From Gaiella occulta (GTDB taxonomy: Bacteria; Actinomycetota; Thermoleophilia; Gaiellales; Gaiellaceae): a stretch of 64,000 bases of DNA. Within the stretch, counting starts at the first letter, position 1, and each line of letters begins with the position of its first letter. The notes beneath the pieces were generated by a model. The model saw nothing but the letters and a program-made list of their open reading frames with translations. It was not told the origin of the DNA and made no database searches. This document shows, one piece after another, positions 1 through 64,000 of this stretch. A program made the translations under genes and the position numbers. The DNA lies in assembly GCF_003351045.1 (NCBI RefSeq), contig NZ_QQZY01000001.1, forward strand, positions 124,001 to 188,000. Direction: 5' to 3'.

Positions 1-599
1 GTGAGCAGCACCTCGGGGACGCCGAGCCGCTCGGCCGCGCCCGCGTCGAAGCGCCCACCGGCGATGATCGTCGCCTCGTCTTCGGCGAGCTTGAGGGTCT
101 GCACGTGGGCGAGGATGCCTGCGTCGAAGTCGCCGTCGACGGCGAGTGGGCCGACGCGCGGGACGCGAACGAGCCCCTGGCCGTCGAACGAGACGCGCCG
201 GCCGTGCCGCGCGAGCGCGGAGAGCGTCTCCGCGGTGAAATCGCTGCGCAGGAGCGGGGCGACGTGCACCCAGCGCGCCTCCGGGTCGACGGACTCGACG
301 TCGGCCGGCGTCCACGTGTCTCCGACCGCATCGACCGTCATCGTGCGCTGCTCGCCCCTGTAGTGCAGCCCGAACGCGCTGGTCGTCTCCGTCGGGATCA
401 CCGTCACGGGAACGCCGAGGGCGGCGAGCGTCGCCTCGAACAGCGGCAGGTCGGCCGGTGCGCAGCGCGTGAGGATCTGGCCGCCTTCGTCGAGCATGCG
501 CAGCGCGAGCGCCGCGAAGGAGGGGCAGCCGCCCGGGCGGACGGCACCGCCGTCGACCCGGTCCAGCGAGACGTTTCCGATCACGGCGAGGCGCGGCAC
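1..599 (-). CDS. PfkB-family carbohydrate kinase, 3' end beyond window
   Basis: The minus-strand frame stays open from a GTG at 599 to the window edge (199 codons visible). The product starts VPRLAVIGNVSLDRVDGG and has the glycine-rich 'RPGGCPSFAAL' segment near residues 21-31, which matches the N-terminal substrate-binding part of ribokinase/PfkB sugar kinases. The C-terminal GAGD catalytic motif would lie outside the window, so ATP-dependent phosphorylation is inferred from the fold family. It is the last visible gene of the inositol operon, 27 bp after the epimerase stop codon. Its substrate may be an inositol-derived sugar, but nothing visible fixes this. It differs from iolC, which is intact at 6474-7433. 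Confidence 0.75.
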   Translation of the reverse strand, partial: MPRLAVIGNVSLDRVDGGAVRPGGCPSFAALALRMLDEGGQILTRCAPADLPLFEATLAALGVPVTVIPTETTSAFGLHYRGEQRTMTVDAVGDTWTPADVESVDPEARWVHVAPLLRSDFTAETLSALARHGRRVSFDGQGLVRVPRVGPLAVDGDFDAGILAHVQTLKLAEDEATIIAGGRFDAGAAERLGVPEVLL

Positions 600-626
600 G
601 GTGCTGAGCGTACTCGGCGCGGCGGG

Positions 627-1565
627 TCAGGTGCCCGTCCGCTCGCGGCGAAAGCGGCGCAGGAGATCGCGCACGGTCGGCAGCTCGCAGCCGAGAGCGG
701 CCGCCGTCGCGCGCGCGTCGATGCTCGTGTCGTACGGGACCGGCGCCGGGGGGAGGACCGCCGCGTCCGGCGGGCCGCTGCGCAGCAGCCGCGCGTCGAG
801 CCCGAAGACCTCCGCGGCGGCCCGGGCGAGCTCCGCTCGCGTCACCGCCTCCCCGCCGCAGCAGTGGAAGATCCCGCTCAGGCGCCGCTCGGCGACGAGG
901 AGCATGAGCTCGGCGGAGTGACTTGCGAGGCTCGGCGTGGCGCGCATGTTGATCTCGTCGGACTCCCAGACGGTGAACGGCTCGCCGCGCGAGAGGGCGT
1001 CCACGAGCGAGGCGACGAAGTACCCGAAGCCCGGGTCCTGCGCCCGCGGCGTCTCGGGCCGCGCCCGGTGCTCCCCCATCACCGCGGCGATGCGCGTCAC
1101 TGCCGCCGAGCGCGCCCGCTCGAGCGCGACGAGCTCGCTCGCCGCCTTCAGCACTCCGTAGTAGTTGACGGGGTTCGGGGGAGCCGCCTCGTCCGCGCCC
1201 GCCTGCGTGCCGTCGAAGACCCAGTCGCTCGAGACGTAGACGAGCTGGGCGTCCACGCCGTTCGCGGCGTCTGCGAGCGTGCGCGTGACCCCGACGTAGA
1301 CCTCCCAGGCGAGCCGCCGCTCGGCGTACAGCCGCCCGAGGTCGTTGAGGATCGCCGTGTGGACGATCGCGTCGGGCCGGGCCTCGAGCACCGCCTCGCG
1401 TGCCGCCGCGGGGTCGAGGAGGTCGACCTCGACGTAGGAGCAGCGGGGGTCGGGGAGCGGCGGCGCGGAGCGGACGGCGCAGACGACGTCGTGCCCGCTC
1501 TCGGCCGCCACGCGTGCGACGTTCGAGCCGACGAAACCGGCGCCGCCCGTGACGAGGACGCGCAC
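627..1565 (-). CDS. NAD-dependent epimerase/dehydratase (RmlD-like SDR)
   Basis: This 312-residue extended short-chain dehydrogenase begins VRVLVTGGAGFVGSNVARVA. The GGAGFVG Rossmann glycine motif is at residues 7-13, a YVSSDWVFDG segment lies mid-protein, and YYGVLKAASE gives the catalytic YxxxK. These features are typical of dTDP-4-dehydrorhamnose reductase-like and nucleotide-sugar epimerase-like enzymes. The GTG start at 1565 shares one base with the TAG stop of the preceding dehydrogenase; an upstream in-frame extension is possible but would run into that gene. Translational coupling in the iol operon suggests it acts on an inositol or sugar intermediate. The substrate is unknown. Confidence 0.8.
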   Translation of the reverse strand: MRVLVTGGAGFVGSNVARVAAESGHDVVCAVRSAPPLPDPRCSYVEVDLLDPAAAREAVLEARPDAIVHTAILNDLGRLYAERRLAWEVYVGVTRTLADAANGVDAQLVYVSSDWVFDGTQAGADEAAPPNPVNYYGVLKAASELVALERARSAAVTRIAAVMGEHRARPETPRAQDPGFGYFVASLVDALSRGEPFTVWESDEINMRATPSLASHSAELMLLVAERRLSGIFHCCGGEAVTRAELARAAAEVFGLDARLLRSGPPDAAVLPPAPVPYDTSIDARATAAALGCELPTVRDLLRRFRRERTGT

Positions 1566-2578
1566 TATCCGATCTCGGCCACCCGGACGGGCCGCCCCTC
1601 GCGCGCCGATCGCCGGGCGGCGAGCCCGATCACGAGCGGCGCGCGGCCGTCGGCGCCGCTCACCGGCGACGGGCCGCCGGCCCGCAGCGCCTCCGCGAAG
1701 GCTTCCCACTCCGCGAGGTAGCTCGGGAGGTAGCGCTCGAGGAAGAAGTGCGGGAGTGCCGGCGTGCGCGTCCCCTCGGCGGTGCGGACGGCTCCCGTGT
1801 GCGCGGGCGGGTTCTCGGACGCCGCCATCCCCCTGGAGCCGAACGCCTCGACGCGCTGGTCGAACCCGTAGGCGGCCTGCCGGCTGTTGTCGATCACGGT
1901 CAGGGTCCCGTCGGCGTGCCGGAGCGTGACGACGGCCGTGTCGAAGTCGCCCTCGGCGCCGATCGCCGGGTCGATACGCACCTCGCCCCGCGCGTAGACC
2001 TCCTCGACCTCGCTGCCCGTCACGTACCGCGCCATATCGAAGTCGTGGATCGTCATGTCGAGGAAGATCCCGCCCGACGCCCGCACGTAGGCGATCGGCG
2101 GCGGGGCAGGATCGCGGCTCGAGATCCGGACGAGGTGCGTCTCGCCGATCGCGCCGGAGGCGACCGCGTCCCGAACCGACCTGTGCGCGGGATCGAAGCG
2201 GCGGTTGAACCCGACCTGGAGGAGGACACCGGCGCGCTCGACGGCCGCCAGGCCTCTGTCGGCCTCGGCGAGGTCGAGCGAGAGCGGCTTCTCGCAGAAG
2301 ATGGGCTTGCCGGACGAGGCAGCCGCGACGAGGAGGTCGACGTGCGTGCCGGTGGTCGTGCAGATGGCGACCGCATCCACCGCGGGAGAGGCGAGGAGCT
2401 CCTCGACCGAGCGCGCCGCCTCGACTCCGAGCGCCGCAGCCGTCTCGCGCGCCGCCGCCCCGTCGACGTCGTGGACGGCGGCGAGCGCGAGCCCGGGAAC
2501 GCGGCGGGCGACGAGCTCGGCGTGCATCCGGCCGATGCGGCCGGCCCCGAGCACGCCGACGCGAACCGGCGCGCTCAC
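1565..2578 (-). CDS. Gfo/Idh/MocA oxidoreductase, inositol 2-dehydrogenase-like
   Basis: This NAD(P)-dependent sugar or inositol dehydrogenase has 337 residues, the usual length for IolG. The N-terminal Rossmann motif is GVLGAGRIGRMH (residues 7-18). The family's EKP motif appears in 'IFCEKPLSLD', and the catalytic-domain signature GGIFLDMTIHDFD contains the expected Asp and His. Family members oxidise myo-, scyllo- or chiro-inositol at C2. Its GTG start overlaps the TGA of iolD by 4 bp. With the second Gfo/Idh protein at 4413-5597, the operon carries two such dehydrogenases, plausibly for different inositol stereoisomers. This one resembles classical IolG more closely in length and motifs. 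Confidence 0.85.
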   Translation of the reverse strand: MSAPVRVGVLGAGRIGRMHAELVARRVPGLALAAVHDVDGAAARETAAALGVEAARSVEELLASPAVDAVAICTTTGTHVDLLVAAASSGKPIFCEKPLSLDLAEADRGLAAVERAGVLLQVGFNRRFDPAHRSVRDAVASGAIGETHLVRISSRDPAPPPIAYVRASGGIFLDMTIHDFDMARYVTGSEVEEVYARGEVRIDPAIGAEGDFDTAVVTLRHADGTLTVIDNSRQAAYGFDQRVEAFGSRGMAASENPPAHTGAVRTAEGTRTPALPHFFLERYLPSYLAEWEAFAEALRAGGPSPVSGADGRAPLVIGLAARRSAREGRPVRVAEIG

Positions 2579-4416
2579 CAGCCCACCCGCTGCCCGCGCT
2601 TGCCGGCGAGCAGGCGCTCGCGCGCGGCCGCGACCTCGGGCCGCGGCGTGACCTCGGGCACGCCCACCTCCCAGAAGGCGCCGCTGTCCGTCCACACCTG
2701 CGGGGCCGTCTTCAGCGCGATGACGGTCGTGCGGTCGGCGCGGCGGGCGCGCCCGAACGCCTCCTCGAGCTCGGCCACGGTCGTCACAGCCTCGGCCTCG
2801 CACCCCAGCGAGCGCGCGTGCGCGACCCAGTCCACCTCGACCGCGTGCGGCCCGATGCCGGAGAACATGTTGTTGAACGGCGCTCCGCCCTGACCCACCT
2901 GAAGCCGCTCGATCACGGCATAGCCGCCGTTGTCGCAGAGGATGACGATCAGCTTGTGCCCGCTGACGACCGAGCTCAGCAGGTCGGAGTTCAGCATCAG
3001 GTACGAGCCGTCGCCCAGGAACGCGATCACCTCGCCGTCCGAACGGGCCATCCTCGCGCCCCAGGCACCCGCGATCTCGTAGCCCATGCACGAGTAGCCG
3101 TACTCGCAGTCGAACGTGGCGACGCCCTTCGCGAGCCAGTTGGCGTTCAGCTCGCCGGGAAATCCGCCCGAGGCCGTCAGCGCGTAGTCGTGCTCGCCGG
3201 AAAGCCGGTTCACGGCGCCGACCACCTGTGCGTAGGACGGGAGCTCGCCGTCCGGCCCCGGTCGTGTCGCTTCCGCGACGAAGCGCTCGAGATCCTCCGC
3301 CTCCTGCCGTGCTCGCTCGATCCACGCCGGACCCGCGCTCCATCCCCGGAGCAGCTCGTCGAGCTCGCGAAGGCCCTCTCGCGCATCCGCGACCAGCGGC
3401 TGCGCCAGGTGCTTCGTCGCGTCGAAGCGCGCGACGTTGAGGGCGACGATCCGAGCATCCTCGCCGAAGACCGTCCACGAGCCGGTCGTGAAGTCCTGCA
3501 GCCGCGTCCCGATTGCGAGCACGACGTCGGCCTCGGCCGCGAGCCGGTTCGCCTGCGGGCACCCGAGCACTCCGATCGGGCCGGAATAGCACGGGTGCGC
3601 GGCGACGAGGGACGACTTGCCGGCGACCGTCTCGACGACCGGCAGCCCGTGCGCCTCGGCGAAGCCGGCGAGCTCCTGCTCGGCGAGCGAGTAGTGGACG
3701 CCGCCGCCCGCGACGACGAGCGGCCGCCGTGCGCCGCGCAGCGCCTCGGCGGCGGCGGCGAGCTGCCGCCGGTCCGGCCGAGGCCGACGCAGCTCGTGCA
3801 CGCGCGGCTCGAAGAGACGCTCCGGGAAGTCGTAGGCCTCGGTCTGGACGTCCTGCGGAAGGCCGATGAACGCGGGCCCGCAGTCGGCGGGGTCGAGCAT
3901 CGTCTCCACGGCGAGCGGCAGCGACTGCACCACCTGCTCCGGCCTGACGATCCGGTCCCAGTAGCGCGTCACCGGCCGGAACGCGTCGTTCACGGTCACG
4001 GACGGCGCCTCGAAGCGCTCGAGCTGCTGGAGGACGGGATCCGGGATCCTGCTCTGGAACGTGTCGCCGGCGAGCAGGAGGAGCGGCAGCCGGTCGGCGT
4101 GGGCGGCCGCGGCCGCCGTCACCATGTTCGTCGCGCCCGGGCCGATCGACGAGGTCGCGACCATGATCTGCCGGCGGCGCGTCGCCTTCGCGAAGGCGGT
4201 CGCCGCGAGTGCCATCCCCTGCTCGTTCTGTCCGCGGTAGGTCGGCAGGACGTCGCGCGCCTCCTCGAGCGCGTTGCCGAGGCCCGTCACGTTCCCGTGC
4301 CCGAAGATCGCGAACACGCCCGGAAACAGCGGCGCCTCGCGGCCGTCCACGATCGTTCGCTGCGCCACGAGGAAGCGGACGATCGCCTGCGCCGCCGTGA
4401 GTCTCACCGTCTTCAT
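2575..4416 (-). CDS. iolD: 3D-(3,5/4)-trihydroxycyclohexane-1,2-dione hydrolase IolD
   Basis: IolD is a thiamine-diphosphate enzyme that hydrolytically opens the diketone ring made by IolE, giving 5-deoxy-glucuronate. The 613-residue protein has the three-domain ThDP enzyme layout. An N-terminal PYR domain carries the catalytic-Glu segment YRGQNEQGMA near residue 73, and a C-terminal domain carries the ThDP/Mg motif FLGDGSYLMLNSDL. Length and motifs match the IolD family (about 610-640 residues) better than acetolactate synthase. The ATG at 4416 overlaps the preceding dehydrogenase stop by 4 bp. A start 17 codons further upstream is in frame but would overlap that gene more deeply. IolB, which acts next, is in the same operon. 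Confidence 0.93.
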   Translation of the reverse strand: MKTVRLTAAQAIVRFLVAQRTIVDGREAPLFPGVFAIFGHGNVTGLGNALEEARDVLPTYRGQNEQGMALAATAFAKATRRRQIMVATSSIGPGATNMVTAAAAAHADRLPLLLLAGDTFQSRIPDPVLQQLERFEAPSVTVNDAFRPVTRYWDRIVRPEQVVQSLPLAVETMLDPADCGPAFIGLPQDVQTEAYDFPERLFEPRVHELRRPRPDRRQLAAAAEALRGARRPLVVAGGGVHYSLAEQELAGFAEAHGLPVVETVAGKSSLVAAHPCYSGPIGVLGCPQANRLAAEADVVLAIGTRLQDFTTGSWTVFGEDARIVALNVARFDATKHLAQPLVADAREGLRELDELLRGWSAGPAWIERARQEAEDLERFVAEATRPGPDGELPSYAQVVGAVNRLSGEHDYALTASGGFPGELNANWLAKGVATFDCEYGYSCMGYEIAGAWGARMARSDGEVIAFLGDGSYLMLNSDLLSSVVSGHKLIVILCDNGGYAVIERLQVGQGGAPFNNMFSGIGPHAVEVDWVAHARSLGCEAEAVTTVAELEEAFGRARRADRTTVIALKTAPQVWTDSGAFWEVGVPEVTPRPEVAAARERLLAGKRGQRVGW

Positions 4417-5597
4417 GTCTCGCCTTCCTCGATCCGCACGACATCCTCCCAGCGCCCCGACTCCCACGACCTGACGGCTGCGTCCTGCACGCTCACGAAC
4501 CGAAGCGCGGCCTCGAAGCCGGGCTCGTACGGCTCTCCGCGCGCAACCGCCTGCAGAAACTCGACGTCCTCGATCGCGATCAGATCCTCGAATCCGATCC
4601 CGTTCGCGTTCCCCGGCACGAACGAGCCGTGGTAGGGGAAGCGGTCGCCGGCGAGCACCGTCGTGTACCCGCTGTGCGGCTCGTCGCCGGCGAGGTAGAG
4701 CTGCAGCTCGTTCAGCCGCTCGAGGTTCCAGCCGAGCGCTCCCCGCGTGCCGTAGACGTCGAACGCCATCTGGCTCTCGGGGCCGACGAGCGTGCGGGAG
4801 GACTCGAACGTGCCACGGGCGCCGCTCTCGAACTCCACCAGCATCGCCACGTAGTCCTCGTTCGTCACCGCCCCCGTGGGGTCGTCGACGGCGCCGCGAC
4901 CGTAGTGGGTGCCGCCACCCGGCTTCGGCAGGGGCCGTTCGGGGATCGTCGTCGCCCGCGTCGCGACGACGCGCGCGATCGGCCCGACGAGCATGTGGGC
5001 GAGGTCGACGGCATGGCTGAGGAGGTCGCTGGAGACGCCGTAGCCGCCCTCGTCGGCGAGGAAGCGCCAGCTCAGGACGCCGAGCGGATCGCTTCCGTAC
5101 ATCGAGAAGAAGCGCCCACGGTAGGTCGTGATCTCGCCGAGCCTGCCGTCGGCGAGCAGCTGCCGCGCGTACTGGACGAGCGGCGCGAAGCGGTAGTTGT
5201 AGCCGACCCCCGTGATCACGCCTGCCCGGCGCGCGGCGGTCGCGGCGCGCACGGTCTGGGCCGGCGTCCCGCCCACGGGCTTCTCGCAGAACACGTGCTT
5301 GCCCGCCGCCGCGGCCTCCTCGACGATCTCGACGTGGAGCATGTTGGGCGCCGTCACGACGACGACGTCCACGTCCGCATGCTCGACGACGGCGCGCCAG
5401 CCGGTCGCCGCCTCGCGGAAGCCGAAGGACGAGACTGCCTCTCCGGCGCGCGACGCGTCGGTGTCGCTCACGATCACGAGCTCGGGCTCGGCGGCGCGGT
5501 CCTCGAAGAGCATGGGGATGCGGCGGTAGGAGCGGCTGTGGGCCCGTCCCATCCAGCCGAAGCCGATCAGCCCGATGCCGATGTGCGGCCTGCTCAC
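4413..5597 (-). CDS. Gfo/Idh/MocA oxidoreductase, inositol dehydrogenase paralogue
   Basis: This second NAD(P)-dependent dehydrogenase of the operon has 394 residues and is longer than the one at 1565-2578. Its Rossmann motif is GLIGFGWMGRAHS, followed by HVFCEKPVGG with the catalytic Lys and a GGYGVSSDLLSHAVDL segment supplying the Asp and His of the active site. Family members with this longer C-terminal domain occur in inositol clusters as myo- or scyllo-inositol dehydrogenases. Which isomer is used cannot be read from the sequence. The GTG start overlaps the iolB TGA by 4 bp and the stop overlaps the iolD ATG by 4 bp, so all three are translationally coupled. Confidence 0.85.
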   Translation of the reverse strand: MSRPHIGIGLIGFGWMGRAHSRSYRRIPMLFEDRAAEPELVIVSDTDASRAGEAVSSFGFREAATGWRAVVEHADVDVVVVTAPNMLHVEIVEEAAAAGKHVFCEKPVGGTPAQTVRAATAARRAGVITGVGYNYRFAPLVQYARQLLADGRLGEITTYRGRFFSMYGSDPLGVLSWRFLADEGGYGVSSDLLSHAVDLAHMLVGPIARVVATRATTIPERPLPKPGGGTHYGRGAVDDPTGAVTNEDYVAMLVEFESGARGTFESSRTLVGPESQMAFDVYGTRGALGWNLERLNELQLYLAGDEPHSGYTTVLAGDRFPYHGSFVPGNANGIGFEDLIAIEDVEFLQAVARGEPYEPGFEAALRFVSVQDAAVRSWESGRWEDVVRIEEGET

Positions 5598-6487
5598 CGG
5601 GGGCCGTCCGCCGTCGTCAGCGGGCAGCGCGGGTCGGGCGCCATCGTCTCCCAGCTCGCCCGGATCCAGGCGTGCCGCGGGTCGTCGACGATCGCCATCG
5701 TCCGCTCCGGGTTCGGCCCGGCCATCACGTTCAGGTAGTAGAGGGGATACCCCGGTGCCGCGACGCTCGGGCCGTGGTAGCCCCGCGGAACGAGGAAGAC
5801 GTCCCCGTCGCGGACGGCGACGGTGGCGTCGATCGACCCGTCCGCGGTGTAGGTGCGGTGCAGCGCGAAGCCCTCGCCGGCCGCCGCCACGCCGCCGTGC
5901 CCGACGCGGAAGTAGTAGATCTCCTCGTTGTTCGCCGCGCATTCGGGCGAGTCGTCGTGCTTGTGGGGCGGATACGACGACCAGTTGCCGTCGGGCGTGA
6001 GCACCTCGACGCAGATGAGCCGGTCGGCGCCGGCGAAGGCATCGGGTGCGAGGAAGTTGGTCACCTGACGTGTCGCGTGGCCGGCGCCGCGAATCTCGAC
6101 CGGCACCGCCGCGGCGGGGACGACCGCGGGCTCGAGACGGCGTTCCGCCCGGGCCGAGGCGAGCGCGACCTCTGCGCCGGCGGGCGCATGCACGACCGCC
6201 GTCGCCGCGAGTGGCACGTAGGCCCAGTCGCTGACGCGAGCGAAGACGCTTTCGCGCCCCTCGAGGCGAAAGCGGGCGCCGTCGATCTCGAGCTCGAGCG
6301 GCCCGCCGGAGAGCGGCACGACCGCCACCTCGTCGCGGCTCGTGTCGATCGCGCGCGCCGCGCCGGGGGCGAGCCGGACGACGCGCAGGCCGCAATACGT
6401 CCAGCCGGCACGCTCCGGTGTGACGACCACCGCGGCGCCGGCCTCCGCGCACGAGCCCGCCGGGAGGTGGAGCTCAGCAGTCCGCAC
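5594..6487 (-). CDS. iolB: 5-deoxy-glucuronate isomerase IolB
   Basis: IolB isomerises 5-deoxy-glucuronate to 2-deoxy-5-keto-gluconate, the substrate of IolC. The 297-residue protein is a bicupin of the KduI/IolB type. The C-terminal cupin keeps the metal-binding segment SSYPPHKHDD and the glutamate in NNEEIYYFRV, followed by VFLVPRGYHGP, which is characteristic of IolB. B. subtilis IolB is slightly shorter (about 270). The GTG at 6487 lies 14 bp inside the end of iolC. No in-frame alternative fits the reading order better. Confidence 0.92.
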   Translation of the reverse strand: MRTAELHLPAGSCAEAGAAVVVTPERAGWTYCGLRVVRLAPGAARAIDTSRDEVAVVPLSGGPLELEIDGARFRLEGRESVFARVSDWAYVPLAATAVVHAPAGAEVALASARAERRLEPAVVPAAAVPVEIRGAGHATRQVTNFLAPDAFAGADRLICVEVLTPDGNWSSYPPHKHDDSPECAANNEEIYYFRVGHGGVAAAGEGFALHRTYTADGSIDATVAVRDGDVFLVPRGYHGPSVAAPGYPLYYLNVMAGPNPERTMAIVDDPRHAWIRASWETMAPDPRCPLTTADGPR

Positions 6488-7433
6488 GACGTGCCTCCAG
6501 CAACTCGCGCAGCTCGGGCTCGGTCGGCATCGCGTCCGCGCAGAGCAGCCGTGAGGCGACGAGCGCCCCGGCGGCGTTCGCGAGGGCCGCCGCCTCGAAC
6601 GGGCTCGAGCCCGAGAGGAGCCCGTGGCAGAGGGCGCCGCCGAAGGCGTCGCCGGCGCCGAGCCCGCAGACGACGTCGACGGGGAGCGGCGGCACGATGC
6701 GCCGCCCGCCACCCGTGGCGACGAGGACGCCGTCGCCGCCGAGCTTCACGATCGCGATCTCGACACCGCGTGCGAGCAGCGCGTCCGCCGCCGCGTCGGG
6801 GTGCGCGGTGCCGACGGCGATCTCGCATTCGGCGCGGTTGCCGACGGCGAGCGTCGCCGCGTCGACCGCGGCGCCGATCTCGTGCCGTGCCTCGTCCTCG
6901 CTCGGCCAGAACGACGGGCGGTAGTCGAGATCGAGGATCGTATGGCGCCGCCGCCGCCGCTCGGCCAGCAAGGCTCTCGTGGTCGAGCGCGACGGCTCGG
7001 CCGCGAGCGCGCCGGCGCTCACCCACAGCACCGGCGCCCGGCGGACGACGTCCATGTCGATCTCCCCGGGGAGGATCGTCGAGTCGGGCGCGGCCGGCTC
7101 GCGGTAGAAGACGAAGCGGGGGTTCTCCGGGGGGTCGAGCGCCGCCACCACGATCGGCGTCTTCAGCGTCGGGTCCGTGCCGACGAACCGCGTGTCGACG
7201 CCGAACTCGCGCTCGAGGGCGGTCCGGACGTAGCGGCCGAGCTCGTCGTCGCCGACCTTCGTGAACACCGCCGCGCGGCGCCCGAGCCGGGCCGCCGCCA
7301 CCGCGACGTTGGTGGGGCTGCCGCCGACCGACTTCTGGAACCGCCGCGCCTGCGCGAGGCTCGCGTGCGGCTCCTCGGCGTAGAAGTCGACCCCGACGCG
7401 GCCTACGGTCACGATCTCGAGCTCGCGCGTCAT
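6474..7433 (-). CDS. iolC: 5-dehydro-2-deoxygluconokinase IolC
   Basis: IolC phosphorylates 2-deoxy-5-keto-gluconate with ATP. The 319-residue protein is a PfkB-family kinase. It has the N-terminal glycine motif [16 protein letters not shown], an adjacent [10 protein letters not shown] segment typical of IolC, and the catalytic [10 protein letters not shown] anion hole with its base Asp near the C terminus. It uses an ATG that overlaps the stop of the upstream ABC ATPase by 4 bp. No IolJ aldolase or IolA dehydrogenase is visible downstream, so the last pathway steps must be encoded elsewhere. Confidence 0.92.
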
Positions 7434-8245
7434 TCGCGCGACTGCACTTCTTCGAGCTCCAGCGTCAGCTCGTCGAGCTCGGCGCCGCCCGCCATCTGGC
7501 GCACGATCTCCTCCCGCGTGATCGAGCCCTTCGCGTAGTCGCCCGTCACCCTGCCGCGGTTGAGGAGGATGAAGTGGTCCCCGACCGGGAAGGCGTGGTG
7601 GGGGTTGTGCGTGATGAAGATCACGCCGACCCCCTTGTCCCGCGCCTGGAGGATGTACCTGAGCACGATCCCCGCCTGCTTCACCCCGAGCGCCGACGTG
7701 GGCTCGTCGAGGATCAGCACGCGCGCGCCGAAGTAGATCGCGCGGGCGATCGCCACGGCCTGCCGCTCTCCTCCGGAGAGGGTCCCGACAGGCTGGTCCG
7801 GGTCGCGCACGTCGATCCCCATCTGCTTGAGCTGCTCGCGCGCGATCCGCTTGGCGACGGCGATGTCCAGCCGGCGCGCCGGCCCACGTCCCCTCGTCGG
7901 CTCCTCGCCGAGGAAGAAGTTGCGCCAGATCGACATCAGGGGCACCATCGCGAGGTCCTGGTAGACGGTCGCGATGCCCCGGGCGCGCGCGTCGCGCGGG
8001 GACTGGAACGTCACCTCCTCGCCGTCCACGACGAGGCGCCCCTCGTCATGCCGGTGCACGCCCGAGAGGATCTTGATGAAGCTCGACTTCCCGGCGCCGT
8101 TGTCGCCGAGGATGCACGTCACCTCGCCCGCGTCGACGTGGGCGGAGACGTCCTTCAGCGCCACGACGTTGCCGAAGTGCTTCGAGATCCCCTCCACTTC
8201 GAGCAGGTGCCGGGCAGCACCGGCGCTCGCTTGCGCGACGGTCAT
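7430..8245 (-). CDS. Sugar/inositol ABC importer ATP-binding protein (FrcA-like)
   Basis: This single nucleotide-binding-domain ATPase of 271 residues has Walker [10 protein letters not shown] around residues 48-56, a Q-loop in [10 protein letters not shown], signature LSGGERQ, Walker [13 protein letters not shown] and the H-loop [10 protein letters not shown]. Classical ribose importers have a fused double ATPase of about 500 residues. The single-domain length matches the FrcA type of fructose importers, so two copies would form the dimer. It sits between permease and iolC with 4-bp overlaps on both sides. The operon context implies inositol or a related cyclitol as cargo. Confidence 0.9.
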
Positions 8246-9315
8246 CTCGACCTCTCCGCCCGCCGCCGGATCGCCGTGTTGAGCATGACCGCGAGCACGA
8301 GCACGACGCCCTCGAAGAAGAAGACCCAGTTCGTGTCCCACTGGGAGACGATGATCCCGATCTGGGCCATGCCGAGGATGGCCGCGCCGAACGCCGCCCC
8401 GAGCACGGAGCCGTAGCCGCCGGTGAGCAGGCAGCCGCCGACGACGGCGGCGATGATGAACTCGAACTCCCGGCCGACGCCCTCGTTGCTCTGGATCCCA
8501 CGCAGGCTGATCGCGATCATGATCCCCCACAGCGAGGCGACCGTCGACGTCATCATGAACAGCAGGATCTTCGTCCGTGCCACCGGGACGCCGACGTTGC
8601 GAGCGGCGACGGGATCGCCGCCGACGCTGAAGATCCAGTTGCCGAAACGGGTGCGGGCGAGCAGCCAGGCCGCCAGCACGGTGATCCCCAACCACCAGAC
8701 GACCGTGACGCTGAGGCCGTACTGCGGCCAGATCGTCGAGGCGAACAGCTTGCGCGCGGAGTCGAAGCCGCTGGCCGCGTCGATCTCGTCGATCGAGACC
8801 GTGCCGGTCAGGCTGATCACGCCGCCGGCGTTGAGCCCGCGCAGGATGAAGAACGTCCCGAGCGTGACGATGAAGCTCGGCAGCTTCGTCCTCACGACCG
8901 TGTAGCCGTTGAGGAAGCCGACCGTCAGGCCGAACAGGATCACCACCACGATCGCCGGCCAGATGTTCCAGTCGGCGCGCGTCGTGAGGAGTCCGAGCAG
9001 CAGTCCGGAGCTGCCCACCATGACGCCGGCGGAGAGATCGAACTCGCCCCCGATCATCAGCAGGGCGACAGGGGCGGCCACGATTCCGACGTACGCGGCC
9101 GTGTTGACCCAGCTGCTGATGATCGACCCGTCCGAGACCCAGTTCACGTCACGCGCCGTGTACGCGAACAGGAGGAACACCGCCACGGCGCCGATCAGCG
9201 CCCCGATATCCGGGCGCCGCAGCGCCCGCGCGAGCACGCCCACACGGGCGACGCGCTCGTCCGCCGTCGTGCCCGCAACCCTGTCGGCGTCGTCTGCGAT
9301 CTCGATCACTCCCAC
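8242..9315 (-). CDS. Sugar/inositol ABC importer permease (FrcC/RbsC-like)
   Basis: The protein has 357 residues and about nine or ten hydrophobic segments, the BPD_transp_2 type found in ribose, fructose and inositol importers. The family loop [13 protein letters not shown], near residues 88-100, follows the second membrane segment, and the conserved [10 protein letters not shown] stretch precedes the later helices. It is transcribed after the binding protein across a 59-bp gap and overlaps the ATPase gene start by 4 bp. It presumably forms a homodimeric channel with the single-domain ATPase downstream. The cytoplasmic N-terminus (about 40 residues, acidic) is ordinary for the family. Confidence 0.9.
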
Positions 9316-9374
9316 GGCCTAGCGCCGGGCGGAGGGGAGAGGGTCTCCCGCCCGCCCGGAGCGCAGGCTGGTTG

Positions 9375-10388
9375 CTAGCGGGTGCCCTTCTTGGCGAGTG
9401 CGGCCACCCGGGCCGCGTTCGCCTTGTTGACGATGCCGGGGCCGGTCAGCACGGGCGCGCCGTTGCCGACCGTGTTCAGGTTGGTGACGAACAGGTAGGC
9501 GAACACGACCGGCAGGTAGCCCTGCAGGTACTGCTGCTGGTCGATCGCGAACAGGATCCTGCCCGCCAGGATGCTCGGGATCACCTGGGCGTTGAGGTCG
9601 AACGTGCCGACCTTCGTTCCCTTCGGGAGCGCGTCCAGGGCGGCGACCGTCACGTCGGGGTTGAGCCCGAGGAACGCGTCCGTCTTCGGATTGGCCTTGA
9701 AGTAGGCGGCGATCTTCGCCTTCGTGCCCGGCAGGTCGGACGTGGCATTCGGGATCAGCAGCGTCTTCGTCGAGCCCTTGAACGTCTTCTTCGCCCCGGC
9801 GGCGCGCAGCGTCAGGCCGGAGTTGCTCGCCTCGTGGACGACGACGACGAGATTCTTCGCCCCGGCGGCCGTGAACTGCTTGCCGGCGCCCTCGCCCGCG
9901 ACGTCCTCGGTCTGCCCCACGTGCACCTCGTAGGTGCGGAGGCTGTCGAAGGCGCCGAGGCCCGAGTTCACCGTGATGATCTCGATCCCCTTCTGCGCCG
10001 CCTTCGTCAGCGGGTCCTTGAGGGCGCTCGCGTCCGGCACCGACGTCGCGATCACGTTCACCCTGGCCGCGATGGCGGCGTTGAGGCCCGCAACCTGCTT
10101 GGCGACGTCGTTGGCGGCGTAGACCTGCGTGACCTTCACCGCGCCTCCGAGATCCTTGGCCGCCTGGTCGACGCCGCGCTTGAAGACCGACCAGAACGAT
10201 CCGGTGTCACCGTGGGTGACGACGGCCACCTTCGCAGGCGACGCCGCTGTGGATCCGCGCGAGGCGAATGCCGCCGCCGGCGAGCCGAGCAGTGCCGCAC
10301 CCGCGGTGATGAGGCCGCCTTTGACGAGAAGATCGCGACGGCTGTGGCCGTGCTCTCCCTGCAGCTCGTATGTCTCGTGCTCGGTCAT
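9375..10388 (-). CDS. Tat-exported sugar/inositol-binding protein of ABC importer
   Basis: This periplasmic-binding-protein type 1 (RbsB/IbpA fold) has 337 residues. It starts with a twin-arginine signal, SRRDLLVKGG at residues 16-25, followed by a hydrophobic stretch and an AFASR-like cleavage area. The mature part begins with the family beta strand VAVVTHGDTGSFWSVFKRG. Tat export of a sugar-binding protein is not rare in Actinobacteria. A strong ribosome-binding site (AAGGAGGGAAGGAG) lies upstream of the ATG at 10388, suggesting it is the most highly translated part of the importer. It follows iolE by 55 bp and should set importer specificity for inositol. Confidence 0.9.
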   Translation of the reverse strand: MTEHETYELQGEHGHSRRDLLVKGGLITAGAALLGSPAAAFASRGSTAASPAKVAVVTHGDTGSFWSVFKRGVDQAAKDLGGAVKVTQVYAANDVAKQVAGLNAAIAARVNVIATSVPDASALKDPLTKAAQKGIEIITVNSGLGAFDSLRTYEVHVGQTEDVAGEGAGKQFTAAGAKNLVVVVHEASNSGLTLRAAGAKKTFKGSTKTLLIPNATSDLPGTKAKIAAYFKANPKTDAFLGLNPDVTVAALDALPKGTKVGTFDLNAQVIPSILAGRILFAIDQQQYLQGYLPVVFAYLFVTNLNTVGNGAPVLTGPGIVNKANAARVAALAKKGTR

Positions 10389-10443
10389 CGTGCTCCTTCC
10401 CTCCTTCTGTCTCTGTGTGTCCGTCCGCTCGCCCGAGGGCGAC

Positions 10444-11433
10444 CTACCTTCGTGTGCGGTTCGCCGGCCGAGTCACCTCCTTGCCACCCGCCGAAGCGGC
10501 GCCCGTCGGCGCCAGGCAGCGACGGAGGAATGCCACGCTACGGCGCACGTCCTCGACCGGGCCCTTGCCGTCCGGGATCTCGTCCGAGTCGAGCGCCGTG
10601 TCCTGCTCGAGCACGTACCAACCGCGGTAGCCGCGCTCCTCGAGAGCCCGTACGACCCTGTCGACGGGGACATCTCCGTCACCCAGCGCGCAGAAGAGGC
10701 CGTGTCGGGTCGCCGCGACGAGATCGAGCTCGCCTTCGCGCAGGCGGCGGGCGACGTCCGCCCGCACGTCCTTCAGGTGGACGTGGCCGACACGGTCGGC
10801 CGCCTCCGTTGCCAGGGAGAGGACGTCGCTGCCGCCGAGCGTGAGATGGCCGCTGTCGAGGCAGATCGAGACGTCGCTTCCGTCGAGCACGCGCCGGACG
10901 TCCTCGTCGCGCTCGACGATCGTGTTGACATGAGGATGGAGCACGTGCTCGAGTCCCGCTCGGGCGGCGATGTCGTCGATCCGCGCCAGGGCGCCGAAGA
11001 CGTGGCGCCAGGCGCCGGCGTCGAGCGCCACACGTGGCGACCATGCGAGGTCGACGACCGCGGCGGAGACGAGGTGGGTCGCGCCGGCCTCCCCGAGCAC
11101 CTGTGCCGTGCGTCGTGCGGAGGAGAGCGTCGGCTCGAGCGCGGCGGGGTCGTGCAGCACGACGGGCAGGAAGCCGCCGACGAGACGCATGCCGGCGCCT
11201 GACAGCGCCTCCCTGATCGCCGCGGCGTCGTCCCCGAGGTAGCCGACCGGGCCCGCCTCCGTCGCCGTGATGCCGAGCGATCGCATCTCGCGCAGGACGC
11301 GCTCCGGCCGCAGCTCGGCACCCCAGCCCGGCACCTCGCACACTCCCCACGAGATCGGGCCGGCGGCGAGGCGCTCCTGGAGCGCGAACGCACCAGGTCG
11401 GCGCTGCTTTTCCTTGATCGTCGCCATCGACAC
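10444..11433 (-). CDS. iolE: Inosose dehydratase IolE (xylose-isomerase-like TIM barrel)
   Basis: IolE dehydrates 2-keto-myo-inositol to the trihydroxycyclohexane-dione used by IolD. The protein is 329 residues from a GTG at 11433, or 327 from the ATG at 11427. It carries the IolE signature GPISWGVCEVPGWG (residues 25-38) and the metal-binding barrel residues in HPHVNTIVE, CLDSGHL and VHLKDVR. It is the first gene of the iol operon. Its start lies 15 bp from a palindromic operator shared with the divergent LacI regulator, which implies induction by an inositol metabolite. Confidence 0.88.
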   Translation of the reverse strand: MSMATIKEKQRRPGAFALQERLAAGPISWGVCEVPGWGAELRPERVLREMRSLGITATEAGPVGYLGDDAAAIREALSGAGMRLVGGFLPVVLHDPAALEPTLSSARRTAQVLGEAGATHLVSAAVVDLAWSPRVALDAGAWRHVFGALARIDDIAARAGLEHVLHPHVNTIVERDEDVRRVLDGSDVSICLDSGHLTLGGSDVLSLATEAADRVGHVHLKDVRADVARRLREGELDLVAATRHGLFCALGDGDVPVDRVVRALEERGYRGWYVLEQDTALDSDEIPDGKGPVEDVRRSVAFLRRCLAPTGAASAGGKEVTRPANRTRR

Positions 11434-11448
11434 GGATACTGTTGCCGT

Positions 11449-11477
11449 TGGAGCGCTCCATCGTTAGAGCGCTCTAA
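11449..11477. promoter_or_regulatory. Tandem palindromic LacI-type operators
   Basis: Two perfect palindromes occupy the iolE/LacI intergenic region: TGGAGCGCTCCA (11449-11460) and TTAGAGCGCTCTAA (11464-11477). Both share the core GAGCGCTC with the central CG step typical of LacI-family operators. Their centres are 16 bp apart. Binding by the adjacent LacI regulator would cover the promoters of both divergent genes. Confidence 0.8.
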
Positions 11478-11496
11478 TCCGGAGTGTCGGGCGATT

Positions 11497-12558
11497 ATGC
11501 GATCTCGAAACGAACCTGTCAAGTGGCCCGCTGCCGGGGTGCGCGTGACGATGGAGGACGTGGCGCGCGAGGCCGGCGTGTCGCGCGCGCTCGTCTCGCT
11601 GGTGATGCGGGACAGCCCCAAGGTGGGCGTGAAGAGGCGCGAGCGGGTGCTGGCCGTCGCCGAGCGGCTCGGCTACCGGCCGAACGCCATGGCCCGCGGT
11701 CTCGCGAGCCGTCGCACGCGCACCGTCGGCGTTCTCCTCAACGAGTTGCACAACCCGTTCTACGCCGAGGTGCTGGACGGCGTCGACGAGGAGGCGGAAC
11801 GGCTCGGATACCGCATCCTGATTGCCTCGGCCGGTGCCCGCACGCGGGGCGAGGAGCGGGCCGTCGAGGCGTTTCTCGAGTACCGCACGGACGGGATCGT
11901 GCTCGTCGGCCCTCGCCTCTCCGCCTCGGCGATCACCGGCCTCGCGGAGGCGGTGCCCGTCGTCGTGGTCGCGCGCGTGATGCGCTCGAGCATGGTGGAC
12001 TCGGTCGCGAACGACGACTACCAGGGCGTGCGCGCCGTCGTCGGGCACCTCACCGCGCTCGGCCATCGGCGCATCGCCCACATCGACGGAGGCAGCGGCG
12101 CGGGCGCCTCGACGCGGCGGGCGGCGTACGCGCGCGCGATGCGCGAGCACGGCTGCGACGGGGGAAGACGCGTGATCGCGGGTGACTACACCGCGCAGGC
12201 GGGTGCGCGCGCGGTGGAGCGGATGCTCGCCGACGGCGACATGCCGACGGCGATCTTCGCGGCAAACGACTTCGTCGCCGCGGGCGCGATCGACCGGCTC
12301 GACGCCGAGGGGCTGCGGGTGCCCGAAGACGTCTCCGTCGTCGGCTACGACGACGTCTTCCTCGCGGGTCTGCGCGGTCTTTCCCTGACGACGGTCAACC
12401 AGCCGCGGCCGGAGATGGGGCGGCTGGCGCTCGCGGCGCTCGTCGAGCGGATCGAAGAGGGGCGCAGCGACGCCCTGCACGTGCGCCTCACGCCGGAGCT
12501 GGTCGTCCGCTCGAGCACCGCGCGGCCGCGGGGCTCAGCGCTGCGGTTGCGCGCGTAG
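11497..12558 (+). CDS. LacI-family transcriptional regulator of the iol operon
   Basis: The protein has 353 residues from the ATG at 11497; a GTG at 11545 would give the compact LacI start VTMEDVAREAGVS. The N-terminal helix-turn-helix (VTMEDVAREAGVSRALVSLVMR) and hinge RPNAMARGL are followed by a periplasmic-binding-protein-like effector domain starting VGVLLNELHNPFYAEVLDG. It diverges from iolE and flanks two palindromes with the GAGCGCTC core, so it is most likely the local repressor, also autoregulating. Its ligand is inferred, not seen. The gene end overlaps the convergent NCS1 permease by 24 bp. Confidence 0.9.
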   Translation: MRSRNEPVKWPAAGVRVTMEDVAREAGVSRALVSLVMRDSPKVGVKRRERVLAVAERLGYRPNAMARGLASRRTRTVGVLLNELHNPFYAEVLDGVDEEAERLGYRILIASAGARTRGEERAVEAFLEYRTDGIVLVGPRLSASAITGLAEAVPVVVVARVMRSSMVDSVANDDYQGVRAVVGHLTALGHRRIAHIDGGSGAGASTRRAAYARAMREHGCDGGRRVIAGDYTAQAGARAVERMLADGDMPTAIFAANDFVAAGAIDRLDAEGLRVPEDVSVVGYDDVFLAGLRGLSLTTVNQPRPEMGRLALAALVERIEEGRSDALHVRLTPELVVRSSTARPRGSALRLRA

Positions 12559-13881
12559 GGGCGAGCGCTCCCGCTGCAGCGCCGCCACGAGCACGGCGAC
12601 GCCGAAAGCCGCGACGAAGCTCGGCACCGTCACCGGGATCGCCCAGCCCGGGTTGCCGAGTCGCCGCACCTGGTCGACCCACCAGGACGGCCCGCTCGGG
12701 TAGAGCCACTGGTAGAGCGCGAACCCGGCCGCCCAGGCCGCGATCAGGCCCGGGCGCCACGACGGCGCCCGGAAGAGGTCGTCGCGCGTGTAGCGGCGGC
12801 CCGCGACGAGCCAGTCGGCGAGCAGCACGCCGAACAGCGGCACGAACAACGACCCGAGCAGGAGCAGGAAGGACTGGTAGGAGACGAGGTCGATCGTCAG
12901 CGCTCCGATCGTCCCGAGAGCGGTCGTCGCGATCACGAGCAGGCGCTGCGGCACGCGGGGCGCGAGGTTCTGCAGCGAGACGGCGCCCGAGTACGCGTTT
13001 GCGAAGGCCTCGTCGGTCTCCGCCACCGTCAGCGCCAGCAGGGCGACGACCGCGACGAGGCCGCCCGCCACGACCGCCGCCGGCAGGGCTGCCGCGTCCG
13101 AGAGGTCGCGGGAGAGCACGAGCACCGCGCCGAGCGCGAGCATCCAGGCGTCCGTCAGTCCGTAGCCGAGCCCGACGCCGCGGAACGCGGCGCGCGGGGA
13201 GCGGCAGTAGCGGGTGTAGTCGGCGACGAGCGGGATCCAGGAGACGGTGACGCCGACGACGATGTCCGCCCCCTGCCACACCGACAGCCCGCCCTCGCCG
13301 TCGCGCTGCCAGAGCGCCCCGAGGCCGGCGCCGTCGAGCGCCCACCAGCTCAGGTAGGCGACCGCGAGCGGGACGGCCCACACGCTGATGCGGCGGACGA
13401 AGCGGCGGACGACGCCGATCGGGCCGAGCAGCCCGAGCACGAGGGCGAGCGCACCGAACAGGAGCGTCCACGCCCACCCGGCCTCGAACCCGAACAGCTC
13501 GTCGGAGAGCGCGCCGGCCGCGGAGGCGATGACGATCAGCTCGAAGATCGTCCAGCCGAGGCACTGCACGACGTTGACGGCCGTCGGCAGGTACGAGCCG
13601 CGCTGCCCGAGCGGCGCGCGCAGCAGCACCATGCCGGGCACGCGTGCCTGAGCACCGATCGACGCCGCCGTCGCGAGCATCAGGCTGCCGACCGTGCAGC
13701 CGAGCACGATCGCGACGATCGCCTGCGGCAGCGACAGCGCCGGCACGAGGATCGCGCCCGAGACGATCACGAGCAGCGAGACGCCGAGGTTGCCCCACAG
13801 GAGCCCGGTGTCGAGCGACCCGAGCACGCGCTGCGCGTCGGGAACTGGCTCGATTCCGGTCGTGTCGTGCGCACCCGTCAC
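12535..13881 (-). CDS. NCS1-family cytosine/purine/hydroxymethylpyrimidine permease
   Basis: This 448-residue membrane protein has about twelve hydrophobic segments. The NCS1 family is indicated by the N-terminal LLWGNLGVSLLVIVSGAILV segment, the substrate-site helix around WTIFELIVIASAAG, and SWIPLVADYTRY in the middle of the protein. It transports a nucleobase-like compound with Na+ or H+; the length fits CytX/CodB-type proteins. I chose the GTG at 13881 because it overlaps the preceding stop codon by 4 bp. A GTG two codons earlier is equally in frame. The 3' end overlaps the convergent LacI gene. Confidence 0.8.
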   Translation of the reverse strand: MTGAHDTTGIEPVPDAQRVLGSLDTGLLWGNLGVSLLVIVSGAILVPALSLPQAIVAIVLGCTVGSLMLATAASIGAQARVPGMVLLRAPLGQRGSYLPTAVNVVQCLGWTIFELIVIASAAGALSDELFGFEAGWAWTLLFGALALVLGLLGPIGVVRRFVRRISVWAVPLAVAYLSWWALDGAGLGALWQRDGEGGLSVWQGADIVVGVTVSWIPLVADYTRYCRSPRAAFRGVGLGYGLTDAWMLALGAVLVLSRDLSDAAALPAAVVAGGLVAVVALLALTVAETDEAFANAYSGAVSLQNLAPRVPQRLLVIATTALGTIGALTIDLVSYQSFLLLLGSLFVPLFGVLLADWLVAGRRYTRDDLFRAPSWRPGLIAAWAAGFALYQWLYPSGPSWWVDQVRRLGNPGWAIPVTVPSFVAAFGVAVLVAALQRERSPLRAQPQR

Positions 13882-14165
13882 GCGCACAGCGTACGGACGC
13901 GCGCTTCGACCGGCTCGAGATCGATCGGGCCGGACGAATCGAGCTCGACGAGCTCTCCGGAGAGGGCGAGAGGGCGCCAGCGACCGGTCGCGAGCCCCTG
14001 CTCGACCTCGGGGATGGCTGCGACGTCGGCGTGACCTTCGTGCCGGCCCGGCGTGCGAGCCCGCGCCGCGAACCGCTCCAGCACGAGCTCTTCCGGTGCT
14101 GTCGCGTAGACCTGCAGGAGCCGGTTGGGCGGGCCCGTGACCACGAGGAGCAGCGGTGGAATCAC
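13878..14165 (-). pseudogene. Truncated P-loop kinase remnant lacking the Walker A lysine and core
   Basis: A 95-codon frame from GTG 14165 begins VIPPLLLVVTGPP, the first strand and start of a Walker A motif. It then jumps directly to NRLLQVYATAPEELVLERF, which looks like the late nucleoside-kinase region around the LID (arginine-rich RARTPGRHEGHAD). The GKS/T of the P-loop and the expected 80-100 central residues are absent. The simplest reading is an in-frame internal deletion in an AAA/predicted kinase gene. It lies 4 bp after aconitase and overlaps the permease start, so it may survive as a translational bridge. ATP binding is not expected. Confidence 0.55.
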
Positions 14166-14169
14166 GGGC

Positions 14170-16887
14170 TCAGGCGTCGAGCAGGCGCCGCAGCACGTAG
14201 GGGAGAATGCCGCCGTGCCGCACGTACTCGCGCTCGCGCGGCGTGTCGAGCCGGACGACGGCGCGGAACTCCCTGTCGTCGGCACGCACCGTGACCTCGC
14301 GCGCCTCGCCGTTCGCGACGCCGGTGATCGCGTACTCCTCGCGGCCGCTGAGGCCGAGCGTGTCCGGGTTCTCGCCCGGGAGGAACTGCAGCGGCAGGAT
14401 CCCCATCATCAGCAGGTTGGAGCGGTGGATCCGCTCGTAGCTCTCGGCGATGACGGCCTTCACGCCGAGCAGCTTCGGCCCCTTGGCGGCCCAGTCGCGC
14501 GAGGAGCCGGAGCCGTACTCCTTGCCGGCGAGGATGATCGTCGGCGCGCCCTCGGCGAGATAGCGCTGCGCGGCGTCGAAGATCGTCATCTGCTCGTGCG
14601 ACGGCACGTGCACGGTCCACGTCCCCTCGGAGCCGGGCACGAGCCGGTTGCGCAGCCGCACGTTCGCGAACGTGCCGCGCACCATCACCTCGTGGTTGCC
14701 GCGACGCGAGCCGTACGAGTTGAAATCCTTCGGCTCGACGCCGTGCTCGAGGAGGTAGTGCCCGGCCGGGGAATCGGGCTTGATCGAGCCGGCGGGGGAG
14801 ATGTGGTCGGTCGTGACCGAGTCGCCGACCGAGACGAGGCAGCGCGCGCCGACGATGTCCCCGATCGTGCCGGTCTCGAGCGCCATGCCGTCGAAGTAGG
14901 GTGGCCGGCGCACGTACGTCGACGCCTCCTCCCACTCGAACAGCTCTCCCGTGGGAACCGGCAGCTCGCGCCAGGCATGGTCGCCCTCGTAGACGTTCGC
15001 GTACGTGGAGGCGAACATCTCTCGCCCGATCGCCTGCTCCATCGTCTCCTGCACGTCGGCCGGCGCGGGCCACAGGTCGGCGAGAAAGACGGGCTCGCCG
15101 TCGCGGTCGTGCCCGAGCGGCTCGCTGAGCAGGTCGACGTCCATGCGCCCGGCGAGCGCGTAGGCGACGACGAGCGGCGGCGAGGCGAGGTAGTTCGCCT
15201 TCACCTCCGGGTGGATGCGCGCCTCGAAGTTGCGGTTGCCCGAGAGCACGGCGCATGCGACGAGATCGCCCTCCGTGACCGCGCGCGAGACCTCCTCCGG
15301 CAGCGGCCCGGAGTTGCCGATGCACGTCGTGCAGCCGTAGCCGACGGTGTAGAAGCCGAGCGCCTCGAGGTAGGGCGTCAGCCCGGCCCTGTCGTAGTAC
15401 TCCGTCACGACCTTCGAGCCGGGCGCGAGGCTCGTCTTCACCCAGGGCCTCCGCTGCAGGCCCCGCTCGACCGCCCGCTTCGCGAGCAGGCCGGCCGCGA
15501 TCATCACAGCCGGGTTGGAGGTGTTCGTGCAGGACGTGATCGCGGCGATCACGACCGCGCCGTGGTCGATCTCGACGCTCTCGCCGTCGAGCGTCAGCGC
15601 CACGGCGGTGTGCGTGCGCGTCGCGGTGAGAGCGGGCGGATCGCTCGCGTCCATCGACTCCTCGACCGCCTCGTCGACGCGGCCGTTGCCGGCGTCGACG
15701 CCGAACGACGGCAGAGCGGCGGCGAAGGCGTTCCTCGCATCCTTCAGCGGGATCCGGTCCTGCGGTCGCCGTGGCCCGGCAAGCGAGGGCTCGACGCTCG
15801 AGAGGTCGAGGTCGACGACCTGGGAGTAGGTCGGCTGCTCGCCGGGGTCGTGCCAGAGGCCGTTCTCCCTGCAGTAGGCCTCGACGAGCGCGATGCGATC
15901 CTCGCCGCGGCCGGTGAGGCGGAGGTAGCGCAGGGTCTCGTCGTCGACGGGGAAGAAGCCGCACGTCGCCCCGTACTCGGGGGACATGTTGGCGATGGTG
16001 GCGCGGTCCGCGAGCGGCAGGCCGGCGAGGCCGTGCCCGAAGTACTCGACGAACTTCCCGACGACGCCGAGCTGGCGCAGGATCTGGGTGACGGTGAGGA
16101 CGAGGTCGGTGGCGGTCGCCCCCTCCGGGAGAGAGCCGTGCAGGCGGAAGCCGACGACCTGCGGCACGAGCATCGAGATCGCCTCGCCGAGCATCGCGGC
16201 CTCGGCCTCGATGCCGCCGACTCCCCACCCGAGCACGCCGAGGCCGTTCACCATCGTCGTGTGCGAGTCGGTGCCGACGAGCGTGTCCGGGAACGCCCGG
16301 CCGTCGCGCTCCTCGATCACGCGCGCGAGGAACTCGAGGTTGACCTGGTGGCAGATGCCCGTGTTCGGCGGCACCGCCTTGAAGTTCGCGAACGCCGACT
16401 GTCCCCAGCGCAGGAACGCGTAGCGCTCCCGGTTGCGCTCGAACTCGAGCTCGGAGTTGTGCTGCATCGCGAAGCGCGAGGCGAACTCGTCGACCTGCAC
16501 CGAGTGGTCGATGACGAGCTCGGCCGGGATCAGCGGGTTGATGCGCCGGGGGTCGCCGCCGAGCTCGGCGACGGCGGCGCGCATGGCGGCGAGGTCGACG
16601 ACGGCGGGCACGCCCGTGAAGTCCTGCAGCAGCACGCGGGCCGGGGTATACGAGATCTCGCGCGACGGCTCCGCCCCGGCATTCCAGCCGGCGACCGCCT
16701 CGACGTCGGCGCGCGTGACCGTGGCCCCGTCCTCGTTGCGGAGCACGTTCTCGAGCAGGATCCGCAGCGTGTACGGCAGGCGGGCGACGTCGTGGCGCGA
16801 CTGCAGCGCGCCGATCCGGAAGATCTCGAGCTCGCGTCCGCCGACAGAGAGCGTCGAGCGCGCGCCGAAGGAGTCGGGGTGGGCCAT
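14170..16887 (-). CDS. acnA: Aconitate hydratase
   Basis: Aconitase isomerises citrate to isocitrate in the TCA cycle using a [4Fe-4S] cluster. The 905-residue length fits the AcnA/IRP1 class. Cluster ligands are visible in [12 protein letters not shown] and in the [10 protein letters not shown] motif; the substrate-binding segments [11 protein letters not shown] and [13 protein letters not shown] follow, with the swivel domain C-terminal. The ATG at 16887 is preferred over one three codons earlier because a -10-like TACAAT (16900-16895) sits 7 nt before it and overlaps the earlier ATG. This suggests a leaderless message. The downstream remnant kinase and NCS1 permease are probably cotranscribed. 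Confidence 0.96.
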
Positions 16888-16990
16888 TGCCGCCATTGTA
16901 GGCGCGGGAAGCCGGTCGGCTCGCCGGAGTCGCGGTTCGACCGCTGCGGCCGTCCGCCGGTCACGACGCGGGGCACGGGCGCGCTCGCGC

Positions 16991-17767
16991 TCAGCCGTGC
17001 ACGGCGACGACGCCGCACCAGTCCCGGAGCCGCCCCCGGTCGAGGCTCAGTGCCGCGGCGATGTCGTCGAAGCGCGCGCGCCTGCCGGGCCGCCGGTTCG
17101 CGTGCACCCAGGAGGCGGCGTCGTAGGCTCCGTCTCCGACAGACGGCAGCGGATCGATCGCGCACAGGCCGCGCCGCGCACACGTGAGCAGGTTGCGCTC
17201 GTCGAAGTCGCCGTGGACGATCACGGGCGCGGGCGCGTCCTCTTCGAGGCGTTCGACGGCCCTCCGGGCCCACGCGAGCCGCGCTCCCGACGCCCGCCCG
17301 TCACGCTCGGCGCGATCGAGCCGGCGTCGCACCACGTCGACCAGAGGCCGCAGGGGAGGCGCGTCGGGAAGCTGGATCTGCCGGAGGAGAGCCGCGACAT
17401 GCTCGACGTCCGCGTCGATCGCCGCCGCTCCCGGAACGATGCGCTCGAGCAGGATCGCGCCGCGTGACTCGTCGGCGTCGAGCAGCTCGGGCGTGGCGCC
17501 GCCCGCCCACATGCGCAGGCAGGCGATCTCGTCGACCGTTCGATCCCCGGGCCCTGCGAGCTTCAGCACCGCGTCCGTGCCGTCTGCCTGCCGCACGGCA
17601 CGCACCGACGCGAGGATCCCACCGGGCAGCTCCGGGCCGAGCTCGAGGTTCCAGCGGGCAGCCACCTCGGCCTCGAGTGCGGGCAGCTCCCGGAGCCACG
17701 CCGTCGCGTCGTCGCCGGCGAGGCGGGTGACGGACGATCGAAACGTGGGCTGGACGGCCTCGCGCAC
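16991..17767 (-). CDS. Aminoglycoside phosphotransferase-like kinase
   Basis: The 258-residue protein has the APH/streptomycin 6-kinase layout. An N-lobe lysine lies in DAVLKLAG, a hinge-like AILLERI follows, the catalytic loop is [13 protein letters not shown] (HGDxxxxN), and the metal-binding Asp is in [16 protein letters not shown]. Such proteins phosphorylate aminoglycosides or other small alcohols; many chromosomal members have no resistance role. The start is a GTG at 17767. It sits alone between aconitase and the hemerythrin gene, with no operon partner to hint at a substrate. Confidence 0.82.
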
Positions 17768-17854
17768 GTGCTCAGTCGAGGCGGTCGAGACGTGAACATC
17801 GCGGCGCGGCCGTAGCCGGCCGGATCCGCGTTCTCGGCTGCCGCGCGAGATCCC

Positions 17855-18280
17855 TCATCCGAGACGCTCGAGCTCGGCGGCCGGTACGACCCGCTGGATC
17901 TCCTCGAACAGCTCCCTCTCCTCGAGCCGCACGTGCTCCTCGAGGAGCGAGCCGATCGCTTCGAGCGTGGCGGCCTCGACCTGACCCGCTGCCACCTCGG
18001 CCCGGAGCGCGCGGACGAGCCCGTGCAGCTCCATGTGCTCGCGCAGGATCCGGCCGAGCACCTCCGTCTTCCCGGCGTAGCGGACGTAGAGAGGGAAGAG
18101 CAGATCTTCCTCGACGCGGAAGTGGTCGACGGTCGCGCTGAAGAACCGGTCGACGTACGCGCGTGCGGCCGTCGCTCGCTCGTCGTCGGCGGCCGTCGCC
18201 GCTCTGCGCAGCCCGCGGGCGGACGAGAGCTCCTGATGGTGCTCACGCGAGAGCGGCACGAGCGCCGGATGTCGCTTCAC
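17855..18280 (-). CDS. Hemerythrin-like HHE domain protein
   Basis: This 141-residue four-helix-bundle protein has the di-iron ligand pattern of HHE cation-binding proteins: PLSREHHQEL near the N terminus, DHFRVEEDLLFPL in the second helix, LREHMELH in the third and LLEEHVRLEERELFE in the last. Family members bind O2 or NO, or act in iron/oxidative stress handling. The GTG at 18280 gives the usual N-terminus (KRHPALVPLSREHH). A longer open frame upstream has no homologous content. The gene diverges from bolA across 151 bp. Confidence 0.85.
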   Translation of the reverse strand: MKRHPALVPLSREHHQELSSARGLRRAATAADDERATAARAYVDRFFSATVDHFRVEEDLLFPLYVRYAGKTEVLGRILREHMELHGLVRALRAEVAAGQVEAATLEAIGSLLEEHVRLEERELFEEIQRVVPAAELERLG

Positions 18281-18431
18281 GGCGCCGCCTGCGGCCGGCC
18301 GATACCACGCTCGGACGACGGTTCTCGCGCCGGGTCGAGGTTCCCGGCGACCGCCGCGCCGTACGGTCGGGAGACCGCGGGCGAGGAGAGCAGGAAGGCG
18401 ACGCGACCGGTCATCGCTAGCATCATCGCCG

Positions 18432-18662
18432 ATGGCGAGCACCGTGATCCGCGATCTGCTCGAGCGGGCCTTCCCCGGCGCGGAGATCGCCGTGGACGAC
18501 CGGACCGGCGGCGGCGACCACTTCCAGGTGACCGTCGTCTCGAGCGCCTTCGACGGGCTCTCCCTGATCGAGCAGCACCGGCTCGTCAACGCAGCTCTCG
18601 CGGCGCCGCTCGCCGACGGCACCATCCACGAGCTCCGCATCCGAACGAAGGGAACGGCATGA
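18432..18662 (+). CDS. BolA-family protein
   Basis: This small (76-residue) BolA/IbaG-type protein carries AEIAVDDRTGGGDHFQVTVVS, the loop region with the His that co-ligates a [2Fe-2S] cluster, and HRLVNAAL...IHELRIRTK at the end. BolA proteins partner monothiol glutaredoxins in iron-sulfur trafficking. The monothiol glutaredoxin is the next gene, with an ATGA overlap, which supports a shared complex. A -10-like TAGCAT (18418-18423) ends 8 nt before the ATG, so the pair is probably transcribed as a leaderless message. Confidence 0.92.
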   Translation: MASTVIRDLLERAFPGAEIAVDDRTGGGDHFQVTVVSSAFDGLSLIEQHRLVNAALAAPLADGTIHELRIRTKGTA

Positions 18663-19024
18663 GCACCCTCTCCGAGCAGATCCAGCACGTGATCGCCACC
18701 GAGCCGGTGGTCGTCTTCATGAAGGGCACCCCCGAGATGCCGGCCTGCGGGAACTCGCTGCGCGCGCTGCAGGCGCTGTGGTCGGCGGGCGCCCCGATCG
18801 CCGCCGTCGACGTCCTCCCCGACCCACGCATCCGCCAGGAGCTGTCCGCCCTCAGCGAGTGGCCGACGATCCCGCAGGTGTTCGTGCGGGGCGAGCTGAT
18901 CGGCGGCGCCGACATCACCGAGGAGCTGCACGCCTCCGGCGAGCTCCAGGCCAGGCTCGACGCCGCCCTCGGCACGGAACGCGAGCAGACGGTGCGCACG
19001 CTGGAGCTCGCGCTACCCGCCTGA
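18659..19024 (+). CDS. Monothiol glutaredoxin (Grx4 family) with CGNS motif
   Basis: This 121-residue CGFS-type glutaredoxin is used for iron-sulfur cluster storage or transfer. Lys22 (VVFMKGTP) and Cys30 are present, and the glutathione-binding segments WPTIPQVFVRGELIGGADI are intact. The family's CGFS motif reads C30-G-N-S here, with Phe replaced by Asn, and the preceding residues are PEMPA. The C-terminal tail after about residue 105 is longer and more charged than in E. coli Grx4. Overlap with bolA indicates a coupled pair. Confidence 0.92.
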   Translation: MSTLSEQIQHVIATEPVVVFMKGTPEMPACGNSLRALQALWSAGAPIAAVDVLPDPRIRQELSALSEWPTIPQVFVRGELIGGADITEELHASGELQARLDAALGTEREQTVRTLELALPA

Positions 19025-19091
19025 GCGCCGTCCGTTGCGCTGCCTACACTGACATCGCGCGCGTCTCCTTCCGGCGCGCGCGCCAAACGAC

Positions 19092-19700
19092 ATGCCGTCG
19101 GCACACACAGCGGTTCTCGTCGTCGAGGACGATGCCATCGTCCGTTCCTGGGTGCGCGAAGCGCTGCGCTCCGGCACGTACCGGATCGCGGGTGAGGCGA
19201 GCACGGCGGCGGAGGCGGAGGAGCTGATCCGGCGCCGCCACTATGACGTGCTCCTCGTCGACCAGTTCCTGCCCGACAAGCTCGGCACGGAGCTCGTGCG
19301 CGCCGTGCGCAGGAGCGGCGACGAGCGGCCGGCCGTGCTCATGACGGCGCGCCCGCATCCCGGCCTCAACGAGACCGCGCGCGAGGCGGGCGCCCAGGCG
19401 AGCCTCGTCAAGTCGTCGAACATCGACCGCTTCGTCGAGGTGCTCGACTCCGTGCTCGACGGACGCGGCATCTTCGATGCCGGCCATCCACGCCGACCCG
19501 AGGGCGAGGCCCCCCTCGCCCCGCGCGAGTGCGAGGTGCTGGCGCTCGTCGCGGCGGGCAGGACGAACAGGCAGGTGGCCGCCGATCTCGGCATCTCCGG
19601 CGAGACCGTGAAGACGCTGCTCGAGCGGGCCTACACCAAGCTCGGCGTGCACCGCCGCGCCGAGGCGGTGTTGGAGGCACGCAGGCGGGGAGTCGTGTGA
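19092..19700 (+). CDS. LuxR/NarL-type response regulator
   Basis: The 202-residue protein has a receiver domain (residues 6-120, acidic pair E12-D13-D14, phospho-acceptor D57 in LLVDQFLP, T85 and K107) followed by a GerE/LuxR helix-turn-helix (LAPRECEVLALVAAGRTNRQVA onward) at about 140-200. It should be a DNA-binding regulator. TACACT at 19045-19050 could be a -10 element about 40 nt upstream. The stop codon overlaps the GTG of the Hpt-HisKA-REC gene, so the two proteins probably belong to one phosphorelay. Confidence 0.93.
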   Translation: MPSAHTAVLVVEDDAIVRSWVREALRSGTYRIAGEASTAAEAEELIRRRHYDVLLVDQFLPDKLGTELVRAVRRSGDERPAVLMTARPHPGLNETAREAGAQASLVKSSNIDRFVEVLDSVLDGRGIFDAGHPRRPEGEAPLAPRECEVLALVAAGRTNRQVAADLGISGETVKTLLERAYTKLGVHRRAEAVLEARRRGVV

Positions 19701-20668
19701 CACCTCCGTCCGACGAGACGCATGGTCTTCGCGTTGAGTTCGCCGAAGAGGTGCAGTGGCGGCTCGCCGCCCTCGCCGACGCCGTCGGCGGCCCGGACGT
19801 CGCCGCCGCCGTCCGGATCGCGCACACGCTGAAGGGCTCGTCGCGGGTGCTCGCGCTCGAGGGCGTGGCCGCGGCGATGGAGCGCGTCGAGCAGGCGCTC
19901 GGCGCCGATCCTCCCGACCTGCCCTCGGCGCAGGCGGCGATCGAGTCCGCCCGCGCCGAGGCCGAGCGCGAGCTGCCGGCCGGCGCTGCCGCTCCGGCCG
20001 GGGGCTCCCGCGGCACGGGCGAGGAGGCCGAGGCGTGGTCGCGGCTCGTCTCGCAGCTGGCCCACGATCTGCGCACGCCGCTCAACGCGATCTCGGGCTT
20101 CGCGCGGCTCTTGCAGATGTCCGAGATCGGCGCCGCCGAGCGGGAGTACGTCGACGCGATCCTCCAGGCGGCGGGGGAGCTCGAACAACGGATCGGCGCC
20201 GCCGCCGACGCGTCGGCGGCGGCTCGCCCGGCAGCGGGCGTACCGTCCGCCGCCGCGGAACCGGGTGCCGCGCGGCCTCCGCTGACGGTCCTCTGTGTCG
20301 AGGACGACGAGGTCAGCGGCCTGCTCGTCCGGCGCGTACTGGAGCGCCGGCCGGACGTGCGCCTTCTCGTCGCGCGAGGCGGCGAGGAGGGAATCGCGAT
20401 CGCCGAGGCGCAGCGGCCCGATCTCGTGCTGCTCGATCTGCGGCTCCCCGACGTCGACGGCGAGGAGGTGCTGCGACGCCTGCGCGTGGGCCCCGCCTGG
20501 CCGCTGCCCGTCGTGATCGTGAGCGGCGACGCGCAGCTGCCGCGAGCGGCCGCGCTCGAGCAGGCGGGTGCGAGCGGCTACCTCTCCAAGCCCGTCGACG
20601 TCGAGCGCCTGCTCGCGCTCGTGGACGGGCTGCGGGCGCGAGAAGGGGCCGCGTCCGACCCCGATTAG
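19697..20668 (+). CDS. Hpt-HisKA-REC phosphorelay protein lacking an ATPase domain
   Basis: The 323-residue protein has an unusual order of domains. An Hpt-like segment has AHTLKGSSR with H43. A HisKA dimerisation/phospho-acceptor helix pair has SQLAHDLRTPLNAISGF with H123. A low-complexity Ala/Pro linker covers roughly 165-195. A complete receiver domain follows (residues 196-315; E202, D203, D204, D247 in LLDLRLPD, K298). No HATPase_c domain or N, G1, F or G2 boxes exist between HisKA and REC, so it cannot autophosphorylate by itself. It probably shuttles or drains phosphate for the adjacent LuxR regulator. Confidence 0.85.
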   Translation: MTPPSDETHGLRVEFAEEVQWRLAALADAVGGPDVAAAVRIAHTLKGSSRVLALEGVAAAMERVEQALGADPPDLPSAQAAIESARAEAERELPAGAAAPAGGSRGTGEEAEAWSRLVSQLAHDLRTPLNAISGFARLLQMSEIGAAEREYVDAILQAAGELEQRIGAAADASAAARPAAGVPSAAAEPGAARPPLTVLCVEDDEVSGLLVRRVLERRPDVRLLVARGGEEGIAIAEAQRPDLVLLDLRLPDVDGEEVLRRLRVGPAWPLPVVIVSGDAQLPRAAALEQAGASGYLSKPVDVERLLALVDGLRAREGAASDPD

Positions 20669-20752
20669 GGGACAGCGCCTGCCGCGCGGGCGCCGATGGT
20701 GTTCGTGCACGACATGCCCGGCTCTCGCTCCTTCCGGATGTGAGCCCGCGAA

Positions 20753-20813
20753 CGAGCGGCCGGCTGCCGCGGCGGCGTACCGACGGGGGTCGCGTCGCCG
20801 CGGCGGCCGCTCG
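20753..20813. terminator. Bidirectional hairpin between convergent genes
   Basis: An outer 10-bp stem (CGAGCGGCCG 20753-20762 with CGGCCGCTCG 20804-20813) encloses an inner stem (20767-20774 with 20796-20803). It lies in the 167-bp gap between the convergent phosphorelay and GntR genes. No T-run follows on either strand, as is usual in such GC-rich genomes. Confidence 0.55.
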
Positions 20814-20835
20814 TCCCCGCATCCCGCGCGGCCGC

Positions 20836-21525
20836 TCAGCCGCCCTGGCGCGGAGACCAGTGGCGCACCGCGCTCGCGACGTGGTCGCGCATCAGCCGTG
20901 CCGCCGTGTCGCCGTCGCGGGCCTCGAGAGCCGCGGCGATCTGCTCGTGCTCGGCGACGTCGTCGTCTTGCCACGAGGACGTGCGGCGCCGCTGTGCGAG
21001 CAGGCGCCGGCCCACGTCGGCGATCCAGAGCGACTCGAGCAGCTTCGTGAACGCGTCGTTGTGCGTCGCTGCGGCGAGCGCGACGTGGAAGGCGCGACTG
21101 GCGTCGTGCGCGCTGTCCGAGGAGCGCGCCGCACGCTCGCTCGCGATCGCCGCGCGCATGGCCGCGAGGTCGTCGTTGCCGCGCCGCTCGGCGGCGAGGC
21201 GGGCGATCTCGGGCTCGAGCACGAGCCGCACTTCGAGTCGCTGGCGCACGTTGTCGAGCCCGATGTCCGCGACGAAGAAGCCGCGGTTGACCTCGAACTC
21301 GACGAGGCCGTCGCCCGCGAGGCGGCGCAGCGCCTCGCGTACGGACCCGCGCGAGATGCCGAGCTGGTCGGCGAGGTCGCCCTGCCCGAGGCGCGCGCCG
21401 GGCGCGAGCGAGCCGCCGACGATCATGCCGCGCACCTCGTCGTAGGCGAGCCCCACCACCGAGCGGACGCGCAGCGGCCGTGCCGTCACGGGCCCGTCCT
21501 CGCTCAGCTGCCGGATGGTTGACAT
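20836..21525 (-). CDS. GntR/FCD-family transcriptional regulator of the catabolic island
   Basis: The 229-residue regulator has an N-terminal winged helix (LAYDEVRGMIVGGSLAPG, then LADQLGISRGSVREAL) and a C-terminal FCD all-helical ligand domain. The metal-binding residues appear as the Asp in ASRAFHVAL, then DVAEHEQI and RDHVASA. FCD regulators usually bind carboxylates and repress adjacent catabolic operons. The ATG at 21525 overlaps the -35 box of the promoter for the divergent operon. The divergent arrangement, and a GTTCGAAC palindrome inside that promoter, suggest it represses the P450 operon and itself. Confidence 0.9.
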   Translation of the reverse strand: MSTIRQLSEDGPVTARPLRVRSVVGLAYDEVRGMIVGGSLAPGARLGQGDLADQLGISRGSVREALRRLAGDGLVEFEVNRGFFVADIGLDNVRQRLEVRLVLEPEIARLAAERRGNDDLAAMRAAIASERAARSSDSAHDASRAFHVALAAATHNDAFTKLLESLWIADVGRRLLAQRRRTSSWQDDDVAEHEQIAAALEARDGDTAARLMRDHVASAVRHWSPRQGG

Positions 21526-21548
21526 TCGATGTTCGAACGTTTTATCGT
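21519..21548 (+). promoter_or_regulatory. Promoter with internal palindrome for the permease-P450 operon
   Basis: TTGACA (21519-21524) and TATCGT (21543-21548) are separated by 18 bp and form the best -35/-10 pair seen in the window. The palindrome GTTCGAAC (21531-21538), nearly extended to 12 bp, lies in the spacer where a bound repressor would block RNA polymerase. The GntR/FCD protein encoded next door is the obvious candidate. Confidence 0.6.
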
Positions 21549-21639
21549 GGCGGCGACGTGAACGCAAGCGGGCGTCCTCGTATCAGGCAGCGTCGGCGCT
21601 CGTGCGCGTCCGGAACGACACACGGGAGGGTGTGATCGC

Positions 21640-23217
21640 ATGAGCCAGGCTGATGCCGGAAGCGCGGGCCCCGCGACGGGGGCGCTCGGAAAGCGCAATC
21701 TCACGACCATCCACGCCGTCGCACAGGCGCTTGCGATCGGGCCGATGTTCTCGGTCGCGCTCGTGCTCGGCGGAGTCTCCCGCCCGGATATCGGTGCGGG
21801 CTGGAACGCCGCCCTCGCGGTGCTGCTCGCAGGCCTCGGCGTGCTCGCGATCGCGTACACGATCTCGCTCTATGCCCGCCGCTACTCGGGCGCCGGAGCC
21901 GTGTACGAGTACCTCACGCACGGGGCGCACCCGTGGGTGGGCGTGTTCACGGCGGGATTCTTCTTCGCCGGCGCGCTCTTCCTCGGCGGCGGCGGCATCT
22001 ACCTCGGCCTCGGCATTCTCAGCGACGGCTTCTGGAAGTCGCACATCTCGGACGGAGGCCCGAGCTGGTGGGTCTGGGGGATGATCGCGCTCGGGATCGT
22101 CCTCGTGCTCAACTACATCGGCGTGCGCATCGCGATCCGCGCCATGCTCACCTTCGCCGCGATCTCGTTTCTCCCGATGCTCGTCCTCGCGCTCGTGATC
22201 ATCGTCAAGGGCGGCGAGAGCGGCAACACGCTGTCGATGTTCAACCCCGGCGAGACGTCGCTGTTCGGCATCACGGGCGGGGGTGTGCTCGGCGGCATCC
22301 TCCTCGGCATCCTGCTCTTCGTCGGCTTCGAGGCGGCCGCGTCCATCGGCGAGGAGTCGGAGAACCCGCACCGGTCGATCCCGCGGGCGCTCATCTGGAC
22401 GGTCGCGGTGGCGGCGGCGTTCTACGTGGTCATGGCCTACGCGATCTCCGTCGGCTACGGCAAGGAGGCCGTCAGCAAGGGGGCGTGGGCCGGCTCGCCG
22501 GGACCCGTGTCGGAGCTCGCGACGAAGTACATCGGCTCCTGGTACTCGACGATCCTCGAGCTCGTCATCATCCTCGACGCGATGGCGCTCGCGCTCGCCA
22601 TCTGCGTCATGATCGGGCGCGGCTTCTTCGCGCTCGGTCGTGACGGGCTGCTGCCGAAGGTGTTCGCGAAGACGTCGCGCTACGACACGCCGTGGGTCGG
22701 GAACCTGATGGTCGCCGTCGGCGGCATCGGGCTCGTCATCCTCGCCTCCGTGACGAGCTACTCGACGAAGTTCGGAGCGATCGGGCCCGACGGGAAGTTC
22801 ATCCAGTTCTTCCCGACGGATGCGTTCGCCACGTTCATCATGTCCGCGACGGTGGGCTCGTACGCGATCGAGCTCGTCTACCTGATCCTCGCCGTCGTCG
22901 CCGTCCGGCTCGTGCCGAAGGCCGGCAACCACTGGTGGCAGTACCTGATCGTCCTCGTGGCCGTGGCGACGCCGCTGCTCGGCTTCTACGGCGCGCTGCA
23001 TCCCGCGCCGCACGACCGCTCGAACGTCAACTGGGAGGCGCTCTACTGGACGATCGGGCTCATCGTCGTCTCGCTCGTCTGGTTCGCGATCGTCCTCGTC
23101 AGCCGCCGCTCGAACGTCGACAACGCCGCCGCCCACGCGGCCGAGCACCACGGCGTGCCTCCCCTCGACGAGACGCTCGGCTTCGAGCCGCTGCCGGAGG
23201 GGAAGATGCCTCTGTGA
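21640..23217 (+). CDS. APC-family amino acid/amine permease
   Basis: The 525-residue membrane protein has about twelve hydrophobic segments of the amino acid-polyamine-organocation family. The first helix has the unwound HAVAQALAIGPMFSVALVLGG glycine region, GAVYEYLTHGAHPWVG fits helix 3, and FVGFEAAASIGEESENPHRSIPRAL is the classic APC signature in the cytoplasmic loop after helix 6. It is the first gene of the catabolic operon, so its cargo is probably the operon's substrate, an amine or amino acid. The stop overlaps the Rieske-P450 GTG by 4 bp. Confidence 0.9.
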   Translation: MSQADAGSAGPATGALGKRNLTTIHAVAQALAIGPMFSVALVLGGVSRPDIGAGWNAALAVLLAGLGVLAIAYTISLYARRYSGAGAVYEYLTHGAHPWVGVFTAGFFFAGALFLGGGGIYLGLGILSDGFWKSHISDGGPSWWVWGMIALGIVLVLNYIGVRIAIRAMLTFAAISFLPMLVLALVIIVKGGESGNTLSMFNPGETSLFGITGGGVLGGILLGILLFVGFEAAASIGEESENPHRSIPRALIWTVAVAAAFYVVMAYAISVGYGKEAVSKGAWAGSPGPVSELATKYIGSWYSTILELVIILDAMALALAICVMIGRGFFALGRDGLLPKVFAKTSRYDTPWVGNLMVAVGGIGLVILASVTSYSTKFGAIGPDGKFIQFFPTDAFATFIMSATVGSYAIELVYLILAVVAVRLVPKAGNHWWQYLIVLVAVATPLLGFYGALHPAPHDRSNVNWEALYWTIGLIVVSLVWFAIVLVSRRSNVDNAAAHAAEHHGVPPLDETLGFEPLPEGKMPL

Positions 23218-24899
23218 CGGATTCGCAGGCCTCCACGATCGAGGGCCCGGCCTGGCACCGGGTCGGGCCCTTCGACGACGCCCCGGACGGGACGCTGCAC
23301 CGGGTCGAGGTCGAGGGACGCGCCGTCTGCGTGGGTCGCGTCGAGGGCGCCTGGGTCGCGTTCGACGACACCTGCACGCACGAGGAGTGCCCGCTCTCCG
23401 ACGGCGAGCTCGACGGCCGGGTAATCGTCTGCCCCTGCCACGGGTCCGAGTTCGACCTGCGCACGGGCGACGTGCTCACTCCCCCGGCGCTCGACCCGCT
23501 GCCGATCTACGACGCGCGCGTCGTGGACGGCGCGCTCGAGGTGCGCCTGAGCCCGCCGCCGGCCGCGGCGGAAGCCGTGCACGAGCGCGAGGACCACGTG
23601 CCGGAGGCGGTCGCCCGCTCCGCCACCGTCGCCGGGCCCTCGCTCGAAGGGCTGGCGCTCGACGACATCGACCTCACCGACCTCGACGTATGGGAGCGGC
23701 GCGTCCCGTACGACTGGCTGACGCTGCTGCGCCGGGAGGCGCCGCTGCACTGGCAGCCGGAGCGGGACGGCCGCGGCTTCTGGGTGTTCACGCGCTACGA
23801 CGACATCGTCGCCGTCTCCAAGGACTTCGAGACCTACAGCTCGGAGGTCGGCGGCACCTCGCTGCAGGACCTGACGCCCGAGGAGGTCGAGGCACGCAAG
23901 TCGATGATCGACACCGACCCGCCCGCGCACACGCGCATGCGGGCACTCGTCAACAAGGGGTTCACGCCACGGGTCGTCAACACCTACGAGGAGCGGATCC
24001 GCGGCATCGCGCGCGGCATCCTCGCGCAGGCCTTCCGGCAGGACGCGTTCGACTGGGTCGAGGCCGTCGCCTCCGAGATCCCGATGTGGGTCTTCTCCGA
24101 GATCATGGGGCTGCCCGTCGAGGACAGGCGCCTCATCATCGAGCTCGGCGACAAGATCCTCGGCAACACCGACCCCGAGGTCGTCGGCGAGGAGTACGTC
24201 GTCGAGCGCGCGCTGCACGACCCGGAGCTGCGCAAGCTCCCCTTCTCGAGCCCGTTCTCGCTCGACCTCATCGAGTACGGTCGCAGGCTCGGCGAGGCGC
24301 GCAGGCGGGAGCCGCGCGACGACATCACGACGCGGCTCGTGCAGGCCGAGGTCGACGGCTCGCAGCTCGGCGAGCACGAGTTCGGGCTCTTCTTCATCCT
24401 GCTCACCACGGCCGGCAACGAGACGACGCGGCACACGATCAGCCTCGGCCTGCTCGACCTGCTCGAGCACCCCGACGAGGCGGCGCGGCTCGTCGCCGAC
24501 CCGTCCCTCGCCGCCACGGCCGCCGACGAGATCCTCCGTCGCGCCCACCCGGTGCACCACTTCCGGCGCACCGCGACCCGCGACACGACCGTGCACGGCC
24601 GGCGCATCAGGGCGGGCGACAAGGTGACGATGTGGTACGCGGCCGGCAACTACGACGAGGAGAAGTTCGCCGACCCGTTCCGCCTCGACGTCGGGCGCAC
24701 GCCCAACCGTCACCTCACCTTCGGGCTCGGCGGGCCGCACTTCTGCCTCGGCGCGCACCTCGCCAAGCTGGAGGTGAAGATCTGGCTCGAGGAGATGGTG
24801 CCGTACCTCGAGCGGATCGAGCTCGCTGGAGCGCCCACGCGGCTGCGCTCGAACTTCTTCAACGGCATCAAGCGCCTACCCGTGCGGGTGCGCGCGTGA
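23214..24899 (+). CDS. Rieske ferredoxin-cytochrome P450 fusion protein
   Basis: One uninterrupted 561-residue frame joins two redox modules. Residues 12-112 form a Rieske [2Fe-2S] domain with ligands C54, H56, C73 and H76 (CTH, then CPCH). After a charged linker of about 40 residues, residues 150-561 form a bacterial P450: I-helix TTAGNETTRH (398-407), ExxR as E439-I-L-R442, and heme-ligand loop FGLGGPHFC with C511. The Rieske domain probably takes electrons from the FAD reductase encoded at the operon end and passes them internally to heme. Its GTG is coupled to the permease stop. The substrate is unknown; operon context suggests hydroxylation of an amine-derived, perhaps aromatic, compound. 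Confidence 0.93.
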   Translation: MTDSQASTIEGPAWHRVGPFDDAPDGTLHRVEVEGRAVCVGRVEGAWVAFDDTCTHEECPLSDGELDGRVIVCPCHGSEFDLRTGDVLTPPALDPLPIYDARVVDGALEVRLSPPPAAAEAVHEREDHVPEAVARSATVAGPSLEGLALDDIDLTDLDVWERRVPYDWLTLLRREAPLHWQPERDGRGFWVFTRYDDIVAVSKDFETYSSEVGGTSLQDLTPEEVEARKSMIDTDPPAHTRMRALVNKGFTPRVVNTYEERIRGIARGILAQAFRQDAFDWVEAVASEIPMWVFSEIMGLPVEDRRLIIELGDKILGNTDPEVVGEEYVVERALHDPELRKLPFSSPFSLDLIEYGRRLGEARRREPRDDITTRLVQAEVDGSQLGEHEFGLFFILLTTAGNETTRHTISLGLLDLLEHPDEAARLVADPSLAATAADEILRRAHPVHHFRRTATRDTTVHGRRIRAGDKVTMWYAAGNYDEEKFADPFRLDVGRTPNRHLTFGLGGPHFCLGAHLAKLEVKIWLEEMVPYLERIELAGAPTRLRSNFFNGIKRLPVRVRA

Positions 24900-24924
24900 A
24901 CCTTCCCAGGAGGCCCGGAGACGC

Positions 24925-26298
24925 ATGAGCACGAGTCACGATCCCGGCACGGCGGCCGCCGCGCTCGCACAGCGGGGGGTGCGCGCGGTGCGCCTCCTCT
25001 ACACGGACCTGCACGGCATCGCGCGCGGCAAGGACATCCCGATCCCGCACTTCGCGGACATGTGCGAGGAGGGCGCCACGTTCTGCGCGGCCGTGATGGG
25101 CACCGACCTCCACCACACCCCGGTCGTCGGCGGCGAGGAGGGCTACGTCGATTTCGCGATCCGACCCGACATCACGACCCTGCGCCAGGTGCCTTGGCAG
25201 CCGCAGGTCGCATGGTGCCTCGGCGAGGCGTGGACGCTGGACGGCTCCGACCACTGGCCCGTGTGCCCACGGGCGCTGCTCGAACGGGTGCTCGATGCCT
25301 ACGCCGAGCGCGGCCTGACGCCGATCGTCGCCCCGGAGCTCGAGTTCTTCCTGCTCGAGCGCGATTCGACCGCGTTCGGCGGCCTGCGCCGCTACGTCGA
25401 CGAGCTGTCGCGCGTCTACACGGTGGGGGCTGTCTCCGACCCGCGCGAGATCGTGCTGCGGATGCTGCTCTGGTGCGACGAGCTCGGGCTGCAGGCGTTC
25501 GCCGCCAACCACGAGTTCATGAACTCGCAGTACGAGATCAACGTGAAGCACTCCGAGGCGCTCGACGCCGCCGACCGCGCGTTCATGCTGCGCGCCGCCG
25601 TGAAGGAGATCGCGGCGCGCGAGGGGCTGCTCGCCACGTTCATGGGCCGGCCGTTCGCCGACCAGGGCGGATCGGGCTTCCACGTGCACCTGTCGCTCGC
25701 CGGTGAGGACGGGCACAACGCGTTCGCCGACGAGGGCGGCCCCGACGGGCTCAGCCCCCTCGCCGCGTCCTTCGTCGCAGGGGTGATCGACCATGCCCAG
25801 GGCCTGCAGGCCCTGCTCGGCCCGACGGTCAACGCCTACAAGCGGATCCTGCCCGACAGCCTCGCGCCGACCCACGCGAACTGGGGTCACGACAACCGCA
25901 CCGCCTTCTGCCGCATACCCAGGGAGCGCGGCGCGCGCGCCCGGGTCGAGGTGCGCACCGGCGACGGGGCGGCATCTGCCCACCTGATCATCGCCGCCAT
26001 CCTCATCGCGGGGCTCGACGGGATCGAGCGCGAGCTCCGTCCTCCGGAGCCGGTCGTCGGCGACGCCTACCGTGCCGACGAGGCGCATGCGGGGTCGAGG
26101 CTGCCGTCCGACCTCGGGGCGGCGCTCGACGCGCTCGAGGCCGACGAGCGGCTCGTGCAGAGGCTCGGCAAGGAGCTCGTGGACACCTTCGTCGCCATGA
26201 AGCGCTTCGAGGTCGAGCGCTTCGCGCAAGAAGTGGGCGCGCTCGACGTCGAGGTCGTGAGCGAGTGGGAGCTGCGGGAATATGCAGCCCTGCTCTAG
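24925..26298 (+). CDS. Glutamine synthetase-like gamma-glutamyl-amine ligase
   Basis: The 457-residue glutamine-synthetase-fold protein has the beta-grasp start and a catalytic domain with metal ligands in PELEFFLLE, NHEFMNSQYEIN and GSGFHVHLSL. It also has NAYKRILPDSLAPTHANWGHDNR and a VEVRTGDGAASAHL segment near the C terminus. In catabolic operons such GS-like proteins (PuuA, IpuC, aniline gamma-glutamylanilide synthase) attach glutamate to an amine using ATP. An AGGAGG Shine-Dalgarno precedes the ATG. Placement between an amine-type permease and ring-cleaving enzymes supports this role rather than ammonia assimilation. Confidence 0.85.
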   Translation: MSTSHDPGTAAAALAQRGVRAVRLLYTDLHGIARGKDIPIPHFADMCEEGATFCAAVMGTDLHHTPVVGGEEGYVDFAIRPDITTLRQVPWQPQVAWCLGEAWTLDGSDHWPVCPRALLERVLDAYAERGLTPIVAPELEFFLLERDSTAFGGLRRYVDELSRVYTVGAVSDPREIVLRMLLWCDELGLQAFAANHEFMNSQYEINVKHSEALDAADRAFMLRAAVKEIAAREGLLATFMGRPFADQGGSGFHVHLSLAGEDGHNAFADEGGPDGLSPLAASFVAGVIDHAQGLQALLGPTVNAYKRILPDSLAPTHANWGHDNRTAFCRIPRERGARARVEVRTGDGAASAHLIIAAILIAGLDGIERELRPPEPVVGDAYRADEAHAGSRLPSDLGAALDALEADERLVQRLGKELVDTFVAMKRFEVERFAQEVGALDVEVVSEWELREYAALL

Positions 26299-27160
26299 CC
26301 CCGGCGAGCGCTGCCTGCGCATCGACCTCGACGGGGTGCCGCGCTGGGGCCGCCGCCACGGCGACGAGATCGTGCTCGAGGACGGAACGCGCGTCGCGGA
26401 GGCCGACGCGACGTACCTGGCGCCGGTGCAGCCGTCGAAGATCCTCGCGGTCCATCTCACCTACCGCAGCCGCGTCGAGGAGTATGCGGCGCGCATCCCG
26501 ACCGAGCCCTCGTACTTCGTCAAGCCGCCGACGACGCTCAACGGCCATCGCGGCCTGCTGCGGCGCCCGCGGGGGGCGCGCTTCCTCAACTACGAGGGCG
26601 AGCTCGCCGTCGTCATCGGCCGCCGCATGAAGGGCGTGTCGATGGACGACGCGCTCGCCTACGTGGGCGGCTACGCGTGCGCCAACGACGTCGGCCTGCA
26701 CGACTTCCGCCATGCCGACCGCGGCGCGATGCTGCGCGTCAAGGGGCAGGACGGCTTCCTGCCGATCGGCCCCGAGCTCGTGCCGGCGTCCGAGTTCGAC
26801 CCGACCGACTACACGCTGCGCACGTTCCTCAACGGCGAGGTCGTGCAGGAGGCGACGGCCGCCGACCTGCTGTTCCCGGTCGCCTATCAACTCGCGGACC
26901 TCTGCCGCCTGATCACCCTCGAGCCGGGAGACGTCGTGCTCACGGGCACCCCCGCGAACTCGCGGCCGATGGAGCCCGGCGACGTCGTCGAGGTCGAGAT
27001 CAGCGGCCTCGGCCGGCTCGTGAACACCGTCGTCGAGTGGGACGTCGACCTCTCCGGCCCGGGCGAGCAGCTCGAGGTGTCCGCCAGCACGCTGCACGTC
27101 GCCCTCGCGATCCCCGAGGACGAGGCGGAGCGGATGGTGGCGGAGGGTCGCACGCCGTGA
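26282..27160 (+). CDS. Fumarylacetoacetate hydrolase-family enzyme
   Basis: The 292-residue FAH-fold protein has the usual core: ILAVHLTYRSRVEEY at the catalytic-domain start, FLNYEGELAVVIGRRMK with acidic metal ligands, VGGYACANDVGLHDF, KGQDGFLPIGPELV, and VLTGTPANSRPMEPGDVVEVEI. Members include decarboxylase/isomerase HpaG and other meta-cleavage hydrolases or decarboxylases. In this operon it most likely processes a ring-cleavage product. The ATG overlaps the end of the GS-like gene by 17 bp and the stop overlaps the dioxygenase GTG. Confidence 0.85.
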   Translation: MQPCSSPGERCLRIDLDGVPRWGRRHGDEIVLEDGTRVAEADATYLAPVQPSKILAVHLTYRSRVEEYAARIPTEPSYFVKPPTTLNGHRGLLRRPRGARFLNYEGELAVVIGRRMKGVSMDDALAYVGGYACANDVGLHDFRHADRGAMLRVKGQDGFLPIGPELVPASEFDPTDYTLRTFLNGEVVQEATAADLLFPVAYQLADLCRLITLEPGDVVLTGTPANSRPMEPGDVVEVEISGLGRLVNTVVEWDVDLSGPGEQLEVSASTLHVALAIPEDEAERMVAEGRTP

Positions 27161-28098
27161 TCCGGCTGCACCGGCTCGACCACGTCTGCCTGCGCGTGGC
27201 CGACCTGGAGGAGGCGTCGTCCCGCTGGCGCATCCAGTTCGCGCTCGTCGAGCGGTCGCGCCGGGACGGCCGCGCCCTCCTCGCCTGCAACGACGAGCCC
27301 TACTGCCTCGAGCTCGTCGAGGGCGGCCGGCCCGGGCACGACCACTTCGCCTTCGAGCTGGCAGAAAGCTGCTCTCTCGACGATGCGCGCGCGCACTTCG
27401 ACGCGCAGGGGGTGCCGTGGGACGAGCGCGAGGGCAGCCTCTTCGTCGAGGACCCCGACGGGCGGGCGGTGCAGGTGATGCCGTACCGGGCTCCGGCGAC
27501 CGACGTCGAGCGCCGGCCCCAGCACGCGCGCCCCTCGACGAGCGTCCACCTCGGGGGGCCGCGCAAGCTCGGTCACGTCAACTGCCTCACGGGCGACATC
27601 CGGGCGGGCTACCGCTTCTACACCGAGGTGCTGGGCATGCGCCTCTCGGACTGGCTCGGCGACGCGGGCGTCTGGTTCCACGTCAGCACGGACCACCATG
27701 TGATGGCGCTCGTCGACCTCGGCTACGCCCACTTCCACCATCTCGCCTTCGAGACCGTCGACATCGGGAAGATGCGCGACATGCTCGATCACCTCGCGCG
27801 GCACGGGCGCTGGCTCGGCTGGGGCCCGACCCGCCACGGAATCGCGGGCAACATCGCGAGCTACGTGCGGATCGTCGAGGAGGAGTGCTTCGTCGAGCTC
27901 TACTGCGACATGGAGCAGCTGCAGGACGACCACGTCCCGCGCACCTACCCCGACGACCGCTTCTCGTCGAACACCTGGGGGCCGCTGCCGCCGCGCTCCT
28001 ACTTCCGCTTCGACCCGGTCGCGATCGAATACGAGCGAGAGAGCTGGGAGACGCGCGGCAAGCTGCTGCCGCCTGCGCCCGAAGGGTGGCCGCGATGA
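27157..28098 (+). CDS. VOC-family extradiol ring-cleavage dioxygenase
   Basis: The 313-residue protein has two vicinal-oxygen-chelate modules: an N-terminal one from LHRLDHVCLRV and a C-terminal one from LGHVNCLTGDIRAGYRFYTEVLGM. Metal ligands of type I extradiol dioxygenases fit the His in LGHVN, the His in HFHHLAFE and a Glu in ECFVELYCD. This layout matches catechol 2,3-dioxygenase-type enzymes, which need Fe(II) or Mn(II). With the aldehyde dehydrogenase and FAH genes it gives a plausible meta-cleavage route. GTG 27157 overlaps the preceding stop by 4 bp. Confidence 0.85.
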   Translation: MIRLHRLDHVCLRVADLEEASSRWRIQFALVERSRRDGRALLACNDEPYCLELVEGGRPGHDHFAFELAESCSLDDARAHFDAQGVPWDEREGSLFVEDPDGRAVQVMPYRAPATDVERRPQHARPSTSVHLGGPRKLGHVNCLTGDIRAGYRFYTEVLGMRLSDWLGDAGVWFHVSTDHHVMALVDLGYAHFHHLAFETVDIGKMRDMLDHLARHGRWLGWGPTRHGIAGNIASYVRIVEEECFVELYCDMEQLQDDHVPRTYPDDRFSSNTWGPLPPRSYFRFDPVAIEYERESWETRGKLLPPAPEGWPR

Positions 28099-28898
28099 GC
28101 GGGCTGAAGGGGTTCACGGTGCCGCGCACGCCCGAGGGGAGATCGTCCCTGGTGCCGTATCCGCCCTGGCACTACGTCGGCACCTTCCTCGTCGTCGACT
28201 ACTGGGCCGACCCGGAGAAGGCCGTCTCGTTCCTCCCCGAGGGCCTCGACCCGCACCCGGACCCGGGCCGGTGCGCGCTCGTCGTGGCGGACTGGCAATC
28301 CTGCTCGGAGGGAGGCGGCGAGCTCGTCGACCCGTCCCGCTCGCAGTACAAGGAGTTCTTCATCGTCGTCAACGCGCTCCTCGACGGGGAGGAGGTGACG
28401 ACGTGCGCGTACATCTGGGTCGACCGCGACTTCGCGCTCACACGCGGGTGGGTGCAGGGCTTCCCGAAGAAGCTCGGCTCGATCTGGGTCACCCGCAGCT
28501 TCGGCCTCGGCGGCCCGGCCGATCCCGGGATGGAGCCGGGCGCCCGCTTCGGCGCGACGTGCGCAGCCTACGAGCGGCGCATGGCCCAGACGACGGTGAC
28601 GCTGCAGCGCCCCTCGCAGGGCGGGCCGTTCCACAACGCGCCTCCCATCGTCAACGTGCGCCACTTCCCCCGGCTCGCGGCCGGGCGCCACGACGATCCG
28701 GCCGTGCACGAGCTCGTGCGCGCCCGCTCGCGCGACCGTGCGATCTCCGAGATCTGGGAGGGCAGCGCCACCCTCGACTTCTTCGGCGCGCCGCACGAGG
28801 AGCACGACGCGCTCGCCCCGGTGAAGGTCGGCAAGGGCTACCGCTTCACGTTCGCCTACACCGTCGACGACCTCGAGACCGTGAAGGACCTCCGCTGA
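28095..28898 (+). CDS. Acetoacetate decarboxylase-family protein
   Basis: The 267-residue protein has the ADC fold signature GWVQGFPKKLG, in which K125-K126 match the lysine pair forming the Schiff base in acetoacetate decarboxylase. YPPWHYVGTF near the N terminus also fits the family. Members of unknown substrate decarboxylate or hydrate 2- or 3-oxo acids, and several occur in aromatic degradation clusters. The ATG overlaps the dioxygenase stop by 4 bp. A 24-bp gap separates it from the SDR. Confidence 0.8.
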   Translation: MSGLKGFTVPRTPEGRSSLVPYPPWHYVGTFLVVDYWADPEKAVSFLPEGLDPHPDPGRCALVVADWQSCSEGGGELVDPSRSQYKEFFIVVNALLDGEEVTTCAYIWVDRDFALTRGWVQGFPKKLGSIWVTRSFGLGGPADPGMEPGARFGATCAAYERRMAQTTVTLQRPSQGGPFHNAPPIVNVRHFPRLAAGRHDDPAVHELVRARSRDRAISEIWEGSATLDFFGAPHEEHDALAPVKVGKGYRFTFAYTVDDLETVKDLR

Positions 28899-28922
28899 GC
28901 ACCTCTGCCGGAGGAGCGGCTC

Positions 28923-29717
28923 GTGGCTAGCGGCGGCAGGGTGGCGCTCGTCACGGGCGGGGGCACCGGCATCGGCGCCGCGACGGCGCGGAGGCTCGCG
29001 GCCGAGGGGTACGCGGTGGCCGTCAGCGGGCGCCGGCCGGCGCCCCTGCGCGAGGTCGCCGCGGAGATCGGCGGTCTCGCGGTGATCGCCGACACGGCCG
29101 TGCAGGCCGGCGCGGAGCGCGCCGTGGCGGAGACGGTCGCGGCGCTCGGCGGCCTCGACGCGCTCGTGCTGAACGCCGGCGTCGGCGGGGTCGGCTCGCT
29201 CCTCGACGTCGACCCGGCGACGTTCGAGGACGTCCTGCGCGTCAACGTCACCGGAGCGATGCTGACCGCGCGCGCCGCGATCCCGCACCTCCTCGAGCGC
29301 CGCGGCGCGGTCGTCTCCGTCGCCTCCGTGGCCGGGCTGCAGGCGACGCCGTCCTCGCTCGCCTACTGCTCGTCCAAGGCGGCTCTCGTGATGCTGACGA
29401 AGTGCATCGCGCTCGACCACGGCCCGGCAGGAGTGCGCGCGAACTGCGTCTGTCCCGGGTGGACGCGCACCCCGATGGCGGACGGTGAGATGGACGAGCT
29501 CGCGAGCGGTCTCGGCACGGATCGCGAGTCGGCCTACGCGGCCGCGACCCGCCACGTCCCCCTCCGCAGGCCCTGCGCCCCCGGCGAGGTGGCGGAAGCC
29601 GTGGCGTGGCTCCTGTCCCCGGGCGCCTCGTACGTCAACGGCGCCGTCCTCACGGTGGACGGCGGCGGCACCGTCGTCGACGTCGCAGCCGTCGCGTTCG
29701 CGGAGGTGCCCGCATGA
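28923..29717 (+). CDS. Short-chain dehydrogenase/reductase
   Basis: This classical SDR of 264 residues has cofactor motif TGGGTGIG (residues 11-18), NAGVGG, catalytic Ser in VSVASVAG, YxxxK as YCSSKAAL and PGWTRTP after the sheet. It should oxidise or reduce an alcohol or ketone intermediate with NAD(P). The GTG at 28923 leaves a 24-bp gap from the decarboxylase-like gene. The C terminus runs about 15 residues past the usual GG end. The stop overlaps the aldehyde dehydrogenase ATG. Confidence 0.88.
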   Translation: MASGGRVALVTGGGTGIGAATARRLAAEGYAVAVSGRRPAPLREVAAEIGGLAVIADTAVQAGAERAVAETVAALGGLDALVLNAGVGGVGSLLDVDPATFEDVLRVNVTGAMLTARAAIPHLLERRGAVVSVASVAGLQATPSSLAYCSSKAALVMLTKCIALDHGPAGVRANCVCPGWTRTPMADGEMDELASGLGTDRESAYAAATRHVPLRRPCAPGEVAEAVAWLLSPGASYVNGAVLTVDGGGTVVDVAAVAFAEVPA

Positions 29718-31171
29718 GCGGGCGCGTCGAGGTGGCGGGCGTCTCCGTCTCGACCGAGCACTTCATCGGCGGCCGCCGGGTCGCGAGCGACGCCACGTTC
29801 ACGGACATCTCGCCCATCACGGAGGAGCCGATCGCCGAGGTCGCCCGCGGCGGCGACCGCGAGGCGGGGCTCGCGCTCGAGGCCGCCGAGCAGGCGTTCC
29901 CCGCGTGGGCGGCGCTCGGCCCGCAGGGCCGGGCGGAGCGCCTGCACCGGCTGGCCGACCTGATCGACGCGAACGTCGAGCCGCTCGCCGCCGTCGAGTG
30001 CATGGACATGGCGATGCTGCTGCGGTCGCTGCGGGCGCGGCTGATCAACCGCTGCGCCAGGAACTTCCGCAACTACGCCGACCTGGCCGTCGAGTACGAG
30101 GAGCGCGTGTGGTCGTCGAACGGCACCGCGAACCGCGTCGTCCGCATGGCGAGCGGTCCCGCCGTCGTGATCACGCCGTGGAACGCCCCGCTCATGCTCT
30201 CCACGTGGAAGATCGCGCCGGCGCTCGCGGCGGGCTCGACCGTGATCCTCAAGCCCGCCGAGTGGTCGCCGCTCTCCTGCTCGCTGCTCGCCGACCTCGC
30301 CGTCGAGGCCGGGCTCCCTCCCGGCGTGCTCAACGTCGTCCAGGGCATCGGCGAGGAGGTCGGCGCGGCGCTCGTCTCCGACCCGCGCGTGCGCCGCATC
30401 TCCTTCACCGGCTCCCCCGAGACGGCCCGGCGCATCGGGGTCGCGGCGGCGACCAACATCGTCCCCTTCACCGCGGAGCTCGGAGGCAAGGGGCCGCTGC
30501 TCGTGTTCGCAGACTGCGACCTCGAAGCCGCCGCGCGCAGGGCGGCCGGCCAGTACGACGACTCCGGGCAGGTGTGCCTGGCGGGCACGCGGCTGCTCGT
30601 GCAGGACTCCGTGAGCGAGCGCTTCCTCGAGCTGTTCCACCGCTTCACCGACGAGCACGTGCTGGGCGACCCGCGCGACGACGCGACGACCGTGTCTCCG
30701 ATGATCCACCCGCATCACGTCGAGCGCGTGCTCGGGTTCATCGAGCGGGCCCGCGCGAACGGCGACGAGATCGTGCGCGGCGGCAACCGTCTCGAGCGCG
30801 GCCTCTGGATCGAGCCGACGCTGATCGCGCCCCGCTCGAACGAGAGCGAGGTCGTGCAGAGCGAGGTGTTCGGGCCCGTGCTCACCTTGCAGACGTTCGC
30901 CGACGAGGAAGAGGGCGTCGCGCTCGCCAACTCGACGCGCTACGGCCTCTCCGCGATCGTCTACACCGGCTCTGCCGAGCGCGCCGAGCGTGTCGGCCGG
31001 GCGCTGCGGGCCGGGATCGTGTGGGTCAACACGTTCCTCGTGCGTGACCTGACGGCGCCGTTCGGCGGCATCGGCATCTCCGGCATCGGCCGCGAGGGCG
31101 GGCAGTACGCGCTCGACTTCTACTCCGACCTGAAGACGCTGCAGATCCTCGAGGGCTCCTGCGGCACATGA
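29714..31171 (+). CDS. Aldehyde dehydrogenase (muconic-semialdehyde dehydrogenase-like)
   Basis: The 485-residue NAD(P)-dependent aldehyde dehydrogenase has all catalytic elements: N157 in TPWNAP, K180 in ILKPAEWSP, the FTGSPET cofactor loop, E255 in ELGGKGP and nucleophile C288 in GQVCLAGTR. Sequence style (YDDSGQVC; ISGIGREGG at the end) is close to 2-hydroxymuconic and 5-carboxymethyl-2-hydroxymuconic semialdehyde dehydrogenases. This fits oxidation of the aldehyde produced by the extradiol enzyme two genes upstream. Both gene ends overlap neighbours by 4 bp. Confidence 0.9.
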   Translation: MSGRVEVAGVSVSTEHFIGGRRVASDATFTDISPITEEPIAEVARGGDREAGLALEAAEQAFPAWAALGPQGRAERLHRLADLIDANVEPLAAVECMDMAMLLRSLRARLINRCARNFRNYADLAVEYEERVWSSNGTANRVVRMASGPAVVITPWNAPLMLSTWKIAPALAAGSTVILKPAEWSPLSCSLLADLAVEAGLPPGVLNVVQGIGEEVGAALVSDPRVRRISFTGSPETARRIGVAAATNIVPFTAELGGKGPLLVFADCDLEAAARRAAGQYDDSGQVCLAGTRLLVQDSVSERFLELFHRFTDEHVLGDPRDDATTVSPMIHPHHVERVLGFIERARANGDEIVRGGNRLERGLWIEPTLIAPRSNESEVVQSEVFGPVLTLQTFADEEEGVALANSTRYGLSAIVYTGSAERAERVGRALRAGIVWVNTFLVRDLTAPFGGIGISGIGREGGQYALDFYSDLKTLQILEGSCGT

Positions 31172-32103
31172 GCGAGCCGCGACTCGTCCTCGTGCTGAGC
31201 GAGAACTGGACGCTGACGCCGCCTCGCGAGCTGCGCGCGCTCGTCGAGATGGCGGTCGTGGCGGAGGACGCCGGCTTCGACGCCGTCATGGTGAGCGAGC
31301 ACGTCGTGCTCGGTCCGGGCGCGGGAGCGAACGGGATCATGAGCAATCCGCGCGACTACGCGCTGCCCGGCAACCAGGACCCGGCGACGCCGTGGCCGTC
31401 GTCGCTCGTGCTGCTCTCGGCGATCGCCGCTGCGACGTCGCGCCTGCGGCTCGCGGCCTGCGCCGTGATCGCACCGCTGCGTCACCCGCTGCTGCTCGCG
31501 TGCGAGCTCGGCACGCTCGACCTGCTCTGCGAGGGACGGCTGATCGTGCAGCCGACGGTGAGCTGGCACCGCGACGAGTACGAGGCGCTCGGCGTGCCGT
31601 TCGCGCAGCGGGGCAGGCTGCTCGACGAGCACCTCGCCGCGTGGGAGGCCGTTTGGGCGTCGTCGCCCGCGAGCTTCCACGGCGCGCACTACGCCTTCGA
31701 CGACGTCTACCTCGAGCCGAAGGCGTGGCGCCCCGACGGGCCCCGCCTCTGGTTCGGCGGCGAGTCGGTGCACCCGCGCCTGCTGCGTCGCATCGTCCGC
31801 TACGGCCACGGCTTCCATCCGCTCGGCCGGCCGTCCGATGACGACCTCGCGCGCCTCGCCGAGGGCATGACGCAGGCCGGTCGCGACCTCGGCGAGTTCG
31901 AGCTCGTCGGCGGCATGCGCGCGGTCTTCCCCGACGACGCGAGCCCCGCGCCGCTCGCACCGGCGATCGCCTCGATCCCGCCGCAGCGTGCGCGCGGCTT
32001 CACGACGTTCTGCGTCAAGCCGTCGCAGTTCATCGACGACATCGCGCTCTACCCGGCCTGGTGCCGCGAGGTCGTGGAGCGCGTGGGAGAGATCGCATCG
32101 TGA
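31168..32103 (+). CDS. LLM-class (F420/FMN-type) oxidoreductase
   Basis: This 311-residue luciferase-like TIM-barrel protein begins with a central-strand segment and the family block ALVEMAVVAEDAGFDAVMVSEHVV. LRLAACAVIAPLRHPLLLACELGTLDLLCEGRL follows, typical of F420-dependent and FMN-dependent members. The protein could be a monooxygenase partnered by a flavin reductase or a hydride-transferring F420 enzyme; the sequence does not decide. It is embedded in the catabolic operon with ATGA/GTGA overlaps on both sides. Confidence 0.85.
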   Translation: MSEPRLVLVLSENWTLTPPRELRALVEMAVVAEDAGFDAVMVSEHVVLGPGAGANGIMSNPRDYALPGNQDPATPWPSSLVLLSAIAAATSRLRLAACAVIAPLRHPLLLACELGTLDLLCEGRLIVQPTVSWHRDEYEALGVPFAQRGRLLDEHLAAWEAVWASSPASFHGAHYAFDDVYLEPKAWRPDGPRLWFGGESVHPRLLRRIVRYGHGFHPLGRPSDDDLARLAEGMTQAGRDLGEFELVGGMRAVFPDDASPAPLAPAIASIPPQRARGFTTFCVKPSQFIDDIALYPAWCREVVERVGEIAS

Positions 32104-33215
32104 AGGTCGAGGTGGCCGTCGTGGGGAACGGCGTCGCCGCCACCGCCTGCGCCACGCGTCTGGCCCGCCACGGCATCCGGCCGCTGCTGATCGGCCCCGG
32201 CCTCCCCGTCGACCGGCCGCCGCTGACGAAAGCCGCTCTCGTCGACGGCAAGCCGCGCCTGCTCGCCGACGAGGAACGGCTTGCCGAGCGCGGCATCGAC
32301 CGGCTTCACGCTCTCGTCGTCGACGCGGAGCTCGACGAAGGCCGCCTGCGGGCGGAGTGGGGCGCGGAGGCGTGGGAGGTGGAGGCCGACCGGATCGTGC
32401 TGGCGCCCGGCCTCCTGTACGCGCGGCCGCCGATCCCCGGCTTCGAGGACGCGCTCGTCAACGCCGATCCCCACGTCTTCGAGCGCCTGGCTGCGCTGAT
32501 CTGCGCCGGACCGGTCGAGGTGCTCGTCGTCGGCGCGGGGCTGATCGGCACCGAGACGGCCGCGACGCTTGCCCAGGCCGGACACCGGGTCACGCTCGTC
32601 GACCTGCTCGAGCGGCCGCTCCACCGCCTCCACGACCCCCTGCCGGCGCTGGCCCGGGCCACGCTCGACGACCTCGGCGTGCGCTTTCTCGGAGGCGTCC
32701 GGATCGAGAAGGGCGGGGAGCGCGCGGTCGAGACCGCGAGGCACGGAACGCTCGCGGCGGATGTCGTCCTCGTCGCTACCGGCGGTGTCCCGCTGCTCCC
32801 GCCCGGCCTCGCACCCGGCGAGGTGGAGCTGCCGCTGGCGGTCGGGCCGAACATGCAGGTGCCCGGCCATCCGCGCGCGTACGCCTGCGGCGATCTGGTG
32901 CTCGTGCCGCACGCGCGCTTCGGGCCGCTCCGCTTCCCGCACTGGGACGCGGCGATCGGCACGGGCGAGCAGGCAGCCGACGCCGTCGCCGGGGTCGCAG
33001 CGCCCTACGAGCGGGTCCCCTACTGGTGGAGCGACATCGGCCCCCGGCGGCTTGCGGAGGTCGGCGTCGCGGCGCAGGCGGCGGCGTGGGCAGAGGAAGG
33101 CGGGTTGCACGTGGGCCGCGACGAACAGGGCGAGCCGGTGTGCGTGCTCGTCGTCGACGAGCCGCGCAGGCTGCGCGAGGCGCGGGCTCTCGTCCAGGAG
33201 GGAGGCGGCGCGTGA
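32100..33215 (+). CDS. FAD-dependent ferredoxin-type reductase, likely donor to the Rieske-P450
   Basis: The 371-residue pyridine-nucleotide-disulfide-type flavoprotein has the FAD motif VVGNGVAATACA at residues 6-17. The paired DRPPLTK segment is characteristic of Rieske and putidaredoxin reductases. The NAD(P)H motif is VVGAGLIGTETAATL, and an ACGDLV FAD-phosphate segment follows. It lacks the redox-active CxxC of disulfide reductases. As the only reductase in the operon it is the natural partner for the Rieske domain of the P450 fusion. GTG 32100 overlaps the LLM stop by 4 bp. It ends the ten-gene operon. Confidence 0.87.
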   Translation: MKVEVAVVGNGVAATACATRLARHGIRPLLIGPGLPVDRPPLTKAALVDGKPRLLADEERLAERGIDRLHALVVDAELDEGRLRAEWGAEAWEVEADRIVLAPGLLYARPPIPGFEDALVNADPHVFERLAALICAGPVEVLVVGAGLIGTETAATLAQAGHRVTLVDLLERPLHRLHDPLPALARATLDDLGVRFLGGVRIEKGGERAVETARHGTLAADVVLVATGGVPLLPPGLAPGEVELPLAVGPNMQVPGHPRAYACGDLVLVPHARFGPLRFPHWDAAIGTGEQAADAVAGVAAPYERVPYWWSDIGPRRLAEVGVAAQAAAWAEEGGLHVGRDEQGEPVCVLVVDEPRRLREARALVQEGGGA

Positions 33216-33309
33216 GGCCGTTCGAGAGGCCGGCAACCGAGCCGATCCGCGTCTTCCCGGCGCCGATCGTAGCCGGCCGCGTCGTCGCGGACATCCCTAT
33301 CCTGCCGTC

Positions 33310-34689
33310 GTGACGCTTCGCCTCGACGTTCCCCGCGAGCTTGCGCTCGAGCGCGCCGCCGAGATCGTCGCCGAGGCGTGGCGGAGCTTCGACCAGGCCC
33401 GGCCGACGGAGCCGCCGATCGACGAGCGGCTGCGCGCGCTGCTCGACGCCGCGCTCCCCGAGGCCCCGTCGTCCGCGCTCGAGGTGCTGGAGGACGCGCG
33501 GCGGACGCTCGACGAGACGATCGCGCAGACGCGGCCGCGGTTCTTCGCCTTCGTCGCCTCGTCGGGCCTCGAGATCGGCGTGCTCGGCGACCTGCTCGCC
33601 TCGTGCTTCGATGCCAACCTGGCCGTGTGGGCGGCCGCCGCCTCCGAGGTCGAGGAGCAGGCGGTGCGCTGGGTGGCGGAGTTCGTCGGCTTCCCGGCCG
33701 GCGCCGGCGCCTTCACGAGCGGCGGCACGATCTCGAACATGACGGCGCTCGCAGCGGCGCGCGAACGCGCGATCCCGGGTGCGCGCTCACGCGGCCTCGG
33801 CGGCGTCGAGGCCGCTCTCTACTGCTCGCAGGAGGCGCACTACTCGATCGAGCGCTCGGCCGAGCTGCTCGGGATCGGCGCCGCCAACGTGCGCGCGCTC
33901 CCGATCGACGAGCAGCGGCGACTTATCCCCGAGGCGGTCGCGGAGGCGATCGCAGCCGACCGCGCCGCGGGCCGCCTGCCGGTCGCGGTCGTCGCCACCG
34001 CGGGCACGACCCTGACCGGCGCCGTCGACCCGATCGGCGCGCTCGCCGACGTCTGCGCCGAGCAGGGCGTCTGGCTGCACGTGGACGGTGCTTACGGGCT
34101 GCCGGCCGCCACGACCCCCTCCGCCGGACACCTGTTCCAGGGCCTCGACCGCGCCGACTCGGTCACGCTCGACGCCCACAAGTGGCTCTACCTGCCCAAG
34201 GCCTGCGGCGTGCTGCTCGTGCGCCGTCGCGGCGACCTTGCGCAGGCGTTCTCGCACGAGGAGGCGTACATCCCGCACGAGCGCTCCGGCCACATGGTCG
34301 ACATCACGCTCGAGTACTCGCGGCCGTTCCGGGCGCTCAAGCTGTGGCTCGCGTTCCGCGCGCACGGCGCGCAGGCGTTCCGCGACGCCGTCGAGGAGAA
34401 CCTGCGCCAGGCCCGTCTCCTGTACGAGCTCGTGGAGGCGCACGAGGCGCTCGAGCCGATGTGCGGGCCGCCGCCGCTGTCGATCGTGCCGTTCCGCCAC
34501 GTCGCCGCCGCGGGCGACCTGAACGAGCACAACGCGGCGCTCGTGCGCGCCTTGCAGGACGACGGCCGCGTCTGGGTGGCGCCCGCCACCGTCGACTCGA
34601 AGGTCTGCCTGCGCCCGTGCTTCGTCAACTTCCGCACCAGCGACGACGACGTGCGCGCGCTCGTCGACCTCGCCGTCGAGCTCGGCTGA
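33310..34689 (+). CDS. Pyridoxal-dependent aromatic-amino-acid-type decarboxylase
   Basis: The 459-residue fold-type I PLP enzyme belongs to the group II decarboxylases. FTSGGTISNMTAL binds cofactor phosphate, HVDGAYG carries the Asp contacting the pyridine N, and LDAHKWLYLPKACG holds the Schiff-base Lys. These enzymes make tyramine, dopamine, tryptamine or related amines. The GTG at 33310 is supported by a -10-like TATCCT (33298-33303) 6 nt upstream, implying its own leaderless transcript. Position directly after the amine-catabolic operon suggests metabolic linkage. The amino acid substrate is unknown. Confidence 0.88.
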   Translation: MTLRLDVPRELALERAAEIVAEAWRSFDQARPTEPPIDERLRALLDAALPEAPSSALEVLEDARRTLDETIAQTRPRFFAFVASSGLEIGVLGDLLASCFDANLAVWAAAASEVEEQAVRWVAEFVGFPAGAGAFTSGGTISNMTALAAARERAIPGARSRGLGGVEAALYCSQEAHYSIERSAELLGIGAANVRALPIDEQRRLIPEAVAEAIAADRAAGRLPVAVVATAGTTLTGAVDPIGALADVCAEQGVWLHVDGAYGLPAATTPSAGHLFQGLDRADSVTLDAHKWLYLPKACGVLLVRRRGDLAQAFSHEEAYIPHERSGHMVDITLEYSRPFRALKLWLAFRAHGAQAFRDAVEENLRQARLLYELVEAHEALEPMCGPPPLSIVPFRHVAAAGDLNEHNAALVRALQDDGRVWVAPATVDSKVCLRPCFVNFRTSDDDVRALVDLAVELG

Positions 34690-34760
34690 CAGCCGCCGCC
34701 GGCGGCCGGCGCGCAACCGTGCCTTAACGCGCCCTAACCCGCCGTTCACGGGGCGGCCCC

Positions 34761-34766
34761 TATAAC
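34761..34766 (+). promoter_or_regulatory. -10 element of htrA, leaderless type
   Basis: TATAAC ends 6 nt before the htrA ATG, so transcription should begin at or next to the start codon. It is preceded by GGGGCGGCCCC (34750-34760), an inverted repeat also found before the MFS exporter gene. Confidence 0.55.
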
Positions 34767-34772
34767 GGAGCC

Positions 34773-36020
34773 ATGCGCTCCGCTGCGCCCCGAAGCCAGG
34801 ATTCCCCCTCCCCGACTCCCTCCACCACCGCCCGGAGCGGCTCCGTTGCGAAGCCGCTCGCCGCGCTCGCCGCCGCCGCGCTCCTCGGCGGCGGCGCAGC
34901 GCTGGGTGGCGCGGCCGCCGTCGGCGTCTTCGACGGCTCGTCGACGACGACGGTGGTGGAGCAGACGGCGGCGGGCAGCGCCGTTCCCGCGGTCGCGACG
35001 ACGGGGCTCTCGATCAACCAGATCTACCGGCGCAGCGGGCCCGGGGTCGTCCAGATCACGTCGACGACGCCGGGCAGCGCGCAAACCGACGTGTTCGGCC
35101 AGCAGTTCCAGGCGCCGCCGCAGCAGGCGCTCGGCTCGGGATTCGTGCTCGACAAGGAAGGCCACATCGTCACGAACTACCACGTCATCGAGGGCGCCAG
35201 CAACATCGAGGTGCGCTTCTCGAACGACGACACGATGAAGGCGACGCTCGTCGGCGGCGACCCGTCCACCGACCTCGCGCTGCTCAAGGTCGGCGCGACC
35301 GCGCGAGCCCTGACGCCGCTGCCGCTCGGCGACTCCGACAAGGCGCAGGTGGGCGACTCGGTCGTGGCGATCGGCAACCCGTTCGGCCTCGAGCGCACCG
35401 TCACGGCCGGCATCATCAGCGCGTTGCAGCGAGCCGTCACCGCGCCGAACGGGTTCACGATCGACCACGTGATCCAGACCGACGCGCCCATCAACCGCGG
35501 CAACAGCGGCGGGCCGCTGCTGAACACCCGTGGCGAGGTGATCGGCGTCAACTCGCAGATCGAGACCGGCGGTTCCGGCGACGGCAACGTCGGCGTCGGG
35601 TTCGCCGTCCCCGTCAACACCGTCAAGGCGGTCGTCGCGCAGCTGCTCGCGAAGGGCAAGGTCGAGCACGCCTACCTCGGCGTCGCCGCCGTCGAGATCT
35701 CGCCCGCGATGGTGCGCACGTTCAGGCTGCCGGTCGACAACGGTCTCGTCGTGCAGGGTGTTGCTCCGGGCTCGGGTGCGGAGCAGGCCGGCCTCCGAGC
35801 GGGCAACGAGCAGGTCGTGATCGCCGGCGAGAGCTTCCGCATGGGCGGTGACGTGATCGTCGCCGCCGACGGCAAGGCCGTGACCTCGATCGCCGAGCTG
35901 CGCGACGTGATCGCGGCGCGCAAGCCCGGCGACAGGATCACGCTCAAGATCTACCGCGGTCAGGACGCGAAGACCCTGACCGTCACTCTCGGACGGCAAC
36001 CGACCTCCCCCTCCAGGTAG
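34773..36020 (+). CDS. htrA: HtrA/DegP-like membrane-anchored serine protease with PDZ
   Basis: The 415-residue protein has a short basic N-terminus, one membrane anchor (about residues 28-52) and an extracytoplasmic trypsin-like domain. The catalytic triad is H in VTNYHVIEG, D in PSTDLALLK and S in RGNSGGPLL. A C-terminal PDZ domain starts around LGVAAVEISPAM. It would degrade or refold misfolded envelope proteins. A leaderless -10 element lies 6 nt upstream. A bidirectional hairpin terminates it against the convergent patatin gene. Confidence 0.93.
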   Translation: MRSAAPRSQDSPSPTPSTTARSGSVAKPLAALAAAALLGGGAALGGAAAVGVFDGSSTTTVVEQTAAGSAVPAVATTGLSINQIYRRSGPGVVQITSTTPGSAQTDVFGQQFQAPPQQALGSGFVLDKEGHIVTNYHVIEGASNIEVRFSNDDTMKATLVGGDPSTDLALLKVGATARALTPLPLGDSDKAQVGDSVVAIGNPFGLERTVTAGIISALQRAVTAPNGFTIDHVIQTDAPINRGNSGGPLLNTRGEVIGVNSQIETGGSGDGNVGVGFAVPVNTVKAVVAQLLAKGKVEHAYLGVAAVEISPAMVRTFRLPVDNGLVVQGVAPGSGAEQAGLRAGNEQVVIAGESFRMGGDVIVAADGKAVTSIAELRDVIAARKPGDRITLKIYRGQDAKTLTVTLGRQPTSPSR

Positions 36021-36060
36021 CCGTCCGGGCGGGCGCCCTCCCCCGAGCCCGTCCACAGAG

Positions 36061-36103
36061 CAGCGAGGCCCCGGCGAACGATCTACCGGCCGGGGCCTCG
36101 CTG
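36061..36103. terminator. Bidirectional terminator between htrA and patatin gene
   Basis: A perfect 15-bp inverted repeat (CAGCGAGGCCCCGGC 36061-36075 and its complement 36089-36103) with a 13-nt loop lies between the stop codons of convergent genes. The stem is long and very stable; no clear T-tract follows. Confidence 0.85.
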
Positions 36104-36106
36104 CTG

Positions 36107-37246
36107 CTACGACTCCCGCCGGCGCAGGGCCGCGTCGGTGAGCTCGAAGCCACGCCGGACGATCGCGCGCTTCGCCTCCTCCGGCCAGCTCATTCCCGCC
36201 CTGAAGCTCGAGTCGAGCGCGTGCGCGCCGGCATCGCCGCGGACGATCATAGTCGGAAGCGCACGGTCGTGGCGGAAGGGAAAGCGCGCGGCGGCGAAGC
36301 GGGCCTCGATCTCCGCCGCGGCTGCCCCGCGACGCCACGGGGCGGCGTTGCGCCGCGCGATCTCGACCGCGTCGCGGCGGAGCGCCGCGAGCTCGCGCAC
36401 GGAGGCGTCCCTGTCGTGCGCGGAGCGCTCCTCCATTGACGTGTTGCGGGCGACCGCGATCCGCATCAGGCGCACGATCATGTCCGCCAGGTGCGGTGGC
36501 TCTCCGCGCAGCTGGCGCGCCTCGGCCTCCTGCAGCTCGCCGATGATCGCCCGCACCGGCGGTACCGCCCGGAACGGCTCGAGCCGCCTGCGCAGACGCG
36601 CCAGGTTGTCGCCCTGGCTCCTCTGGTGGTTCGAGACGTAGCGGAAGCCGGCGATCTCGCTCACGTCGGGGTTCTCGACCGCGTGGCCGAGCGGGAAGTT
36701 GCGCACCCAGCCGCCGTCGGTGCCGATCACCTCGCCGACCCGCAGCGGCAGCACGAGGGCGCTGATCGCCGCCGAGGCGATCAGCGCCTGCCCCATCACG
36801 TCCGGCGGCGCCGTGCGGGAGGAGTAGACGCGTTCGAAGGCGTGGTCGGCGTCGCCGTCCTCGGTGTTCGTGACGTCGGTGACGCAGACGACGAGCTCGA
36901 CGGGAGCCTCCCGCAGCTTCTCGGCGAGGGACTCCGCCGGCTCGACGCGTGCCGCGATCGTCTCCGGCAGCGTGTAGTCGTGCAGTCCCTCGAACGGGAG
37001 CTGCCACAGTCGGTGCGGGCGGAACGTCTCGTCCGGCTGCAACTCCATGCAGAAGGCCTCGAGGTCGTCGACGCGGTCGAGCGCGGCGAGCGCGCCGGCG
37101 AGCGCGCCCGCCGACGTTCCGTAGATCCAGCCGACGCGCGCCCACAGAGGGCTTTCGCGAAGCCGTTTCAGGAATCCGAGCTCGAGCAGGATGCCGTTCA
37201 TGCCGCCGCCGGAGAGCACGAGCGCGACGTCGCGGTCCTTGACCAT
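36107..37246 (-). CDS. Patatin-like phospholipase
   Basis: The 379-residue protein has a patatin Ser-Asp dyad. The oxyanion glycine motif is LSGGGMNGILLE at residues 11-22, the nucleophile elbow IYGTSAGALAG is near 45, and the Asp is in GTDGGWVRNFPLG. Family members hydrolyse acyl esters of membrane lipids. The long C-terminal half (after about residue 240) is charged and of unknown function. ATG 37246 is the first start that keeps the N-terminal beta strand. The gene diverges from the small protein at 37265, with only 18 bp between starts. Confidence 0.88.
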   Translation of the reverse strand: MVKDRDVALVLSGGGMNGILLELGFLKRLRESPLWARVGWIYGTSAGALAGALAALDRVDDLEAFCMELQPDETFRPHRLWQLPFEGLHDYTLPETIAARVEPAESLAEKLREAPVELVVCVTDVTNTEDGDADHAFERVYSSRTAPPDVMGQALIASAAISALVLPLRVGEVIGTDGGWVRNFPLGHAVENPDVSEIAGFRYVSNHQRSQGDNLARLRRRLEPFRAVPPVRAIIGELQEAEARQLRGEPPHLADMIVRLMRIAVARNTSMEERSAHDRDASVRELAALRRDAVEIARRNAAPWRRGAAAAEIEARFAAARFPFRHDRALPTMIVRGDAGAHALDSSFRAGMSWPEEAKRAIVRRGFELTDAALRRRES

Positions 37247-37264
37247 GTCCGTATTCTGCGCCCC

Positions 37265-37630
37265 GTGGAAGCGGAGCGCCCCCTGACCGGATCGACCACT
37301 GTCGAGCGCGACGAGCGCGTCGAGGACGAGGGCATCTGGGCGGACGACGGCGACGGCGACCACTCCGGGTGGTTCTGCGTGCGCACCGACCCGTTCCCGT
37401 GTCCGGCGCCCGGGTGCGCCTTCGTCGCCGACTACATGACCGCCGCGCACCTCATCCTCGTCTGGGAGGAGCGCGACGACCCGAACCTGCTCTGGCACGC
37501 ACAGCGCGCGAAGGAGGTCGGTCGCAACCCGCGCGTCGTCTCCTACGAGCGCTCCTTCGGGCCGAGCGCTTCGTACTACGCATGGGAGGCCGCGGGCAGG
37601 CCGGTGCACGGCGTGCGCGGCAAGCCCTAG
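37265..37630 (+). CDS. Conserved-looking small cytosolic protein, unknown function
   Basis: This is a 121-residue protein from GTG 37265 that I do not recognise. A -10-like TATTCT (37252-37257) ends 7 nt upstream, supporting this start and expression. The first 35 residues are acidic. A cysteine/histidine cluster follows (FPCPAPGCAF, then a His about 11 residues on), resembling a degenerate zinc finger, and the C-terminal part is rich in Trp, Tyr and Arg. There is no signal peptide or membrane segment. It is divergent from the patatin gene and followed by the metal-binding domain protein. Confidence 0.6.
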   Translation: MEAERPLTGSTTVERDERVEDEGIWADDGDGDHSGWFCVRTDPFPCPAPGCAFVADYMTAAHLILVWEERDDPNLLWHAQRAKEVGRNPRVVSYERSFGPSASYYAWEAAGRPVHGVRGKP

Positions 37631-37692
37631 CCCGGATCGATCGATCCAGGTAGCCGTATGATCCCGTCTGCGCCCCCGGTAGGATGCGAGTG

Positions 37693-37911
37693 ATGGCGAC
37701 CCGGATCGAGACGCTGCAGGTGACCGGCATCCGCTGCGAGCGCTGTGTGAACCGGCTTGCGGCCACGCTTCGCGGCCACGACGGCCTCGACGCGGCGAAC
37801 GCCAACCTCATGGGGCAGGTCGTGCTCGAGTTCGACGACGAGAAGACGTCGCGGGACGCGCTCGTGGAGGCGATGGCGAAGGCCGGCTTCCGCGAGCTGC
37901 AGATCGTCTGA
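37693..37911 (+). CDS. Heavy-metal-associated (HMA) domain protein
   Basis: The 72-residue single-domain protein has the ferredoxin-like HMA fold used by copper chaperones. TGIRCERCVNRL places the metal-binding CxxC at C15 and C18, and the remainder has the family's beta-alpha-beta spacing. A Met usually precedes the loop but is absent here. I chose ATG 37693 because the -10-like TAGGAT (37680-37685) lies 7 nt before it and overlaps the earlier ATG at 37684. No P-type ATPase is adjacent, so the partner is unknown. Confidence 0.83.
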   Translation: MATRIETLQVTGIRCERCVNRLAATLRGHDGLDAANANLMGQVVLEFDDEKTSRDALVEAMAKAGFRELQIV

Positions 37912-37975
37912 GACGCGGGAATACCGGCGCCGCGGCGGGCGTTTCCCTCTCCGAGCAGTGATACGGTAGGTCCCG

Positions 37976-38560
37976 ATGGGCGACGCCGAGCCGGAGACCG
38001 ACGGGCGACGGATCGCACAGCAGGCACGTGACCGGGTGCGCTTCGAGGAGGAGGCGCTCGCGCTCGCCGATCAGGTCTACCGGGTGGCGCGCAGACTCGT
38101 CAGCACCCGCGAAGAGGCCGAGGACTTGGTTCAGGAGACGTACGGGAGGGCGTTCCGGAGTTGGCGCTCCTACTCGCCGGGCACGAACCTCCGCGCCTGG
38201 CTGCTGCGCATCCTCACGAACCTGAACCTCGACCGGGGCCGCAAGATCCAGCGCACACCCGACCTGCAGCCGCTGGAGGAGGGCGACTACTACCTCGCGA
38301 ACAAGGTCGCGGCGGCGCAGGGCGAGCAGGCGCTCGACCAGGACAGGGTCGTCGAGAGGCTCTCGCAGGACTCGGTCGTGACGGCGCTGTCGTCGCTGCC
38401 TGCCGACTTTCGCGACGTGGTGGTCCTGGTGGACATCGGAGAGTTCAGCTACGCCGACGCGGCGCAGATCCTCGACATCCCGATCGGCACCGTGATGTCG
38501 CGGCTCCACCGCGGGCGGCGGCTGCTCAAGCAACGACTCGCAGAGGAGGCGATCGCGTGA
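37976..38560 (+). CDS. ECF-type RNA polymerase sigma factor (SigR-like)
   Basis: The 194-residue protein is a two-domain ECF sigma factor. Region 2 contains AEDLVQETYGRAFRSWRSYSPGTNLRAWLLRILTN. Region 4 contains LPADFRDVVVLVDIGEFSYADAAQILDIPIGTVMSRLHRGRR with its helix-turn-helix. Arrangement and sequence fit the SigR/RpoE group controlled by a zinc anti-sigma factor, which is encoded next with a 4-bp overlap. The -10-like TACGGT (37962-37967) lies 8 nt before ATG. A role in thiol-oxidative stress is inferred from the partner. Confidence 0.92.
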   Translation: MGDAEPETDGRRIAQQARDRVRFEEEALALADQVYRVARRLVSTREEAEDLVQETYGRAFRSWRSYSPGTNLRAWLLRILTNLNLDRGRKIQRTPDLQPLEEGDYYLANKVAAAQGEQALDQDRVVERLSQDSVVTALSSLPADFRDVVVLVDIGEFSYADAAQILDIPIGTVMSRLHRGRRLLKQRLAEEAIA

Positions 38561-38799
38561 GCCGTGGACCGTGCGAGGAGTGCGAGGAGCTGTTGCAGGG
38601 CTACCTCGACCGCGAGCTCGACGACCGCGAGGTGGCGCAGGCGGAGAAGCACCTGGACGGGTGCGAATACTGCCGGCGGCGCTACCGCTTCGAGCTCTCG
38701 TTGCGGAAGTACGTGCGCACGACCGCCGTGGAGCGCATGCCCGCCGGGCTGATGGAGAAACTCGTGCAGCTCCGCTCCGCCGACGGCCCGACGGCGTAG
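38557..38799 (+). CDS. Zinc-binding anti-sigma factor (RsrA-like)
   Basis: The 80-residue ZAS-domain protein has H32-x3-C36-x2-C39 (KHLDGCEYC) plus upstream C6 and C9, the pattern of RsrA and ChrR-like redox-sensing anti-sigma factors. Oxidation of the Cys pair would release zinc and free the sigma factor. The GTG overlaps the sigma gene stop, as in the sigR-rsrA operon. It lacks a membrane segment, so it is a cytosolic sensor. Confidence 0.9.
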   Translation: MSRGPCEECEELLQGYLDRELDDREVAQAEKHLDGCEYCRRRYRFELSLRKYVRTTAVERMPAGLMEKLVQLRSADGPTA

Positions 38800-38824
38800 C
38801 GGCCGGCCGTCGCGGCCCCGGCGC

Positions 38825-39340
38825 CTAGCGCAGGCGCGGCGGCAGGTCGGCTGGCGTGTCGACGTCGCCAGGGGCGCCGACGTCGTCGCAGGGCACCAGG
38901 CGCGCGACGGCTCCCCGCAGCCCCTCGTCGGGAATCGCATCCCACAGCGAGCGCGCGACGAGCAGCGGGTGCCCGCGCTCGCCGCCGTAGGAGGCGGCGA
39001 CGACGGCGCCGCCGTGCTCGCGCCACGACGCGATCACCCGCGCCACCGCCTCGGGCGCGAGATCCGGCCCGTCGGCGAGGACGACGACCGCGGCGGCGCA
39101 GCGGTCGTCGAGCGCCTCGAGACCGCAGCGCAGGGACACCCCGGGCCCGCGTTTCCAGCCGGGGCACGTGACGACCCGCGCGGGGGTCTCGAGCTGGTGC
39201 GCGCCGGCGACGACGACGATCTCGTCCACCGGGCTCGCCTCCAGCCGCTCGAGCACCTCGGGGAGCAGCAGCCGCTGCTTCGGGGCGCCGAAGCGGGACG
39301 CCTCGCCGGCGGCGAGGACGATCGCGCCGACGCGCGTCAC
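38825..39340 (-). CDS. MobA/MocA-like molybdenum cofactor nucleotidyltransferase
   Basis: The 171-residue NTP-transferase-fold protein has signature VLAAGEASRFGAPKQRLL at residues 7-24 (normally LAAGxSxRMGxxK). VVLADGPDLAPE supplies the metal-binding Asp, and GHPLLVARSLW is typical of MocA-type molybdopterin cytidylyltransferases. These charge the cofactor used by xanthine-dehydrogenase-family enzymes. A gene for such an enzyme lies divergently at 40075-43654. It is coupled to the cyclophilin gene by a GTGA overlap. It is slightly shorter than E. coli MocA (about 190). Confidence 0.8.
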   Translation of the reverse strand: MTRVGAIVLAAGEASRFGAPKQRLLLPEVLERLEASPVDEIVVVAGAHQLETPARVVTCPGWKRGPGVSLRCGLEALDDRCAAAVVVLADGPDLAPEAVARVIASWREHGGAVVAASYGGERGHPLLVARSLWDAIPDEGLRGAVARLVPCDDVGAPGDVDTPADLPPRLR

Positions 39341-40020
39341 GGCCGCTCGACGACCCTGACCGTGTCGATGACGACGGGCTGCGTCGGCTGCTCGGTCGCG
39401 GGGTCGCCCAGGGCGCCGATCTGCTCGACCACCCCGAGCCCCTCCGTCACCGTGCCCACGATCGCATAGTCGGGCGGCAGACCGGCGTCGGCGGCGGTGA
39501 CGACGAAGAACTGGCTGCCGGCGGTGCCGGGCGGCTCCGCCTGCGTCTTCGCCATCGCCACGACGCCCTCGACGTAGCGCGCGCCGGCCGGCGGTGCGTC
39601 GGCCGTCCGGTAGCCGGGGCCGCCTGCCCCCGACTGCGTCGGGTCGCCTCCCTGGATCACGAAGCCGGGCACGATGCGGTGGAAGACCGTGGCGTCGAAG
39701 AAGCCGGCGCGCGCGAGGGCGACGAGCGACGCCGAGGTGGCGGGCGCCCGCGTCTGGTCGAGCGTGACGGCGAACGAGCCGCAGCTCGTCGAGAACACGA
39801 GGCGGTAGGTCTTCCCGGGGTCGAGCCGCTCCGCGGGCGGCCTGGCGCCGCCGCCCTCGCGTGGCGCCGGCGCCGGCACGTGCCGGCAGGCTTGCGCGCG
39901 CTGGGCCCCGGACGGCGCGGACCCGGCCGCCGTGGTCGCCTGCGGGGCGTCGCCCGGCGACCCGCCGCAGCCGGCCGCGAGCAGCGCGGCGACGGCCGGC
40001 AGGAGGAGCAGCGCGCGCAT
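39337..40020 (-). CDS. Lipoprotein peptidyl-prolyl cis-trans isomerase (cyclophilin)
   Basis: The 227-residue protein has a lipoprotein signal ending LLAAGC (Cys18) and a low-complexity Ala/Ser tether to about residue 60. The cyclophilin domain includes FFDATVFHRIVPGFVIQGGDPT, with the catalytic Arg in FHR, then GVVAMAK and GSQFFVV. It would catalyse proline isomerisation in exported proteins. A -10-like TAGGAT (40032-40027) lies 6 nt before the ATG; the same 17-base upstream stretch also precedes azlC. Confidence 0.92.
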   Translation of the reverse strand: MRALLLLPAVAALLAAGCGGSPGDAPQATTAAGSAPSGAQRAQACRHVPAPAPREGGGARPPAERLDPGKTYRLVFSTSCGSFAVTLDQTRAPATSASLVALARAGFFDATVFHRIVPGFVIQGGDPTQSGAGGPGYRTADAPPAGARYVEGVVAMAKTQAEPPGTAGSQFFVVTAADAGLPPDYAIVGTVTEGLGVVEQIGALGDPATEQPTQPVVIDTVRVVERP

Positions 40021-40074
40021 GTGCCGATCCTACGTCCTTGACGGGCACCGATCCGTGCCTGTAGTCCTAGGTGC

Positions 40075-40530
40075 GTGGAGGTCTCGCTGCAGGTCAACGG
40101 GGAGCGTCACGTCGTCGCCGTCCCGCCGCACCGTCGCCTGCTGGACGTCCTGCGTGACGACCTCGAGCTGCTCGGCTCCAAGCTCGCGTGCGGGGAGGGC
40201 GCGTGCGGCGCGTGCGCCGTGCTGCTCGACGGGCGGCCGGTCAACGCCTGCCTGCTGCTCGCGGCCGCCGCCGAGGGCCACGCGATCGTCACCATCGAGG
40301 GGCTCTCGCGCGGACGTGCCGCCGCCGTGCTGGAGGCGTTCGTGGTGGAGGACGCGTTGCAGTGCGGCTACTGCACGCCGGGGCAGGTCGTGAGCGCGAC
40401 GGCGCTGCTCGAACGGGTTGCCCGGCCGACGCGCGACGAGATCAGGCAGGCGATGGCGGGCAACCTGTGCCGCTGCGGCGCCTATCCGAAGATCGAGCGC
40501 GCGATCCTGCGCGCGGCGGCGGGAGCGTGA
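40075..40530 (+). CDS. Molybdenum hydroxylase small [2Fe-2S] subunit (CoxS/XdhC-type)
   Basis: The 151-residue protein has two [2Fe-2S] clusters. The N-terminal plant-type ferredoxin motif is KLACGEGACGACAVLLDGRPVNAC, and the C-terminal helical cluster has CGYCTPGQ and GNLCRCGAYPKI. It is the electron-transfer subunit of the aldehyde/xanthine/CO dehydrogenase family. The GTG start keeps the first beta strand (VSLQVNG). Its TGA shares its last base with the ATG of the molybdenum subunit, so subunits are translated in concert. Confidence 0.95.
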   Translation: MEVSLQVNGERHVVAVPPHRRLLDVLRDDLELLGSKLACGEGACGACAVLLDGRPVNACLLLAAAAEGHAIVTIEGLSRGRAAAVLEAFVVEDALQCGYCTPGQVVSATALLERVARPTRDEIRQAMAGNLCRCGAYPKIERAILRAAAGA

Positions 40531-42782
40531 TGGCACGGCTCGTCAAGACGCAGACGGAAATGGAAGGGCGCTACCAGGACGTCTGGGTGCTCATCGACGA
40601 GGAGGACGACGTCGAGACCTGGGACGTCGACGCCGACCTCGCGCTCGTGGGGCGGCCGGCCGCGAGGCAGGACGGAGCCGCCCGCGCCGCCGGGCGCGTG
40701 CGCTACACGGTCGACGTTCGTCTGGCGGGCATGCTGCATGCGGCGGTGCTGCGCTCGCCGGTTGCCCACGGCATCGTGCGCGGCCTCGATCTCGACGCCG
40801 CCCGGTCGCTGCCCGGTGTGCGCGCCGTGCTCGGCCCCGAGAGCGAGCTGTCGTTCACCGCGCGTACACCTGCATTCGCCGCCGAGCCGCGGTACGCGGG
40901 CCAGCCGATCGCGGCCGTCGCGGCGGACACCCCCGACCAGGCTCGCGCGGCGCTCGCGGCGCTCGCGCTCGAGATCGAGCCGCTCGCGCACGTCGTCGAC
41001 CCGCAGCATGCCCTCGTCGAGCAGCGCTTCGTGTCCGACCCTGTCGAGGAGGCGCGCGGCGACGTCGACGCGGCGCTCGCGGCGGCGGAGGTGCGCGTCG
41101 AGCTCGAGATCGAGACGCCGGCGCACCTGCAGACGCCGCTCGAGCCGCATGCGGCGGTGGCCTCGTGGGACGGGGACGAGCTCACTGCATGGGTCTCGAC
41201 GCAGGGGATGTTCTCGGCCCGCGACGAGCTGGCGAAGAGCTTCGGGGTGCGCAAGGACCAGGTGCGCGTGCTCACCGCCTTCGTCGGCGGCGGCTTCGGC
41301 GGCAAGCAGGGAGCGGGGTTCGAGGCGCTCGTCGCCGCCGAGCTCGCGCGCGTCAGCGGCCGGCCGGTACGGCTCGTCAACGACCGTCACGCCGAGCAGC
41401 TCGACGGCGGCCGGCGTGCCGCCACCCGCCAGACGATCCGCCTCGGCGCCCGCCGGGACGGCACCATCACGGCGATCGACGCCGACGCCGTCATCGCGAT
41501 GGGGCAGGGCGGCTGGGTGTTCCCGGTCACGATCCCCGCCCGCACGCTCTACCGCTGCGACGACGTGCGCACGATGACGTTCCCGGTGAAGACGAACCTG
41601 CGGCCCCAGAACGCGTTCCGCGCGCCGGGCGTGATGGAGGGCGTCACCGCGTTCGAGCAGGCGGTCGACGAGCTGGCATCCGCGCTCGGCATCGACCCGC
41701 TCGAGCTGCGCCGCCGCAACCACGCCGACGTCGACCAGGCGAGCGGGCTGCCCTACTCGAGCAAGCAGCTGCTGTGGTGCTACGACCGTGCCGCCGAGCT
41801 CGCCGGCTGGGAGCGGAGAGAGGATCTGCGCGGCCCGCAGCCCGACGGCCTGCTGCGCGGCATGGGCTGCGCGACGCAGATCTGGTGGGGCGGCGGCGGC
41901 CCGCCGTCGCACGCGACCGTGCGGCTCGACGGCGACGGGCACGCGCAGGTTGTGACGGGGATCCAGGACATCGGCACGGGCACGCTCACCTCCGCCCGCA
42001 TCGTCGCCGCCGAGGAGCTGGGCCTCCCGCTCGACCGTGTGCGCGTCAGCGGGGGCGACACGCGCCCGAACGTGTACGGGCCGGTCGCGGGCGGCTCGCA
42101 GACGACGCCCTCCGTGCTCCCGGCCGTGCGCTCGGCGGCGGCGAAGGTGCGCAAGACGCTGCTGCAGCTCGCCGGCGACGTGCTCGAGATCGCGCCGGAC
42201 GACCTGCACGTGCGCGACGGCCGTATCCGTTCGCGTGACGGGGCCCTCGACGTGGACGTGATCGAGGTGACGGGAAAGCTCGGAGACGCGACGATCGACG
42301 GCTCCGGCTCGCGCGGGCCGAACCCCGACGGCTTCCGCGTGCACACGTTCGGCTGCCAGATCGCCCAGGTCGCGGTCGACGCGGCGGTCGGCGAGGTGCG
42401 GGTGGAGCGCGTCGTCGCCGTGCACGACGTCGGCCGTATCGTCAACCCGCTCGGCGCGTCGAGCCAGGTCGAGGGAGGCGTGCTGCAGGGGATGGCGTTC
42501 GCGCTCACGGAAGAGCTCGTCCTCGACCCGACGACGGGCGCGCCCGTCAACGCCCACCTCGACGACTACAAGCTGCCGACGATCGCGGACGTCCCCGAGA
42601 TCACGATCGACTTCGCGCCGGTGCCGGACGCGAACCTGCCGAACGTCGGCGCGAAGGGGCTCGGCGAGCCGCCGATCGTCCCCACGGCCGCCGCGATCGC
42701 GAACGCATTCGCGCACGCGACCGGCCGCCGCTGCGCGGCGCTGCCGCTCACACGGGCACGCGTGCTGGAGGCGCTCTCATGA
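40530..42782 (+). CDS. Molybdenum hydroxylase large, molybdopterin-binding subunit
   Basis: The 750-residue catalytic subunit of a xanthine-dehydrogenase-family enzyme has FVGGGFGGKQ in the first molybdopterin domain, LRPQNAFRAPGVMEG for the active-site arginine region, GIQDIGTGTLTSARIVAAEELG, and VGAKGLGEPP containing the catalytic Glu near the C terminus. It lacks the CoxL AYRCSFR loop, so CO oxidation is unlikely. A purine, aldehyde or N-heterocycle substrate is more plausible. About 45 N-terminal residues precede the usual domain start and are acidic. Confidence 0.93.
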   Translation: MARLVKTQTEMEGRYQDVWVLIDEEDDVETWDVDADLALVGRPAARQDGAARAAGRVRYTVDVRLAGMLHAAVLRSPVAHGIVRGLDLDAARSLPGVRAVLGPESELSFTARTPAFAAEPRYAGQPIAAVAADTPDQARAALAALALEIEPLAHVVDPQHALVEQRFVSDPVEEARGDVDAALAAAEVRVELEIETPAHLQTPLEPHAAVASWDGDELTAWVSTQGMFSARDELAKSFGVRKDQVRVLTAFVGGGFGGKQGAGFEALVAAELARVSGRPVRLVNDRHAEQLDGGRRAATRQTIRLGARRDGTITAIDADAVIAMGQGGWVFPVTIPARTLYRCDDVRTMTFPVKTNLRPQNAFRAPGVMEGVTAFEQAVDELASALGIDPLELRRRNHADVDQASGLPYSSKQLLWCYDRAAELAGWERREDLRGPQPDGLLRGMGCATQIWWGGGGPPSHATVRLDGDGHAQVVTGIQDIGTGTLTSARIVAAEELGLPLDRVRVSGGDTRPNVYGPVAGGSQTTPSVLPAVRSAAAKVRKTLLQLAGDVLEIAPDDLHVRDGRIRSRDGALDVDVIEVTGKLGDATIDGSGSRGPNPDGFRVHTFGCQIAQVAVDAAVGEVRVERVVAVHDVGRIVNPLGASSQVEGGVLQGMAFALTEELVLDPTTGAPVNAHLDDYKLPTIADVPEITIDFAPVPDANLPNVGAKGLGEPPIVPTAAAIANAFAHATGRRCAALPLTRARVLEALS

Positions 42783-43654
42783 GCGCGTACGCGCGGCCGG
42801 CGTCGCTCGACGAGGCGCTTGCGCTGCTCGAGCAGGACGGCGCCGCGGTGCTCGCCGGGGGCACCGACCTCGCCGGGCAGGTCGACCGCGGCATCCGGGC
42901 GCCGGCGCTTCTCGTCGACCTGCAGGAGGCCGGGCTGGGAGAGATCCGGCCGCACGGCGGCGGCGTCGAGGTCGGCGCCGCCGTGACGCTGGCCGCGCTG
43001 GCGCAGTCCGAAGCGCTCGCGCCCTATGCCGCGGTGACGACGGCCGCGGGCAGCGCGGCGTCGCCGCTCCTGCGCAACGTCGGCACGGTCGGCGGCAACC
43101 TGCTGCAGCACACCCGCTGCTGGTACTACCGCGGCGCGGAGTGGCAGTGCTGGCTCGGCGGCGGCGACACGTGCTTCGCGCAGATCGGCGACCACCGCAA
43201 GCACGGCCTCGAGCCGGGTGACTGCATCTCCGCGCACCCGTCAGACCTCGCGCCCGCGCTCGCCGCCTGCGAGGCGACCGTGGTCGTGCGCTCGCGCGGC
43301 GAGGAGCGCGAGCTGCCGCTGCTCGACCTCTACCGCCGCCCCACAGAGGAGAACCGGTCGCTCGTCGTGCTCGCCCGCGGCGAGCTCGTCACCGCCGTGC
43401 GTCTGCCGGCGCCGCCCCAGGCCTCCGCCTACCTGCGCGCGGGGGAGCGGCAGGCGTTCTCGTTCCCGCTCGTGGCGGTCGCGGCCGCGCGGAGCGGAGC
43501 GCTGCTGCGGCTCGTGGCCGCCGGCGTCGCCAACGTCCCGCGGGCGCTCGACCCATCCGATCCGCTTGCCGGCCTGCCCGGCAACCCGCAGAGCGCCTGG
43601 AAGCGCCGGGTGCTGTCCGCGCTCGCCGAGCGCGCCGCCGCGGCCGTGCGCTGA
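42779..43654 (+). CDS. Molybdenum hydroxylase FAD-binding subunit
   Basis: The 291-residue subunit has the FAD motifs AVLAGGTDL (residues 23-31) and LLRNVGTVGGNLLQ (97-110). Just after, cysteines C114, C124 and C132 occur in HTRCWYYR, WQCWLGG and DTCFAQIG, resembling the insert that carries an extra [4Fe-4S] cluster in PaoB-like subunits; I see three of the expected four there. It overlaps the large subunit by 4 bp. The 155-bp hairpin repeat begins 27 bp after its stop. Confidence 0.92.
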   Translation: MSAYARPASLDEALALLEQDGAAVLAGGTDLAGQVDRGIRAPALLVDLQEAGLGEIRPHGGGVEVGAAVTLAALAQSEALAPYAAVTTAAGSAASPLLRNVGTVGGNLLQHTRCWYYRGAEWQCWLGGGDTCFAQIGDHRKHGLEPGDCISAHPSDLAPALAACEATVVVRSRGEERELPLLDLYRRPTEENRSLVVLARGELVTAVRLPAPPQASAYLRAGERQAFSFPLVAVAAARSGALLRLVAAGVANVPRALDPSDPLAGLPGNPQSAWKRRVLSALAERAAAAVR

Positions 43655-43680
43655 CCGCCGGGCAGGCGCGCCGCTCGTGC

Positions 43681-43835
43681 GCCGTCTCCAGACGTTCGAC
43701 CCGAAAGGGGCGCGCGAAGCGCGCCCCTTCAGGATCGTGTCGCCCGGCTGCGCCGCAGCCGGGCGACATGCAGCAAGCATCGAGTGCGGCGTCTCGCAAC
43801 AAGGCTTTCCGGTGGAATGGTGCGAGACGCCGCAC
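43681..43835. repeat. 155-bp three-hairpin repeat, copy 1
   Basis: This copy aligns without gaps to 50962-51116, with 8 mismatches over 155 bp. It contains three hairpins in a row: an 11-bp stem with GAA loop (43705-43715/43719-43729), a 15-bp stem with nearly no loop (43738-43752/43754-43768), and a 15-bp stem with a 22-nt loop (43784-43798/43821-43835). It fills the gap between the molybdenum hydroxylase and amidohydrolase genes, its last base being part of the latter's stop codon. No transposase or target-site duplication was recognised. Confidence 0.92.
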
Positions 43836-44980
43836 TAGGCGCGCGTCGTCGCGGCGAGCGTGCCCGCGACGTGGACGAGCCACTTCGCATGGTCGCCGGC
43901 GACGCGCCGCTCCGGGCCGTCGGCGATCTCGTCCGAGCGGTGCCACAGCTCCGCCGCGGTGACGAGCGCATCGCGGATCATCCCGGCCTCCTCGATGTGG
44001 GCGTGCTCGGCGAGCGCGGCGTTGACGGCGAGGCCGAGGCCGCCCGCGGCGTCCGGCTGGCGCATCCACAGCAGCGGCGTCGCCATCGAGACGTACTGGG
44101 TGATACGCGCGAACGTGAGAGGCTGCACGAGCGCGGTGAGCCCGCGCGGCGGCGTCGGCGGCGGCACCGGGTCGCCGTGTGCGATCGCGGCGGCGGTCCC
44201 CCCGAGCATCCACCGGATCTGGGTCTCGTCGAGCCCCGAGAGCCGGGCCGTGCGCAGTGCCAAGAGCAGCGCGTTCGGGAGCCGGCCGTACGGGTAGTCG
44301 GTCGCGAACAGCACCTGCTCGGGCGAGACCTGGCGGAAGAGGTCGAGCAGGTCGATCGCGCTCCACACCGACGTGTCGAAGAACACCCCGGGCACGCCGC
44401 CGAAGCGGGCGGCGAGTCCGGCCATGTCGGCGATGCCGGCGTGGGCGATGATCAGCTGCACGCCGCCGTAGCGCTCGACGAGGGCCGCGAGGTGGTCGGC
44501 GATCGGCGGCAGCCCGCGGCCGCCGTGGATGAGGATCGGCACGCGGCGCTCGAGCGCGAGGGCGAACACCGGCGCGAGGCGCTCGTCGCCGACCGAGAAC
44601 CGCTGTGCGCGCGGGTGGAGCTTGATCCCGCGTGCCCCGAGATCGAGGCAGCGCACCGCTTCCTCCAGCGGATGGTCATCGAGGTCGAGGCGCGCGAACG
44701 GGACGATGCGCGGGTCGGCGGCGGCATGCGCGAGCGTGCGGTCGTTCGCGGCCCGGAAGGCAGGCGCCCGATCGGGCTCGTCGAGGCAGAAGGAGAAGGC
44801 GCCGCCGAAGCCGTTCGCGTCGAGCATCGCGGTCAACTCGTCGAGCCGCCCGGCCATGCCGTCGATGTCGTCGCCGAGGTGCGTGTGGGCGTCCCAGAGC
44901 ACGCAGTCGCAGGGCATGTCCGCGCGCACCATCGCGTCGCAGGCTGCGAGGATCTCCTGCGCGCGCTCGAGTGCGTCCAC
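43835..44980 (-). CDS. Amidohydrolase-family (TIM-barrel metal hydrolase) protein
   Basis: The 381-residue amidohydrolase_2-type protein has the N-terminal metal motif WDAHTHLGD (HxH), a Lys/His segment GIKLHPRAQ, LIIAHAGI for the barrel His and FATDYPYGRLP carrying the final Asp. Relatives include decarboxylases and hydrolases of cyclic or aromatic acids. Start is GTG 44980, 6 nt after a -10-like TAGACT (44992-44987) that overlaps the stop codon of the upstream selenoprotein gene. The last 80 residues extend beyond the barrel and are of unknown role. Confidence 0.82.
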   Translation of the reverse strand: MDALERAQEILAACDAMVRADMPCDCVLWDAHTHLGDDIDGMAGRLDELTAMLDANGFGGAFSFCLDEPDRAPAFRAANDRTLAHAAADPRIVPFARLDLDDHPLEEAVRCLDLGARGIKLHPRAQRFSVGDERLAPVFALALERRVPILIHGGRGLPPIADHLAALVERYGGVQLIIAHAGIADMAGLAARFGGVPGVFFDTSVWSAIDLLDLFRQVSPEQVLFATDYPYGRLPNALLLALRTARLSGLDETQIRWMLGGTAAAIAHGDPVPPPTPPRGLTALVQPLTFARITQYVSMATPLLWMRQPDAAGGLGLAVNAALAEHAHIEEAGMIRDALVTAAELWHRSDEIADGPERRVAGDHAKWLVHVAGTLAATTRA

Positions 44981-44989
44981 GTTGCGAGT

Positions 44990-45640
44990 CTACGCAGGCG
45001 GAGCGGCCGCCGCGGACGCGAGCAGCCGCTCCACGAACGCCGCCTCCGGCATCGAGCCGACCCACGCGCGGCGGTCGTCGACGACGATCGTCGGCACCGA
45101 GACGACGCCGTGCCGGTCGGCGTCGACGGCGAACTCCGTCGCCTCCACGGCGGCGGCCGTGACGCGCGGCGAGGCGAGTGCGCAGCGGTAGGCCAGCAGC
45201 ACGGCCGGCGGACAGTGCGGTCACGTGGGGGTGACGTAGACCTCGAGCGCCACGTCGTGCTCGAGCGTGGCGAGCGCCGCGCGCGACGCCTGCGAGAGCG
45301 TGCTCTCCGTCTTCCCGGCCTCGACGATCGCTCCGATCAGCGTCGAGAGCTCGTATCCCCACGGCAGGCCGTGGTAGACGAGGCCGTCGCCGACGGTGAT
45401 CTTCGGCCAGCGTCCGCGCTCGGTCGTCTCCGTCACCCGCAGCGACACGCGGTCGGAGAGCGCCGCGATCTCCTCGAGCAGCGCGCGCGCCTCCGCGCCG
45501 AAGTCGATCTCGCGACCGCCGGCGATCACGGTCACCGGCGTCTCCTCGGGACCGAGCTCGAGCGTCACCGCGACATCCTGCTCGACGCCGTCGAGGACAT
45601 CGCGTACGGCGGCAGCATCGCGCTCCCCGAGCAGCCTCAT
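44990..45640 (-). CDS. Protein disulfide oxidoreductase with in-frame TGA at active-site Cys (probable selenoprotein, U140-P-H-C)
   Basis: Reading through one TGA (45223-45221) gives a 216-residue protein with the two thioredoxin-fold domains of PDO/glutaredoxin-like proteins. The N-terminal domain (1-118) has KITVGDGLVYHGLPWGYELS but no CxxC. The C-terminal domain has VYVTPT-U140-PHCPPAV, where family members have C-P-Y/H-C, then VVSVPTIVVDD (cis-Pro) and WVGSMPE. Coding continues for 76 residues to a normal TAG. A 39-nt hairpin follows the TGA. It is translated from ATG 45640, overlapping the M32 peptidase stop. A nonsense mutation or sequence error is the alternative, but its placement exactly on the redox Cys argues for selenocysteine. 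Confidence 0.72.
45181..45220 (-). promoter_or_regulatory. Candidate bacterial SECIS element
   Basis: In the 40 nt after the TGA, GGCC/GGCC forms an apical stem 18 nt downstream with loop GTGCTGCT (G first). CGCA (+2 to +5) pairs with TGCG (+37 to +40). Size, distance and a G at the loop start agree with the loose bSECIS consensus. The middle of the helix is imperfect, so pairing support is moderate. Confidence 0.4.
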
Positions 45641-47124
45641 CGCAGCGAGTCGATCTTCTCGCGCAGGTAGCGCAGGTAGGGCTCGGGGTCGATCGTGCCG
45701 GAGCCCGTGACCCGCTCGAGCGCCTCCTTCGGCGTCAGCTTGCGCCCGAGCGCGTAGAGGTTGTCGCGCAGCCAGGCGGACAGCCCGTGCAGCTCGCCCG
45801 CCGCCATCCGCGCGTCGAGGTCGGGGAGCGCCTCGCGCACCTTCGCCCAGATCTGCAGCGAGATCACGTTGCCGAGCGCGTAGGTGGGGAAGTAGCCGAT
45901 GGCCCCTCCCGACCAGTGCACGTCCTGCAGCACGCCGTCCGCGTCGGACGGCACCTCGACGCCGAGGAACTCCCGCATGCGCGCGTTCCACACCTCGGGC
46001 AGATCCTCGAGCGCGACGGTGCCGTCGATCAGATCCTGCTCGAGCTCGAAGCGCAGGATGACGTGCAGCGAGTAGGTCGTCTCGTCCGCGTCGACGCGGA
46101 TCAGGCCCGGCTCGGCACGGTTGATCGCGCGCACGAACGCGTCGAGATCGACGCCGCCGAGTTGCTCGGGGAACATCTCCTGCAGCGGCCCGTACCAGTG
46201 CGTCCAGAACGGTCGGCTGCGGCCGACGAGGTTCTCCCACGTGCGGCTCTGCGACTCGTTCAGCGCCAGCGACGGCGCGCCGCCGAGCGGCGTGCGCATG
46301 AGCGAGTCGGCGATCCCGTGCGCGTAGAGACCGTGGCCGGCCTCGTGCATCGTCGACCAGATCGACTCGAGGTCGTGCGGCCGGTAGCGGGTCGTGAGAC
46401 GGACGTCGCGATTCGAGAAGGAGGTGCAGAACGGGTGCGCGGTCGGGTCGAGGCGCCACGCGCCCTCCTCGAAGCCCATCGTCGCCAGCACGCGCCCGGC
46501 GAACGCACGCTGTCGCTCGGGGTCGAAGGAGCCGTGCAGGAACGAGGCGTCGACCTGCGGCGCCGAGCGCACGAGCTCGGTGAGCGCCGGCCGCAGGGTC
46601 GCGAACACGGCGCGCACCTCCGCCGTCGTCATGCCCGGCTCGTAGTCGTCGAGCAGCGGCGTATACGCCGAGTCGGCGGGCTCGAAGCACTCGACGTAGC
46701 GCCGCTTCAGCTCGACGTTCGTGCGCAGGTAGGGGAGGAACGAGCCGAAGTCGCTCTCCCTGCGGGCCTCGACCCACGCCTGGTGGCCGCGCGCGGCCGC
46801 ACGTGTCATCTCGACGCGCAGGTCGGTCGGCACGCGGCACGCCTTCTCCCAGTCGCGGCGCGTGACGCGGATCAGGCTGGCGTCGTCGCAGTCGTAGGGC
46901 AGCGACTCCTCGAGCGGGCGCAGCCGCTCGAGCAGCCGGCCGACCTCCGGGTCCGTGAAGCGCTCGTGGGCGATGCGGCCGAGCGTCGCCAGCACCTCGG
47001 CGCGGGCCTCGGTGCCGCGCGGCGGCATCGTCACGCGCTGATCCCAGACGAGCACGCCGGCCGCGCGCGCGACGTCGGCCACTTCCGCGAGACGCTCCCT
47101 GAGGGTCGTGAGTGGATCGCTCAT
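45637..47124 (-). CDS. M32-family carboxypeptidase (carboxypeptidase Taq-like)
   Basis: The 495-residue metallocarboxypeptidase has the M32 zinc motif MHEAGHGLYAHG (HExxH) and downstream Glu in ALNESQSRTWENLVGRS. The family segments HPFCTSFSNRDVRLTTRY and RVDADETTYSLHVILRFELE are also present. Length matches the family (about 495-510). It removes C-terminal residues from peptides in the cytosol. The -10-like TAGCCT (47136-47131) is 6 nt before ATG. It is followed, with ATGA overlap, by the probable selenoprotein disulfide oxidoreductase, so they share a transcript. Confidence 0.94.
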   Translation of the reverse strand: MSDPLTTLRERLAEVADVARAAGVLVWDQRVTMPPRGTEARAEVLATLGRIAHERFTDPEVGRLLERLRPLEESLPYDCDDASLIRVTRRDWEKACRVPTDLRVEMTRAAARGHQAWVEARRESDFGSFLPYLRTNVELKRRYVECFEPADSAYTPLLDDYEPGMTTAEVRAVFATLRPALTELVRSAPQVDASFLHGSFDPERQRAFAGRVLATMGFEEGAWRLDPTAHPFCTSFSNRDVRLTTRYRPHDLESIWSTMHEAGHGLYAHGIADSLMRTPLGGAPSLALNESQSRTWENLVGRSRPFWTHWYGPLQEMFPEQLGGVDLDAFVRAINRAEPGLIRVDADETTYSLHVILRFELEQDLIDGTVALEDLPEVWNARMREFLGVEVPSDADGVLQDVHWSGGAIGYFPTYALGNVISLQIWAKVREALPDLDARMAAGELHGLSAWLRDNLYALGRKLTPKEALERVTGSGTIDPEPYLRYLREKIDSLR

Positions 47125-47262
47125 ACGCGGAGGCTATCCGTACGGTGTGCCGTGACCGCCGCGCGTCGGATCGCGGGCCGTCCGCTCGCTCGGGCTCGAC
47201 GTGCACGGGCGCTGACGTAGGATCGCCGCTATTCCGGCCGTGCGACCTGGAGGTCTCGTGAG

Positions 47263-49212
<1,950 letters not shown>

Positions 49213-49215
49213 GGT

Positions 49216-49233
49216 GACTGGCTCCGGCCAGTC
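49216..49233. terminator. Hairpin between acsA and M16 peptidase gene
   Basis: GACTGGC (49216-49222) and GCCAGTC (49227-49233) form a 7-bp stem with a 4-nt TCCG loop. It lies in the 44-bp gap between convergent stop codons. Confidence 0.6.
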
Positions 49234-49256
49234 GTGCAGCGAGCCGCCGCACGCTC

Positions 49257-50528
49257 CTACGCGAGCAGGCGCTCGAAGCGCTCGGCGTCGTCGAACGGCC
49301 CGATCACGGCGAGATGGAGCCGCTTGCCGAGCACGTCACGTGCGACCCGCTGCACGTCCTCGCCGGTGACGGCGTCGAGCCCGGCGAGCACGGCCTCCGG
49401 CTCCTCGGCCGCGCCTTGCAGCACCTCGCGGCGGAGGCCGAACATGATCGTGCCGTGCGGGCTCTCGAGCCCGAGCACGAAGCGGCCCTTCGCGAACGCG
49501 CGCGCCTTCTCGAGCTCCTCGCCCGGCACGGGCTCCTCGGCGATGCGGCGCAACTCGCCGGCGATGGTCGTCACGGCGTCGTCGATGCGGTTGATGTCGA
49601 CACCCGCCTGCGCGTGCATCGAGCCCGCGTCGGTGTAGCTCTGGTTCGTGCCGAACACGTAGTAGGCGAGGCCGCGCCGCTCGCGCACCTCGGTGAAGAG
49701 GCGGGAGGACATGCCGCCGCCGAGAACCGTCGCGGCGAGCTGCAGCGCGTAGCGGTCGGGATGGCCGAGCGGGTAGCTGCGCGCGCCGAGCACGAGGTGG
49801 GCCTGGTCGGACTGCTTGCCGTGCACGCGCACGGCCGGCCCGTCGCCCGGGATCACGACCGGCTCGGGCTCTCCGGTCTCGCGCGGCTCGATCGAGCCGA
49901 CGAGTTCCTCCAGCCGCTCGACGAAGCCGTCGCCGACCCGGCCGCCGAGGCCCACCACCATCCGCTCCGGCCGGTACCAGCGGTCGATGAACGAGGTGAA
50001 CGTGTCGCGGGTCGCCGCGCGCACCGTCTCCTTCGTGCCGATGATGTCCCGGCCGAGCGGCTGGTCGCCGTAGAGCAGGTTCTCGTACACGCCGCCGATC
50101 AGGTCGCGCGGCGTGTCGAAGTACATGTTCATCTCCTCGAGGATGACGCCCTTCTCGCGCTCGATCTCCTCGGGGTCGAAGCGCGAGTTGCGCAGCATGT
50201 CGACGAGCACGTCGAGCGCGACGTCGCGGCTCTCGGCGGCGCACTTCACGTAGTAGCCCGTGTACTCCTTGCCGGTGAACGCGTTGAGCTCGCCGCCGAT
50301 GCCGTCGATCTCGCCGGCGATGTGGCGGGCCGTCGGGCGCCGCTCCGTGCCCTTGAAGAACATGTGCTCGGCGAAGTGCGCGATGCCGCCGACGTCGGCG
50401 CTCTCGTAGCGTGCGCCGGCCGCGAACATGACGAAGCACGAGACGGACTGGGCCTGCGGCATCGGCGCCGTGAGCACGCGAACGCCGTTGGCGAGTGTGG
50501 TGCGCTCGAACACGGGCATGGCGGCCAT
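49257..50528 (-). CDS. M16-family zinc metallopeptidase (processing-peptidase-like)
   Basis: The 423-residue protein starts with FERTTLANGVRVLTAPM and the inverted zinc motif HFAEH (HxxEH) near residue 50, plus the downstream Glu in KGVILEEMNMY. A second, inactive half contains the R/Y pair as GGGMSSRLFTEVRERRGLAYYV. This matches single-chain bacterial peptidases of about 420 residues. The start may be ATG 50528 or 50519; both leave a short leader against the divergent GlcG-like gene. Confidence 0.93.
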   Translation of the reverse strand: MAAMPVFERTTLANGVRVLTAPMPQAQSVSCFVMFAAGARYESADVGGIAHFAEHMFFKGTERRPTARHIAGEIDGIGGELNAFTGKEYTGYYVKCAAESRDVALDVLVDMLRNSRFDPEEIEREKGVILEEMNMYFDTPRDLIGGVYENLLYGDQPLGRDIIGTKETVRAATRDTFTSFIDRWYRPERMVVGLGGRVGDGFVERLEELVGSIEPRETGEPEPVVIPGDGPAVRVHGKQSDQAHLVLGARSYPLGHPDRYALQLAATVLGGGMSSRLFTEVRERRGLAYYVFGTNQSYTDAGSMHAQAGVDINRIDDAVTTIAGELRRIAEEPVPGEELEKARAFAKGRFVLGLESPHGTIMFGLRREVLQGAAEEPEAVLAGLDAVTGEDVQRVARDVLGKRLHLAVIGPFDDAERFERLLA

Positions 50529-50543
50529 GGTATAGACCCACCT

Positions 50544-50960
50544 GTGCCATCCATCGGCATCAGCCACGAGCGTGCTCTCGCCGCCGTCCGCGCCGTCGTC
50601 GAGCGGGCAGCGGGGCCCGTCTCGGTCGTCGTCGCCGACGACCACGGGGAGGTCGTGGCGGCGCTGCGGATGGACGGCGCCGCCCTCGACACGGAGCTCA
50701 ACGCCCGACGCAAGGCGTACACGGCGGCCCGCAGCGACGCCTCCACGACGCGCGCCCTCGCCGCGAAGGCGGCCCGCTCGCCGACGGAGCTCGCGAGCTT
50801 CGATCCGTTCTTCTCGTTCTTCCTCGGCGGCGTTGCCGCGTTCGACGAGGGCCGGCGCGTCGGCGCCGTCGGGGTGAGCGGCCTGCCGGGCGAGGTGGAC
50901 GAGGAGCTCGCGGTCGCGGCGATCCGCGCCGCCGGCCTCGAGCCGGGCGGCCTCGTCTAG
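50544..50960 (+). CDS. GlcG/HbpS-family (haem-degrading-like) protein
   Basis: This 138-residue GlcG/HbpS-fold protein has SVVVADDHGEVVAALRMDGA near residues 27-46, ARRKAYTAA in the central helix and VGAVGVSGLPGEVDEELAVAA at the end, which are family hallmarks. Members bind haem or cobalamin, or accompany glycolate oxidases; the function here is open. Start GTG 50544 leaves only 15 bp to the divergent M16 gene. The second hairpin repeat begins one base after its TAG. Confidence 0.82.
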   Translation: MPSIGISHERALAAVRAVVERAAGPVSVVVADDHGEVVAALRMDGAALDTELNARRKAYTAARSDASTTRALAAKAARSPTELASFDPFFSFFLGGVAAFDEGRRVGAVGVSGLPGEVDEELAVAAIRAAGLEPGGLV

Positions 50961-50961
50961 C

Positions 50962-51116
50962 GCCGTCTCCAGACGTTCGACCCGAAACGGGCGCGCGAAG
51001 CGCGCCCCTTCAGGATCATCTCGCCCGGCTGCGCAGCAGCCGGGCGAGATGCAGCGAGCATCGAGTGCGGCGTCTCGCAACAAGGCTTTCCGGTGCAATG
51101 TTGCGAGACGCCGCAC
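50962..51116. repeat. 155-bp three-hairpin repeat, copy 2
   Basis: This copy is the same length as copy 1 (43681-43835), about 95% identical and in the same orientation. Two of the eight differences keep pairing in hairpin 2: G-C to C-G at 51020/51048, and G-T to A-T at 51018/51050. Hairpin 3 extends to a perfect 18 bp (51065-51082/51099-51116). Hairpin 1 has a C-C mismatch. In the remaining 113 bp up to the next gene (51117-51229) I see nothing recognisable. Confidence 0.92.
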
Positions 51117-51229
51117 CAGCGCCGGCGCCCGCGCGTCCTCCGAGCCGGGCGCCTCGAGCCCCGCCGTCGGCGATGCCGCGCGACGACGCGGCCGTGGCGG
51201 GACGTTCGCTCACTCGAGCGGCAGGATCC

Positions 51230-52402
51230 TCACAGCAGCTCGGCCACCCCGGCGAGGAGGCGGTCGACCTCCTCCTCGGTGTTCGTGTGCACGACGCCGG
51301 CGCGTACCGCTCCCATCCACGGGTCGAGCCCGAGGTGCTTCATCGTCTCGACGGCGTAGTAGTTGCCCCACCACACGGCGACCTCGTGCTTCTCGGCGAG
51401 ATGGACGGCGACCTCCTCCGAGGTGTGTCCGGGCACGTTGAAGCAGAACGTCGGCACGCGGCCCTCCATCGTCGGCAGGCCGTACAGCTCGACGCCGTCC
51501 GGCAGGCCGGCGAGGACGCGCTCGCCGAGCGCCCGCTCGTGGCCCGTGATCGCGTCCCAGCCGATCGACTCGACGTAGTCGACGGCGGCGACGAAGCCGG
51601 CGAGCAGCTCGTGCTGGCACGTGCCGAGCTCGAAGCGGTGGCCGACGGGGTGGTCGGCGGCCGGCCGCACCTTGTACGGCTGCCACGACTCGAGCAGCTC
51701 CCGCTTGCCGAACGCCATCCCCATGTGCGGGCCGAAGAACTTGTACGGAGAGCAGAGGAGCACGTCGACGTCCCAGTCGGCGACGTCGATCCGTCCGTGC
51801 GGGCCGTAGTGGACGGCGTCGGCCCAGGCGAGCGCGCCGGCGCCGTGCGCGAGCTCGACGATCCGCTTCACGTCGGGCGCGGTCCCGACCGAGTTGGCGG
51901 CGACAGGGAAGGCGACGACGCGGGTGCGGTCGCTCAGCCGGCGCTCGAGGTCGCCGAGGTCGAGCGAGAGGTCGTCGTGCACGCCGACGATGCGCACGAC
52001 GACCCCGAGATCGCGCTCGAGGTGCAGCCACGGGGACACGTTGGCGTCGTGGTCGAGCTTGGTCACGAGCACCTCGTCCCCGGCCTCCAGCGTGCGGCCG
52101 AGGGCCCGCGTGAGGAGGAAGTTCATCGCCGTCATGCTCTGGCCGAACGCCACCTCGTCGGGCGAGCAGCCGAGGAAGCGCCCCGCCTTCTCATGGGCGA
52201 GCTCGACGAGCCGCGACGTTCGCACCGAGGTCTCGTAGGGGGCGCCGACGTTCGCGTTGTCGTGGCGCAGGTAGTGCGCGATCGCGTCGATCACCTCGTC
52301 CGGGCACTGCGTGCCGCCCGGGCCGTCGAAGAACGCGAGCCGGCGCTGCAGCGCCGTGAAGCGCGCGCGTGCGGCGGCGACGTCGAGCAGGGTGGCGCTC
52401 AC
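51230..52402 (-). CDS. Class V aminotransferase/cysteine desulfurase-like PLP enzyme
   Basis: The 390-residue PLP enzyme of aminotransferase class V has AFFDGPGGTQCPDEV at the start, the cofactor-binding segments KLDHDANVSPW and AWADAVHYGPHGRID (Asp to pyridine N), and the Schiff-base Lys in CSPYKFFGPHMG. It resembles cysteine desulfurase-like proteins of the CsdA/SufS group, but the active-site Cys loop was not found. A desulfurase role is therefore uncertain. The GTG start overlaps the OsmC stop by 4 bp. Confidence 0.85.
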   Translation of the reverse strand: MSATLLDVAAARARFTALQRRLAFFDGPGGTQCPDEVIDAIAHYLRHDNANVGAPYETSVRTSRLVELAHEKAGRFLGCSPDEVAFGQSMTAMNFLLTRALGRTLEAGDEVLVTKLDHDANVSPWLHLERDLGVVVRIVGVHDDLSLDLGDLERRLSDRTRVVAFPVAANSVGTAPDVKRIVELAHGAGALAWADAVHYGPHGRIDVADWDVDVLLCSPYKFFGPHMGMAFGKRELLESWQPYKVRPAADHPVGHRFELGTCQHELLAGFVAAVDYVESIGWDAITGHERALGERVLAGLPDGVELYGLPTMEGRVPTFCFNVPGHTSEEVAVHLAEKHEVAVWWGNYYAVETMKHLGLDPWMGAVRAGVVHTNTEEEVDRLLAGVAELL

Positions 52403-52818
52403 GGGATCTCCTCTCCGTTGACAGTCCAGCGGTAGTCGGGCTTCGCGGTCAGCGACGCCCCGACGAAGCAGTCGCGCTCACCCTTCGCGATCAGCTCGCG
52501 CACGGCGGCGGGAGCGGGTGCCGGCTCGAGGGTGACGTGGAGGGCGACCGCGACCTCGACGAAGGCGAAGCGGCCGTCCTCCTCGCGTCGCGTCACGACG
52601 CCGTGGGCGGACGCGCTCGCGACCGGCTCGAGCCCGGCGCGCCTGGCATGGTGGCGGAAGCTCGTGAGCGTGCAGCGGCACAGTCCGGCGAGCACGAGAT
52701 GCTCCGGCGTCCACTCCTCCTCCTCGTTGGGGATCGCGATCCCGCCCTTGGAGCTGCGCGCGGTCCAGCCGCGGTCGAGCGATACGTCGTACTCGAAGGT
52801 GCGTGCCCGGGTCGGCAT
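52399..52818 (-). CDS. OsmC/Ohr-family peroxidase-like protein
   Basis: The 139-residue OsmC-fold protein has EWTPEHLVLAGLCRCTLTSFRHHARRAGL, where the redox cysteines of Ohr/OsmC would sit (first one present in GLCRC), and ERDCFVGASLT with the second Cys near residue 118. Such proteins reduce organic hydroperoxides. A -10-like TAGGCT (52830-52825) is 6 nt before ATG, so the gene is probably leaderless and leads the two-gene transcript with the PLP enzyme. Confidence 0.85.
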   Translation of the reverse strand: MPTRARTFEYDVSLDRGWTARSSKGGIAIPNEEEEWTPEHLVLAGLCRCTLTSFRHHARRAGLEPVASASAHGVVTRREEDGRFAFVEVAVALHVTLEPAPAPAAVRELIAKGERDCFVGASLTAKPDYRWTVNGEEIP

Positions 52819-52871
52819 GAGACGAGCCTATACGGCTCTGCCGTCCGCACCGTGACGTACGGTTGGGCGCC

Positions 52872-53063
52872 ATGCAGCGGTTGCGACCGTTGAGCGAGCA
52901 GGAGTGCTACCTCCGGTGCTACGGATGGGCTGGAAGAGAGGACGCCGTCAAGGTCCTGCGCCCGGCCGACCCCGTGCAGCACGAGCCCTCGAGCGCGCTG
53001 ACCGAGCGGATTCGCCTCGCGTTCGAGGCGCGCATCGACGCTCGCGCCGCCGAGGCCGCCTGA
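52872..53063 (+). CDS. Small protein of unknown function
   Basis: A 63-residue frame begins MQRLRPLSEQECYLRCYGW. The -10-like TACGGT (52858-52863) ends 8 nt before the ATG, which supports real expression and excludes the TTG three codons earlier. The N-terminal LSEQECYLRCYG block looks constrained; the rest is charged and helical. I do not recognise a family. It precedes mug by 30 bp and could be cotranscribed. Confidence 0.55.
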   Translation: MQRLRPLSEQECYLRCYGWAGREDAVKVLRPADPVQHEPSSALTERIRLAFEARIDARAAEAA

Positions 53064-53093
53064 CCCCCTCTCCCTGACGCAGGGCGGGCGGCG

Positions 53094-53615
53094 ATGATGC
53101 GGAGGGTGAGCACGCCGTCGGCCGTCCCGGACGTCCTCGGGCCGGACCTCGACGTCGTCTTCTGCGGCATCAACCCCGGCCGCTTCTCGCACGAGGCAGG
53201 AGCGCACTTCGCGAACCCGCGCAACGACTTCTGGCGGCTCCTGCACGCGGCGGGATTCACGCCGCGCCTCTACGGCCCGTCCGAGCAGTTCGCGCTGCTG
53301 CCCTTGCGCATCGGGATCACGAATGCCGCCTACCGGACGACGCCCGGGTCGGGCGATCTGCGCAAGGCGGACTTCGAGGGCAGCGCCGCGCGGCTCGAGC
53401 GGATCGCGCTCGACCTGCGACCGCGGGTGATCGGCTTCGTCGGGAAGGAGGCCTACCGGGGGGTGTTCGGCGGGCGCGCGCCGCACGGGCTGCAAGCGCG
53501 CCGTCTCGGCGCGGCGGCCCTGTTCGTCCTGCCGTCGACCTCGCCGGCGAACGCCGCCGTCCCCTGGGCCGAGCGCCTGAGCTGGTTCGCGAAGCTGCGG
53601 GAGCTCGTCCCGTGA
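53094..53615 (+). CDS. mug: G/U mismatch-specific uracil-DNA glycosylase Mug
   Basis: The 173-residue protein has the Mug/TDG hallmarks: the active-site loop FCGINPGRFSHEAG (GINPG with the catalytic Asn), HFANPRNDFWRLLHAAGF, and the DNA-intercalating and flipping loop in LPSTSPANA. It excises U or damaged pyrimidines opposite G. The exact start is uncertain between ATG 53094 and GTG 53106. It lies alone on the plus strand before the convergent nadE. Confidence 0.92.
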   Translation: MMRRVSTPSAVPDVLGPDLDVVFCGINPGRFSHEAGAHFANPRNDFWRLLHAAGFTPRLYGPSEQFALLPLRIGITNAAYRTTPGSGDLRKADFEGSAARLERIALDLRPRVIGFVGKEAYRGVFGGRAPHGLQARRLGAAALFVLPSTSPANAAVPWAERLSWFAKLRELVP

Positions 53616-53719
53616 GCGGGCTCCGGATCCGCGAGGCCGCCCGCGCGAGACGCGGAGCGCGGTTGCCGGCCGCGCCGGATCCATGCCTTTCCTGTTCCGG
53701 CGGGACGGGAGCGGTCGCC

Positions 53720-55432
53720 TCAGGGCTGCGAGCGCTTGGTGATCGGCAGTCGCCAGTCGCGCCCGAAGGCGCGCGGACGGAGCTTCACCCCGGGCGGCGC
53801 CTGGCGGCGCTTGTACTCGGCGCGGTCGACGAGCGCGAGCGCCCTCTCGACCGTGGCGGCGTCGAACTCGGAGAGGAGCTCTTCCCGCGAGCGGTCGAGC
53901 TCGACGTATGCCTCGAGCACCGGATCGAGTAGCTCGTAGGGCGGCAGCGACTGGTCGTCGCGCTGGTCGGCGCGTAGCTCGGCGCTCGGCGCTCGCTCGA
54001 TCGTCGAGGCGGGGATGAGCTCGCGACCGGCGCGCTCGTTGAGGTGCCGGCAGAGCCGGAACACGTCGGTCTTGAACACGTCCTTGAGAAGCGCGAAACC
54101 TCCGACCATGTCGCCGTACAGGGTCGCGTACCCGACCGCCATCTCGGACTTGTTGCCGGTGGAGACGACGAGCCAGCCGAGCTTGTTCGACAGCGCCATC
54201 AGCAGCGTGCCGCGGATGCGGGCCTGCAGGTTCTCCTCCGTCAGATCCGCGCCGCGGCCCGAGAACGACGGTGCGAGCGCCTCCGTGAAGGCCGCCAGCA
54301 CCGGCTCGATCGGGATCTCACGGAAGTCGAGGCCCAGGTTCTCGCTCAGCGCCCGCGCGTCGTCGCGTGTCTCCGCCGACGAGTAGCGCGAAGGCATCGA
54401 GACCGCGTGTACCCGCTCGGGGCCGAGCGCGTCGGCCAGGATCGCCGCGCTGAGCGCCGAGTCGATGCCGCCGGAGACGCCGAGCACGACGCTCTCGAAG
54501 CCGTTCTTGTCGACGTAGTCGCGCACCCCGAGGCCGAGCGCCCGCCGCATCTGCTCGAGCTCCGGCAGGAACGGAGCGATCGTGCCCGGCGCCGCCTCCG
54601 TCCGTGCACGCGGCGCCGTAATCTCGACGACGGGGATCTCGGGCAGCCGCTCGCGGGAGCGCTCGAGCTCGCGGCGGCGCACGTCCCGCAGGCGCCGGCC
54701 GATCGCCTCGGTCGGGTCGATGTCGACGACGAGCAGCGCCTCCTCGAATCCGGGAGCGCGTGCGATCACCTCGCCTTCGTCGTCGAGCACGACCGAGTGG
54801 CCGTCGAAGACGAGCTCGTCCTGGCCGCCGACGAGGTTGCAGAACGCGAGATACGACGCGTTGTCACGCGCGCGCGTGACGAGCATCTCCTCGCGGTCCT
54901 CCGCCTTGCCGACATGGAACGGGGACGCCGACAGGTTCACGAGCAGCTGGGCGCCGGCGAGCGCGAGGTCGGTGGCGGGCGGGCCGGGTTGCCAGATGTC
55001 CTCGCAGATCGTGGGCCCGACCAGCACGTCGCCCGCGCGCAGCAGCATCAGCTCGCGGCCCTCGGCGAAGTAGCGGTGCTCGTCGAAGACACCGTAGTTG
55101 GGAAGGAAGCGCTTCCGGTACACGCCGGCCACGGCTCCGTCCGAGAGCACGGCGCATGCGTTGGAGAGGTCGCGGTCGAACAGCGGGCAGCCGACGAGAG
55201 CCGTGATCCCCCGCGTCGAGGCCGCGATCTCCTCGAGCGTCGTGCGCGCCGCCTTGACGAAGGCCGGGCGCAGCAGGAGATCCTCCGGCGGGTAGCCGGT
55301 GACGGCGAGCTCCGGCAGCACGACGAGGTCGGCGCCCGCCGTGCGCGCCGTACGTACCGCGTCCGCGATCTTCGCCCCGTTGCCGTCGAGGTCGCCGACG
55401 ACGACGTTCAACTGTGCGAGCGCGAGCCTCAC
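53720..55432 (-). CDS. nadE: Glutamine-dependent NAD+ synthetase
   Basis: The 570-residue two-domain enzyme makes NAD from nicotinate adenine dinucleotide. The N-terminal nitrilase-like glutaminase has Glu in VVLPELAVTGYPPEDLL, Lys in YRKRFLPNYGVFDE and Cys in GPTICEDIWQPG. The C-terminal synthetase has VLGVSGGIDSALSA (PP-loop), TGNKSEMAVGYATLYGDM and KTDVFRLCRHLN. I prefer GTG 55432 because GGGAGGA lies 9 nt upstream and translation then starts at the first strand; an in-frame ATG at 55474 is possible. Confidence 0.95.
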   Translation of the reverse strand: MRLALAQLNVVVGDLDGNGAKIADAVRTARTAGADLVVLPELAVTGYPPEDLLLRPAFVKAARTTLEEIAASTRGITALVGCPLFDRDLSNACAVLSDGAVAGVYRKRFLPNYGVFDEHRYFAEGRELMLLRAGDVLVGPTICEDIWQPGPPATDLALAGAQLLVNLSASPFHVGKAEDREEMLVTRARDNASYLAFCNLVGGQDELVFDGHSVVLDDEGEVIARAPGFEEALLVVDIDPTEAIGRRLRDVRRRELERSRERLPEIPVVEITAPRARTEAAPGTIAPFLPELEQMRRALGLGVRDYVDKNGFESVVLGVSGGIDSALSAAILADALGPERVHAVSMPSRYSSAETRDDARALSENLGLDFREIPIEPVLAAFTEALAPSFSGRGADLTEENLQARIRGTLLMALSNKLGWLVVSTGNKSEMAVGYATLYGDMVGGFALLKDVFKTDVFRLCRHLNERAGRELIPASTIERAPSAELRADQRDDQSLPPYELLDPVLEAYVELDRSREELLSEFDAATVERALALVDRAEYKRRQAPPGVKLRPRAFGRDWRLPITKRSQP

Positions 55433-55511
55433 TGGGGCGCATCCTCCCGGTTCGAGGGGACCTCCGGCAGACATGTTTTCGACCCGGAGGCGCAAACGTC
55501 ACTCTACCGGC

Positions 55512-56195
55512 ATGGAGCTCGCGCCCGTCACGATCGCCCGCCGCTACCGGGGGCCGCGCACGTCGGCCAACGGCGGCTACGCGGCGGGTCTGCTCGCCGG
55601 CGCCCTCGGAGCGGGCGCAGCGGAGGTGACGCTGCGCCTGCCGCCGCCGCTCGACCGGCCGCTCGAGCTCCGGCGCGAGGGCGAGCGGATGCTGATGCTC
55701 GACGCCGAGGTGCTCGTGGCGGAGGCGCGCCCCGCCGATCCCGGCCTCGTGCCCCCTCCGCCGCCGTCGTGGGACGAGGCGGTCGCCGCCGCGCGCGCCG
55801 CGGGAGGATGGGGCGCTCCGGCGTTCGACGAGTGCTTCGTCTGCGGCGTGCGCCCGGACGGGCTCGAGATCCACGCGGGCCGAGTCGAGAGCCGACCGCC
55901 TCTCGTCGCCGCGACCTGGGTCGCGCACGAGGTCGCGCCGGAGATCGTGTGGGCGGCGATCGACTGCCCCGGCGCCTACGCGTTGCGCGGCGAGGGGCGC
56001 GGCGAGCCGCTGCTGGCGCGGATCACCGCGCGCCTCGACCGTCTCCCGCAGGAGGGAGAGCGCTGCGTCGTCGTCGGCTGGCCGCTCGACGAGGACGGCC
56101 GCAAGCGGCACGCGGGCACCGCCCTGTACGGGGAGGACGGCGAGCCGCTCGCCGTGTCGGCGCAGCTGTGGATCGCACCGCGACCGCCGCGGTGA
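55512..56195 (+). CDS. Hotdog-fold thioesterase-like protein
   Basis: The 227-residue protein resembles acyl-CoA thioesterase-like double-hotdog proteins. It has RTSANGGYAAGLLAGAL near residue 15, FDECFVCGVRPDGLEIHAG in the middle (a Cys-rich segment seen in related actinobacterial proteins), and PEIVWAAIDCPGAYA as the second hotdog start. Catalytic residues cannot be assigned with certainty. It diverges from nadE by 79 bp and converges on the PAS gene with 6 bp between stop codons. Confidence 0.6.
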   Translation: MELAPVTIARRYRGPRTSANGGYAAGLLAGALGAGAAEVTLRLPPPLDRPLELRREGERMLMLDAEVLVAEARPADPGLVPPPPPSWDEAVAAARAAGGWGAPAFDECFVCGVRPDGLEIHAGRVESRPPLVAATWVAHEVAPEIVWAAIDCPGAYALRGEGRGEPLLARITARLDRLPQEGERCVVVGWPLDEDGRKRHAGTALYGEDGEPLAVSAQLWIAPRPPR

Positions 56196-56201
56196 CGGCC
56201 G

Positions 56202-56645
56202 CTACGCCGTGCGCGGCGTGAGCCCGACGAGCAGGCCGCCGTCGTCGTCGTACGCCGGGAAGAGGTCGACGGTGACGGGCTTGCGAATGCCGGCGCGCGT
56301 GACGAGGTCGAGCTCCTGGCCGAGCTTGCGCACACCCCACTCGCGTACGACCTCGATCGCCTCGCCGTCCGACAGCGAGAGCGCGGTTGCGACGTCCTGG
56401 CCCATCAGGTCGGCGTCGTGCCATCCGGTCAGCTCGAACACGCCCCGCCCGACGGCGAGCACGCGGGCGTCGGCGTCGCAGACGAGGAAGCCGGTCGACG
56501 GCGCCGGATAGAAGTCCTCGAGCAGCTGGAAGACGAACCCGAACCCGCAGCGGCGGCACTGAGGCTGCGCCGAGCCCGTGAGCCCCTCGAACCCGTCGAC
56601 GTCGACCGAGCGGTTCTTGCAGTTCGGGCAGATGTAGACGGGCAT
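56202..56645 (-). CDS. Zinc-ribbon plus PAS domain protein
   Basis: The 147-residue protein opens with a zinc ribbon (YICPNCKN, Cys 6 and 9; QCRRCGF, Cys 30 and 33). A PAS domain follows (STGFLVCDADARVLAVGRGVFELTG, then ELDLVTRAGIRKPVTVDLFPAYD). There is no kinase, cyclase or DNA-binding output, so it must act through another protein or RNA polymerase. ATG 56645 is backed by a -10-like TACGAT (56659-56654) 8 nt upstream. Confidence 0.75.
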   Translation of the reverse strand: MPVYICPNCKNRSVDVDGFEGLTGSAQPQCRRCGFGFVFQLLEDFYPAPSTGFLVCDADARVLAVGRGVFELTGWHDADLMGQDVATALSLSDGEAIEVVREWGVRKLGQELDLVTRAGIRKPVTVDLFPAYDDDGGLLVGLTPRTA

Positions 56646-56714
56646 CGCCGCCGATCGTACGCGCCGCTGCGGTTCAGGCGCTGTTAACCGCCCGCGCGGG
56701 GCGGCCCCCTGATT

Positions 56715-56730
56715 GTTAGTATCCACTAAC
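56715..56730. promoter_or_regulatory. TetR-type operator over the MFS exporter promoter
   Basis: GTTAGT (56715-56720), ATCC spacer, ACTAAC (56725-56730) form a perfect 6-4-6 inverted repeat. A -10-like TAGTAT (56717-56722) lies inside it, so a bound repressor would block initiation. The TetR protein encoded after the exporter is the expected ligand-responsive regulator. Confidence 0.75.
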
Positions 56731-56767
56731 TTATCGCCGTCGGCGCTCGAGCACGAGAGGGAGGCGG

Positions 56768-58219
56768 ATGAAGGCCAGGATCCTCGCGGAGGAGAACAGG
56801 AAGTGGTGGACGCTCGCCGCCGTCGCGTTCGCCCTCTTCATGATCATGCTCGACAACACCGTCGTGAACGTGGCGCTGCCCGCGATCCAGCGCGACCTCG
56901 GCATCGGCGTCGCGGAGCTCGAGTGGGTCGTCACGGGCTACGCGCTCAGCTTCGCCGTGCTGATGCTGACGGGAGGAAAGCTCGCCGACATGTTCGGCCG
57001 GCGGCGGGTGTTCCTGGTCGGCCTCGCCGTGTTCACCCTGTCGTCGCTCTTCTGTGGACTGGCGGGCAGCGCCGAGCTGCTCATCGCCGCCCGCGTCGTC
57101 CAGGGAGTGGGCGCCGCGTTCATGATGCCCGCGACCCTCTCGATCATCACCGCCACCTTCCCGCCGCGGGAGCGCGGCACGGCGCTCGGGATCTGGGCGG
57201 GCGTGTCGGCGATGGCGCTCGCGTTCGGCCCGCTCGTCGGCGGTCTGGTCACCCAGCACCTGGGCTGGAACTGGGTCTTCTACGTGAACGTCCCGGTGGG
57301 CCTGCTCGGCCTCGTCGCCGCCCGCGTGATCATCCGCGAGTCGCGCGACACCTCGCACGAGCAGCGGCTCGACCTTCCCGGCCTGCTCACGTCGGGCGTC
57401 GCCCTGTTTGCGCTCGTGTTCGCCCTCATCGAGGCGAACGGCTACGGCTGGACGTCGTCGACCATCCTCGCGCTCTTCGGGCTCGCGGCCGCCGCAGGCG
57501 TCGCCTTCGTCCTGCTCGAGCTGCACCAGCGGCTTCCCATGTTCGACGTGACGGTCTTCCGCAACCCCACCTTCGCGGGAGCGAACGTCGTCGCGCTCCT
57601 CGTCTCGCTCGCGATGTTCGGGGTGTTCTTCTTCATCTCGCTCTACATGCAGAACGTGCTCGGCTACAGCGCCGTGCGGGCAGGCGCGTCGTTCCTGCCG
57701 ATGACGCTGCTGATCATCCTCGTCGCGCCGATCGCAGGGAGGTCGTCCGACAGGCTCGGCTCGCGCTGGCTGATGGCCGGCGGCATGACGCTCGTCGGCT
57801 CCTCCCTGCTCCTGTTCGCCCGGCTGCAGGCCGACTCGTCGTACTGGACGCTGCTGCCGGCGATGGTGCTCGGCGGCGTCGGCATGGCGATCACGATGAC
57901 GCCGATGACCGCCGCCGCGCTCAGCTCGGTGCCCGTCGACAAGGCAGGCGTCGGCTCGGGCATCCTCAACACGTTCCGCCAGGTCGGCGGCTCGCTCGGG
58001 ATCGCCGTCATGGGAGCGATCCTCGCCGCGGAGTCGCGGTCGTCCCTCGCCGCCGGCGCGACGGCGGTCGAGGCGTTCATGAGCGGCCTGCACCGCGCCC
58101 TCTACGTCGCGGCGGCGGTGGCGTTCGCGGCCGCGCTGACCGCCGCGGTGACGGTGAGAAGCCACGCGCGCGGCCGACCCGCCCCGGATTCGCAGCAGCC
58201 GGCCGCCGGACCGGCGTGA
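56768..58219 (+). CDS. MFS drug exporter, DHA2 (14-TMS, EmrB/QacA) type
   Basis: The 483-residue transporter has about fourteen hydrophobic segments. LDNTVVNVALPAIQRDLG in the first helix is the DHA2 signature with its membrane-embedded Asp, GGKLADMFGRRRVFLVGL is the MFS motif A, and ARVVQGVGAAFMMPATLS follows. It would export toxic compounds using proton motive force. Shine-Dalgarno-like GAGGGAGG precedes the ATG. It is translationally coupled to the downstream TetR gene and preceded by a palindromic operator. Confidence 0.93.
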   Translation: MKARILAEENRKWWTLAAVAFALFMIMLDNTVVNVALPAIQRDLGIGVAELEWVVTGYALSFAVLMLTGGKLADMFGRRRVFLVGLAVFTLSSLFCGLAGSAELLIAARVVQGVGAAFMMPATLSIITATFPPRERGTALGIWAGVSAMALAFGPLVGGLVTQHLGWNWVFYVNVPVGLLGLVAARVIIRESRDTSHEQRLDLPGLLTSGVALFALVFALIEANGYGWTSSTILALFGLAAAAGVAFVLLELHQRLPMFDVTVFRNPTFAGANVVALLVSLAMFGVFFFISLYMQNVLGYSAVRAGASFLPMTLLIILVAPIAGRSSDRLGSRWLMAGGMTLVGSSLLLFARLQADSSYWTLLPAMVLGGVGMAITMTPMTAAALSSVPVDKAGVGSGILNTFRQVGGSLGIAVMGAILAAESRSSLAAGATAVEAFMSGLHRALYVAAAVAFAAALTAAVTVRSHARGRPAPDSQQPAAGPA

Positions 58220-58827
58220 CCGCCGCCTCGCCGTCGCCACGGCTGCCCGCGGCCGAGCGTCGCCGGCAGATCGTGGCGGCGGCTCAACGCGTGTTCGCGT
58301 CGACGAGCTACGCCGGCGCCACGACGGCGTTGATCGCGCGTGAGGCCGGCGTGTCCGAGCCGCTCCTGTACCGCCATTTCCCCTCGAAGCGCGAGCTCTG
58401 GTTCGCCTGCCTCGACGCCGCGTGGGCAGATCTGCGTGCGGCGGTCGAGGCGTCTCTCGAGCGTCTTGCCGAGTCGAACGGGGAGCTCGTGGGCGTCGAC
58501 GACGTGGTGGCGACGTCGCCGTGGCGCAGCCCTCTGCTCGCCACGCTCTGGATCCAGGGCGTCACGGAGGCGGCCGACGACCGAGAGCTGCAGCAGCGCG
58601 TCCGTCGCCATCTGCGCCAGGTGCACGGCTTCGTGGCCGGCCTCTTGCGCGCCGCGCAGGAGCGGGGGCTCGTTCCCGCCGACCGGAACCCGGACGCAGA
58701 GGCATGGATCTTCGTCGCCGGTGGGCTCCTGCGCTCCGTCGTCGGCCGGCTCGGAGGCGTGCTCGGCGACGACGATCTCGCCGCGATCGCGCGCGAGCGC
58801 CGGCGCTGGCTCTCGGGCAGCGCCTGA
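58216..58827 (+). CDS. TetR-family regulator of the MFS exporter
   Basis: The 203-residue protein has an N-terminal TetR helix-turn-helix (RRRQIVAAAQRVFASTSYAGATTALIAREAGVSEPLLYRHFPSKRELW, in part) and a helical ligand domain. The GTG start overlaps the exporter stop by 4 bp. An inverted repeat at 56715-56730 is the likely operator, giving a drug-inducible autoregulated pair. The N-terminal ten residues are disordered-looking (Pro/Ser). Confidence 0.9.
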   Translation: MTAASPSPRLPAAERRRQIVAAAQRVFASTSYAGATTALIAREAGVSEPLLYRHFPSKRELWFACLDAAWADLRAAVEASLERLAESNGELVGVDDVVATSPWRSPLLATLWIQGVTEAADDRELQQRVRRHLRQVHGFVAGLLRAAQERGLVPADRNPDAEAWIFVAGGLLRSVVGRLGGVLGDDDLAAIARERRRWLSGSA

Positions 58828-58835
58828 GCGACTGC

Positions 58836-59129
58836 TCAGAAGGGCACACGCAACAGCCAGAACACCAGCATCCCCACCGCGATCGCGACCCACAGCTGCC
58901 GCGTGCGCCAGGCGGCGAGCGCCGCCAGGGTGGCTGCCGCGAGCCGGATGCCGGCCTCTCCCCGCGCTCCCTCCAGCGACGGCGTGACGAGGGCGGCGAA
59001 CACCGCGATCGGCACGAAGTGGAGGAACCGCACCCAGAACGGCGGCAGCTGCGTCTTCAGCGCGAGTCCGGCGAAGCGCGACCCGAACGTGACGGCGACC
59101 ATGCCGGCGACGGTGAGCCAGAAGGTCAC
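58836..59129 (-). CDS. azlD: Branched-chain amino acid export subunit AzlD
   Basis: The 97-residue membrane protein has three or four hydrophobic helices. VTFWLTVAGMVAVTFGSRFAGL at the start and LPPFWVRFLHFVPIAVFAALVTP mark the AzlD/YgaH family. It pairs with AzlC to export branched-chain amino acids or analogues such as azaleucine. The GTG overlaps the azlC stop by 4 bp, so stoichiometric production is likely. The gene converges on the TetR gene with 8 bp between stops. Confidence 0.88.
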   Translation of the reverse strand: MTFWLTVAGMVAVTFGSRFAGLALKTQLPPFWVRFLHFVPIAVFAALVTPSLEGARGEAGIRLAAATLAALAAWRTRQLWVAIAVGMLVFWLLRVPF

Positions 59130-59851
59130 GCGACCTCGCGGGCGGCATCGTCGGCGTGGAACGACGTGTCGAGCGGGCGCCCGCGTGTCAGCCAGGCGCC
59201 GAGCAGGCTTCCTCCCACACCCGTGAGGAGGATCGGCAGGCCGCCGGGCAGCGCGCCGGCGAGGGCGTAGGCCAGCGCGCCGGAGGCGACCGCTACGGCG
59301 AGCTCGACCCGCGTGCGCACGAGCGGTACGAGCAGAGCGAGGAACGCGAGGGGAAAGATGAGGTCGACGCCGATCTTCTCCGGGTCGGGGATCGCGGCGC
59401 CGAGCAGGGCGCCCGCGAGCGTCGCCAGGTTCCACGTCAGGAACAGGCTGAGCTCCGCGCCGAGCAGGAAGGCGAACGATCGCTCGCGTGCGGCGGCGAC
59501 GACCCCGAACGCCTCGTCGGTGAGGAAGAAGGCGGCGGCGGGGCGCTCGCGCCGCGTCAGCGGCAGCTCCCTCCCGAGCGAGAGCCCGTAGAGCACGTGC
59601 CGCACGTTGAGGAGGAACGTCGTCAGCACGATCTCGACACCTGCGGTCCCCGTGCCGAGGAGCCCTGCTGCGCTCACCTGTGCGCTGCCGGCGAACACGA
59701 GTGCGGACAGCGCCTGCGTCTCGATGATCGTGAGGCCCGCCCCGCGTGCCGTGACCGCGTACGCGACGCCGAACGGCACGACGCCGAGCCACAGCGGAGC
59801 CAGCGCACGGAAGCCGCGGGAGAACGGGGAGCGCGCGCGTTCGCGGGCCAT
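59126..59851 (-). CDS. azlC: Branched-chain amino acid exporter AzlC
   Basis: The 241-residue protein has about seven or eight membrane segments. The family features APLWLGVVPFGVAYAV near the start, SALVFAGSAQVSAAGLLG, the NVRHVLYGLSLGREL motif and TDEAFGV are all present. It is the large subunit with AzlD. A -10-like TAGGAT (59863-59858) lies 6 nt before the ATG, which implies a leaderless transcript starting downstream of the hairpin at 59894-59928. A leader attenuator acting on this gene is therefore unlikely. Confidence 0.92.
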   Translation of the reverse strand: MARERARSPFSRGFRALAPLWLGVVPFGVAYAVTARGAGLTIIETQALSALVFAGSAQVSAAGLLGTGTAGVEIVLTTFLLNVRHVLYGLSLGRELPLTRRERPAAAFFLTDEAFGVVAAARERSFAFLLGAELSLFLTWNLATLAGALLGAAIPDPEKIGVDLIFPLAFLALLVPLVRTRVELAVAVASGALAYALAGALPGGLPILLTGVGGSLLGAWLTRGRPLDTSFHADDAAREVA

Positions 59852-59893
59852 GTGCCGATCCTACGGTGACGGGCCGACTCGCCCGCGAAACGG

Positions 59894-59928
59894 GAAACGC
59901 CCCCGGCTGCGGCTTCCGGGGGCGTTTC
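59894..59928. terminator. 13-bp GC-rich hairpin upstream of azlC promoter
   Basis: GAAACGCCCCCGG (59894-59906) and CCGGGGGCGTTTC (59916-59928) pair perfectly around a 9-nt loop. The hairpin lies between divergent genes and is not downstream of any annotated coding sequence, so it either ends the candidate small RNA or insulates the two promoters. Confidence 0.65.
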
Positions 59929-60061
59929 GATGAGGCGTCCCGTACGGGGCGAGAGCTGGAGATCGTGACTCTGCGGCCCAGACACGACCCCCGCACCCTC
60001 ACCGCTCCGGTGCGGTTGCGCCCCTCGCACCGCGCCTGGCGTCTGGCTGCGATGCGCTGGT
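59894..60061 (-). ncRNA. Candidate small RNA with own promoter and terminator
   Basis: On the minus strand TTGACT (60096-60091), a 17-bp spacer and TAGTGT (60073-60068) predict a start near 60061. About 130 nt later a perfect 13-bp stem (59928-59916/59906-59894, 9-nt loop) could terminate it. Internal segments GGTGCG and CGCACC (60026-60031, 60009-60014, 59992-59997) can pair in two exclusive ways. It matches no RNA family I know. Confidence 0.35.
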
Positions 60062-60091
60062 GCCTTCACACTAGGAGCCGTGTCCGGAAAA

Positions 60092-60111
60092 GTCAAGTAG
60101 CTCGGTCAAGT
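60092..60111. repeat. Direct repeat GTCAAGT, possible operator
   Basis: Two exact GTCAAGT heptamers start at 60092 and 60105, 13 bp apart. They overlap the predicted minus-strand -35 box and lie just upstream of the plus-strand -10-like TACGGT for the XRE-TPR gene. A regulator bound here could control both directions. Confidence 0.4.
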
Positions 60112-60204
60112 GATTTGCGCTACGGTCTACTTCACCGATGGAATCACGCGTCTGGAGCCTGAAACTCCCCCTTCGGAGGGAGTGCGCCGGAGAGGTGGAG
60201 CGCC

Positions 60205-61590
60205 TTGACTGAGGGGCTGATGGACGACGGCAGCGCACGGATACTCGAGGATGCGGACACCACGCCCCCGGAGGCGACGCCCGGCGTCCCCGTCTCCCGT
60301 CTCGGCGACCGCCTTCGCTCGCTCCGCCTCGCCGCGGGGCTGACGCAGACGCAGCTCGCCGGCGAGCGGTTCTCGAAGGAGTACATCTCGCAGATCGAGC
60401 GGGGCAAGACGCGCCCGACGGACGAGACGCTCGGCTGGCTCGCGGGACGCCTCGGCGTCGACGAGGCGTTCCTCGCCCGAGGCGTCTCGACGGACGAGCG
60501 AGGTCGGCTCGAGGCGCTGCTCGCGCGCGCCGAGGCGCTGTCGGAGTCGCACCGCTACGACGAGGCCGCCGAGCTCTTCGCGCTCGCGCGTGCGGACGTC
60601 GCGGCCGCCGGCTCGGCGGAGCTCGAGGTGCGAGCGCTCGCCGGAGAGGCCTGGGCGGAGTCCCAGCGCAGCGATGTCCGCCGCGCGATCGAGTTGCTCG
60701 CCGTCGCCCGCGATCTCGCCGAAGGGCCGCAGTTCTCCGATGCCGATCGTGCCGAGCTGCTGTTCCGGCTCGGGGTCTGCCGCTACAAGCTCTCGAGCAT
60801 CGCAACGGCCGTGGCGCTGTTCGACGAGGCGCTCGACCTGGCCGAGCGCTCGGGCCTGCCGTGCGACCTGCTTCGCGCAGACATCCTCGGCTGGCGCTCT
60901 CGCTGCCGCCGCCGCCAGCGCGACTTCGAGGCGGCGCGCGAGGACGTCGAGCGCGCGCTCGAGCTGGCGCAGGGGATGGACGACCGACGGGTCGTGGCGA
61001 ACACGTACTTCCAGGCATCTCTCGTCGCCGAGCGCATGGGTCACTGGGTCCTCTCGCGCAACTATGCGCAGCGGGCGAAGGCGCTCTACCAGGAGCTCAA
61101 CGACGAGCGCAACGTGGGTCGCATGATGATGAACCTCGGCGGCCTGCACCTCCTCCTCGGCAAGCCGCAACAGGCGATCGAGCATCTGAAGGCGTCGTTC
61201 GCGCTCGCCGTCGAGACCGGGTCGCGGCCGGACGCCGCGCAGGCGCTCGGCAGCCTGGCCACGGTGCACCTGCACCTCGCCGAGTACGACGCGGCCGACG
61301 AGCACGCGCGCAAGGCGCTCGAGCTCCTCGAGGGGCGGGAGGACTATCCCGACGAGGTCGGTCAGTCGTACGTCGTGCTCGGCCGGGCGCTGCTCGAGCG
61401 GGGGCGCCTCGACGAGGCCGAGGAGTGTTTCAGGGCTGCAGATGCCGTCTTCGAGCAGATGGCGTCGATCAGCCACAGGGCGGGGGCGTGGGTCGCGCTG
61501 GGGGATCTCGCGAGTCGTCGGGGAGACGACTGCGAGGCAGCGCGTCTGTACCGGAACGCCGCAGCGGCGCTCCAGGACATCCGCTTCTAG
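60205..61590 (+). CDS. XRE helix-turn-helix/TPR regulator (RRNPP-like)
   Basis: The 461-residue protein (TTG start at 60205 behind GGAGAGGTGGAG; an ATG lies five codons on) has a 30-residue acidic leader, then an XRE helix-turn-helix (LGDRLRSLRLAAGLTQTQLAG, KEYISQIERGKTRPT) at 33-88. Helical repeats from about 100 to 455 look like eight or nine TPRs (for example DEAAELFALARADVAAAG and AAREDVERALELAQ). This layout matches peptide-sensing RRNPP regulators (PlcR, ComR, Rgg types). A small secreted-looking peptide gene follows after 15 nt. Target genes may include azlCD and itself. Confidence 0.85.
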   Translation: MTEGLMDDGSARILEDADTTPPEATPGVPVSRLGDRLRSLRLAAGLTQTQLAGERFSKEYISQIERGKTRPTDETLGWLAGRLGVDEAFLARGVSTDERGRLEALLARAEALSESHRYDEAAELFALARADVAAAGSAELEVRALAGEAWAESQRSDVRRAIELLAVARDLAEGPQFSDADRAELLFRLGVCRYKLSSIATAVALFDEALDLAERSGLPCDLLRADILGWRSRCRRRQRDFEAAREDVERALELAQGMDDRRVVANTYFQASLVAERMGHWVLSRNYAQRAKALYQELNDERNVGRMMMNLGGLHLLLGKPQQAIEHLKASFALAVETGSRPDAAQALGSLATVHLHLAEYDAADEHARKALELLEGREDYPDEVGQSYVVLGRALLERGRLDEAEECFRAADAVFEQMASISHRAGAWVALGDLASRRGDDCEAARLYRNAAAALQDIRF

Positions 61591-61605
61591 GAAGGAGGAA
61601 CGGAC

Positions 61606-61710
61606 ATGCGTCACGCTCGACTGCTCTTGCTCCTGGCGAATCTTGCGCTCGCCGCCGCCTGGCTCGGGAAGTTCTACCCCAAGTCGCACACCTGGTCGGA
61701 CGGGCACTAG
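61606..61710 (+). CDS. 34-residue secreted-type peptide, putative signal pheromone precursor
   Basis: The ORF reads ATG to TAG over 35 codons, with AGGAGG (61593-61598) placed 7 nt before the ATG, the clearest ribosome-binding site in this part of the window. The peptide has a basic start (MRHAR), a hydrophobic Leu/Ala core of about 16 residues (6-21), then a polar tail KFYPKSHTWSDGH (22-34). That is the shape of a Phr/PapR-like exported propeptide or a tiny membrane protein. It begins 15 nt after the XRE-TPR stop, so both are on one transcript. Confidence 0.75.
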   Translation: MRHARLLLLLANLALAAAWLGKFYPKSHTWSDGH

Positions 61711-61743
61711 ACCGCTCTCCGCTGCGGCTAGACTCGGGCGTGG

Positions 61744-62682
61744 ATGCGCCCGGCCGCAGCCCTCATCGCCACCGGCTTCGCGCTCGTGCTCGCCGGCTGC
61801 GGCACCTCCGGCGGGACGAGCGCGGGGACGTCGACCACGACGACCACCACCGCCGAGACGTCGGCAGCGCCTCCGGGGACACTGGAGGCGCTCTGGCGTG
61901 GACCAGGCGAGGACGTGGCGGTCGTCCCGGGCACATCCGACTACGGCCCGGGGGTGAACAGGGTCTCGTTCCTCGTCGTCGACGGGCAGTCGCGGCTGGT
62001 CGAGCGCCCGGCGGCGCGCGTGTGGATCTCACGCGGCCTGCGCCGGAAGCCGTATGCCGAGGCCACGGCCCGTCTCGAGCGCATCGGCGTCCCCGGAGGC
62101 GCCGCGGCCGACGCCGAGAGCATCTACGTCGTCTCGGTGCGCACGCCCGCGCCGGGCACGTACTGGCTGCTCGCCGAGCCTGTCGGGGGCAAGAGGATCC
62201 AGGCGCTCGGCAACGTCGTCGTGAAGAAGGAGGCAGTCGCCCCGTCGATCGGCGACCGGGCGTTCCCGTCGCGCAACCCGACGCTCGCGGCCGGGGTCGA
62301 CGCGAAGGCCGTGACGACGGCGCAGCCGCCCGACAGCGAGCTGTTGCGGACGACGGTCGCCGCCGCGCTTGCCGCGAAGCGGCCGTTCGTCGTCACCTTC
62401 GCCACCCCGCTCTACTGCCAGACGCGCACCTGCGGACCGGTGGTGCAGGTCGTCCAGTCCGTCGCGAAGCGGTGGCGTGGCAAGGGCATCGACTTCATCC
62501 ACGTCGAGATCTACGAGGGCAACGACCCCGCCAGGGGCACGAACCGCTGGGTGAACGAGTGGAGGCTTCCGACCGAGCCGTGGACGTTCGTCGTCGACCG
62601 CACCGGCGTGATCCGGGCGCGGATCGAGGGGGCCTTCGGCGCCGGCGAGCTCGAGGCCGCCGTGGAGAAGGTCGCTCCGTAG
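61744..62682 (+). CDS. Lipoprotein with thioredoxin-like C-terminal domain
   Basis: The 312-residue protein has a lipoprotein signal (LVLAGC, Cys19) and a Thr/Ser-rich tether to about residue 45. A beta-rich domain of about 100 residues follows, then a C-terminal thioredoxin-like part starting RPFVVTFATPLYCQTRTCGP. There Cys-x4-Cys replaces the usual CxxC, and PTEPWTFVVDRTGVI carries the cis-Pro region. It may handle thiols or metal outside the membrane. A -10-like TAGACT (61729-61734) is 9 nt before ATG. Confidence 0.75.
   Translation: MRPAAALIATGFALVLAGCGTSGGTSAGTSTTTTTTAETSAAPPGTLEALWRGPGEDVAVVPGTSDYGPGVNRVSFLVVDGQSRLVERPAARVWISRGLRRKPYAEATARLERIGVPGGAAADAESIYVVSVRTPAPGTYWLLAEPVGGKRIQALGNVVVKKEAVAPSIGDRAFPSRNPTLAAGVDAKAVTTAQPPDSELLRTTVAAALAAKRPFVVTFATPLYCQTRTCGPVVQVVQSVAKRWRGKGIDFIHVEIYEGNDPARGTNRWVNEWRLPTEPWTFVVDRTGVIRARIEGAFGAGELEAAVEKVAP

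Positions 62683-64000
<1,318 letters not shown>

Follow-up and report, generated by a model that had tools for sequence, protein, structure and literature searches.

The UGA at codon 140 of a 216-residue reading frame in Gaiella occulta is very probably read as selenocysteine (Sec), with a probability that we put at about 0.96. The gene would then encode a selenoprotein of the TIGR02187 family of protein disulfide oxidoreductases (PDOs), produced with the help of SelB and Sec-tRNA(UCA) and guided by a hairpin downstream of the UGA. This reading is drawn from genome sequences and is supported by the open frame, conservation of the TGA, its equivalence to Cys in homologues, the presence of Sec machinery, constraint at the RNA level and a confident predicted fold. 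The window analyzed is a contiguous stretch of 64,000 nucleotides, and the features relevant to the argument are as follows.

44990..45640, (-) strand: candidate PDO selenoprotein gene, ATG at 45640, stop TAG at 44992-44990, 216 residues
45221..45223, (-) strand: in-frame TGA, putative Sec140; codon 140, at the U of the U-P-H-C redox site
45212..45214, (-) strand: resolving Cys C143 of U-P-H-C, invariant in a 40-sequence alignment
45192..45209, (-) strand: putative bacterial SECIS (bSECIS) core, stem GCCGGC/GCUGGC, apical loop CGUGCU
45637..47124, (-) strand: upstream gene, carboxypeptidase Taq, peptidase M32 (Pfam PF02074, E = 1.5e-164)
43835..44980, (-) strand: downstream gene, amidohydrolase-like (Pfam PF04909, E = 1e-22)

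The reading frame, its fold and its conservation

Inspection of the reverse-strand frame from 45640 to 44990 reveals a single internal TGA (45223-45221) in the context VTPT-U-PHCPPAV, the frame being otherwise open. A preliminary description of this DNA had placed the TGA at the first redox Cys of a PDO with the rest of the domain in frame. This agrees with its position at codon 140 of the 216-residue read-through product, in which the second Cys (C143), the expected cis-Pro (P183) and the final helix (residues 199-212) are all retained. The catalytic site would escape standard gene callers, which would annotate here either a fragment of 139 residues or, downstream, a short ORF of 70 codons.

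The ATG of the PDO gene overlaps the TGA stop of the M32 gene (ATGA), and the two genes may thus be translationally coupled, an arrangement in which the M32 gene adjoins the PDO gene only in the window's own genus. Because the M32 gene ends with TGA, this codon is a normal stop in the genome, and it is only its context that sets the internal TGA apart. The PF04909 gene begins 9 nt after the PDO stop, and 12 of the 17 other distinct loci of the clade have a PF04909 gene downstream, no more than ∼160 nt from the PDO stop.

The best NCBIfam model for the protein was TIGR02187 (PDO_seleno_TRX), which aligned residues 7-207 with model positions 3-207 of 209 (148.7 bits, E = 1.4e-43). Neither this score nor those of the other clade members (152-155 bits) reached the curated equivalog cut-off of 185 bits; the clade is thus a divergent branch of the superfamily, and functional equivalence is not claimed. 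Pfam identified a Thioredoxin_3 domain at residues 132-207 (E = 3.4e-14), and the AhpF models of NCBIfam matched the protein with their N-terminal region only. The AlphaFold2 model of the read-through product, built with 40 homologues, had a mean pLDDT of 95 and a pTM of 0.91; in this model, helix 143-156 begins at the U140/C143 motif. Sequence-profile comparison with the PDB gave the PDOs of Aquifex, Pyrococcus and Aeropyrum as best matches, followed by AhpF N-terminal domains, and Foldseek returned the same structures (TM-scores on the query of 0.82-0.85 for PDOs and 0.73-0.81 for AhpF).

An N-terminal CxxC is absent from every TGA member of the clade and is present in many Cys members and in L122, a TGA locus from another family. 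The clade therefore does not have the CxxC in both thioredoxin folds that characterizes the two-site archaeal-type PDOs. Similarly, the protein ends at residue 216 and does not carry the C-terminal FAD/NADH-dependent reductase found in the same chain in AhpF. The gene product is, on sequence and predicted structure, a two-thioredoxin-fold PDO of the TIGR02187 (AhpF N-terminal-domain-like) family that has lost the N-terminal CxxC.

Among 61 relatives searched, the gene was present in 7 genomes, including the window's own, each with the TGA. A class-wide profile search (399 genomes) detected it in 19 genomes of the window's family, 18 with the TGA and one (G228) with only an N-terminal fragment of the PDO gene. 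The same search detected 8 genomes in two other families, of which seven had Cys and one had TGA (G093, locus L122). Across all sequences collected, TGA fills the Sec column in L122 and the 18 distinct loci of the clade, 73 homologues from many phyla have TGC or TGT there, and no other codon occurs; the Cys counts are not frequencies, since part of this set came from search patterns written with Cys, a bias to which the class-wide profile search is less subject. The preliminary description had asked whether this column holds Cys or TGA in homologues and had considered a chance stop at this residue unlikely, a judgment with which the recurrence of this TGA, at an unchanged codon position, across 18 distinct loci of the clade is in keeping. 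A scan of the contig collection with a single protein gave no match, and an alignment-based scan did. Some rows of alignments A1 and A2 end in a C that stands for the terminal TGA of the gene and not for a residue. In locus L017 (G005, an assembly that is 86% complete), an insertion of ∼25 codons or a frame disturbance was observed in the PDO N-terminal domain.

The downstream hairpin and the selenocysteine pathway

With the T of the TGA counted as nucleotide 1, the hairpin core occupies nucleotides 15-32, of which 15-20 pair with 27-32 to give a 6-bp stem and a 6-nt loop with G at its second position. The distance from the TGA to the loop is 17 nt, and the minimum free energy (MFE) is -10.1 kcal/mol. 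These values lie within all of the published limits for bSECIS elements, namely an apical loop of 3-9 nt, a stem of 4-16 bp, G within the first two positions of the loop, a spacing of 16-37 nt from the UGA and an MFE of -7.5 kcal/mol or below (PMC13188914); the preliminary description had recommended a bSECIS predictor for this region. The longer SECIS-like hairpin that it had drawn from 2 nt after the TGA does fold in the window, but the lower stem is not conserved in relatives and only the 18-nt apical part is kept. In 18 clade sequences the core is invariant save for one loop position (C/U), and the invariance of the stem columns means that there is no covariation in them.

The energy of the hairpin did not differ significantly from that of dinucleotide shuffles (z of -0.37 to +1.2), and Rfam at the gathering threshold gave no match within the window. 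Among synonymous reshuffles of this GC-rich stretch, ∼21% could form a stem of 6 bp or more in an allowed position and 9% were as stable. Given this weak thermodynamic signal, the SECIS argument is based on codon conservation. The clade TGA genes share roughly 46-69% protein identity, yet codons +4 to +10 (PPAVLLA) were modal at 122 of 126 positions across 18 genes, whereas 5000 simulations averaged 81.2 (sd 4.7) and none was as high, the maximum being 98; the simulation ignores relatedness, but protein identity is at the level just given and neighbouring codons vary freely. The Leu codons of the hairpin are CTG (TTG in three genes), whereas the rest of the clade genes favour CTC (238 to 84). 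This synonymous freezing is strong evidence for a signal at the RNA level, which is most likely a bacterial SECIS. L122, with a different codon sequence, has an 8-bp hairpin with the loop GGC at the same place.

A Cys homologue from Chloroflexales (L058, at ∼4425) contains the same PPAVLLAYRLAL peptide, encoded by codons that are nearly those of the SECIS core. Its codon +8 is CTC instead of CTG or TTG, which would break the loop-closing pair, and L058 is possibly a former Sec gene.

The selA, selB and selC genes that the genome was predicted to carry were all found, together with selD. A tRNA-Sec was detected (64.6 bits), to which ARAGORN assigned the anticodon TCA, and SelA and SelD were identified with E-values of 8.2e-131 and 1.9e-106, respectively. 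SelB comprises 600 residues with GTPase, SelB beta-barrel and winged-helix domains and is encoded beside SelA. The formate dehydrogenase (FDH) alpha gene of the same genome (L130:1735; G000:C3:72533-74401) also contains an in-frame TGA, at U-H-A-P, the usual FDH Sec site, with a hairpin just downstream that has GGUC in its loop region; the Sec pathway would accordingly have at least two clients. The N-terminal 52 positions of the FDH alpha profile match separately at G000:C3:77100.

Of the clade genomes with the TGA gene, five reach a completeness of at least 90%, and all five have SelA. SelA was also found in ten of the other clade genomes, and both SelA and the SelB domain were missing from four (G003, G005, G170 and G323). 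The assemblies of these four are fragmented and 71-88% complete, and the adjacency of SelA and SelB in the window's genome means that both could be lost through one assembly gap. SelA also occurs in many relatives that do not have the PDO gene, indicating that this gene is a client that the pathway can do without.

Alternative readings, proposed mechanism and origin

The TGA might be an ordinary stop, either because the gene is decayed or because translation yields no more than the first 139 residues, and the M32 gene and several clade PDO genes do indeed end with TGA. Protein identity to the window within the clade, however, is 51-75% after the TGA and 43-63% before it, and each of the 16 TGA relatives compared shows the higher value after the TGA. 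The gene is therefore not decaying, and the decay in close relatives that was proposed as a check on the Sec reading was not seen. Moreover, substitutions downstream of the hairpin numbered 1896, 1624 and 3021 at codon positions 1, 2 and 3, respectively, a clear third-position excess; the pairing of Cys with TGA is exact across phyla; and a single confident fold is predicted for the read-through product. An ordinary stop is thus very unlikely. A sequencing or assembly error that turned TGC or TGT into TGA could be imagined in a draft of 34 contigs, but the chance of this is vanishingly small when the same TGA recurs in 18 distinct loci from independent assemblies. Conservation of the TGA, its equivalence to Cys, the identity after it and the third-position excess were together taken to exclude both decay and sequencing error.

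A selenium-free decoding, in which a near-cognate or suppressor tRNA places a different amino acid such as Cys or Trp at the UGA, would also fit a frame that is open with any residue at codon 140. That UGA is also a real stop in the same genes implies that the codon is not reassigned, and the genome holds a complete Sec pathway. TGA occurs only where homologues have the redox Cys; in the other TGA gene, that for FDH alpha, it falls at the classical Sec site; and the hairpin codons are frozen as a SECIS would require. Such decoding is consequently extremely unlikely.

If the UGA is read as Sec, SelB with Sec-tRNA(UCA), guided by the downstream hairpin, would insert Sec at codon 140 with no termination. 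The N-terminal fold of the product would be without a CxxC, and the C-terminal fold would bear U140-P-H-C143 at the start of a helix. By analogy with thioredoxin-fold chemistry, Sec140 would attack a substrate disulfide or a peroxide-oxidised thiol, Cys143 would resolve the mixed selenenylsulfide, and an external donor would reduce the selenenylsulfide.

Phylogenetic analysis placed the clade in one fully supported group (100/100) on a branch of 1.36 changes per column. L122 grouped with the Cys proteins of its own family, so that parsimony needs two changes, and one Sec clade was compatible with the AU test (p = 0.139). L122, from a different family of the same class, has the TGA at the same codon, keeps the N-terminal CxxC and lies above the TIGR02187 cut-off, the scores of L122 and the Cys relatives L120, L058 and L042 being 203-269 bits. 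Its CxxC, score and grouping with Cys proteins suggest an independent Cys/Sec exchange. A tentative and rather doubtful extension would be that the clade constitutes its own single-site, Sec-fixed PDO subfamily, with the N-terminal redox site lost and a dedicated role distinct from that of other TIGR02187 proteins, perhaps with the PF04909 amidohydrolase, and with Sec that may be independent of that in L122.

The nearest named records are the metagenome-assembled genomes Gaiella sp. FR_16 (L023) and Thermoleophilia bacteria; the PDO sequence of L023 equals that of L013, from a genome labelled as belonging to the window's genus. These records point to Gaiellaceae as the probable family of the window. 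The PDO on a contig labelled Acidobacteriota (L027, JAGWRZ010000060.1) nests inside the Gaiellaceae TGA clade, which would reflect either a mis-binned contig or horizontal transfer.

Relation to known selenoproteins and oxidoreductases

Two reviews (PMC13188914, 2026; PMC9312934, 2022) list a 'Homolog of AhpF N-terminal domain (Grx-like domain protein)' under TIGR02187, with a UxxC motif and ABB15282.1 from Carboxydothermus, citing Kryukov and Gladyshev 2004, and a 2006 survey names family members in Carboxydothermus and Symbiobacterium (PMC1794560). The name of TIGR02187 and these listings indicate that this kind of selenoprotein is already known, Sec having been predicted in the family in 2004. 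The remark in the preliminary description that this PDO subtype is not known to include a well-studied selenoprotein must be corrected in that the family is catalogued. A literature search, which mostly did not extend to subscription papers, found nothing relevant on TIGR02187-type PDOs in Thermoleophilia or Gaiellales. What is new here, judged from the genomes compared, is a lineage in which predicted Sec is fixed and the N-terminal CxxC has been lost, frequently with a PF04909 gene beside the PDO gene. This would add a largely uncultured clade of Actinomycetota to the known users of the selenium PDO, and the occurrence of Sec and Cys versions within one class provides a comparative set for studying Cys/Sec exchange.

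The window's protein resembles TIGR02187 (PDO_seleno_TRX) in belonging to the same profile family, in its two-domain length and in having Sec first in UxxC; it differs in that its clade scores 149-155 of the 185 bits, is without the N-terminal CxxC of many Cys members and sits on a long branch. With the archaeal and Aquifex PDOs (1a8l, 1j08, 2ayt and 2hls) it shares the double thioredoxin fold, at the TM-scores given above, and the C-terminal context VTPTCPYCP, but it has Sec for the first Cys and no CxxC in the N-terminal fold. The N-terminal domain of AhpF (1zyn and 4o5q) likewise consists of two thioredoxin folds and has one active site, in the second fold, as in the window's protein. By contrast with AhpF, the protein described here is free-standing, with no fused FAD/NADH reductase, and is predicted to carry Sec instead of Cys.
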